A DNA stretch of 34,946 bases from Victivallaceae bacterium (GTDB lineage: Bacteria > Verrucomicrobiota > Lentisphaeria > Victivallales > Victivallaceae): NCBI GenBank assembly GCA_028718375.1, contig JAQULZ010000011.1:1-34946 (forward strand), given 5' to 3'. Shown piece after piece: positions 1 to 34,946 of this stretch (position 1 is the stretch's first letter; each line of letters opens with the position of its first letter). The position numbers and the translations under genes were made by a program. The notes under the pieces are model-generated. The model was not told the origin of the DNA. It saw nothing but the letters and a program-made list of their open reading frames with translations, and ran no database searches.

Positions 1-229
1 TTTTCTTCGTTCCCATGACACTTTTCCTTTGTTTCGTACATCCTCTGCCGTGAATGTATCATTAACATTCAGAAAAGTGTTACCCATTTTTTCAAAAAAA
101 CATAACAGAATTTTTTGCCATACCGCACTTTGCGCTTGCCGTCCAGACGGTATTGCAGATAATAAACTCCGTTGGCTTTATAGATGCGTCCGGAACCATT
201 GGCACGCGGGAATCTTTTGTTTGTGACAT
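1..229 (-). pseudogene. tyrosine recombinase (integrase) N-terminal remnant, frameshifted
   Basis: Reading the minus strand from an ATG at 229, preceded by a GAGG ribosome site, the frame starts MSQTK. After a shift of frame it continues as RANGSGRIYKANG, then VYYLQYRLDGKRKVRYG. That pattern (glycine-rich start, IYK.NG.YYLQYR.DGKRK) is typical of the N-terminus of phage-type tyrosine recombinases. A second shift at an A-run (about 105-112) would restore a frame ending in DTFTAEDVRNKGKVSWERRK, open to the window edge. No catalytic domain is visible because the window starts here. Two frame breaks at homopolymers suggest decay, though sequencing error could also explain them. Known: such N-termini bind arm-type DNA sites. 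Inferred: a dead integrase belonging to the same phage remnant as the portal gene at 1092-2492. Confidence 0.4.
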
Positions 230-783
230 GTTTATTTCCTCATTTCGTATTTTTGTTTTTCGGCATCATAATTTCGATTGCCGAAAAACGAAAGGAAAAA
301 ACTTCTTATGATAAGGACAATAACACAAGTATTCGCATTACTGGATTTCCGATAAATTTACGATAAAACCAGTAATATAAATCCATGAAAAATTTTTAGA
401 GTATCATATTCTTTGTTTTGAGACTGGTCAGGGAAATTTTGCTAAGGCTGTTGACTTCTTAGTTACTTCATTGTATTTTTAGCATGGTTTCAGCCGTTAG
501 CTGGCCGGACAGCTTATAAAAGTTTAATTTCAATTCTAACAGATTTTTAAGGATTCAGGCGTAAGATTTTGAGGGAAACTTTTATTTGCCAATATTTGCC
601 ATTGCTGTTTCAATACGATGAAAAACCATGCATGATTGAGCGTAACGCTGGCAAAAACCCGAGTAAACGCTTTGACTGGCATGAAAGTCATAACGCTTTA
701 ATAACAAAATAATTATAATTGTTTTGGCAAATAATAGCAAGGCGAAGAGCCCCTCAATAAGGGTTATCGTTCGAACTGATCGA
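230..783. other. intergenic stretch without a recognisable gene
   Basis: AT-rich at 240-540 and more mixed afterwards. One short minus-strand frame (536-691, 51 codons from ATG) has a plausible residue mix but no ribosome site and no family I recognise, so it is not called. TTTGCCAATATTTGCC near 588 is loosely mirrored by TTGGCAAATAATAGC near 723. This might be an old recombination site, but the match is too weak to claim. Confidence 0.3.
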
Positions 784-1083
784 TTACATCACCACGCAGC
801 GGTAACATTCTATTTGTCCGTCCAGATCGCGGCAGACGGTAATGTCTTTGAGGTCATAGGTTTGTCCCTGGTGGATCATCCGGCTGCCGGGCAGGGGCTC
901 CGCGGCGCAGCGCAGCAGGAAAATTTTGCCATTTTTGATGCTGCCGTAACGGCTGAGGTCCCGCCGGGTGAAATCCGTGATCAGGGCATAACCTGAATAC
1001 TCGGTATATTCCGCCTCTCCATCCGTGAAATTTCCAGTCGGAACCCGGAGGCTGACCGGTTCCTGTAAACGGTCTTCAAGCAT
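784..1083 (-). CDS. phage head-tail connector-like small protein
   Basis: A 99-residue protein directly downstream of the portal-like gene, with its start just behind that gene's stop. I chose the ATG at 1083 over the GTG at 1089 because an AGAGG ribosome site lies four to five bases ahead of the ATG. The C-terminal half (GQTYDLKDITVCRDLDGQ, then ECYRC) resembles head-closure or head-tail joining proteins of tailed phages, in which a small beta-rich domain ends in a G..Y.I..I....D..G....Y pattern. Known: such proteins seal the portal after DNA packaging. The assignment rests on this weak pattern plus its position next to a portal gene. No other head or tail genes are present, so it is probably a relic or a domesticated gene. 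Confidence 0.4.
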   Translation of the reverse strand: MLEDRLQEPVSLRVPTGNFTDGEAEYTEYSGYALITDFTRRDLSRYGSIKNGKIFLLRCAAEPLPGSRMIHQGQTYDLKDITVCRDLDGQIECYRCVVM

Positions 1084-1091
1084 AATCACCT

Positions 1092-2492
1092 CTACTTTAC
1101 GTTGTGGTCGATTTCCGCCAGGATCGTCTTGCGCGATTCCGGGGCGATTTTCTTGATCTTTTCCAGAACGCTGACCGCGGCGCGCGAAATCTCGCGCCGG
1201 TATTCGTCCCCCGCCGGAATGCTGTTTAAGCCCAATAAAGTGTCAATGGACTCTTTCAGGTTCACGACCGCGAATTCCCGGTTGTAAACTACTTCCGGAA
1301 TCTTTATGCTCGCGTCCCACAAATTCATCAACTGCCAGCATTTGAGTTCTGCCTGTTCCAGAATATCGACCCGCGAGACCAGGAACTGTTTGACGTTCTG
1401 GTGATCCCAGGCTTTGGATTCCGCCGTCTGGGCGCTCGGGGATTCCCGCTGAATGGCCATGCCGACAATATCGAACATTTCCTTTTTCAGATTGATATTT
1501 TCTTCGCGGATATATTTGGTTTCAGTGCCGGAAGGCGAAATATAGCGGCTGACGCCTTTTTCCTCGGAACTTTCCCAAATCGCCGCGGAACGCGCCAGGA
1601 TGTGGCTGAATTGAGGCGGACTGTCGGTTTCGCCGGCGGCCGGCAATGGCTGGCGGGCACTGCGGACGAAATTCTCCGAGATGATCAGTAGCCCGAACAT
1701 TTGTTTGACGATGTTCATCTGGGCTTCCGATTCGTTATTCAGGATGGCGTCGGAAATGCGCACGATATCTTCGAACCAGTGGTTGGCGTCCATGCCGAAG
1801 CCGTCCGCTTCCACGGCCTGCACCAGCGGCACCACCCCTAAATTATGACTGCCGTGCTCGCGCAGCACGGTCGTACCGGAACCGCCCTCCTTTTCAAACA
1901 GCGTCCATTCATTCCGGGTCCAGAGCCGCCGGCACTTCCGGCAGAACGGGGGTTCGAACGCATTACGGCTGGAGCAAGTGTTCTCCTCGATCAGCGCCCA
2001 TTCCAGCCGCCCGTCATCGCCGTAGGCCCAGTCAACGACCGCCAGGGGCGATACCGCCACCCCGTACGGACGCAGCCGTTCGCGCTGTTTGCGCTCCGGG
2101 TCTATTTCCCCGTCGAAACGCGGCATTTCGATGAGTATCCAGGCCATGCCGTAAACGTTCAGCAAGGTGGAAAACTGGCGCATGACTTCATTGATGCGCA
2201 GCCCGTCGCGGGAAAAATCCTCGACCAGTTCGGAAGCGGCGTTGTGACGCTGGGGCTCGGCGGAGAGCGCGTACTGGGTGATCAGACGCGCGATCCGGCG
2301 CGGATAATTGAAGTAATAAGCGCGCCGGCGGCGTTCCAGGAATTCCAGATCGATTTCCGAAACATGTTTGATTAAAGCCTGGTCGATATAGTCCGTACCG
2401 CCGGAATAAGCGTCCGAACTGTGTTTCCAAATGGCTTTGTGCCGGCGATAGAACGGGTGTTCTCGTCTGAATAAATATTCAAAATCCGTCAT
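1092..2492 (-). CDS. phage portal-like protein (orphan)
   Basis: A 466-residue soluble protein without signal peptide or membrane helix. Features like phage portal proteins are a tyrosine/arginine-rich N-terminus (RRRAYYFNYPRRIARLI), a segment on local context (VSPLAVVDWAYGDDGRLEWALIEE), the stretch NLGVVPLV, and a long helical part (RISDAILNNESEAQMNIVKQMFGLL) as in the portal stem and wing. An unusual cysteine cluster (C..FCRKC, about residues 173-188) could bind a metal. Length fits portals of SPP1/HK97-type phages. Start ATG has an AGAGGT site. Known: portals form the dodecameric DNA channel. No terminase, capsid or tail gene lies nearby, so this is a prophage remnant or a captured gene. 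The frame is intact, which suggests recent loss of neighbours or retention. Confidence 0.55.
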   Translation of the reverse strand: MTDFEYLFRREHPFYRRHKAIWKHSSDAYSGGTDYIDQALIKHVSEIDLEFLERRRRAYYFNYPRRIARLITQYALSAEPQRHNAASELVEDFSRDGLRINEVMRQFSTLLNVYGMAWILIEMPRFDGEIDPERKQRERLRPYGVAVSPLAVVDWAYGDDGRLEWALIEENTCSSRNAFEPPFCRKCRRLWTRNEWTLFEKEGGSGTTVLREHGSHNLGVVPLVQAVEADGFGMDANHWFEDIVRISDAILNNESEAQMNIVKQMFGLLIISENFVRSARQPLPAAGETDSPPQFSHILARSAAIWESSEEKGVSRYISPSGTETKYIREENINLKKEMFDIVGMAIQRESPSAQTAESKAWDHQNVKQFLVSRVDILEQAELKCWQLMNLWDASIKIPEVVYNREFAVVNLKESIDTLLGLNSIPAGDEYRREISRAAVSVLEKIKKIAPESRKTILAEIDHNVK

Positions 2493-2614
2493 GTCAATAC
2501 CTCTTTGGTTAAAGATTAATGTTACTCATATATCTGTTAAATAAACGTCAACCGGCGGGGTCAGCCTTGTAATTCCGGCCTTTGCCCGTACTTTATGAAA
2601 AAAAGGAATTTAAA

Positions 2615-3466
2615 ATGCTTGAACTGGGAAAAATCAACCGGCTCGAAGTTCGCCGCACTGCGGATTTCGGAATGTTTCTGGGAAACGGTGAAGATGAAGT
2701 GCTGCTGCCGTGCAAATACGTCCCCGCCGGTACGGAAATTGGTAATGAACTCGAAGTTTTCGTTTATCCGGATTCGGAAGACCGACCGGTCGCGACTACG
2801 CAGAAACCGAAAGGCATGGTCGGCGATACGGTATTCCTGGAAGCGGTCGACGTAACCGGGATCGGCGCGTTTCTCGACTGGGGACTGGACAAAGACCTGT
2901 TCGTGCCGTTCAAGGAACAAAAAGAACCGATGGTCAAAGGCCGGAGTTATGTGGTACGGATAGTTTTCGACCGGGTCAGCAACCGGATTTTCGGCTCCGC
3001 CCGGTTGCACGTTTTCGCGAGAAAAACCCATGAAAATAATTTTTCCGTCGGCGACCGGGTGGAAATACTGGTTTGCGCTGAAGCAGAACACGGTTTCAGC
3101 GTGCTGATTGACCGCCGCTATCTGGGGATGCTCTACAAAAGCGACCTGCACCGGGCGGTTAAAGTCGGCGAGACGCTGCCGGCCTATATTTCCCGGCTGC
3201 GCGCCGACCGGAAAATTGACGTCAGCTTGCGGAAACCGGGATTTTTCGGGATTATCCGGGAAAAACCGTTGATCTTGGAGAAACTCCGGGAAGCCGGGGG
3301 ATTCCTGCCCTTCAACTCCAAGTCTTCACCGGAAGAAATCGAAAATTATTTCCAAATCAGCAAACGGGTTTTCAAGCAGGCGATCGGCAACCTCTATAAG
3401 GAACGCCGCATCACCGTTACCGCCGATGGCATAAAACTGAATTGCTCCCGGCAATCATCCCGCTGA
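2615..3466 (+). CDS. cvfB: CvfB/YitL-family S1-like RNA-binding protein
   Basis: A 283-residue cytosolic protein. The start at 2615 (MLELGKINRLEV) is preferred over the in-frame ATG at 2582 because an AAGGAA site sits just upstream and family members begin this way. The N-terminal part (RRTADFGMFLGNGEDEVLLP) and the second part (VTGIGAFLDWGLDKDLFVP) are two S1-type OB folds, followed by a third S1-like segment and a C-terminal winged helix (NYFQISKRVFKQAIGNLYKERRI). This is the CvfB layout and the length fits (about 280-300 residues). Known: CvfB binds RNA and affects virulence gene expression in staphylococci, but the molecular role elsewhere is unclear. Its end converges on the HIT gene with only nine bases between. 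Confidence 0.85.
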   Translation: MLELGKINRLEVRRTADFGMFLGNGEDEVLLPCKYVPAGTEIGNELEVFVYPDSEDRPVATTQKPKGMVGDTVFLEAVDVTGIGAFLDWGLDKDLFVPFKEQKEPMVKGRSYVVRIVFDRVSNRIFGSARLHVFARKTHENNFSVGDRVEILVCAEAEHGFSVLIDRRYLGMLYKSDLHRAVKVGETLPAYISRLRADRKIDVSLRKPGFFGIIREKPLILEKLREAGGFLPFNSKSSPEEIENYFQISKRVFKQAIGNLYKERRITVTADGIKLNCSRQSSR

Positions 3467-3475
3467 CCTTAGCAA

Positions 3476-3979
3476 TTATTTGAATTCATCCCGCCAGGCG
3501 CGGCGCAGCAGTTCTGCGGTCTTTGCAATGGCTTCGGGTACGCAGCGCGTGTCCGCCAGCACCGGCATGAAATTCGTATCCCCGTTCCAGCGCGGCACGA
3601 CATGCAGATGCAGATGATCGGCCACCCCCGCTCCGGCGGCGGTGCCGAGATTGAAACCGACGTTGAACGCGTCCGGATTCATTGCCGTCTGCAGAACTTT
3701 CCGGCAGTCCACGCATAAATCCATCAGTTCGTAGCGCTCCGCGGCCGTCAAATCCGCCAGATCCCCGACGTGCCGGTAAGGCGCGATCAGCAGATGTCCC
3801 GAATTGTAGGGAAAACGGTTGACCATCACAAAACCGGTGCGGCCGCGATGAATGACGAATGCTTTTTCTCCGGCTTCGGAAGCGGACGGTTCGTTGCCGC
3901 ATAGAAAACACCGGTCTTCTTTGGCGCCGCAGATAAACTCAATCCGCCAGGGCGCCCAAAGGGGGCGATTTGAGCTCAT
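3476..3979 (-). CDS. HIT-family nucleotide hydrolase/phosphorylase (Ap4A-type)
   Basis: A 167-residue protein. It opens with LWAPWRIEF and a CFLC pair (C24, C27) and carries the histidine triad HLHLHV at 122-127, the catalytic motif that forms a nucleotidyl-histidine intermediate. NVGFNLG before the triad is also conserved. The N-terminal LWAPWR signature and the cysteine pair place it near the Ap4A phosphorylase/hydrolase branch (Rv2613c-like) rather than the short HinT branch. Expected substrates are diadenosine polyphosphates or nucleoside phosphoramidates; the sequence cannot decide. Start ATG follows a GAGGAG site. It is a single-gene unit convergent with cvfB, with nothing nearby indicating a specific pathway. 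Confidence 0.85.
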   Translation of the reverse strand: MSSNRPLWAPWRIEFICGAKEDRCFLCGNEPSASEAGEKAFVIHRGRTGFVMVNRFPYNSGHLLIAPYRHVGDLADLTAAERYELMDLCVDCRKVLQTAMNPDAFNVGFNLGTAAGAGVADHLHLHVVPRWNGDTNFMPVLADTRCVPEAIAKTAELLRRAWRDEFK

Positions 3980-4023
3980 AAAGTGAAACTCCTCATTTTT
4001 TTACGGTTTTCCCGGCTTTACGC

Positions 4024-4116
4024 TTGCATTTATTCGCAATCAGGTTATATTCGGTAATTTTGATTTTCAAACAATCCGGTGAAACTGTTTATTGCCTGTC
4101 AAGAGAATATAACCTG
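4024..4116 (+). promoter_or_regulatory. rpmE promoter with a split 12-bp inverted repeat
   Basis: TTGCAT (4024-4029) and TATATT (4046-4051) are 16 bases apart and form a plausible sigma-70-type promoter for rpmE. The -10 lies inside CAGGTTATATTC (4041-4052), whose exact reverse complement GAATATAACCTG occurs at 4105-4116, just before the ribosome site. The arms are 52 bases apart. The left arm would lie mostly upstream of the transcript, so a DNA-binding regulator touching both arms is more likely than an RNA hairpin. The regulator is unknown. Confidence 0.45.
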
Positions 4117-4135
4117 TAAATAAAGGTAGTGCAAA

Positions 4136-4345
4136 ATGAAAAAAGATATCCATCCGAAATATGGCGACGCGACAATCTCCTGCGCCTGCGGCCAGGTCTG
4201 GAAAACCAAATCGACTCTGCCGGAAGCCAAGGTCGGTATCTGCGCCAAATGCCACCCGTTTTTCACCGGGACGCAGAAATTCGTCGATACCGCCGGCCGG
4301 GTGGAACGTTTCCGCCAGCGTTACGCCAAAAAAGCCAATTCCTAA
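4136..4345 (+). CDS. rpmE: 50S ribosomal protein L31, zinc-binding type
   Basis: A 69-residue protein beginning [20 protein letters not shown]. It has the zinc cysteines of the C+ form (C16/C18 region and [10 protein letters not shown]) and the C-terminal [13 protein letters not shown] tail. Length matches bacterial L31 (about 70). Known: L31 bridges the two ribosomal subunits and can act as a zinc store. An AAAGG ribosome site precedes the ATG. It is followed by a strong terminator at 4357-4396 and then prfA, the common rpmE-prfA gene order. Confidence 0.97.
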
Positions 4346-4356
4346 CCTTTTCCTTC

Positions 4357-4396
4357 CGCCTGCAAGTGGCTCAAGTCCGTTTGCAGGCGTTTTTTT
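4357..4396 (+). terminator. rho-independent terminator after rpmE
   Basis: CGCCTGCAA (4357-4365) pairs perfectly with TTGCAGGCG (4381-4389) and is followed by seven T. The loop is 15 bases. It lies 12 bases after the rpmE stop and ends about 40 bases before prfA, so L31 can be made separately from, or in excess of, release factor 1. Confidence 0.9.
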
Positions 4397-4439
4397 ATTT
4401 AAATTTCAGTATAACTTTGGTACCCCGCGGGAGGCAATG

Positions 4440-5525
4440 ATGACGCCCCAGGAAATTTCAGGATATATCGATAACCTTAAAGACCGCTTTAAGGAACTTG
4501 AACAACGCCTCTCCGAACCGGCAATCTACAGCAGGCCGCTGGAGGCCAAAGCGGTTTCACAGGAACACCGTAAACTAGAAAATCTGTTCCGGGACCTTGA
4601 AGCCTGGAAAACCGCCCTCGATGAGCTCGAGGAAAACCGGACGTTGCTGGAGGAAGAGGAAGATGAGGAACTTAAAACTCTAATCGCGGCCGATATCGAA
4701 TCTCTGGAGCCGAAAATCGAAAAACTGGAAAGCCGCATCCAATTGGCGCTGTTGCCTCCCGACCCTAATGACGCCCGCAACATCATCGTCGAAATCCGGC
4801 CGGCCGCCGGCGGCGAGGAAGCCGCTCTGTTCGCGGGGGAACTTTTACGGCTTTACCTCCGGTATGCGGAAAACAAGGGCTGGAAACCGGAAATTCTCGA
4901 CCAGAACGCCAGCGATCTCGGCGGCATCAAATATGCGGCGTTTTCCTTGTCCGGCGACAGTGTCTATTCCCGGCTGAAATACGAAAGCGGCGTGCACCGC
5001 GTCCAGCGCGTACCGGCAACCGAATCCGGCGGCCGGATTCATACCTCCACAGTAACGGTATCCATCATGCCGGAAGCCGAAGCGGTTGAACTCGATCTGG
5101 ACCCGACGGAGTTGCGCATTGACGTCTTCCGGGCTTCCGGCCCGGGCGGGCAATGTGTAAATACAACGGACTCCGCGGTCCGTATCACCCATATCCCGAC
5201 CGGCGTATCCGTCGCCAGTCAGCAGGAGAAATCCCAACACCGCAACCGTGAAATCGCCATGCGCATTTTGTGCGCCCGCCTGCTGGAAACGAAACAACGG
5301 GAGGAAGCCGCCCGGCAAGCCGCCGACAAACGCTCGCAAATCGGAACCGGTGACCGCAGCGAACGCATCCGTACTTACAATTATCCGCAGAACCGGGTGA
5401 CGGATCATCGTTACAATATCACGCTTTACCATCTCCCGGCCTTACTTGAAGGCGACCTCGATTTACTGATTAATCCGATCATTTCCATCGATTGCGAACG
5501 CCAGTTGGAAGCGCTGAATAAATAA
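4440..5525 (+). CDS. prfA: peptide chain release factor 1 (RF1)
   Basis: A 361-residue protein matching the usual RF1 length (about 360). Two ATGs in tandem (4437 and 4440) follow the site GCGGGAGG; the second has the better spacing. The frame stays open further upstream but that part is read through rpmE. RVPATES at about 190-196 carries the PAT tripeptide of RF1, which reads UAA and UAG; RF2 would have SPF. GPGGQ (234-238) is the catalytic GGQ loop that triggers peptidyl-tRNA hydrolysis; it is followed by CVN rather than the more usual HVN or SVN. The coiled-coil N-terminus (about 10-110) is glutamate-rich. The methyltransferase gene prmC, often next to prfA, is absent. Confidence 0.97.
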   Translation: MTPQEISGYIDNLKDRFKELEQRLSEPAIYSRPLEAKAVSQEHRKLENLFRDLEAWKTALDELEENRTLLEEEEDEELKTLIAADIESLEPKIEKLESRIQLALLPPDPNDARNIIVEIRPAAGGEEAALFAGELLRLYLRYAENKGWKPEILDQNASDLGGIKYAAFSLSGDSVYSRLKYESGVHRVQRVPATESGGRIHTSTVTVSIMPEAEAVELDLDPTELRIDVFRASGPGGQCVNTTDSAVRITHIPTGVSVASQQEKSQHRNREIAMRILCARLLETKQREEAARQAADKRSQIGTGDRSERIRTYNYPQNRVTDHRYNITLYHLPALLEGDLDLLINPIISIDCERQLEALNK

Positions 5526-5636
5526 CCGGAAAACGTGGCAGCCGGAAAATCAGTTTCGTCCGTCCGGAAAAGTAAGTTATTTTTTTGTGCGGTTCTAAAA
5601 AAAAACTTAAAAAAACATTATTCTTCGAAGAAATAT

Positions 5637-5717
5637 TTGCATTTGTTTTTTCGTCCTGCTATACTACGTAATGGAAATAGAATGGTTATGTTTAACAAAT
5701 TTAAGTTTTAAACATAA
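5637..5717 (+). promoter_or_regulatory. strong promoter and leader hairpin of the prepilin-like gene
   Basis: TTGCAT (5637-5642) and TATACT (5660-5665) are exactly 17 bases apart, a near-consensus sigma-70-type promoter. Transcription would begin near 5672 and leave a leader of about 84 bases. The leader contains TTATGTTTAA (5686-5695) paired with TTAAACATAA (5708-5717), a 10-bp stem with a 12-base loop, then a good AAAGGAG ribosome site. The stem may stabilise the transcript. High expression is inferred. Confidence 0.6.
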
Positions 5718-5755
5718 AAGGTGTTCGTTAATAAATCTCTATAAAGGAGAAAAAA

Positions 5756-6343
5756 ATGAAAAGTATCCGTAAGTTCACCCTCATCGAACTCCTCGTCGTG
5801 ATTGCAATTATCGCAATTCTCGCCGGGATGTTGCTGCCGGCCCTGAATCAGGCCAGGGAAAAAGCACGCCGTATTTCCTGCACTTCCAACCTGAAACAAA
5901 TTGGTCTGTCCCTAAAGCAGTACGCCATGGACTATGGCGACAACTTCCCCAGCGAGGGAAAATACTCGGATGGTACAACCTGTACCGGCTTCGAAAAACT
6001 GCGTCGGGCTGACTATCTGACTGATTACGGCGTCTACAAGTGTCCTTCTACCGTAACGGCAAAAGGCACTGGTACCGACACTATTATTTTCGCGAGCGCG
6101 GCAGCCGGCAGTTGCCAGACGAACTATTCTTTAGCCTATCATATGATGGAAGGCTCTTCCGATACTTTCGGTAATGCCGATTCAGGCATCAGTATGGACC
6201 GCTATGACAGCGCCAACAACAGCGGTTCAGCTAATCACTCCGATTACGGCAACATTCTGTTCCTGGACGGACACGTAAAAGGTTTCCCGACCTCCACTTG
6301 GTATACCAACAACGGCAATTCCACCATGAGCTATACTGACTGA
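5756..6343 (+). CDS. prepilin-like protein, type II pseudopilin N-terminus, H-X9-DG domain
   Basis: A 195-residue protein. Residues 1-35 carry the prepilin signal: short basic leader, then [16 protein letters not shown], cut and N-methylated by prepilin peptidase before the phenylalanine, with the conserved glutamate at position 5 of the mature chain. It then has [24 protein letters not shown], typical of the DUF1559/H-X9-DG group. Near the C-terminus, [12 protein letters not shown] is the H-X9-DG motif, followed by HVK. Known: hundreds of such proteins occur in Lentisphaerota, Planctomycetota and Verrucomicrobiota genomes; they are thought to form surface or secretion-linked pseudopili, and their exact role is unknown. 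It is a single-gene unit with its own promoter and terminator. Confidence 0.9.
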
Positions 6344-6359
6344 TACACAACTTGATCCC

Positions 6360-6383
6360 AAGGAGGCTTCGGCCTCCTTTTTT
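6360..6383 (+). terminator. rho-independent terminator after the prepilin-like gene
   Basis: AAGGAGGC (6360-6367) and GCCTCCTT (6372-6379) form an 8-bp stem closed by a TTCG-type tetraloop, followed by a T-run. This is a textbook intrinsic terminator 16 bases after the stop codon. Confidence 0.93.
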
Positions 6384-6405
6384 CTGCTTCTCAGATTTAA
6401 TTTTA

Positions 6406-6436
6406 ATACCAAGTTGCAAGAGCAAGTAAAAATCGG
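6406..6436. repeat. short dispersed repeat beginning ATACC (family with 29986)
   Basis: ATACCAAGTTGCAAGAGC, then AAGTAAAAATCGG. A close relative at 29986-30021 reads ATACCGATTTGCAA, five extra bases, then GAGCAAGTAAAAATAGG. Both sit shortly after the 3' end of a gene. It starts with the same ATACC as the 160-bp element and the 11453/11969 repeats, suggesting related element ends. Confidence 0.5.
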
Positions 6437-6522
6437 AATTATTGCGGATGCCGGAAGCGTCAAAACGGCGCCGCAAGAATCCGACCGTACACGGCAGCAT
6501 GCTTTTGGGCTAGTTCACCAGC

Positions 6523-6601
6523 AAAAAGAATACTGCGATATACCTATCGCTCATTATTTTTGCCGGCAACTCAGCCTCAAAATCAAAGCTGTTTTTACTA
6601 G
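6523..6601. repeat. left part of a dispersed repeat interrupted by the 270-bp element
   Basis: AAAAAGAAT, a variable stretch, then ACCTATCGCTCATTATTTTT, GCCGGCAACTCAGCCTC and AAAATCAAAGCTGTTTTT match 34736-34815 almost base for base. The repeat is cut at CTAG (6598-6601) by the 270-bp insertion and appears to resume at 6872-6890, where CTAGCTATTAGAATGCAAT corresponds to CTGGCTGTTAGATGCAAT in the uninterrupted copy. Confidence 0.7.
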
Positions 6602-6871
6602 TGTCAAGTCAAGCCTGTAAGGTCGTCAAGACCGAGAGGATTTGTGCAAAGCTGTCGAGCGTTGTTGGCGCAGGGCGATGCTGCCCATCGGACAAGTCGG
6701 TAACGCTCGACAGAATGCACAAGCCCCCGGCCGCCAAGCGGTTGCGTTCATCCGCCCCTGGATTGCGCGACTCTGACTAAGCCGTTACCTCGGTAGCGGC
6801 ATGTCAGATTCGAGACAATCCAGCATCCGGATGATTCGCAGTCTTGTTGACCTTACAGACTTGACTTGACA
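6602..6871. mobile_element. 270-bp structured MITE-like element with 23-bp terminal inverted repeats and CTAG duplication
   Basis: The ends are inverted repeats: TGTCAAGTCAAG, then CCTGTAAGGTC at 6602-6624, against the reverse complement at 6849-6871, 22 of 23 bases matching. CTAG flanks both sides (6598-6601 and 6872-6875), and the uninterrupted relative near 34812 has a single CTGG there, so CTAG looks like a 4-bp target duplication. Inside are two folded arms. Arm one: TTGTGCA and CTGTCGAGCGTT (6642-6663) pair with AACGCTCGACAG and TGCACAA (6702-6722). Arm two: CTGGATTG/CAATCCAG, CTGAC/GTCAG and GCCGTTACC/GGTAGCGGC nested within 6758-6823. No long open frame is present. It is either a non-autonomous transposon or a mobile structured RNA gene. 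Confidence 0.75.
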
Positions 6872-7861
6872 CTAGCTATTAGAATGCAATTCAGTATTAA
6901 ATTCAAAATCCAATAATTCTTTGTCTGTCAAACGCTTGAGTTCCAAGAAACGGTCGGAATTCATTCCCCACATCATTCCGGCGTATTCCAGGAATTTTCC
7001 CCGGCAATATAATTTTCTCTCCGTCCGGGCAATTTCCTGCAGCGTCCGGAAAAAATACCGCCGGTTCGCTTCCGCGGCCGGCCCGGCCCGACCAACCGAC
7101 CGGAAATTGCGGATCAGAAACGGATCGCGCAACAGCCCGCGCGCAATCATCGCCCCGGTGCAGCCGGTTCCAAGGCAATCCCGCACATCTTCTTCGGAAA
7201 ACATATCGCCGCTGGCAATGACCGGCACCTTTCCCGCCCAGGCGGTCAGACATCTGAATCGTTCGGCCCGCAGCGTCACCGGCAGATACAGCTCGCCAAC
7301 CGTCCGGTAATGTACTCCGATGAAGTCCAGCGTGCCGGTTCCGGCCAGGGCGGGAATGATCCGTTCGCTTTCCCGCCAGTCCGCGCAACCGGAGCGCAGT
7401 TTGACGCTGAGTGAAACCTCCGGCAAAACGTTCTTCACTGTATGAAGGATTTCCGTCATCAGGGAAATATTCCGGAGCAGCGCACCGCCGGCGCCGCTCC
7501 GGAGCACCTGCCGGCTCGGACAGGCAAAATTCAGGTTGACGCCTTTGATGCCCAGTTCCGCCAGGCATTTGGCGACTGCCGCCAGCAAGGCGGGACTCGT
7601 TCCCATCACCTGCCCGATCACCGGCAATCCGGCGTGCAGATAAGGCTGGAGGAATTTTTTCAGCCGCGCCGGTTTGGGAACATTGGTGGTCACCCGGTAA
7701 TAAGGAGTGAGCCAGCCGTCGGTCAGCCGCAGTTGATGAAATGCCCGGCAGAACAACGGGGTAATCACTCCTTCCATCGGGCCGGGAAAAAAACGCGGGA
7801 AATTCAGCCCGGACGCAAATACAAAAGTATTTTCACCGCACGCCGGGCGGGCGGAAATCAC
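6872..7861 (-). CDS. tRNA-dihydrouridine synthase (Dus family)
   Basis: A 329-residue FMN enzyme that reduces uridine to dihydrouridine in tRNA. FFPGPMEGVITPLFCR opens the TIM barrel. GVNLNFACPS holds the catalytic cysteine (C114), then SGAGGALL; VKLRSG and GVHYRT are further barrel and FMN-binding motifs, as is IASGDMFS. The form of the CPS.QV...GAGGALL block is nearest the DusC/DusA groups, but the subclass is uncertain. The start is GTG at 7861 within GTGA, overlapping the upstream gene's stop, which implies translational coupling. The last codons (HSNS) and the TAG stop come from the repeat and the CTAG duplication of the inserted 270-bp element, so the natural C-terminus has been altered. 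Confidence 0.88.
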   Translation of the reverse strand: MISARPACGENTFVFASGLNFPRFFPGPMEGVITPLFCRAFHQLRLTDGWLTPYYRVTTNVPKPARLKKFLQPYLHAGLPVIGQVMGTSPALLAAVAKCLAELGIKGVNLNFACPSRQVLRSGAGGALLRNISLMTEILHTVKNVLPEVSLSVKLRSGCADWRESERIIPALAGTGTLDFIGVHYRTVGELYLPVTLRAERFRCLTAWAGKVPVIASGDMFSEEDVRDCLGTGCTGAMIARGLLRDPFLIRNFRSVGRAGPAAEANRRYFFRTLQEIARTERKLYCRGKFLEYAGMMWGMNSDRFLELKRLTDKELLDFEFNTELHSNS

Positions 7862-9813
7862 TTTAAGGTGCTCACTTTCCGCAGCAGGTCGCGCCGCAGT
7901 TGTCGGATGAAATCACGTACCTGAGCCTGGTCAAATCCCATTCTCATACCTAAGGAATACAACAGTTTGTTTTCTTCAGCGGTTATTTTTCCGTCGGCCA
8001 GACACATCGTCGCCATGGCGTTGAGATAATCGACGCACAGCGACGGATGATCCGGCAACGCGGGTTTCATGGTGCCGGCGGCGACTGATTTTATAATCAG
8101 CTCGACCCGCGCCGGGGCGACATTCCGGGACTTGGCGAAACTGTCCAGCAAAGCGCGTTCGGCGGAATCGATATTTCCGTCCGTCAGCATCATCGCGGCC
8201 GCCCCGGCGATCAGCAGTTCACCGTCCGGCGCCGGAATGGAAGCGCCTCCCGGCCGGGCAATATTATTCACATAGACCGATTTTTCAGTATCATCCGATA
8301 CGGCGGGGAAGCCGGAGAATACCCGCACATCGTGCAGAATCCAATCCCGGCTGCCGTCATTGAGCGGAGTGTGGCAATATTCGCAGCAAGGTTTGCTGCT
8401 GTTCACCTCGGGCGCACCGCAATTCGGACAATGAACGCTGGTGAGAATATTTTTGTCCGAGGATTTGACGCCTTTCCGGCGTTCAAGAATCATTTCGTGC
8501 TGGTAGAGGTGCGCCGCCCTGAAGTCCGGAATCGCAAAACCGGGAACTGCAGCAGTGACTTTATGTCCCGACCAGCGGATCAATACCCGCAGGAAATCAT
8601 TGTTGGCGTGTTCCGCCGAAATAACCTCCAGCAGTTCGACGCAGCCCACCGCGACATCGGCGAAAAAACAATGCCGCCCGTCCGGCAACGGCCGGAAATC
8701 ATCGCGGTTGGTATGCAGATACTCACTCGCGGCCAGCTTCACCAGATATTTGACATCGGCGAAAAACTGTGCGGCGATATGACGGAAAAAAATGACCGAG
8801 GCGCGATCCTCGATATGACTGATATTGAAAGCGGGATCAGCCCGGCGGATAGCTTCGAGGCCGGGAATGCAGCGGGGAAGCCGGACTGCATATTCCGATT
8901 CCTGGGTTATTTCAGTCAAAACCCAGTCGTATTCGCCGGAATTGATGATCGCCTTACAGGAGGGACATTCGGTTTTGTCCAGCAGTTCCAGGGGATTGCC
9001 GCAGTTCGGGCAGCAGTTTTCCAGCAGCCCGGCGGCGGTTTTGGTTTTTGCGCCCGGCCGGCGCAGCAAAGTCCAGTATTCGGTAAAGGATTCGGGATAA
9101 GGATTACCCCGCACAGATTCGTTATTGGCAGTATTGATAAAACGGTCAACCGCTTCAGCGGTGATCTTCAAATCTACCGCGTCGAAAAATTCATCGCTCC
9201 GGATAGCTACGATTTCACTGCTCAGAACTTCGATGCCGGCCATCTCGTTCCGTACCCCGGACGCCCGGTACATCGCCAGTTGCAGGGAGAAACGCTCGAA
9301 AATACCGTCTGAAATGAAAGCGCGCGCTTTTGCCATATCCATTTCCGACCAGGCGTTCTGAATCCGGACGAAAGCGGTTTTTACCCGGGCGCACAATCCT
9401 TCAGCCGTGAAGTCCGGGTCGCGGGCGAGCAACCGTTTGCCGGCATTTTCCAGGGCATCCGGACGCTGCCGCTGCAGTCCGCGCCGGATTTGAATATTCT
9501 GATAAGACGTATTGGCTTTGCTGCCGGCCAGAGCGAACAGGAACAGGATCAGGAGAATTATCGGAATGCTGATGAAAGGATACTGAAAAATAAGGACGAA
9601 CAGCAAAACATCGCCGCCGTAACCCCCATGATAACCGCCGCCGCCACTGAAACCGCCGCCGCCACTGAAACCGCCGCCGCCGCTGAAACCGCCGCCGCCG
9701 CTGAAACCGCCGCCGCCGCCGGCCCGGGCCTGGACTGTTGCGCAAATGAATAAAAGTATCAGCCCGGAAAAAAGCAGACAAACTTCGCGATGACGTTTAA
9801 AAAAGCTGAACAC
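7858..9813 (-). CDS. membrane protein with GGGGFS repeats, two Tim44-like domains, two zinc ribbons and a TerB-like domain
   Basis: A 651-residue protein. Residues 1-30 are a signal peptide or anchor. Residues 32-60 are GGGGFS tandem repeats, encoded by an 18-bp minisatellite at about 9630-9720. A membrane helix follows at about 69-96. A Tim44-like domain (about 130-255) leads to a zinc ribbon (CPNC 268-271, CPSC 283-286). A second Tim44-like region (about 300-445) leads to a second ribbon (CPNC 462-465, CEYC 477-480). The end (about 530-645) is TerB-like, with acidic motifs LTDGNIDSAE and LADGKITAEE. Known: Tim44-like domains bind membranes or partner proteins, and TerB-like domains occur in stress and membrane-surveillance proteins. 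Function is unknown. It is coupled to dus downstream. Confidence 0.7.
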   Translation of the reverse strand: MFSFFKRHREVCLLFSGLILLFICATVQARAGGGGGFSGGGGFSGGGGFSGGGGFSGGGGYHGGYGGDVLLFVLIFQYPFISIPIILLILFLFALAGSKANTSYQNIQIRRGLQRQRPDALENAGKRLLARDPDFTAEGLCARVKTAFVRIQNAWSEMDMAKARAFISDGIFERFSLQLAMYRASGVRNEMAGIEVLSSEIVAIRSDEFFDAVDLKITAEAVDRFINTANNESVRGNPYPESFTEYWTLLRRPGAKTKTAAGLLENCCPNCGNPLELLDKTECPSCKAIINSGEYDWVLTEITQESEYAVRLPRCIPGLEAIRRADPAFNISHIEDRASVIFFRHIAAQFFADVKYLVKLAASEYLHTNRDDFRPLPDGRHCFFADVAVGCVELLEVISAEHANNDFLRVLIRWSGHKVTAAVPGFAIPDFRAAHLYQHEMILERRKGVKSSDKNILTSVHCPNCGAPEVNSSKPCCEYCHTPLNDGSRDWILHDVRVFSGFPAVSDDTEKSVYVNNIARPGGASIPAPDGELLIAGAAAMMLTDGNIDSAERALLDSFAKSRNVAPARVELIIKSVAAGTMKPALPDHPSLCVDYLNAMATMCLADGKITAEENKLLYSLGMRMGFDQAQVRDFIRQLRRDLLRKVSTLK

Positions 9814-9860
9814 AGCCGGCTCCTTACCTTAAGTATGCAAATACGAATTAGTTCAATTCA

Positions 9861-10193
9861 TCAAATGCCGAGATCAGACAACATCATACACAGATGATTT
9901 ATTATTCCGACCAGCTTGGGATGGGACGCCTCGAATTCCTCCACCGTGCCGCGCAACCCCGCAATATTTTCCCGGAATTCGGCCGGTTCACCGCCGGAAG
10001 CCAAAAGCTGCTTAGTTGAAACCTGGGTTTTATCGGCGATATCCTGAGCCGTATCCGGCCGGATTTTATTCAAATCGGATAATTCCGTTTTCAGACTGCA
10101 CATCAAATCCAGCAGGTCTTCCTTGATCCTGGCGTCCAGTTGAGACGTTTCCCGGATTTCCTTCTCTATCGCTTCTATTTTTTTCAAAGACAT
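9861..10193 (-). CDS. DUF4404 family protein
   Basis: A 110-residue, mainly helical protein. The C-terminal pattern VEEFEASHPKLVGIINHLCMMLSDLGI matches DUF4404, whose members end with F...HP.L......L...L...GI. The N-terminal half (KKIEAIEKEIRETSQLDARIKEDLLDLMCSLKTEL) predicts a coiled coil. No signal peptide or membrane segment. The family has no known function and is often annotated as a small cytosolic helical protein. It lies 47 bases upstream of the Tim44/TerB gene on the same strand and could be co-transcribed with it. Confidence 0.7.
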   Translation of the reverse strand: MSLKKIEAIEKEIRETSQLDARIKEDLLDLMCSLKTELSDLNKIRPDTAQDIADKTQVSTKQLLASGGEPAEFRENIAGLRGTVEEFEASHPKLVGIINHLCMMLSDLGI

Positions 10194-10339
10194 GGCGGAA
10201 TCCCCCTGTTTGCCTTTAAATTATAGGAAAAGCTATGGTTATTCAAGTTCAACATCCAAAAATAATATAAAAAAACCAACCGGAAGCTGCAGAATCCGGA
10301 TAGAGAATATGCCGCAAAGATAAAAATACCGGCAGGATA

Positions 10340-10386
10340 TTGAATTCAACAAGAAAACGGCTATTATAACCTGGTGAACCTGGTGA
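10340..10386 (+). promoter_or_regulatory. promoter of the TPR gene with a tandem 9-bp repeat at the start site
   Basis: TTGAAT (10340-10345) and TATTAT (10362-10367), spacing 16, resemble a sigma-70-type promoter. Immediately after, ACCTGGTGA occurs twice in tandem (10369-10377 and 10378-10386), covering the expected transcription start, a position suited to a repressor. The ribosome site AGGAGG follows. Confidence 0.4.
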
Positions 10387-10407
10387 AATAAATACAGGAG
10401 GCAAAAA

Positions 10408-11268
10408 ATGTTCAGGAAGTTTTTTTTCGGATTAATGGTCATCTCGGCCGTCTTTATTCAAGCCGCGGCGCAAAGCAATTTCAAGGATTTTTTTGAGCTC
10501 GGGAGAATCTCTTACCACAAAGGCGATCTCAGCAATGCCATTGCCAATTACACCAAAGCGCTCGCCATCGACCCGAAAAACGCGGCCGCCTATAACAACC
10601 GCGGCATCGCCAAAAAAGCCATGGGGAAATTCGAGGACGCGATCAAGGATTTCACTGCGGCCCTGAACCTTAACCCGAAATCCGGCAGTTCCTATTATAA
10701 CCGCGGCAATGCCAAACACAGTTTGGGGAAAACTCTCGAGGCGATTGAGGATTACACCAAAGCGCTTAATTTTAAGCCGAACGACGCGAACATCTATAAC
10801 AACCGCGGCGTCGCCAAGCGCGATTCGGGAAATCTGGAAGAAGCCATCAAAGATTTTACCCAGGCGCTTGAGATCAGGCCGGACGACGCGAAAATCTACA
10901 ATAACCGCGGTGTCGCCAAAGCGAAAAAGGGAAGTTACCAGAATGCGATCGTCGATTTTACCCAGGCGCTCAATATCGACCCCGAATACGGGCACGCTTA
11001 TTACAACCGCGGCTGCGCCAAGAAAAAACTCGGTTACGCAAAGCAGGCTCAGCTCGATTTTAAGAAAGCGCGGGAAAAGTATGATAAATCTTTCGATAAA
11101 AATCCCTTTGTCATCGGCGAGAAAGCTTTCAAGTCGGAAGATAAGGCTTTTAAAAAGAATCCTTTCACCACGGGGGAAAAGTCTTTTAAAACCGAAGATG
11201 CCGATTTTGATAAAAATCCCTTCACCGCCGCCAATAAAGCCTTTAAGTCGGAAGACGCTTCTTTTTAA
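10408..11268 (+). CDS. secreted tetratricopeptide repeat protein with a C-terminal 19-residue repeat tail
   Basis: A 286-residue protein. Residues 1-22 are a signal peptide (MFRKFFFGLMVISAVFIQAAAQ). Six TPR units follow from about 24 to 222, each 34 residues with the YNNRG.AK....G....AI.DFT.AL...P pattern. The tail (about 227-283) is three copies of a 19-residue repeat, such as KSFDKNPFVIGEKAFKSED, rich in lysine and phenylalanine. I do not recognise this tail from any family. TPRs scaffold protein-protein contacts, so export to periplasm or surface is inferred. The start follows an AGGAGG site. The repeats are near identical at DNA level, so slippage could vary their number. No operon partner. 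Confidence 0.8.
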   Translation: MFRKFFFGLMVISAVFIQAAAQSNFKDFFELGRISYHKGDLSNAIANYTKALAIDPKNAAAYNNRGIAKKAMGKFEDAIKDFTAALNLNPKSGSSYYNRGNAKHSLGKTLEAIEDYTKALNFKPNDANIYNNRGVAKRDSGNLEEAIKDFTQALEIRPDDAKIYNNRGVAKAKKGSYQNAIVDFTQALNIDPEYGHAYYNRGCAKKKLGYAKQAQLDFKKAREKYDKSFDKNPFVIGEKAFKSEDKAFKKNPFTTGEKSFKTEDADFDKNPFTAANKAFKSEDASF

Positions 11269-11577
11269 AGCAAAAATAAAATGAAAAAAAAGATGTAACG
11301 CCGCGGTGATCCAACGGCCGACTTTGCGCAGGCTGAAACACCGCGTAACGACGTCGGCAATTTATCCTCATTTTTTTATCGCCGGCAACAAAAACCAGGC
11401 CGCTGATCACCATTAACCGCAGCAGCAATTTTTGCCGGAAATTTCAATTTTTATACCAAGTTGATCAAAAATATGGAGTTCTTCGCCGGTTTATGACATA
11501 AACAAGTTCAAAAAGCGAAAAACCTGAAAGACCAATATTTTTCCCGCCGTAGTATCGTTTTTTTCAATTATGCGCTT
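11269..11577. other. intergenic stretch without a supported gene
   Basis: No supported gene. A 61-codon minus-strand frame (11243-11428) has a hydrophobic start but no ribosome site and runs into the TPR gene, so it is not called. ATACCAAGTTGATCAAAAAT at 11453-11476 is a short repeat also found at 11969. Confidence 0.3.
11453..11476. repeat. short ATACCAAGTTG repeat (copy 1)
   Basis: ATACCAAGTTGATCAAAAAT followed by ATGG. Copy 2 at 11969-11994 differs by two inserted bases (ATACCAAGTTGCGATC, then AAAAATATAG). Both are preceded by TTT or TTTT. These may be ends of the same mobile unit. Confidence 0.5.
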
Positions 11578-11737
11578 ATACTAATGAGCGATCAGTCATA
11601 GATAATGGCGATGGCGGATTTTGAGATGGATTTTGGTTATAAACCGCAGAGCGATACAGAGTATCGCGCGAGGATTTATGGCAAAAATCGGCTCAAAAGA
11701 ACCATCGAAATGCCTATGAATGAGAGCGAATTGGTAT
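11578..11737 (+). repeat. 160-bp palindromic element, copy A
   Basis: Exactly 160 bases, with imperfect inverted ends (ATACTAATGAGCGATCAGTC here, ATACCAATTCGCTCTCATTC on the other strand, both reaching TCATAGA). It contains the perfect hairpin GCGATACAGAGTATCGC (11651-11667). Copies at 30271-30430 (minus orientation, one mismatch by eye) and 34576-34735 (minus) show it is dispersed and recent. A frame begins MAMADFEMDFGYKPQSDTEY and stays open through the copy and on to 11769, but no protein family is recognised and coding is not claimed. Confidence 0.85.
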
Positions 11738-11824
11738 TAAGATTCATTTCTGATTTATTTTTCAGTTAAATTTTTCAAACGTAAAAAATAATACAGAACA
11801 TTTTTTATTCATTAAAGTGCTGAA

Positions 11825-12132
11825 TTATCTGATGGTTGAATGGTGCGGAATTGCTTCTTGAAGGTTGTAGCCGAGAAACCAACGGTAAGCCAGGTTGACC
11901 TCTATTTCGCGGATGAGCTGACGCTCACTGCACACTCCGAACAAATAGCCGATAAACAGCATTTTATACCAAGTTGCGATCAAAAATATAGTAATGATTG
12001 CTTTTTCAACTTTGCCCGAATGAACCCGAAATCGAACACTCTATCGATTTCCCGCAAAAGGTGGTCTTGCGGTACCAGTTGTTCTAAACTGACGAACTCA
12101 AATTCTATCCGGGAGGACTGCTGCCTAATCAT
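11825..12132 (-). pseudogene. IS1182-like transposase fragment, interrupted
   Basis: Minus-strand ATG at 12132 gives MIRQQSSRIEFEFVSLEQLV, then PQDHLLREIDRVFDFGFIRAKLK, the N-terminus of IS1182-type transposases. It stops near 11998. After the ATACCAAGTTG repeat (11969-11994), the family resumes at 11962 as MLFIGYLFGVCSERQLIREI, then EVNLAYRWFLGYNLQEAIPHHSTI, ending in TAA at 11825. The roughly 15-20 residues that normally join these blocks (GRP..DPV..) are missing and replaced by the repeat. The catalytic DDE region is absent. This is a dead fragment, but it shows that an IS1182-like element has been active here. Confidence 0.75.
11969..11994. repeat. short ATACCAAGTTG repeat (copy 2), inside the transposase remnant
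   Basis: ATACCAAGTTGCGATC, then AAAAATATAG, matching 11453-11476 except for two bases. It sits exactly at the break between the two transposase blocks, which suggests insertion or recombination at this point. Confidence 0.5.
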
Positions 12133-12201
12133 TTCAATTGAAAAGTCCTTCCCTATTCAAAATAAGGGTCTTCGCGCGAATTTATGGGTTGAACGCAAAT
12201 A

Positions 12202-12294
12202 TATCAGAACCCTGCTCTTGTCAAGCTCGGATTCGAAATAAACCGCTTCGCTATTTATTTCGAATCCGAGCTTGACAAGGCCAGGAACCTGATA
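12202..12294. repeat. long palindrome with perfect 26-bp arms
   Basis: CTTGTCAAGCTCGGATTCGA, then AATAAA (12217-12242) is perfectly mirrored at 12254-12279 across an 11-base centre. Weaker symmetry extends to 12202 and 12294 (ATCAGAACCCTG against ATCAGGTTCCTG). One arm's outer part recurs at 30031-30056 (GAGCTTGACAAGACCAGGGT, then TCTGA). This could be two element ends joined head to head, or a bidirectional terminator. Without a T-run, the former is favoured. Confidence 0.75.
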
Positions 12295-12309
12295 AGTAAA
12301 GTTTTTTGC

Positions 12310-12344
12310 TTTCAGGGAAAAACAATGGTTTTTTTTCCCTGAAA
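12310..12344. terminator. hairpin, possible bidirectional terminator
   Basis: TTTCAGGGAAAAA (12310-12322) pairs with TTTTTCCCTGAAA (12332-12344). The 13-bp stem is rich in A and T around a GGG/CCC core, and A and T tracts surround it. No active gene ends here, so it may belong to an old element. Confidence 0.4.
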
Positions 12345-12389
12345 CATAATAATAAAGCAGGCAACTAAGGAACTCGGCTTTTAAAATTG

Positions 12390-12590
12390 AGCTCAGTGCC
12401 CGGAGGGCGGGAGCGAAGATTTTTTGCTCTCCCGTGTGATACCGGGAAGTGTCCGGCGCAGCCGGGGCTTCACGGTATCACGCGGACAGACCAAGGCAAA
12501 GGAAGCGTCAAAGTGCAGGGCATTGCCCTGCCGCCGCCGGCGAAAGGCGCAGAGGGGGTTTGGGGGGCTTAAGGGCCCACCAAAAAAAGG
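12390..12590. repeat. 200-220-bp structured repeat, copy 1
   Basis: Begins AGCTCAGTGCCCGGAGGGCG and ends GGGCCCACCAAAAAAAGG. Its partner is 28179-28398. Folded parts: GCTC/GAGC enclosing GCCC/GGGC; a long stem 12434-12448 with 12469-12484 enclosing CCGGC/GCCGG; the strictly kept GCGGACAGACCAAGGCA; the hairpin GCAGGGC/GCCCTGC; and a G-run/C-run end. The linker lengths differ from copy 2 while the stems are kept. No coding frame is conserved. Function unknown: mobile repeat or structured RNA. Confidence 0.75.
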
Positions 12591-12713
12591 AGGGCCGGCG
12601 CCGTCATACCATATTTGAAATAACGGATTTTTTTGAACACCGAAATATTTTCGCTCAATCTGAGCATATATAACCCATAAATTCTGGTGAAGAAGCCAAA
12701 ATAAGAAAGGAGT

Positions 12714-13117
12714 TTGTCAACAGTCTGTCATGATTACCATCATGTGCCGGTTCATAATCCGCTGTTCGGATTGACTATGGCGGCGCTGTTGGCGCTTTTT
12801 TCTTTTCACCGGCTGCAATGCCTTATCCTTTACCTGGCACTTTTTCATTTGCCTCTGGTAATGGATTTAGTCGGTTCCGGCCCCCGCTGGACGAACGCTT
12901 ATTTCGAGCCGTTTTTGTCCTGTGAGCTATACAGTAAACTGAACTGGCCGCTGTTTTCCTGGCAGAATCTGACGGTTAACCTGCTGCTGGTGGTCTGGAC
13001 GGTAGTCATCATCGTCCGTCAGCGTCGTACCCCGTGGAATATATCCTGCCGAAGCTGGACCAAAAATGGACTCCCGAAATAATCCGCTTTTTTGAGAAAT
13101 TCCGGAAAGTTTTGTAA
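12714..13117 (+). pseudogene. truncated, frameshifted membrane protein (metal-dependent-hydrolase-like)
   Basis: The first readable part has HDYHHVPVHNPLFG, a hydrophobic stretch, HLPLVMDLVGSGPRW, YFEPF and WPLFSWQNLTVNLLLVVWTV, a pattern seen in small membrane proteins annotated as putative metal-dependent hydrolases. The only usable start is TTG at 12714 directly against GGAG, and the usual N-terminal part is missing. At the CCCC near 13030 the frame ends early in the current reading, while the shifted frame continues sensibly as VEYILPKLDQKWTPEIIRFF, then EKFRKVL, stopping at 13117. One lost base in the C-run explains this. The gene is broken at both places. The family assignment is tentative. 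Confidence 0.5.
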
Positions 13118-13270
13118 AAAACTGATTTCGGGGAAGGCGCCGAACCCTCAACCTCTTCCAAAGATTTTTGAGCGGCAAGGAAATCCGATTTATCCCCGAA
13201 AGGGGGCGTTTGATTACCCAAACAGAGTGGGACGTGTTTTCAATAAACGGTCAAACTTATTTTTTCTGTA

Positions 13271-13300
13271 GCAAAAACAAAAAAATCTTTGTTTTTAAAA
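13271..13300. repeat. A/T hairpin, relative of the 28098 and 34439 repeats
   Basis: CAAAAACAAAAAAATCTTTG, then TTTTTAAAA forms an A/T stem like those at 28121-28156 and 34463-34498 but lacks their CCGGC..AGAGCTGATAA flank. It may serve as a terminator ahead of the kinase promoter. Confidence 0.35.
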
Positions 13301-13308
13301 TGCCGTAA

Positions 13309-13346
13309 TTGATTATCTATTTTTCCCGGGTTATAATAAACCCGGG
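13309..13346 (+). promoter_or_regulatory. kinase promoter with the -10 box inside a 22-bp palindrome
   Basis: TTGATT (13309-13314) and TATAAT (13332-13337) are spaced 17 bases, a near-ideal promoter. The -10 box is the loop of CCCGGGTT (13325-13332) and AACCCGGG (13339-13346), a perfect 8-bp inverted repeat. Because transcription would start at about 13344, the palindrome is mostly outside the RNA and is best read as an operator that blocks the promoter when bound. The regulator is not identified. Confidence 0.6.
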
Positions 13347-13374
13347 TCTCAAATGTTTAAGGAGAAGATGCGTA

Positions 13375-15732
13375 ATGTCTGAATCCGGCGATGATAAAAA
13401 GCAGGATAAGCCTGGGAAAACGGCCAGGCTGGAGTTTAATGCAGCTGACGTCGAAACGACCCAGAAAATTAAAGTCGATCATGAAAAAGTAGTCGATGAG
13501 AGCAGTAAAAAACGGCATTCGGATTCCGGCAAACCTTCCGGCCGTACCGATGCTTCAGGTTCATTTACCGGCAAATCCTTTTTTAATCGGAAACGGGTCG
13601 CCGACGACTATGTGAGATCGAGCACGGTTCTATCCACGATCGGTTCCATCCCGCCGCTTGAGGATAATTTGGAACTACAGTCCGTGTACAGCAATTATGA
13701 GCTTAAGCATCAATTTTCGGAGGGCGCTCAGGGCGTAATCAGAAGCGCCTTCGATAAATCTCTGAAGCGCGATATTGTCGTGAAATCGCTCAAGCCCGGC
13801 GATTCCGAAGGGCACTCCCGGGAAGATGAAAATCTGTTCGTAGCCGAGGCCCGGATAATGGCGCAGTTGGATCACCCGTCAATTATTCCTCTGTACGGGC
13901 TGCATTCCGGAACCGAGCATAAACTGCACCTGGCGATGAAACATATTCACGGAAAAACCCTGCAGAAATACCTTCAGGACACCATCGCTTTATATGAACG
14001 CGACGGGATAAATAATTTTGACGAGAAACGTTCGATGGCGACCCGTATCGAATACCTCATCAAGGTATGTGAAGCGGTGGACTACGCACATCGCAAGGGA
14101 GTGATTCACCGCGACCTCAAGCCCGAAAATATCATGATCGGCAATTACGGCGAAGTGTATGTCATGGACTGGGGGCTGGCCTGTCTGGTCGACCCGGAAA
14201 AATTTTCGGACGACGAGCATCTGACCGAAGTCGGAAAGCGATCCAAAAATGCGCTGGTCGGAACGCCTTGTTACATCGCTCCGGAACTGATTCGGGGCGG
14301 CGAGTGCAGTCCGCAGTCGGATATTTTCTCGCTGGGGATGATCCTGTTTGAACTCGTCACTCTGAAAAGAGCCGTACCCGGAGACAGCGTAAATGAAGTA
14401 TTGAAAAACATTATCAACTGGAATTACCGTTCTTTCAGACACCGTTTTCTGAAAGGGAAACTTCCCCATGATTTGAAATCGATTATCGCCAAAGCCATTT
14501 GCGAACCGCCGTCCCGGCGCTATAAGACGGCTAACGATATGGCTGAAGATCTGAGGCTTTATCTGCTGAGCGAAGAAACTGTAGCCAGGCCGGATAATAT
14601 TTTCCGGAAATGCATTCGTACCATGCTCAATCACAAGCTGACTACTTCCGTGGTGATATTGAGTGTGCTGCTGGGGTTAGCCGCCGTCACGAGTTACAGC
14701 CTGTATTCCCAGAATCAGCTCATGCGTAACCAGAAAGTGCGGGAGGACATGCTGGCTTATTTTCATAACGGAGTCGCTCAGCAGGCGCACCGGATGGAAC
14801 GGGTGTTTTTTTATTTCAATACCCAGCTGGCGGGTATAGCCTATCAGGCGGCCCGGATTCTGGAGCGCCGGCCGGAGACGAATATCAAAGTTTATACTCT
14901 GGCCGATTTCCGGGGGACGTCGCCGCCGCCGGATTATGCCTATTCGCCCGCCTACGGCATAGACATAAGTCTGGACTATCCGGTATTCAAAAAAGCTCCC
15001 GGGGAAAAAGGGTTCGACAAACTTGATAAAAGGGTGATTGGTCTGACGCCGTTGTTCGAACATGTGATGTTTACCAGCGATCCGCAATTCAAACGTAAAA
15101 CCCTGAAAGCCGTCAAAACAATAATCATGGAGAAAGGCGCGCCGCTGAATTGGATTACGCTGGGAGTGGAAAACGGCACGATGTTCGCTTATCCGGGGAC
15201 GAGCTGTTACCCGGATGATTATGATCCGCGGACGCGCCCCTGGTATAAAAGAGCCCTGAATCCGAAAAACAATAATGTCTGGTCGGAGCCTTTCCGGTGT
15301 GCTTTGAGCTCGAAGATACTCATGTCCACGACGACGGGGGTTTATGATCGTAACCGGGTTTTTCTAGGGGTGGCCGGACTGCATATCCGGCTGGAATATA
15401 TTCAGAAATATATTTTCGGGAATCAGTCTTCGGGAATCAGGGAATATTTGATCAACCGGGAAGGTAAAATCATTCTGTCGAGCGGTTTCGAAAACGAAAA
15501 AGCGGAGACGAACCGGAAAAGTACTGAATTGATCCTGAAAGAATTTCCTTTCGCCGAAGCATTTAAAGCCGCGGTCAAACAGCATAAGGGGCATTTTGAG
15601 GCCGTCGGATATAATACTAAATATCTGTTCGCGCTGAACCGGCTTCCGTCGCTGGGTTATTATTATATTCAGCAGATCAGTGAAAAAATGCTGGAAAAAT
15701 CCTGGAACGAAAGTGTTTCCGGCAGAAAATAA
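13375..15732 (+). CDS. membrane Ser/Thr protein kinase with an extracytoplasmic dCache sensor domain
   Basis: A 785-residue protein. The ATG at 13375 is chosen over the in-frame ATG at 13309 because it follows AAGGAG and lies downstream of the promoter. Residues 1-107 are low-complexity and charged. The kinase domain spans about 108-400: a degenerate glycine loop (EGAQGVIRSA), ATP lysine K137, HRDLKPEN (245-252) and DWG (265-267, in place of DFG, common in this clade), then APE (302-304). One membrane helix lies at about 423-445. Residues about 450-770 are extracytoplasmic and resemble dCache sensors, with DPRTRPWYKRAL at 617-628. Known: Hanks-type kinases phosphorylate Ser/Thr; Cache domains bind small ligands. 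Ligand-controlled signalling is inferred. No phosphatase gene is adjacent. Confidence 0.85.
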   Translation: MSESGDDKKQDKPGKTARLEFNAADVETTQKIKVDHEKVVDESSKKRHSDSGKPSGRTDASGSFTGKSFFNRKRVADDYVRSSTVLSTIGSIPPLEDNLELQSVYSNYELKHQFSEGAQGVIRSAFDKSLKRDIVVKSLKPGDSEGHSREDENLFVAEARIMAQLDHPSIIPLYGLHSGTEHKLHLAMKHIHGKTLQKYLQDTIALYERDGINNFDEKRSMATRIEYLIKVCEAVDYAHRKGVIHRDLKPENIMIGNYGEVYVMDWGLACLVDPEKFSDDEHLTEVGKRSKNALVGTPCYIAPELIRGGECSPQSDIFSLGMILFELVTLKRAVPGDSVNEVLKNIINWNYRSFRHRFLKGKLPHDLKSIIAKAICEPPSRRYKTANDMAEDLRLYLLSEETVARPDNIFRKCIRTMLNHKLTTSVVILSVLLGLAAVTSYSLYSQNQLMRNQKVREDMLAYFHNGVAQQAHRMERVFFYFNTQLAGIAYQAARILERRPETNIKVYTLADFRGTSPPPDYAYSPAYGIDISLDYPVFKKAPGEKGFDKLDKRVIGLTPLFEHVMFTSDPQFKRKTLKAVKTIIMEKGAPLNWITLGVENGTMFAYPGTSCYPDDYDPRTRPWYKRALNPKNNNVWSEPFRCALSSKILMSTTTGVYDRNRVFLGVAGLHIRLEYIQKYIFGNQSSGIREYLINREGKIILSSGFENEKAETNRKSTELILKEFPFAEAFKAAVKQHKGHFEAVGYNTKYLFALNRLPSLGYYYIQQISEKMLEKSWNESVSGRK

Positions 15733-15900
15733 AATTATTACTTAAGGGTTTATAAATCAATGAATTCGAAGTATACTGGTTGCCGGCTGAATTGATTAGT
15801 TGAGCCGTATCCAGGAAGTTTCTGGTCGAGTTCGTAAAGGAGATTAGTCAGAATTGAAAAATAACGAAAAGAAGGAGACTATTAACATAGGAGAAAGTGA

Positions 15901-16320
15901 ATGAAAACCGTATTGATGAGTTTAGTGATGGTTGCCGTCATTGGTGCTGCCGGCTATGATTCAACCGGCAATTCCAAATCTAAAGCGGCGGTCGATGCCG
16001 CTGAAAATTGGCTCGCGCTGGTCGACGGGGGACAATATTCGGCAAGCTGGGATCAGGCCGCGGCACTTTTCAAAAACGCCGTTACAAAAGAGCAATGGAT
16101 TCAGGCTCTGGAAGCCGCCAGAAAACCATTGGGAAAAAATGTGTCCAGAAAACTTAAATCCGCGCATTACTGTTCATCATTGCCGGGCGCTCCGGACGGG
16201 AAATATGTCGTCATCCGGTTCATAACTGCATTTGCAAACAAAAAGTCCGCAATCGAAACCATTACGCCGATGCTGGATAAAGACGGAAAGTGGCGGGTTT
16301 CCGGTTATTTCATAAAATAG
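15901..16320 (+). CDS. DUF4019 domain-containing secreted protein
   Basis: A 139-residue protein with an N-terminal signal-like stretch (MKTVLMSLVMVAVIGAAG). The rest matches DUF4019: AAENWLALVDGGQYSASWDQ, TKEQWIQALEAARKPLGK, LPGAPDGKYVVIRF and DKDGKWRVSGYFI. The domain is a small NTF2-like or SnoaL-like fold seen in exported bacterial proteins, and its function is unknown. GGAGAAAGTG precedes the ATG as ribosome site. It is 168 bases after the kinase gene in the same direction and could be in the same unit, though a partial break in between cannot be ruled out. Confidence 0.8.
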   Translation: MKTVLMSLVMVAVIGAAGYDSTGNSKSKAAVDAAENWLALVDGGQYSASWDQAAALFKNAVTKEQWIQALEAARKPLGKNVSRKLKSAHYCSSLPGAPDGKYVVIRFITAFANKKSAIETITPMLDKDGKWRVSGYFIK

Positions 16321-16340
16321 TTTTTCCGTTTTTGTAAACC

Positions 16341-17330
16341 TCAAAAACCGAATTCACCGCCTTCGTGAAGCTGGTTGAAAGCGACGGCGGCCCCGGCGTA
16401 ACAGCCGATTTCCCGGCGTAATTGACTCGGCACGATTTCGCAGGCCTCGTACGTTTCCCGCCAGGCAAAATGCGGCACGTATTTCAAAACCGGTTCCATA
16501 AACAGTTCACCGGCCGCCCAGGCAATGGTGCCAAGAATAATCTTTTCGGGATTCAGAATATTCATCAGCATGCCGTAAGCCTGGGCGTTGCGCCGGCAAA
16601 ACTCATCCCAGAGCGCCGCCGCGTAAGAGTTCCCGGCCCGCACCGCTTTTTCGATGGCGATCAAATCGATGTCCGCCAGCTTGCCGCCGGCAAATTTGAC
16701 GATCGGATGTTCAATTTGACCCGCCAATTCTCGCTGAACCCGTCTCGCAACCGCGATGCCGCCGCAATAGGCTTCATAACAGCCGCGCAGACCGCAGGAA
16801 CAAACCGGGCCGTCCGGGGTCAGTACCATATGGCCGATTTCCCCGGCATGGTAACTTGCGCCCTGAACCAGTCTGCCGTTGGCGATAATGCCGCCGCCGA
16901 TTCCCGAGCTCATGGTCAGGTAAACCAAATTTTGCGCGCCCCGTCCGGCCCCGAAAAACCATTCGGCCAGTACCCCGGCGTTGGCGTCGTTGTCGAAATA
17001 CGCCTCGACCCCGAATTGAGCGGCAAGATATTGTTTCACCGGAACGTTGCGCCAGTGCGGGTTGTTGGTCGGGGCGGTCAGAACGCCGTTCGGAATATCC
17101 GCCGGGCACGGCGCCGAAATTCCGACGGCGCGAATTCCGTTCGCGTCCAGGCCGGCGGCGGCGATCAGCCGGCGGCCGGATTCCGCCATTTGCGGCAGGA
17201 TTTCTTCCGGCCGGGTGTCTTTGTTTTCGATCCGCGCCTGGCCGAGCAGCCTGCCGTCGCTCCGCACCAGCCCGATCCCCAGTTTGGTACCGCCGATGTC
17301 ATACCCCAATACCGTAAAAATATCTTTCAT
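16341..17330 (-). CDS. ROK family sugar kinase (glucokinase-like)
   Basis: A 329-residue protein. LGYDIGGTKLGIGLV is the N-terminal phosphate-binding loop. FDNDANAGVLAEWFFGAGRG holds the catalytic aspartate (FDNDAN), SSGIGGGII is the second glycine loop, and HMVLTPDGPVCSCGLRGCYEAYCGG contains the ROK zinc-binding CxCGxxGCxE motif. No helix-turn-helix precedes the kinase domain, so it is an enzyme and not a NagC-type repressor. Likely substrates are glucose or another hexose or N-acetylhexosamine; the sequence does not decide. It faces away from tolQ, sharing the region 17331-17439. Confidence 0.9.
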   Translation of the reverse strand: MKDIFTVLGYDIGGTKLGIGLVRSDGRLLGQARIENKDTRPEEILPQMAESGRRLIAAAGLDANGIRAVGISAPCPADIPNGVLTAPTNNPHWRNVPVKQYLAAQFGVEAYFDNDANAGVLAEWFFGAGRGAQNLVYLTMSSGIGGGIIANGRLVQGASYHAGEIGHMVLTPDGPVCSCGLRGCYEAYCGGIAVARRVQRELAGQIEHPIVKFAGGKLADIDLIAIEKAVRAGNSYAAALWDEFCRRNAQAYGMLMNILNPEKIILGTIAWAAGELFMEPVLKYVPHFAWRETYEACEIVPSQLRREIGCYAGAAVAFNQLHEGGEFGF

Positions 17331-17358
17331 GAAAGTCGCCCTTTTTTGCCGATAATAT

Positions 17359-17386
17359 TTGTAATCTTCACTGATTTGAATATACT
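17359..17386 (+). promoter_or_regulatory. promoter of the tolQ-tolR-tonB-like operon
   Basis: TTGTAA (17359-17364) and TATACT (17381-17386) with spacing 16. GGAGGT follows ahead of the ATG at 17440. The divergent ROK gene starts 29 bases upstream of the -35, so the two may be co-regulated from this short gap. Confidence 0.45.
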
Positions 17387-17439
17387 CTGATAGTATGAAT
17401 ATTCAACGCTGGTTTTTCCGGAAAAATGGAGGTACATAA

Positions 17440-18183
17440 ATGTTCGGATGGATTGATTCCGCAATTGCGGTACAGGGGGTCGGTTACGCGTTTTCCCACA
17501 GCGATATTGTCGGTCAGGCCATTGTCGTTTTGTTACTGTTCGGGTCGATTCTGACCTGGACGATCATGCTCGACAAGGGATTGGCGCTGCACCGGGCAAT
17601 AAAGTTGTCGGAATATCTGATTGCCATCACCCGGGATTGCCGGACGATTTTCAGCCTTTACCGGGACGCCAAAGACAATCCGTCCCCGATCGCTCAGGTC
17701 TATATGGCGGGCATCGGCAAACTGATGGAATTCAAGTCGCTTTCACCTGAACAGGCGGCAATCATGCAGACTCAGCGAACGGCGCCTCAAGTCAAGCTTA
17801 CCCACGCCCAGATTGACGCCATCCAGACCGCTCTCGAACGCGAAGTGGCCGACCAGATCATGATCCTGGAAAAACGGATCGGCGTCCTCGGCACTGCGGT
17901 AAGCGTCAGTCCGTTTTTCGGGTTGTTCGGTACCGTCTGGGGAATAATGATCGCGTTTACCGGCATTGCCTCCAAAGGCAACGCCAATATCGACGCATTG
18001 GCGCCGGGAGTGAGCGGAGCTTTGCTGACCACGGTGGTCGGACTGGTAGTAGCGATCCCTTCCCTGATCGGCTACAACCTGTTGACCGTGACTATCCGGA
18101 AACTCACCGTTTATATGGACAATTTCACCGAAGAATTCATCGCCAAAGTCAAACTTGAACAACTCGAGATAGACAACCGGTAA
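17440..18183 (+). CDS. MotA/TolQ/ExbB proton channel family protein
   Basis: A 247-residue inner-membrane protein. Helix one lies at about 24-48 (IVGQAIVVLLLFGSILTWTIM). The pair typical of the family lies in the C-terminal half: LGTAVSVSPFFGLFGTVWGIMIAF, then GVSGALLTTVVGLVVAIPSLIGYN. Length fits TolQ/ExbB (about 230-245). Known: a pentamer forms the proton channel, with TolR/ExbD dimers inside, that energises a TonB or TolA arm. It is first of three genes in one operon; the 15-base gap to the next indicates tight coupling. With no tolB or pal nearby, ExbB and TolQ cannot be told apart. Confidence 0.9.
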   Translation: MFGWIDSAIAVQGVGYAFSHSDIVGQAIVVLLLFGSILTWTIMLDKGLALHRAIKLSEYLIAITRDCRTIFSLYRDAKDNPSPIAQVYMAGIGKLMEFKSLSPEQAAIMQTQRTAPQVKLTHAQIDAIQTALEREVADQIMILEKRIGVLGTAVSVSPFFGLFGTVWGIMIAFTGIASKGNANIDALAPGVSGALLTTVVGLVVAIPSLIGYNLLTVTIRKLTVYMDNFTEEFIAKVKLEQLEIDNR

Positions 18184-18198
18184 GCGGGAGAACCCACG

Positions 18199-18609
18199 AT
18201 GAACCGGAGAAAAACCAGATCGCAGTTGGATACGATCGATGAAATCAACATGACGCCGTTGATGGATTTGACTTTTTTGCTGCTGATCATCTTTATGATC
18301 GCCACGCCGCTGCTGGAATATTCCATCGACGTTTCCCCGCCGGAAATGAACGCGGACAAAATCGAAGATAAAAATTCCGAGACCGTGAACCTGTTGGCCG
18401 ACGGCCGGATCAATTACCGGGGACGAATCGTCAGTCTGGACAATTTACTGAAAATCCTGCAGAATTTAAGGGTTGTTTCGCCTAAAACCACCATCTTCCT
18501 GCGCGCCGACGGCAATATTCCCTACCGCCAGGTCATTGAGCTGATGAAAGACATCAAGAATTCCGGTTTTTCCAATATTTCGCTGATAACCGTTTCGGAA
18601 AACGATTAA
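18199..18609 (+). CDS. ExbD/TolR family protein
   Basis: A 136-residue protein. A short cytosolic stretch leads to INMTPLMDLTFLLLIIFMIATPL, the single membrane helix with the essential aspartate (PLMD), followed by a periplasmic domain ending FRADGNIPYRQVIELMKDIK-like (here LRADGNIPYRQVIELMKDIK). These are the hallmarks of ExbD/TolR. Known: the aspartate carries protons through the channel formed with ExbB/TolQ. A GGGAG site precedes the ATG. It sits between the tolQ-like and tonB-like genes, as expected for a three-part motor. Confidence 0.92.
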   Translation: MNRRKTRSQLDTIDEINMTPLMDLTFLLLIIFMIATPLLEYSIDVSPPEMNADKIEDKNSETVNLLADGRINYRGRIVSLDNLLKILQNLRVVSPKTTIFLRADGNIPYRQVIELMKDIKNSGFSNISLITVSEND

Positions 18610-18614
18610 CTATT

Positions 18615-19367
18615 ATGAGCGGCCGCACTTACAAGGCAGACGAAGCCCAAAACGCTCTGGTCGACGCCCGGACCAGGAAAAAAATTTTCCGTTCCGTGGT
18701 GATTGCCCATCTTGCAATCATCGGCGCCATCCTGATCTGGAGCTGTCTCGCCGAGTTGCTGCGGTCGCGGCAGCCGAAGGTGATCACCGTGTCGCTTTAT
18801 ACCCCCGCAGCCGCCCCCGGCTCACCGCGACCGACGGCCCCGGCGCCGCCCGTCCCGGTCCCCCGCCCCCGGCCGGCAGCAGCTCCGCCCGCCCAGCCCA
18901 AACCCAAAATAGCCAAAACCGCCAAGAAAAAATGGCAGCCGGCCAAAACCATCAAAGTATCCCGGGAACTGGTGTACATCAGGCCCCGGCGCACCGCTCC
19001 GAAACCTGCCGCCCCGGAACCGATGGACAAACGGCAACTGCTGGCGTTTCTCAACCAGGACCGGGTCAAAATCCACTCCGGCGCCGGTACCGGCGTTACC
19101 GCCAGTTATGAAAATCAGTTGGGGGCCTATCTTTACCGGCTTTGGGATACCCCGGATAAAAGCGTCCTGGGCGGCAAACGGCCCGAAGTTAAAATCCGCC
19201 TGGACATTGCGGCCGACGGCCGGCTCCGGAATTCGACCGTACTGAAACCCAGCGGCATTGCGGCGATGGACGAATCCGTAAAGCAGCTTCTGGGGAAAAT
19301 TAAACTTTTACCCGCGCCCGAAAACGGTCCCAGAGAAGTAACCCTGATTCTGGAAGTGACGGAATAA
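18615..19367 (+). CDS. TonB/TolA-like energy transducer
   Basis: A 250-residue protein. A cytosolic start is followed by a membrane helix at about 27-47 (SVVIAHLAIIGAILIWSCLA), then a long proline/alanine/lysine stretch (about 55-130) that spans the periplasm, and a compact C-terminal domain (about 165-250; AYLYRLWDTPD, VKIRLDIAADGRLRN, SGIAAMDESVKQLL) like TonB or TolA C-termini. Known: such proteins pull on outer-membrane receptors or Pal. It begins five bases after the ExbD stop, so translation is probably coupled. The C-terminal form (WDTP..., DG.L....V..SSG...D) leans toward TolA-like use, but the call stays open. Confidence 0.8.
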   Translation: MSGRTYKADEAQNALVDARTRKKIFRSVVIAHLAIIGAILIWSCLAELLRSRQPKVITVSLYTPAAAPGSPRPTAPAPPVPVPRPRPAAAPPAQPKPKIAKTAKKKWQPAKTIKVSRELVYIRPRRTAPKPAAPEPMDKRQLLAFLNQDRVKIHSGAGTGVTASYENQLGAYLYRLWDTPDKSVLGGKRPEVKIRLDIAADGRLRNSTVLKPSGIAAMDESVKQLLGKIKLLPAPENGPREVTLILEVTE

Positions 19368-19393
19368 ACGCCATCAGCGCAAAGGGATTGTTT

Positions 19394-21118
19394 TCAGAAG
19401 CTATGCATGGAATACAGTTTTTTGTAATAACCGGCTTTTTTCAATAATTCCCGGTGAGTGCCGGACTCGACGATCCGGCCTTCCCGGACGCAGTAAATGT
19501 AATCGGCGCTGCGCACCGTTGACAGCCGGTGGGCGATAATAATCGTCGTCCGCCCGGCGCACAGTTGCTCCATCGATTGCCGGATCAGGGATTCCGATTC
19601 ATTGTCCAGCGAAGACGTCGCTTCGTCAAAAATCAATACTTTCGGATCTTTCAGAAATACTCGGGCGATTGAGATGCGCTGCTTCTGGCCGCCGGAAAGC
19701 TTGACTCCCCGTTCCCCGACTTCCGAATCAAGCTGATCCGGCAAACTCAGAATAAAATCATAAATATTCGCTTTGCGGGCGGCTTCCACCACTTGTTCTT
19801 CCGAAGCGCCGGGGTTGCCGAACAGAATGTTCTCCCGGATCGTGGAATCAAATAAAAACGGAGTCTGCTGCACCACGCCGATATTCGCCCGCAGGCATTC
19901 CTGCTTCAAATCCATGACGTTTCTGCCGTCCAGCAGCACCGCCCCTTTGCTTACTTCGTAAAAACGCGGAATCAGTGCCGCGATCGTAGATTTGCCGGCG
20001 CCGGATTCGCCCACCAGCGCCACCGTCCGGCCGGATTCCACCTTAAAACTGACATCCCGGAGAATCCATTCCTCTTCTCCGGGCGAGTCCGCATAGTTAA
20101 AATAAACGTTTCTGAACTCGATTGCTCCGGAAACCGTGTTCAGATTCAGCGCGCCGGTTTTGTCCTCAATATCCGGTTTTTCCTCCATTACCTCGCGGAA
20201 GCGCTCGAAAGCGGTAATTCCCTGCTGAAACTGTTCGGCAAAACTGACCAGACGGAAAATCGGCATCGTAATATAACGCGAGTACATGAAAAACATCAGC
20301 AGTTGCGCGAAAGTCGCCCGGTCATAATAACTCAACACGGCCCCCGCTCCGATAAACAGCGCCGAATAAGCCTGGATCAGAAACATGATCCCGGAATGAA
20401 AACCGGCCAGAGTACCGAACACGTTTTCCCGGGCATGGGTGAACCGCCTGTTGACCAAATGGAATTTCTCGATTTCTCCGGCTTCGTTGGTATAGGATTT
20501 TACTTCCCGGATGCCCTGGATGGAATTTTCCACCCCGCTGTTGACGTCGGCGATGGTTTTGCGCACTTCCCGGAAGCGGTCTTTCATTCGACACTGGAAA
20601 ACCATCCCCCACAGAATGATGAACGGCAGCGGAATGAAAGTTACCGCGGCCAGCAGGGGGTTGATATACAGCATCACCGCGAATGCGCCGATAACAGTGA
20701 CCAGCGAAATCAGAAAATCCTCGGGACAATGGTGCGCGCTTTCGGCGATCATGGTCAGATCATTGGAAATCCGGGACATGATATGTCCGGTTTTAGTCCG
20801 GTCAAAATAACTGAAGGAAAGTTTCTGCAAATGAGAAAATATATCCCGCCTCATATCCGCTTCCATGCGGACTCCCAGCACGTGTCCCCAGCGGATATTC
20901 GCATAATCGCACAGCGCCTGCAGAATGATCAGCACCGCCCAGACGCCCAGACTGATATAAATCATTTCCAAATGCCGGGCCGGCAGATATTCCTTGAATA
21001 TCTTATAGGTAACCGCCGGAATAACTACCCCGAAAAGCGCCAGGACAACCGCCGTTCCCATATCCAGCAGAAACAGCTTCAAATGAGGCCGATAATACCT
21101 GGAAAATTCTTTCAACAT
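19394..21118 (-). CDS. ABC exporter, MsbA-like (fused membrane and ATPase domains)
   Basis: A 574-residue half-transporter. The membrane part (about 1-310) has six helices and DRTKTGHIMSRISNDL, typical of type IV exporters. The ATPase has Walker A GESGAGKST, signature LSGGQKQR, Walker B VLIFDEATSSLD and the switch histidine in IIAHRLST. Known: this group exports lipids or drugs as homodimers. Its place at the end of an operon with gmhA, uppS and cdsA favours an envelope-lipid role such as lipid A flipping. The ATG follows the aminotransferase stop with no gap (TAAATG), so it depends on translational coupling. It converges with the tonB-like gene. Confidence 0.88.
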   Translation of the reverse strand: MLKEFSRYYRPHLKLFLLDMGTAVVLALFGVVIPAVTYKIFKEYLPARHLEMIYISLGVWAVLIILQALCDYANIRWGHVLGVRMEADMRRDIFSHLQKLSFSYFDRTKTGHIMSRISNDLTMIAESAHHCPEDFLISLVTVIGAFAVMLYINPLLAAVTFIPLPFIILWGMVFQCRMKDRFREVRKTIADVNSGVENSIQGIREVKSYTNEAGEIEKFHLVNRRFTHARENVFGTLAGFHSGIMFLIQAYSALFIGAGAVLSYYDRATFAQLLMFFMYSRYITMPIFRLVSFAEQFQQGITAFERFREVMEEKPDIEDKTGALNLNTVSGAIEFRNVYFNYADSPGEEEWILRDVSFKVESGRTVALVGESGAGKSTIAALIPRFYEVSKGAVLLDGRNVMDLKQECLRANIGVVQQTPFLFDSTIRENILFGNPGASEEQVVEAARKANIYDFILSLPDQLDSEVGERGVKLSGGQKQRISIARVFLKDPKVLIFDEATSSLDNESESLIRQSMEQLCAGRTTIIIAHRLSTVRSADYIYCVREGRIVESGTHRELLKKAGYYKKLYSMHSF

Positions 21119-22306
21119 TTATCTTTTCAAATCTTCAATGAAGATTTTGATTCGTTTCAGCGCTTCGGCCAGTTCTTCGTATGACGCCGCGTAGCAGCAG
21201 CGGATATAACCTTCACCGCAAGCTCCAAACGCCGTACCGGGCACCACCGCTACTTTTTGTTCCTGCAGCAGCCGCGTGGCGAATTCCCGCGACGAAAGCC
21301 CGGTGCTCTTAATGGACGGAAAGACGTAAAATGCTCCTTTCGGCTTGAGGCATTTCAGTCCGATTTCATTGAAACCGTTAACTACAAAGTCGCGGCGCTG
21401 CTGATATTCCCGGCGCATTTTTTCCATGGATTCGAGACCGTTTTTCAACGCTTCTTCGGCAGCTTCCTGGGCCATGATCGGAGCGCATAAAATAGTATAC
21501 TGGTGAATCTTGTTCATCGCGGCGATGATTTCGGCCGGTCCGCAGGCGTAACCGATCCGGAATCCGGTCATGGCAAAGGCCTTGGAAAAACCGTGCAGAA
21601 ATACCGTCCGCTCCCGCATTCCCGGTAAAGACGCAATGGTCGGCAACCGTTTCACGTAACTCAATTCCGAATAAATTTCATCCGTAAATACGATCAGGTC
21701 GTTTTTTACGGCAATCGCGGCGATTTCTTCCATCTGCTCCAGGCGGAGCGTTGCCCCAGTCGGATTACAGGGAAAATTAAGCATCAGAATTTTAGTTTTC
21801 GGAGTAATTGCAGCTTTTAATTGCCCGATGTCCGGCGAGAATTCCGTATCGGCGGTGTTCTCGATCACCACCGGCACACCATGCACCAGCCGGATTTCCG
21901 CGCCGTAAGAAACATAACAAGGTTCGCTGTAAAGCACTTCATCGCCGGGATTGACCAAGGCGCGCATTGCCAGATCCAGCGCTTCGCTGACTCCGACGGT
22001 TACCAGACACTCCGTTTCCGGAATATAATTCACGCCGAAATTGCAGTTGACGTAATTACAAATCTCCTTGCGCAGGGACAGCAGCCCCTGATTCGAAGTA
22101 TAACTGGTATGACCGCGGTCCAGAGAATAAATCGCGCTTTCCCGGATCACCCACGGGGTTACGAAGTCGGGTTCGCCGACTCCCAGGGAAATTACGTCAT
22201 CGTCACAATCGACCACCAGTTCAAAAAATTCCCGGATGCCGCTGCGGGGGATTTTTTTGACATGTTCGGCGATTCTATCGCTAGGGTGAAACTTTAAGCC
22301 GTTCAT
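21119..22306 (-). CDS. class I/II PLP-dependent aminotransferase
   Basis: A 395-residue fold-type I enzyme. LGVGEPDFVTP and GHTSYTSNQGLLSLR open the substrate-binding part, NFPCNPTGA (177-185) and TDEIYSEL bind the cofactor, and FSKAFAMTGFRIGY carries the PLP lysine K242. Length fits the AspC/PatA-like group. Candidate substrates are aspartate, aromatic amino acids or N-acetyl-diaminopimelate; the sequence alone does not choose. The start overlaps the end of the Lrp gene by 26 bases. This regulator-aminotransferase pairing is common, and the Lrp protein probably senses an amino acid linked to this enzyme. Confidence 0.88.
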   Translation of the reverse strand: MNGLKFHPSDRIAEHVKKIPRSGIREFFELVVDCDDDVISLGVGEPDFVTPWVIRESAIYSLDRGHTSYTSNQGLLSLRKEICNYVNCNFGVNYIPETECLVTVGVSEALDLAMRALVNPGDEVLYSEPCYVSYGAEIRLVHGVPVVIENTADTEFSPDIGQLKAAITPKTKILMLNFPCNPTGATLRLEQMEEIAAIAVKNDLIVFTDEIYSELSYVKRLPTIASLPGMRERTVFLHGFSKAFAMTGFRIGYACGPAEIIAAMNKIHQYTILCAPIMAQEAAEEALKNGLESMEKMRREYQQRRDFVVNGFNEIGLKCLKPKGAFYVFPSIKSTGLSSREFATRLLQEQKVAVVPGTAFGACGEGYIRCCYAASYEELAEALKRIKIFIEDLKR

Positions 22307-22763
22307 ATTCTTCTTCTTCTTCCAGTATTTTTCCTGATTCTTTGTATTTCTTCAACAAAAACAAGGTCGCGGTGGAAATCACGCCGTCAATGGTGGAAAG
22401 TTTTTCAGCGACGAACGCCGCAACGTCCTGGAGACTGTTGCCTTTCACTTCCAGCCTTAAATCGTAATCCCCGGAAATCAAATAACAGTCCGTAACTTCC
22501 GGAAACCGGCACAGACGTTTCGCGATCCGGTCAAAACCCCCTTCCCGTTCCGGGGTTACCTTCACTTCAATCAGCGCCCGGACTATATTCTTGTTCAACG
22601 CTTCCTCGTTGAGGATTACTTTGTAACCCTTGATGATATTATCCGCTTCCAATTCCCTGATAAGTTCATTGACCTTGGCTTCTTCCACCCCGACCCGGGC
22701 GGCGATTTCCGCCGCGCTGATCCGGGCGTTCTTGCTCAACAGCTCTAGTATGTTTTGTTTCAT
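22281..22763 (-). CDS. Lrp/AsnC-family regulator
   Basis: A 160-residue protein. I place the start at 22763 (MKQNILELLSKNARISAAEI), six bases from an AGGTG site; the frame is open to 22772. A winged helix-turn-helix (about 1-60: ISAAEIAARVGVEEAKVNELIRELEADNIIKGYK) is followed by the ligand-binding RAM domain (about 65-140: ALIEVKV, GDYDLRLEVKG). The C-terminus adds an acidic tail (EEEEEYERL). Known: Lrp-type proteins form octamers that sense amino acids. It lies six bases beyond cdsA and overlaps the aminotransferase gene, so it may control this operon. Confidence 0.9.
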   Translation of the reverse strand: MKQNILELLSKNARISAAEIAARVGVEEAKVNELIRELEADNIIKGYKVILNEEALNKNIVRALIEVKVTPEREGGFDRIAKRLCRFPEVTDCYLISGDYDLRLEVKGNSLQDVAAFVAEKLSTIDGVISTATLFLLKKYKESGKILEEEEEYERLKVSP

Positions 22764-22778
22764 GGTCATCACCTGCTT

Positions 22779-23612
22779 TTAAAGCGATATGAAAAAATAA
22801 AATAACGGCGCGTTGAAAATAAAACTGTCCAACACATCATAGACTCCCCCCATGCCGGGGAGAATCCGGCCGGAATCCTTGACGCCGCAGGTTCGTTTCA
22901 GAGCCGATTCCGCCAGATCGCCGGCAAATCCCCCGAAAAACAGGAACATCCCCGCGAACAACGGAATAAACCAGGATCCGACATTAAATAACCAGTAAGT
23001 CAGACAATAACTCACCAGGACGGAAAAAACCAGTCCGCCGATGGTGCCTTCCCAGGATTTTTTCGGGCTGATTGCCGGAACGATCTTGTGATTGCCGCCG
23101 GTAATTATTTTATTGGACAAAATACCAAACAGGTAAGCGAACGTATCCCCGGTTTTGGTAACCGCAACCAGATACAATAACCGTTTTGCGCCGAGCGTCA
23201 GATCGGCTCCGGGATTACCGCGGCAATAAATCTCCGCCAGGAAGAATACCGGCAGCAGGGCCAGCAGCAAACCGCCTGTCGACGTTACCAATTTCTCCAG
23301 GATCACCGTTTTTTTACCGCTTACCAGTAAACATCCCCAGCCGCCGGCGATAAACAGGGTCGCCGGTAAAAAAACATAGCGGCCATTAAAAACAAATACC
23401 AGCGCCACGGTCAACGCCGCTGTCAGCGCCGCCGCTTTCTCAAATCCCCGCCGCCCGGTTTTTCCCAGCATAGCCAGGATTTCAGCCGTCGCTCCGAATG
23501 CTCCGGCAACCAGCATGACGAACCAGATATACTTGCCGGTCTCTTTCAGCAGCACCGCCGCAACGAACAGACCCACCAAAATCACCCAGCTTAACAATCG
23601 CAAGCTAAACAT
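22779..23612 (-). CDS. cdsA: phosphatidate cytidylyltransferase
   Basis: A 277-residue membrane protein with about eight helices. SPKKSWEGTIGG and SALKRTCGVKDSGRILPGMG, then GVYDVLDS form the CTP-transfer signature, S..KR..G.KD.G..LPGHGG..DR.DS. Two positions differ from that: GMGG in place of GHGG, and VLDS in place of RIDS or RLDS. The enzyme makes CDP-diacylglycerol from phosphatidate and CTP for phospholipid synthesis. It follows uppS with a 24-base gap and has a GGAAGGG ribosome site. Gene order uppS-cdsA is conserved in many bacteria, supporting the call. Confidence 0.92.
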   Translation of the reverse strand: MFSLRLLSWVILVGLFVAAVLLKETGKYIWFVMLVAGAFGATAEILAMLGKTGRRGFEKAAALTAALTVALVFVFNGRYVFLPATLFIAGGWGCLLVSGKKTVILEKLVTSTGGLLLALLPVFFLAEIYCRGNPGADLTLGAKRLLYLVAVTKTGDTFAYLFGILSNKIITGGNHKIVPAISPKKSWEGTIGGLVFSVLVSYCLTYWLFNVGSWFIPLFAGMFLFFGGFAGDLAESALKRTCGVKDSGRILPGMGGVYDVLDSFIFNAPLFYFFISL

Positions 23613-23636
23613 TATTATTCCCTTCCAATTATTTCT

Positions 23637-24344
23637 TCATCTGCCGCCGAAACGTCGCTTCCTGCGGTTAAACCACTCTATCGCCCGGATAAATTCCCCC
23701 TTGTCAAAATCCGGCCACAACACTTCCGTTACATAAATTTCGCTGTAAGACAGTTCCCACAACAAAAAATTACTCAACCGGAATTCGCCGCCGGTCCTGA
23801 TCATGATGTCCGGATCCGGAATCCCGGGAACATACAGGTTCCGCGCAAACAATTCCTCGGTTATTTCTTCCGGCTGCAGTTCATTCTTCAGCAGTTTCCG
23901 CCCTATTTTCACCGCCGCATCGACAATTTCCGCCCGGCCGCCGTAATTCAGCGCCAAAATCAACGTACCGGCCGTATTCCCGGCAGTAAGTTCAACCGCC
24001 CGGGCAACTTTCCTGCCAACGCTCTCCGGCAGACCGGATACCCGGCCGCTGACGGCCAATTTTATATTATTGCGGTTGAATTCATCCAGATTAGCCTCGA
24101 TGAATTCATCCAGCAAGTTCATCAAACCGTCAACCTCTTCTTGCGAGCGTTTCCAGTTCTCTGTACTGAAGGCATAAAGCGTCAGGTATTCGATATTCAG
24201 TTCCCTGCTCGCTTCAATAGTTTTCTTCACCGCCTCGACGCCTCTGCGGTGACCTTCGAGATGCGGCAGCAACCGTTTTTCTGCCCAGCGGCCGTTGCCG
24301 TCCATAATAATGGCTGCATGTCGGACCGGCTTATTTTCCGCCAT
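23637..24344 (-). CDS. uppS: undecaprenyl diphosphate synthase
   Basis: A 235-residue cis-prenyltransferase. HAAIIMDGNGRWAEKR holds the catalytic aspartate and phosphate-binding segment, GHRRGVEAVK and LTLYAFSTENWKRS are conserved blocks, and PDPDIMIRTGGEFRLSNFLLWELSYSEI is the C-terminal diphosphate site. It makes the C55 lipid carrier used for peptidoglycan and LPS O-chain assembly. Slightly shorter than the E. coli enzyme. The start follows a GAGGA site and overlaps the SIS gene by 14 bases, so both are translated together. Confidence 0.96.
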   Translation of the reverse strand: MAENKPVRHAAIIMDGNGRWAEKRLLPHLEGHRRGVEAVKKTIEASRELNIEYLTLYAFSTENWKRSQEEVDGLMNLLDEFIEANLDEFNRNNIKLAVSGRVSGLPESVGRKVARAVELTAGNTAGTLILALNYGGRAEIVDAAVKIGRKLLKNELQPEEITEELFARNLYVPGIPDPDIMIRTGGEFRLSNFLLWELSYSEIYVTEVLWPDFDKGEFIRAIEWFNRRKRRFGGR

Positions 24345-24966
24345 AAAAGTAATCCTCGATGATCAGACACAGGATATGATAAATTGCCACATGTTGTTCC
24401 TGAATCAGGTAAGTTTCAGTTTCCGGAACTTTGATCATGCAGTCGGCGTATTCAGCACATTTCCCACCGGTTTTGCCGGTCAGCAAAATAGTTTTAACCC
24501 CCTGCACCTTAGCGGTAATAAAACATTTTTTAACGTTTTCCGCATTGCCGCCGGTCGAAATTCCCAACACCACGTCCCCTTTCCGGGCCAAAGCAAACAA
24601 CTGCTGCGCAAAAATCAGCGAAGCGTCGACGTCATTCGCAAAGGCCGTGGAAAATGAAGGATGCGAAGTCAACGCAATCGCCCGCAGACCATATTCGAGT
24701 TTTTCCGCCAGCTCCTCGCCAAGACCGGAAAATTTTTTAAATTTTTCCTTTATCTCCGGATTCAGCCGCCGGGGGCATTTGAAACTTTTGAGCAATTCAC
24801 CGGCAATATGCTCACAGTCCGCCGCACTGCCGCCATTGCCGCATAAGTATAGACTGTTATCATTCTCCAGGGCCGCGATGATCATTTCAGCCGCCTGCCG
24901 GACTGAATCCTGACACCTCGCCAAACCGGGACATTTTTCATTTAACTTATCGATAAAAATTTGCAT
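24331..24966 (-). CDS. gmhA: phosphoheptose isomerase-like SIS-domain protein
   Basis: A 211-residue protein with one SIS domain. LYLCGNGGSAADCEHIAGELL carries the phosphosugar-binding motif of GmhA, with GISTGGNAENV and LLTGKTGG as the second half. A longer middle loop (about 65-100: KCPRRLNPEIKEKFKKF...) separates the halves, as in several GmhA-like proteins. Known: GmhA turns sedoheptulose 7-phosphate into D-glycero-D-manno-heptose 7-phosphate, the first step to LPS core heptose. Other SIS isomerases (DiaA-like) are possible. It is the first gene of the six-gene minus operon and starts at the AT-rich gap ahead of dnaN. Confidence 0.82.
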   Translation of the reverse strand: MQIFIDKLNEKCPGLARCQDSVRQAAEMIIAALENDNSLYLCGNGGSAADCEHIAGELLKSFKCPRRLNPEIKEKFKKFSGLGEELAEKLEYGLRAIALTSHPSFSTAFANDVDASLIFAQQLFALARKGDVVLGISTGGNAENVKKCFITAKVQGVKTILLTGKTGGKCAEYADCMIKVPETETYLIQEQHVAIYHILCLIIEDYFYGGK

Positions 24967-25291
24967 TATTTTACACCTTTATCATTGTTTATTCTGAAAA
25001 TCAATATAATTTAGCTTTGCGGGCAGTTTTTACCAATTGACGGAACAACTTTTGAAACCTGTTTACAATCTTGTTAATACAAATCTAACAAAATATTAAT
25101 AAAATTCAAATATTCATAAAAACGGTTTTGATATAAAAATAAGAACAAAGTTGTAGATAAGCCAAAAAAGGTTAAATTCTGCATAATCTAACCTTTATTA
25201 ACAAAATTAACAGGCTATAATAAGAATACTATATTAAAATATCTTATTTAAGTATAAATATCCAACTCGTGGACAACCTGGGAGAACGACG
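24967..25291. other. AT-rich gap between divergent operons, candidate replication origin
   Basis: About 325 bases, strongly AT-rich, between gmhA (minus) and dnaN-recF (plus). Two DnaA-box-like nonamers with one mismatch to TTATNCACA are visible: TTATCTACA (minus, 25152-25160) and TTATTAACA (25195-25203); TTGTCCACG (minus, around 25270) is weaker. AAAGGTTA (25167-25174) is mirrored by TAACCTTT (25189-25196). Low-melting runs such as AATACTATATTAAAATATC lie near dnaN. Genes diverge from here, and by-eye base counts lean to C on the plus strand to the left. dnaA itself is not present. Confidence 0.4.
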
Positions 25292-26389
25292 ATGAAACTG
25301 ACGGTAAAACGTGAAAACTTCATGCAGGCCATTCAAAAAGTCATCAATATCATCGGCAGCCGGTCGACTTTGCCGGTTTTAGCCAATATTCTTCTGGAAG
25401 CACGCAATGGAAATCTGACTTTGACTACCACCGACCTGGAAGTCAGGATAACCAACAACATCGAAGCCGCGGTAGAACGGGAAGGCAAAACTACCATTCC
25501 GGCAAAAAAACTGGCGGCGCTGGTTTCACGGTTTCTGGCAGATGACATTCATCTGGATTGCAACGAAAAGCATCATACCCAGATCACCTGCGGAACATCC
25601 GAATTCAAAATACTTGGATTAAGCGATGATGATTTTCCGCCGCCGGCGGAATTTCCTTCCAGTTGCCAGGTTAAATTCAAGGAATCTGATTTCCGGAAAA
25701 TGCTCGACCGAATTTCCTATGCGGTCAGTCTCGATGATACCCGCAAGGTGTTGCACGGTATTCTCTGTTCGGTAAAGGAAAATACGGTAACCGCGGTTGC
25801 TACCGACGGTAAGCGTTTGGCTCTGGTGGAAAAAGTACCGGAAGAATTTACCGGCAGCGAAGGCGACACGATCATCCCGCTCAAGGCGGCTAATGAAATC
25901 AAGCGGATACTTGACGGCAAGGACGGGATTGTTACTTTTGAATTCGGCGATAAGCAAGCCTGCTTCAGAACGGATAAGGTTTGCCTGACCACCAAGCTGA
26001 TTGAAGGCAATTATCCTAATTACCGGCAGGTTATTCCGGTTAATTTCAGCCGGGTTCTGGAGATTCCGGCAGTCGTACTGCTGGCTAAGCTGGAACTGGT
26101 GTCACTGGCGTTATCGGATGACGCCAGCTACGTTATTCTGACTTTCGACGAAGGAAAACTGAAGCTGCAGGCTTCGAGCGCCAATGTCGGGGAAGGCAGT
26201 GATTATCTGGATATTGATTACAATGATGCTCGGATCGATATTTCGTTCAATCCTAATTTCCTGGCCGATCCGCTGAAACATTGCGATGCCGATAAAATTA
26301 GAATAAAACTTAATGACGGTTTCAGTCCGGTAGCGCTTGAAGCTGCGGACGGTTTTCTTTACGTGATCATGCCGATGCGCAACCGTTAG
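25292..26389 (+). CDS. dnaN: DNA polymerase III beta subunit (sliding clamp)
   Basis: A 365-residue protein with the three-part clamp fold: MKLTVKRENFMQAIQKVINII, RSTLPVLANILLEARNGNLTLTTTDLEV, then a middle part (VSLDDTRKVLHGILC, AVATDGKRLALVE) and a C-terminal part ending FLYVIMPMRNR, close to the common VVMPMRL ending. The dimer encircles DNA and tethers the polymerase. The GGGAG site lies ahead of the ATG. recF follows 29 bases later. Usually dnaA precedes dnaN; here the AT-rich gap and a divergent operon come first. Confidence 0.97.
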   Translation: MKLTVKRENFMQAIQKVINIIGSRSTLPVLANILLEARNGNLTLTTTDLEVRITNNIEAAVEREGKTTIPAKKLAALVSRFLADDIHLDCNEKHHTQITCGTSEFKILGLSDDDFPPPAEFPSSCQVKFKESDFRKMLDRISYAVSLDDTRKVLHGILCSVKENTVTAVATDGKRLALVEKVPEEFTGSEGDTIIPLKAANEIKRILDGKDGIVTFEFGDKQACFRTDKVCLTTKLIEGNYPNYRQVIPVNFSRVLEIPAVVLLAKLELVSLALSDDASYVILTFDEGKLKLQASSANVGEGSDYLDIDYNDARIDISFNPNFLADPLKHCDADKIRIKLNDGFSPVALEAADGFLYVIMPMRNR

Positions 26390-26418
26390 CGCGATAAATT
26401 GCAGGTTGGAGCAGCTTG

Positions 26419-27501
26419 ATGATAAGCCGTTTAGTATTGAGCAGCTTCCGGAATTATGATCATGCTGAACTTGCTTTTAATGCCCGGAATGTAATTTTTA
26501 CCGGGCGCAACGGCCAGGGAAAAACTAATCTCCTGGAAGCCGTTTTTTTTCTCAGTGTCCTGCGTTCCTTCCGGACTTCCGTAACCCGGGAGATGAAAAA
26601 AATCGGCCGGACTTCATTTTACCTCGGGGCTGAAATTGAGCAACAGCAGTGGCACGAATTGCTGGAGGTTGATTACGGAGAAAACCGGCGGCGCAGATTG
26701 AGCATCGACCATTGCCCGGTGACCCGGGCCAGCGAATTCATCAATCAAATCAGGGCCGTGGTTTTTTCACCGGAAGACATCAATATCGTGACTGCTCATT
26801 CCGGGTTTCGCCGGCGGTTCATGGATATGCTCATTTCCGTAGTTGAGCCGGCTTACCTTAATGCGTTGCGGAATTACGGTATTGCGCTGAAAAACCGAAA
26901 TGTCCTGCTTCGAACAGCTGAGCCTGATTTGTCGGTGTTGACGGCTTATGAGGCCGTTATGGCGGAAAATTGCGTTGAGATCATTCCGGCCAGGAAAAAG
27001 TATGTTGAATTGTTGATCCGGGAAGTTAACGGGATACTCCTGAATTTATCGGACGGAGATGTTTTTGATATCCGTTACCGAATGGAAGTTGATCCGGTTT
27101 CGGCCGCGGTGATACAAAATAAATTTTTCCGAGACCGGAACCGGGATTTCCGGCGCGGTTTTACCGGTTTCGGCCCGCAGGCCGATGATTTCGAACTTTA
27201 TTTCGGGAAAAAACCGATGCGCAGTTTTGCATCCACCGGTCAATGTAGGCTGATCAGTTTATGTCTCAAGCTGGCAAAACTGAATATCCTGGGCGGGGGC
27301 GGCAGTTCGGATCTGGAGAATGTAATAGTCCTGGCGGATGATGTGACCGGCGAACTTGACCAGGCGAAACGGGAACTGTTCCTGACCATGATCAGCCGGG
27401 CCGGCCAAACGTTTTTTACTTTTACCGACCAGCCGGGATTTGATTTTTCCGGCGGATTGGAATATTATGAAATTGTAAACGGAACGGTCAAAAAGTTGTA
27501 G
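26419..27501 (+). CDS. recF: DNA replication/repair protein RecF
   Basis: A 360-residue SMC-like ATPase. I use the ATG at 26419, eight bases from TTGGAG; an in-frame TTG at 26416 is less likely. LVLSSFRNYDHAEL is the typical start, GRNGQGKTNLLEAVFFLS the Walker A, and STGQCRLISLCLKLA the signature. VLADDVTGELD is the Walker B, with TGELD in place of the common ASELD. Known: RecF with RecO and RecR loads RecA at single-strand gaps. dnaN-recF order is ancient. It ends 94 bases before a truncated DUF4268 gene. Confidence 0.96.
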   Translation: MISRLVLSSFRNYDHAELAFNARNVIFTGRNGQGKTNLLEAVFFLSVLRSFRTSVTREMKKIGRTSFYLGAEIEQQQWHELLEVDYGENRRRRLSIDHCPVTRASEFINQIRAVVFSPEDINIVTAHSGFRRRFMDMLISVVEPAYLNALRNYGIALKNRNVLLRTAEPDLSVLTAYEAVMAENCVEIIPARKKYVELLIREVNGILLNLSDGDVFDIRYRMEVDPVSAAVIQNKFFRDRNRDFRRGFTGFGPQADDFELYFGKKPMRSFASTGQCRLISLCLKLAKLNILGGGGSSDLENVIVLADDVTGELDQAKRELFLTMISRAGQTFFTFTDQPGFDFSGGLEYYEIVNGTVKKL

Positions 27502-27595
27502 AAGTAATGGTAAAATGATTAAGAAATTGGGAAAAAGACAAAAACTTTTTCCAAAATTTTTTAAAATTATAATTTAGAGCGTAATCTTACCCAAT

Positions 27596-28021
27596 ATGAA
27601 AAAGAAATTATCAAAATTGCAGAAAATTAACCTCCGGGACGTTTGGGAACATGAAGCTCTTGATTTTACAACTTGGCTTGCTCGACAAGAAAATCTTGAT
27701 GCTCTGAGTGAAGAAGTCGGCGTCAATATAAAATTAATAAAAACTGAAGCTAACACTGGAAAATTCAGTGTTGATATTCTTGCCGAAGAAGAAATGACCG
27801 GCAGAAAAATAATCATTGAGAACCAGCTTGAAGATACGAATCATGATCATTTGGGAAAAATAATTACTTATGCTTCCGGCTATGATGCAAAAATTGAGGA
27901 AGAAATTGGACAACCTGCAGAATGGGTGGACGCGGCTGTTGCTTCGCGCATAAAGATTGAAATAGTTAAATGGCGCAAATGTTGTTCCGGGCGGATATTT
28001 TGTCTTCCGGCTTACAAGTAA
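27596..28021 (+). pseudogene. DUF4268 (PD-(D/E)XK nuclease-like) protein, C-terminally truncated
   Basis: A 141-codon frame. LQKINLRDVWEHEALDFTTW, LARQENLDALSEEVGV, then FSVDILAEEE, KIIIENQLEDTNHDHLGKII and TYASGYDAK match the N-terminal nuclease-like part of DUF4268 proteins, where the D and the E-N-Q of VDI/IIENQ look like a PD-(D/E)XK core. Full members are about 300 residues or more; here the match ends at YASGYDAK and the rest (GQPAEWVDAAVASRIKIEIV...) looks like a deletion joint. No clear ribosome site. Known: such proteins are found near phage and restriction systems. It is probably a dead remnant next to the repeats at 28098-28398. Confidence 0.6.
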
Positions 28022-28097
28022 AGTTGAAAAAGCCGCATAATGGAGCAGCGCTCCAGCCCTGCGGGCACTTATAGACTTTTTAACTTGACTTGCCGCC

Positions 28098-28156
28098 CCG
28101 GCGAAAGAGCTGATAAGCAGTTCAAAAAACAAAAAAAATGTTTTTTTGTTTTTGAA
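28098..28156. repeat. CCGGC..AGAGCTGATAA repeat with a long A/T hairpin, copy 1
   Basis: CCGGCGAAAGAGCTGATAAG, then CAGTTCAAAAAACAAA and an A/T stem (28121-28156, ending GTTTTTGAA). Copy 2 at 34439-34498 shares the flank and the stem with small changes in the A and T run lengths. The hairpin could stop transcription from either side. It directly precedes copy 2 of the 220-bp structured repeat. Confidence 0.6.
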
Positions 28157-28178
28157 GTGGTCATCATATTTCAAATCT

Positions 28179-28398
28179 AGCTCAGTGCCCGGAGGGCGGG
28201 AGCGAGATTTGTTGCTCTCCTGCGTTATACCGTGAAAACCCGGCTGCGCCGGACTCTTCACGGTATAACGCGGACAGACCAAGGCATAAAGCAAAAGCTA
28301 AGTAGGCAATCAAGTTAAAAGGGTGCAGGGCAATGCCCTGCCGCCGGCGGCGCAAGGCGCGGAAGGGGTTTGGGGGGCGGAGGGCCCCCAAAAAAAGG
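28179..28398. repeat. 200-220-bp structured repeat, copy 2
   Basis: Same order as at 12390-12590: GCTCAGTGCCCGGAGGGCGG at the start, GCGGACAGACCAAGGCA, then GTGCAGGGC/GCCCTGC and a G/C end with AAAAAAAGG. The long stem GCGTTATACCGTGAA (28222-28236) with its perfect mate at 28257-28271 differs from copy 1 by a paired change: G-C there, T-A here. It ends 36 bases before the nnr start, so it probably lies in or replaces the nnr leader. Confidence 0.75.
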
Positions 28399-28433
28399 AT
28401 TTGCTGGAACCATAACTTCAATAAAAATGGTAG

Positions 28434-29981
28434 ATGAAAGCGGTAACGGTTGAACAGATGCGGGGACTTGACCGGCGGGCGATAAAAGAAGCCGGCATTC
28501 CGAGTTTTGTGTTAATGGAACGGGCCGGTTTTGCCGCCGGAGAAGAAATAATCCGGTTTATTGACGATCGGATTTATTTTAATCACGTCAAACGGTTTGT
28601 CATTCTCGCCGGCAAAGGAAATAACGGTGGCGACGCTTATGCTGCGGCCAGATATTTATATGAAAACACGGATATTGAGATAATAATTTATGCGGTCTGT
28701 AAACCGGAGGAATTGGGAGACGATTCCTGCCGGCAGGCGAGAATGATTATTGGCAATGTCGATTATTTGGTCAAGGAACAATTGACCGATAACGATTTTC
28801 GTAAAGGTGACGTTATTATTGATGGGTTGCTGGGAACCGGAATAACCGGAGCACTCAAAAAACCTTATGATAATTGGATAAAAACCGTTAATTTATCGTT
28901 ATTGCCCGTTATTTCTCTGGATATACCGTCCGGATTGGACGGTAATGACGGACATTTTCCCGGCGATTGCATTCGCGCGGATTTGACCGTGACGATGGCC
29001 TTGCCGAAACGCGGGCTGGTTACCGGTGACGGGCCGGAATATTGCGGGTTGCTGCGGTGCGTGGATATCGGCATTCCCAAAGCGTATAACGCTGAAATTG
29101 AAAGCGATTTGGACGTTTGTTTTAGTGATGACGCCGAAAAATTTTTGCCGCGGCTGGCGCCGGATTCACATAAGAACAGCGTTGGTTCGGTATTGATCAT
29201 CGGTGGCAGCCGGGAGTATTTCGGCGCGCCTTTTCTGGCGGCGGCAGCGGCGCAGCGCGCCGGGGCCGGGATGGTCAGGGTTGCCGTGCCGGAAGGAATC
29301 GAAAAAATTCCGGAGGCGTCGTTATCATTAATTGTTTCCAGGGTAAAAAACAACGGTCGAGGATATTTCGGACCGGAATCACTGAAGGAATTGAAACCTT
29401 TAATTGATAAGAGCGACCTGATTGTTGTGGGGCCGGGGATCGGTACGGAACGGGATACTTTTCTTTTTATTCAGAAAATATTGAAAATCGACCAACCGCT
29501 GGTTATTGATGCGGACGCGTTGAACATCATCGCCGAATCTCCGGAAATTTACCGTCGGAAGGATTCAAATATTTTAACGCCGCATCCCGGGGAAATGAGA
29601 CGGCTGCTGAAGGCGTTCGATCTGGAATGTCTGAACGACCGAAGCCGGCCGGAGAAAGCGGCGGCGCTCGCCGGGCGGCTGGATTCGATCGTCGTTCTGA
29701 AGGGGCTGCGTACCGTAACTGCCGCACCTGACGGACAAGTAACCGTTAATTCTTCCGGTTGCCCGGCATTAGCGACCGCCGGCAGCGGCGACGGTCTGAG
29801 CGGGATAATCGCGGCCTTTAACGCGAAAAAGCGCGAGGACTATTATGCGTCAACTGCGGCGGCGGTATTCGTGCATGGTCTGACCGGTGAAATCAGCCCG
29901 TTCGGAGACCGCGGCTTTATTGCTGACGACATTATCGGTCTGATTCCGGAGGCGATGCTGAAAATTTCCGCCTTCGCTTGA
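28434..29981 (+). CDS. nnr: bifunctional NAD(P)H-hydrate epimerase/dehydratase
   Basis: A 515-residue fusion, the usual bacterial YjeF form. The N-terminal epimerase (about 1-210) has MERAGFAAGEEI and GKGNNGGDAYAAARYL (K61-D67), with DGLLGTGITG and DIPSGLDGNDG. The C-terminal ADP-dependent dehydratase (about 225-510) has HKNSVGSVLIIGGSREYFGA, VVGPGIGTE, DADALN, LTPHPGEM, VLKGLRTV and AGSGDGLSGII. It repairs NADH and NADPH damaged by hydration. The ATG has no clear ribosome site, and the 220-bp repeat ends 36 bases before it, so the native leader may have been lost or displaced. Confidence 0.95.
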   Translation: MKAVTVEQMRGLDRRAIKEAGIPSFVLMERAGFAAGEEIIRFIDDRIYFNHVKRFVILAGKGNNGGDAYAAARYLYENTDIEIIIYAVCKPEELGDDSCRQARMIIGNVDYLVKEQLTDNDFRKGDVIIDGLLGTGITGALKKPYDNWIKTVNLSLLPVISLDIPSGLDGNDGHFPGDCIRADLTVTMALPKRGLVTGDGPEYCGLLRCVDIGIPKAYNAEIESDLDVCFSDDAEKFLPRLAPDSHKNSVGSVLIIGGSREYFGAPFLAAAAAQRAGAGMVRVAVPEGIEKIPEASLSLIVSRVKNNGRGYFGPESLKELKPLIDKSDLIVVGPGIGTERDTFLFIQKILKIDQPLVIDADALNIIAESPEIYRRKDSNILTPHPGEMRRLLKAFDLECLNDRSRPEKAAALAGRLDSIVVLKGLRTVTAAPDGQVTVNSSGCPALATAGSGDGLSGIIAAFNAKKREDYYASTAAAVFVHGLTGEISPFGDRGFIADDIIGLIPEAMLKISAFA

Positions 29982-30270
29982 AATAATACCGATTTGCAAT
30001 CTAAGAGCAAGTAAAAATAGGTATTGGTATGAGCTTGACAAGACCAGGGTTCTGACGAAAAAAACTCATTGAAAGATTCACATTTTTATTTTATCCGTCG
30101 TTTAGATCGCGGTTCTCTTTAGAAGGCAAATTCGCTGATCCACGGCAGCGGGATCAGCCGTTTTGCCTATTATCGGTGAGCATCATCAACGACAGTCTGG
30201 TGGGCTGGAAATCCGACGGAATGCCGGATGATGACTCCGGAATCCGCGGCGGACCCGGATACCGAAGCTG
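29982..30270. other. repeat-rich gap after nnr
   Basis: ATACCGATTTGCAATCTAAG (29986 on) is the partner of 6406. GAGCTTGACAAGACCAGG (30031 on) matches the palindrome at 12202-12227 in reverse. AGGCAAA..GCTGATCC (30124-30141) pairs with GGATCAGC..TTTGCCT (30151-30167), a hairpin of unknown use. A broken frame at 30177-30270 (IINDSLVGWKSDGMPDD) leads into the 160-bp element. No live gene. Confidence 0.45.
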
Positions 30271-30430
30271 ATACCAATTCGCTCTCATTCATAGACATTT
30301 CGATGGTTCTTTTGAGCCGATTTTTGCCATAAATCCTCGCGCGATACTCTGTATCGCTCTGCGGTTTATAACCAAAATCCATCTCAAAATCCGCCATCGC
30401 CATTATCTATGACTGATCGCTCATTAGTAT
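30271..30430 (-). repeat. 160-bp palindromic element, copy B
   Basis: Reverse orientation relative to copy A, 159 of 160 bases identical by eye. Both ends are intact. The bases on either side (frames giving GIRGGPGYR before, and VDDKIGVGGESLPLANSQYL after) look like two parts of one gene now cut by the element, but no family is recognised. Confidence 0.85.
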
Positions 30431-30581
30431 GAAATGAGGAGTGTGGACGATAAAATCGGGGTCGGCGGGGAATCGCTGCCGCTGGCCAACAGCCAGTATC
30501 TGATCGGCGGCAAAAAACTGAATTGGTAATTCAACCCCCCGGCAAACCGTTCGGAAGCGCCGCCGGACGGTTGCCTGCGGT
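30431..30581. other. tail of a possible broken gene and a hairpin after it
   Basis: From 30435, MRSVDDKIGVGGESLPLANS, then QYLIGGKKLNW ends in TAA near 30529, with sensible composition but no start signal. Next, GCAAACCGTTCGG pairs with CCGGACGGTTGC (about 30542-30573), which could be a shared end signal with the S41 gene coming from the other side. No T-run is attached on either side. Confidence 0.3.
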
Positions 30582-31898
30582 TCAATTTTTACCGGCGGGT
30601 AAATTTTTCTTTTCGGAAAGTTTTATTATGCCGCTAAGCACGTGTTCGGCACGCTCCAGCTGCACATCGGGGATCATACCTTTTTTAGCCGGATGGATGA
30701 CGCCCGGAGAGTTTTCCATTTGCTGGGCCAACAGCAGGCAGGCTTTCAGGGATAACGGCGCTTCAATATCGGGTTTTATACCCGCCCCGTGGATGACATT
30801 ATGGGCGGGAGTATAATATTTCGCCACGGTGAAGCGCAAGGTGCCGTTGTCCCGGATATTGCAGACCCGCTGTACCGAACCTTTGCCGAAGGTTTTGCTG
30901 CCGAGCAGGATTGCGCGTTTATGGTCTTTCAGACAGCCGGCGACGATTTCCGCAGCGCTGGCGCTGAACCGGTTGATCAGCACCAGCAGCGGAAGCCGGG
31001 TATATTTTTTGCATTTCACGGCGGAAATCTTCTGGGCTTTGGCCGGATCGCGCCCCTCGATGGTGATGACCGGTTCGCCGGTCGCCAGGAACCGGCTGCA
31101 TAAGTCTACCGCCGCCTCAACCAGACCGCCGGGATTATTGCGCAGATCGAGGATGATTCCCTGACAGTTTTTTTCCTTCAACCGGTGCAGGGCCTGGTCC
31201 AGAAAGGCCGCGGTTTGTTTTCCGAAGCTCTCTATCCGGATGTAACCGATGCGATTGTCCAGAAGCCGGACATCCCGGACGAGCGGCATATTATCGGTGT
31301 CTGCCGTGCGGGTAACCTGAAAAAACAGCGGATTGTCATTGCCGTTGCGCAGCAGTTCCACTTTGACGGCGGTACCGGCTTTTCCCCGCAGTAAATCACT
31401 GCACTGATCGTAAGTCAAACCGCCAAGCGGCTTATCGTCGATTTTCACAATCAGATCCCCGACCCTGATGCCGGCTTTGGCGGCCGGGGAATTCTTCAGG
31501 GTGCAGATTACTTTCAGGCCGGAACGCTTATTCTTTGTTCCCATGATGCCGACGCCCGCAAGCCGGGAGACGGAATGAGAATTTTTTTCTTCCCGGAACG
31601 GTTCGTAACTGCTGTATGGATCCAGCTCATGGAGCATTCCTTTCAACGCGCCGTCGACCAGCTTGCGCATGGTAACTTTTTCCGGGTCCACGTAAAGCTG
31701 CTGAAGCAGCTTCATTACCGTTACCAGCCGCCTCAGGTTGTCGTAGGCCTCCGTATCATCGACGGAGACCGGAGACTCCTGAACCGCTGTCAGGTCGAAC
31801 TGCGATATTTTCTCGCTGTGCGCCGGCAGGACAATCCCCAGCAAAAGCGCCGGGAAAATAATTCGACTCCTGAAATTATTCGCCATCATGCCGCTCAT
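30582..31898 (-). CDS. S41 family C-terminal processing peptidase
   Basis: A 438-residue exported protease. Residues 1-28 act as a signal peptide. LDPYSSYEP (92-100) is the typical N-terminal helix end. A PDZ domain spans about 105-190 (GVGIMG, SPAAKAGIRVGDLIVKID). The catalytic part has GYIRIESF, LDLRNNPGGLVEAAV, and the Ser-Lys pair: S314 in FSASAAEI and K339 in TFGKGSVQ, spaced 25 as in E. coli Prc. It trims or degrades periplasmic proteins from the C-terminus. There is no clear ribosome site before any of the three nearby ATGs (31898, 31889, 31886), so the start is uncertain. It is the last of three minus genes; 40 bases separate it from the phosphoesterase stop. Confidence 0.92.
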   Translation of the reverse strand: MSGMMANNFRSRIIFPALLLGIVLPAHSEKISQFDLTAVQESPVSVDDTEAYDNLRRLVTVMKLLQQLYVDPEKVTMRKLVDGALKGMLHELDPYSSYEPFREEKNSHSVSRLAGVGIMGTKNKRSGLKVICTLKNSPAAKAGIRVGDLIVKIDDKPLGGLTYDQCSDLLRGKAGTAVKVELLRNGNDNPLFFQVTRTADTDNMPLVRDVRLLDNRIGYIRIESFGKQTAAFLDQALHRLKEKNCQGIILDLRNNPGGLVEAAVDLCSRFLATGEPVITIEGRDPAKAQKISAVKCKKYTRLPLLVLINRFSASAAEIVAGCLKDHKRAILLGSKTFGKGSVQRVCNIRDNGTLRFTVAKYYTPAHNVIHGAGIKPDIEAPLSLKACLLLAQQMENSPGVIHPAKKGMIPDVQLERAEHVLSGIIKLSEKKNLPAGKN

Positions 31899-31938
31899 TT
31901 TTTTATTATCATTAATTCGGAAGCTATTATAGCTCCCG

Positions 31939-33399
31939 TCAGTGGATTAACAAATCACAAAGCTCGGAATTCGGCGCGATTTCCCGCAAAAATTTCAAAT
32001 GGGGATAAAATTCGCCGACTTCATAAAGATTATGGGCATCACTTCCCAGACTCAATTTGACCCCGTTTTCGACGCACATCCGGAAAAATTCCGGCGGCGG
32101 CTCATTGGTATGGTAATTTATTTCGGCCGCAGTACCGTAACGCTTCAGGATTTCAACCGTCGGTGCGAACAGGCGGCGCGGCAAATCCAGGCCGCGGCGT
32201 TTGAAAATGCGGAACGGATGCGTCAGCACTTCAACTCCCGAGGCCGCGACCGCTTCGGTCATGAACCGGAATTCGGCTTCGATCTTTTTCATCTCCGCGC
32301 CGTTCAGGATGCCATTCAGAACATGCACCGAACCGTTGCGGAATTCCAGTTTGTCCTTAAACTCCGGCGCGATTACGGCCTGTCCCCGGCAGTCGTAATC
32401 GATTTCCAGTCCCAGCCGGCAGAACGCGTCCGCTTCCCGGGCGTATAAAGCGAGATATTCCGCCGTCCGGTCAGTTTTGGCACTTGAGGCCAGACCTTCC
32501 AGATAATCCGCATGGCGGCCGTAGTCCGGGCGGTTGAAATACAGATGCGCGGAATGTTCGCTGAAGACGAGCCCGTCCAGGTTGAACATTTTCCCGAGGG
32601 CGATCGACTTCGCGATATCCATGTTTTCATTGCAGTAGGCCAGTTCGGTATGGACGTGGTGGTCGATCAACCGCAATTCCGCCGGCATGGCTAACTCTTC
32701 CCGGACGCAGTTTATCCGGCCGGCGTCGTCGATTTCAAGCAGCAGGTAACCGAAGGGACGTTCAGCCAGGGCTCCTGCCGCGATATAACTTGCGCCCTGA
32801 TGATCAAGCAGCTCAAAACCCGGATGATAATGTCCGGATACAGCCGCGGCGTAACCGGCGGCATGCATAATTCCGATGATTTCCGCGGCATTGGTATAAT
32901 TATAGGGAGCAAGCCCGGTTCCGGGCGGAAACAGCGGCACATGCTGCAAACTGACCAGCGGCCCGGGAAAGTCGGCGCCGAGCCGGCGCATCCGGGCCAG
33001 TGCTTCCGGCGGGCGGAAGGCGTTGAACCCCGGCTGTTCGACATCGGCGAACGGCACGAAACGCACCCCGTTAATATCGATGAACTCCGGCGGTTTGCCG
33101 ATAATGCGGGCAAAAATTTCCGGTTCCGGGTCGTGGTTGCCGCGAAGGACGATTACCGGAAACTGAAGCAGATCGATGGTCTTTTTCAGTTCAGTCAGCA
33201 ATCCCCGGGCATCTTCCCCGTCCGGGCGGTTCAGCAGATCGCCGCCGATAACCACCAGGTCGGGTTTGATATAACGGTTCAGGCGGTGCACTGCCCGGAG
33301 CAGCAGAATGCCGGCAAATTCTCCCTGGCGCTCGGGAAACCCCGGATCGGCAGAGCGGGAAAAATGCAGATCGGTTAAAATCGCGACTTTGACGTTCAT
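31939..33399 (-). CDS. metallophosphoesterase-PHP domain fusion
   Basis: A 486-residue protein of two metal-hydrolase domains. Residues 1-235 are calcineurin-like: TDLHFS (D10, H12), GGDLL (52-56), RGNHD (86-90), LQHVPL and SGHYHPG (188-194). Residues 240-486 are PHP: DHHVHTELAYC (246-250), SEHSAH (280-285), GLEIDYD (330-336), SVHVLNG (357-363), THPFRIF (393-399) and LGSDAH (451-456), all metal ligands present. It has no signal peptide, so it is cytosolic. Each domain usually stands alone. The substrate is unknown; a phosphodiester cut followed by phosphomonoester removal is possible. Its ATG overlaps the panE stop (ATGA), so both are made together. Confidence 0.88.
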   Translation of the reverse strand: MNVKVAILTDLHFSRSADPGFPERQGEFAGILLLRAVHRLNRYIKPDLVVIGGDLLNRPDGEDARGLLTELKKTIDLLQFPVIVLRGNHDPEPEIFARIIGKPPEFIDINGVRFVPFADVEQPGFNAFRPPEALARMRRLGADFPGPLVSLQHVPLFPPGTGLAPYNYTNAAEIIGIMHAAGYAAAVSGHYHPGFELLDHQGASYIAAGALAERPFGYLLLEIDDAGRINCVREELAMPAELRLIDHHVHTELAYCNENMDIAKSIALGKMFNLDGLVFSEHSAHLYFNRPDYGRHADYLEGLASSAKTDRTAEYLALYAREADAFCRLGLEIDYDCRGQAVIAPEFKDKLEFRNGSVHVLNGILNGAEMKKIEAEFRFMTEAVAASGVEVLTHPFRIFKRRGLDLPRRLFAPTVEILKRYGTAAEINYHTNEPPPEFFRMCVENGVKLSLGSDAHNLYEVGEFYPHLKFLREIAPNSELCDLLIH

Positions 33400-34331
33400 G
33401 ATCGCGACCGGTTGCTGATATCTGCGGCGGTGAGCAAGGCGTATACCGTCTCCAGACGAGGTACGGCGACCCGGGCGGCGCGGGCGAGCTGCACGACTTT
33501 CCCGACGATGGCCTCCGCCTCCAGCGGACGTTTGTGTTCAAAATCGAGCAGCATGCTGGTCTTGTAAGGCGGAAACGCCCGGGTATAATCCAGGTTTTTC
33601 CGGATAATGTCCGCCGGCAGATGAATGCCGCGGGCCGCGGCCACCGCGCATACCTCCCGCATCAGTTCCATACACAGGTCATCCAGTTCCGGCGTCGTCG
33701 AAATGACTCTGGTATCGGCGCCTCCGGCCAGCACCGAAACCGGATTGTACGGCGTATTCCAGACCAGCTTGACCCAGCGGCAAAATTCAATATCCGCCAC
33801 GGCTTCACATTCGACCCCTGCCCGGTTGAACGCCCGGCACAGCAAATCTAACTTTGCGGATGAGCCGCCCCGGTAAAGGCCCATTTTCAGGTGTCCCGCC
33901 GCCTGATGTTCGATCCGGTTGTCACTTTCCCGGAAAACCCCGATATAGGCTACCGCACTGATCAGTTCATGGTCCGGATAAGCGGCAGCGATATCCGTTT
34001 CGATTCCAATGCCGTTCTGGATCAGGACGATCGCTGTTCCGGGTTTCACCGCCGCGGCAATTATTTTTACCGCCTCGATCTCGGGCAGAACTTTAGTCGT
34101 TACGATCAGGTAATCGGCGGCGCCCGGATATTCGGCACAGGAACGGTAAACCCCAGCCGGATTAAAGGAAAAATCCCCGGCAATACTTCTGATGTCGAAA
34201 CCGTTTTTTTTCACCGGGGTATAATTTGAACGGCAAACCACTGCAACTTCCATTCCGGCCTGGGCCAGCCGCCCGCCGAAATACGCGCCGATACCCCCGG
34301 CTCCGATGATTAAAACCCGATTATTTTCCAT
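33396..34331 (-). CDS. panE: 2-dehydropantoate 2-reductase family (PanE/ApbA)
   Basis: A 311-residue NADPH enzyme. VLIIGAGGIGAYFGGRLAQAG is the Rossmann start, with YLIVTTKV and VLIQNGIGIE typical of PanE (IQNG). WVKLVWNTPYNPVSVLAG carries the catalytic lysine region and the substrate asparagines, followed by a helical C-terminal domain. It reduces ketopantoate to pantoate for coenzyme A. Other ketopantoate-reductase-like enzymes act on different 2-oxoacids, and no pan gene lies nearby, so the exact substrate is not fixed. First gene of a three-gene minus unit with the phosphoesterase-PHP fusion and the S41 protease. Confidence 0.85.
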   Translation of the reverse strand: MENNRVLIIGAGGIGAYFGGRLAQAGMEVAVVCRSNYTPVKKNGFDIRSIAGDFSFNPAGVYRSCAEYPGAADYLIVTTKVLPEIEAVKIIAAAVKPGTAIVLIQNGIGIETDIAAAYPDHELISAVAYIGVFRESDNRIEHQAAGHLKMGLYRGGSSAKLDLLCRAFNRAGVECEAVADIEFCRWVKLVWNTPYNPVSVLAGGADTRVISTTPELDDLCMELMREVCAVAAARGIHLPADIIRKNLDYTRAFPPYKTSMLLDFEHKRPLEAEAIVGKVVQLARAARVAVPRLETVYALLTAADISNRSRS

Positions 34332-34438
34332 AAGCCTGCCGGTTGATGTTGTTTCCGGTTAATTTAGCGGTGCTCAGAATAAAATCCAGCCCGTCACCGT
34401 TTTATTTCAATTTTTGCCGCCTGCCGGTTTCGACGACA

Positions 34439-34498
34439 CCGGCAAAAAGAGCTGATAAACAGTTCAAAAACAAAAAAATCGTTTTTTTTGTTTTTGAA
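34439..34498. repeat. CCGGC..AGAGCTGATAA repeat with a long A/T hairpin, copy 2
   Basis: CCGGCAAAAAGAGCTGATAA, then ACAGTTCAAAAACAAA with stem 34463-34498. Matches 28098-28156. Found just upstream of panE, which reads away from it. Confidence 0.6.
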
Positions 34499-34575
34499 AA
34501 CAGTGATACTCAAGTCGGGACTGCATTTGCGACCTTAACGGTTTGCGTTTCATTACAGATTTTTGAGAAGAACTA

Positions 34576-34735
34576 ATACCAATTCGCTCTCATTCATAGA
34601 CATTTCGATGGTTCTTTTGAGCCGATTTTTGCCATAAATCCTCGCGCGATACTCTGTATCGCTCTGCGGTTTATAACCAAAATCCATCTCAAAATCCGCC
34701 ATTGCCATTATCTATGACTGACCGCTCATTAGTAT
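34576..34735 (-). repeat. 160-bp palindromic element, copy C
   Basis: Same length and orientation as copy B, with two changes from it by eye (one is silent in the frame beginning MAMADFEM). It directly abuts the repeat at 34736-34830, so the two may have moved or been captured together. Confidence 0.85.
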
Positions 34736-34830
34736 AAAAAGAATGTTACGACAGACCTATCGCTCATTATTTTTGCCGGCAACTCAGCCTCAAAATCAAA
34801 GCTGTTTTTTTACTGGCTGTTAGATGCAAT
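34736..34830. repeat. uninterrupted copy of the repeat that holds the 270-bp element at 6602
   Basis: Matches 6523-6601 and then 6872-6890, without the 270-bp insert (ACTGGCTGTTAGATGCAAT here against ACTAG, insert, CTAGCTATTAGAATGCAAT there). It serves as an empty site to define the insertion point. After it, on the minus strand, AGAGGTGATTAA precedes an ATG (34840) that gives only MNSIASNSQ and a stop: perhaps a gene start cut by the repeat. Confidence 0.65.
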
Positions 34831-34946
34831 ACTGTTCATTTAATCACCTCTATAGTCTGAAAGATATTAATTTTTACCGACTTGTGCCGACCTTTCTTTT
34901 TTACCGGCCAGTTTGACATTTTCCTTTTCACTGCGCGCTGGCGGTG
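34831..34946. other. window end without a supported gene
   Basis: AT-rich, with ACCGACTTGTGCCGACC near 34876. A short minus frame (MSNWPVKKKGRHKSVK) starts near 34918, after AAAAGGAAA, but soon ends and matches no family I know. Confidence 0.2.

Follow-up and report, generated by a model that had tools for sequence, protein, structure and literature searches.

What is the folded 270-bp insert that lies between two CTAG sites in the DNA of a Victivallaceae bacterium, and what moves it? We analysed a contig stretch of 34,946 bp (the window), in which the initial annotation had described a mobile element with stacked arms and suggested either a structured RNA that moves or a folded DNA substrate for a transposase. 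We conclude that it is very probably a MITE that lacks a transposase of its own and is likely moved, into the TA of CTAG sites, by an IS630-family transposase whose elements have near-identical ends. The assignment to the IS630 type is based on IS630 elements with matching ends in another genome of the same genus, and on pieces of such elements in the own genome that sit at the same target repeats as the MITE. The element and its borders are as follows.

6602..6871, + strand: MITE, apparently non-coding, 270 bp; 11 full-length copies in the own genome; boundaries from 12 two-ended copies
6602..6624, + strand: left terminal inverted repeat, 23 bp
6849..6871, - strand: right terminal inverted repeat, 23 bp, one mismatch against the left repeat
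6598..6601, no strand: left CTAG; the unit duplicated is likely its TA, 6599-6600
6872..6875, no strand: right CTAG, with TA at 6873-6874

The MITE end sequence is TGTCAAGTCAAGCCTGTAAGGTC. The terminal 23 bases of the window copy agree as inverted repeats at 22/23 positions, which confirms the 23-bp repeats with one mismatch seen initially, and the inverted arms including CTAG and the inner pairs span 40 nt at 88%. The GC content is 56%. The longest stop-free stretch in the six frames is 58 codons, and the earlier statement that there is no coding frame stands in the sense that the element is apparently non-coding. It is thus short, apparently non-coding and bounded by terminal inverted repeats, like other bacterial MITEs.

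The own genome (G000; 206 contigs, 87% complete, numbered C1, C2 etc.) holds 11 full-length copies on 11 contigs, 94-100% identical. A twelfth two-ended copy, in C136, has a deletion of 68 bases that removes most of the second of two predicted arms. Seven further copies stop no more than 2 bases short of a contig end (C40, C50, C60, C72, C106, C108 and C156), as expected of a repeat that breaks the assembly. The copy in C19 is truncated, only a single end is present in C1, C30, C87, C91 and C185, and C100 and C13 contain two more matches resembling the MITE end. The copies are dispersed, with defined boundaries and with flanks that differ between them. The MITE was also sought in 40 relatives, where we found nothing beyond a 24-base end match in G003, a MAG of the same genus, and a distant-mode search of a plasmid collection gave no match.

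All 12 two-ended copies (the 11 full-length ones and C136) have CTAG on both sides. In the window CTAG occurs 8 times where 136 are expected from base composition, i.e. about 17 times more rarely, and two of these eight flank the MITE copy at 6602-6871. For two-ended MITE copies flanked by CTAG, duplication of TA and duplication of CTAG are indistinguishable. We gathered 38 distinct combinations of end plus flank, 34 from loci of the own genome and 4 from other genomes. The flanks are CTAG in 31, CTAC in 3, ATAG in 2 and CTAT and GTAG in 1 each; the own-genome share of these is CTAG 31, CTAC 2 and GTAG 1. TA is present in 38/38, including the 7/38 that are not CTAG. We suggest that TA is the duplicated unit, since the CTAC, GTAG, ATAG and CTAT ends all keep it. 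An IS630 element of G003, IS-A (see below), has CTAC on its left and ATAG on its right; these flanks would fit the form C-TA-x ... y-TA-G, in which TA is duplicated within a CTAG target and the terminal base is variable. The proposed CTAG duplication therefore holds as far as CTAG flanks the MITE on both sides, but the unit duplicated is more likely TA.

The choice between TA and CTAG bears on a possible origin of the MITE from an IS5-type element. Elements of that type, too, can duplicate a 4-bp CTAG target, and this has been reported for MITEPsy1 (PMC3189936). The CTAG flanks of 12/12 two-ended own copies fit an IS5-type origin, and the end-only MITE copy of C91 has an IS5-type transposase frame (DUF4096) at a distance of about 240 bases. 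However, the CTAC, CTAT, GTAG and ATAG ends are better explained by a TA whose neighbour varies than by duplication of 4 bp, and the MITE end sequence matches two IS630 elements. An IS5-type origin is thus disfavoured on end sequences, and we consider it the most improbable of the readings discussed here.

Several MITE copies, including the one in the window, sit inside another repeat, here called the host repeat.

6516..6601, + strand: left part of the host repeat; 6516 is not a mapped edge; 16 genome copies of its end
6872..6897, + strand: right part of the host repeat
34736..34830, + strand: diverged host-repeat copy without the insert, CTGG at the site

The left-flank pattern of the host repeat is present in 16 copies, 3 with the MITE (C11, C75 and C120) and 13 without. 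The site reads CTAG in nine of the 13 MITE-free copies and CCAG, CTTG, CCAG and CTGG in the other four; six of the nine CTAG sites continue as the window does. As was noted initially, the repeat at 34736-34830 has no insert and its site is CTGG, but CTGG is not the target: with CTAG in 9/13 MITE-free copies, it is a diverged site. The same host-repeat CTAG has been hit in both orientations, the copy in C75 lying opposite to those in C11 and C120, which indicates separate insertions. Both a target site duplication and sites without the insert, as found for MITEs, are therefore present.

The host repeat near 6516-6897 and 34736-34830 is modular, with the parts CTGTTTTTACTAG, GTCCGACAGRCTGCTAG and CTAGCTATTAGAATGCAATTCGGTAT joined at CTAG in varied combinations. 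A frame on the - strand, 6872-7861, resembles tRNA-dihydrouridine synthase by eye; its 3' end lies in the host repeat, and the stop codon falls within the right CTAG. A frame of at least 90 codons stops exactly at the TAG of CTAG at 4/31 of the own-genome ends examined (L036:3053, L037:3197 and ends in L042 and L043), and the one in L036, of 854 aa, resembles leucyl-tRNA synthetase by eye. L036 also contains, at about 2846-3056 and near the end-only copy of C30, a different sequence whose ends (AGTCAAGTTAAAAAGCCTGTAAGG) are related but have diverged. At 34574-34740, 30268-30437 and 11576-11739 the window further holds copies of a second repeat, which is about 165 bp long, mostly 96-99% identical between copies and present in at least 40 places of the genome (40 of 121 candidates scored); its predicted fold has a z of -4.5, and 1 of 200 shuffles folded as well.

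A search for complete insertion sequences with MITE-like ends, which the initial annotation had proposed, gave two two-ended IS630 elements in G003.

G003, L038:2013-3210: IS-A, 1198 bp; HTH_32/HTH_29 and DDE_3 domains in two separate frames
G003, L128:217-1448: IS-B, 1232 bp; HTH and DDE_3 domains in two frames; CTAG on both sides

The NCBIfam model for IS630 family transposases was the top match for all four pieces of IS-A and IS-B; the two DDE pieces score above its cut-off and the HTH pieces, which also match IS481 or ISNCY models weakly, below it. Over 23 bases, the two ends of IS-A are identical to the MITE end at 21 and 22 positions and those of IS-B at 16 and 17; over the first 18 bases, the counts are 17 and 18 for IS-A and 16 and 17 for IS-B. 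In the own genome, contig C162 ends in the first 122 bp of IS-A (98% identity), C6 ends in a piece of IS-B, and C28 and C126 begin with one (88-94%). Each of these four pieces adjoins CTAG. The C6 flank GTCCGACAGGCTG, before CTAG, and the C28 flank CTATTAGAATGC, after CTAG, match target repeats that the MITE also occupies (e.g. in C21 and C119). The MITE thus has ends in common with IS-A and IS-B of G003 and with pieces in its own genome, as an IS630-type MITE should. Together with the further CTAG-flanked copies and the insert-free sites, these elements bear out the original description of a mobile element with a defined insertion site.

It should be noted that several observations count against this reading. 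Both G003 transposases are split over two frames and may not be active, and the IS-A end in the own genome agrees with the MITE end at only 19/23 positions. No intact IS630 element with MITE-like ends is assembled in the own genome, which has end pieces only, and we therefore infer the present source of the transposase. There are four DDE_3 matches in the own genome, and the stretches around them gave no MITE-like end at up to 6 mismatches, a scan in which the C44 stretch starts at a contig end and IS-B-type ends are near the limit. We also considered an intact IS630-type frame in C6 (368 aa) and rejected it; it is just 28% identical to the IS-A N part. In blastn searches with IS-A and IS-B, the MITE copies were matched at their ends only or not at all, so that simple internal deletion of either element does not account for the MITE.

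The end pattern was found in 3/78 genomes of the family, one of them G003, and a control with the reversed end pattern gave 0 matches in the 78 genomes. In a contig collection, it was found in 5 stretches of 4 records. The MITE interior is absent from all 5 stretches, in a collection from which own-genome records may have been left out. Record JAJSZP010000116.1 (L077), a Deltaproteobacteria MAG, carries the same end and, after it, an HTH frame that is cut off by the contig end, and JAFDFV010000217.1 (L075), also Deltaproteobacteria, has the same end close to what by eye is the apparent tail of the same gene. The latter record also contains, at L075:2952-3055 (-), a sequence of about 105 bp, as judged by eye, that apparently arose from the IS-A type by internal deletion. 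Relatives of the IS-A N part are present in 9/137 genomes of the order, the own genome included. We read the surroundings of such matches, 33-50% identical, in G021 (2/4 places), G114, G037 (1/3 places) and G005, and found no MITE-like ends at up to 7 mismatches, save one unlike match with 7 mismatches in G037.

The predicted fold of the element consists of an end stem, two long arms and one small hairpin.

6633..6729, + strand: first predicted arm, with outer stem, 12-bp exact stem 6652-6663/6702-6713 and tip hairpin
6730..6742, + strand: small predicted 5-pair hairpin between the arms
6743..6840, + strand: second predicted arm, with imperfect inner stem (exact in copy C147) and 8-pair tip stem

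In the first arm, the 12-bp stem CTGTCGAGCGTT/AACGCTCGACAG is exact, the 8-pair stem outside it includes one G-T pair and a 5-pair CGATG/CATCG stem forms the tip; of the three stems described initially as perfect, those of 12 and 5 pairs are so and that of 8 is nearly so. The whole element folds with a z of -13.2 as DNA, and of -13.75 and -12.5 as RNA of the two strands, and the interior alone, 6638-6835, without the terminal repeats, with a z of -7.2; for whole element and interior alike, 0/200 shuffles were as good. The first 288 bases of IS-A have a fold z of -0.4.

The pair test used 12 aligned copies, which amount to 6 distinct rows of 94-100% identity, and its power is low. Over these 6 rows, 96.7% of the paired cells are kept; of the 112 pairs, 98 are invariant, 6 vary on one side and 8 depart by loss only. 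No pair has changed on both sides (0/112), and the observed measures were reached by 500/500 shuffles; the test is weak because the copies are too alike. In C147, unlike in C11 or C120, the 3' side of the second arm is exactly complementary to the 5' side, and in C136 a segment of C120 is present as its reverse complement. The arms of C147 and C136 look rewritten at the DNA level, and changes of this sort could arise by template switching at a DNA hairpin.

The exact arm of C147 and the inverted segment of C136 would fit hairpins that are extruded in the cell. This leads to the possibility that the MITE is structure-assisted, i.e. that extruded arms draw the two ends close to each other or flag single-stranded DNA to the transposase, with a branched DNA fold taking part in IS630-type transposition and the folded interior replacing the missing IS body. 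The z of the interior and the share of kept paired cells speak for it. However, C136 has retained its two ends and the flanking CTAG although little is left of its second arm, so that it either moved without this arm or lost it later. For ISY100, a marker placed between the terminal repeats reportedly moved in vitro (PMC2170065), and no pair has changed on both sides, in a test of low power. We regard a part for the fold in transposition as unlikely. Moreover, the claim that stacked arms exceed what a simple MITE needs does not hold: highly base-paired structures are usual for bacterial MITEs, according to PMC3049150 and PMC2229807, and the arms alone do not place the element beyond them. They are unusual in extent, not in kind. 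Most likely the predicted arms are passengers typical of MITEs and would not be required for the reaction.

A structured RNA made from or through the MITE, such as a regulatory RNA, an RNase III site or an attenuator, might instead be the selected unit. The strong RNA fold predicted on both strands is consistent with this, and stem-forming transcripts of the Neisseria MITE have been proposed as RNase III targets (PMC2229807). On the other hand, Rfam, searched over the whole window at gathering thresholds, gave no family, none of the 112 pairs has two-sided changes (a test weakened by low divergence), and transposition already explains the ends and the target. A simple scan found no promoter-like or terminator-like site inside the MITE; a role as terminator was rejected for this reason. 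The idea of a structured RNA that moves is not supported, also because the MITE resembles a DNA transposon in its ends, its target and its partner, and we consider an RNA as the selected unit very improbable.

The IS630-type MITE thus remains the preferred reading, and we propose the following steps. The transposase of the IS630-family elements would recognise the MITE ends, as their sequences suggest, and act in trans; the MITE would then be inserted by cut-and-paste into the TA of CTAG sites. In single-stranded or supercoiled DNA, both predicted arms may fold.

The case offers a clear MITE and its likely IS630 partner type in a little-studied bacterial group; literature searches on MITEs in Lentisphaerae and on insertion sequences in Victivallaceae gave papers whose titles concern other subjects. 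The CTAG of one repeat is seen with and without the insert, with insertions in both orientations, and the site preference is visible despite the rarity of CTAG in the window. The element is also a handy case for asking if folded interiors help or burden MITEs.

With the IS630 family (IS630 of Shigella, ISY100) the present MITE has TA in the target in common, and it shares its ends with elements that carry an IS630-type transposase; it differs in having no transposase gene. A CTAG preference of IS630 is reportedly the subject of a 1991 paper by Tenzen and Ohtsubo, going by its title. ISY100, of the same superfamily, reportedly moves in vitro with its transposase alone and almost always into TA (PMC2170065). 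MITEPsy1 is a MITE that duplicates CTAG (or YTAA) and has been seen to move in vivo; it differs in being thought of IS5 type, 100 nt long and with other ends (PMC3189936). The CIR repeats of Caulobacter and Brucella share a linker that joins two long arms in a proposed RNA, but are described in PMC2229807 as distinct from other repeats, whose pairing runs end to end, whereas the present MITE has paired ends plus arms. It is most like RUP of Streptococcus pneumoniae, for which movement by IS630-Spn1 has been proposed (PMC3049150, PMC2229807). In brief, RUP is short, has terminal inverted repeats that resemble those of an IS630 element of the same species, a TA target, a tight fold and paired ends, so that both the partner logic and the tight fold are already reported there. 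RUP differs in its 107 bp, 27.5% GC and 108-110 copies per genome (PMC3049150, PMC2229807); the present MITE has 270 bp and 56% GC, is branched in prediction and comes from an unrelated bacterium. The kind is therefore already known, and the element at 6602-6871 is a further example of an IS630-type MITE like the pneumococcal RUP.
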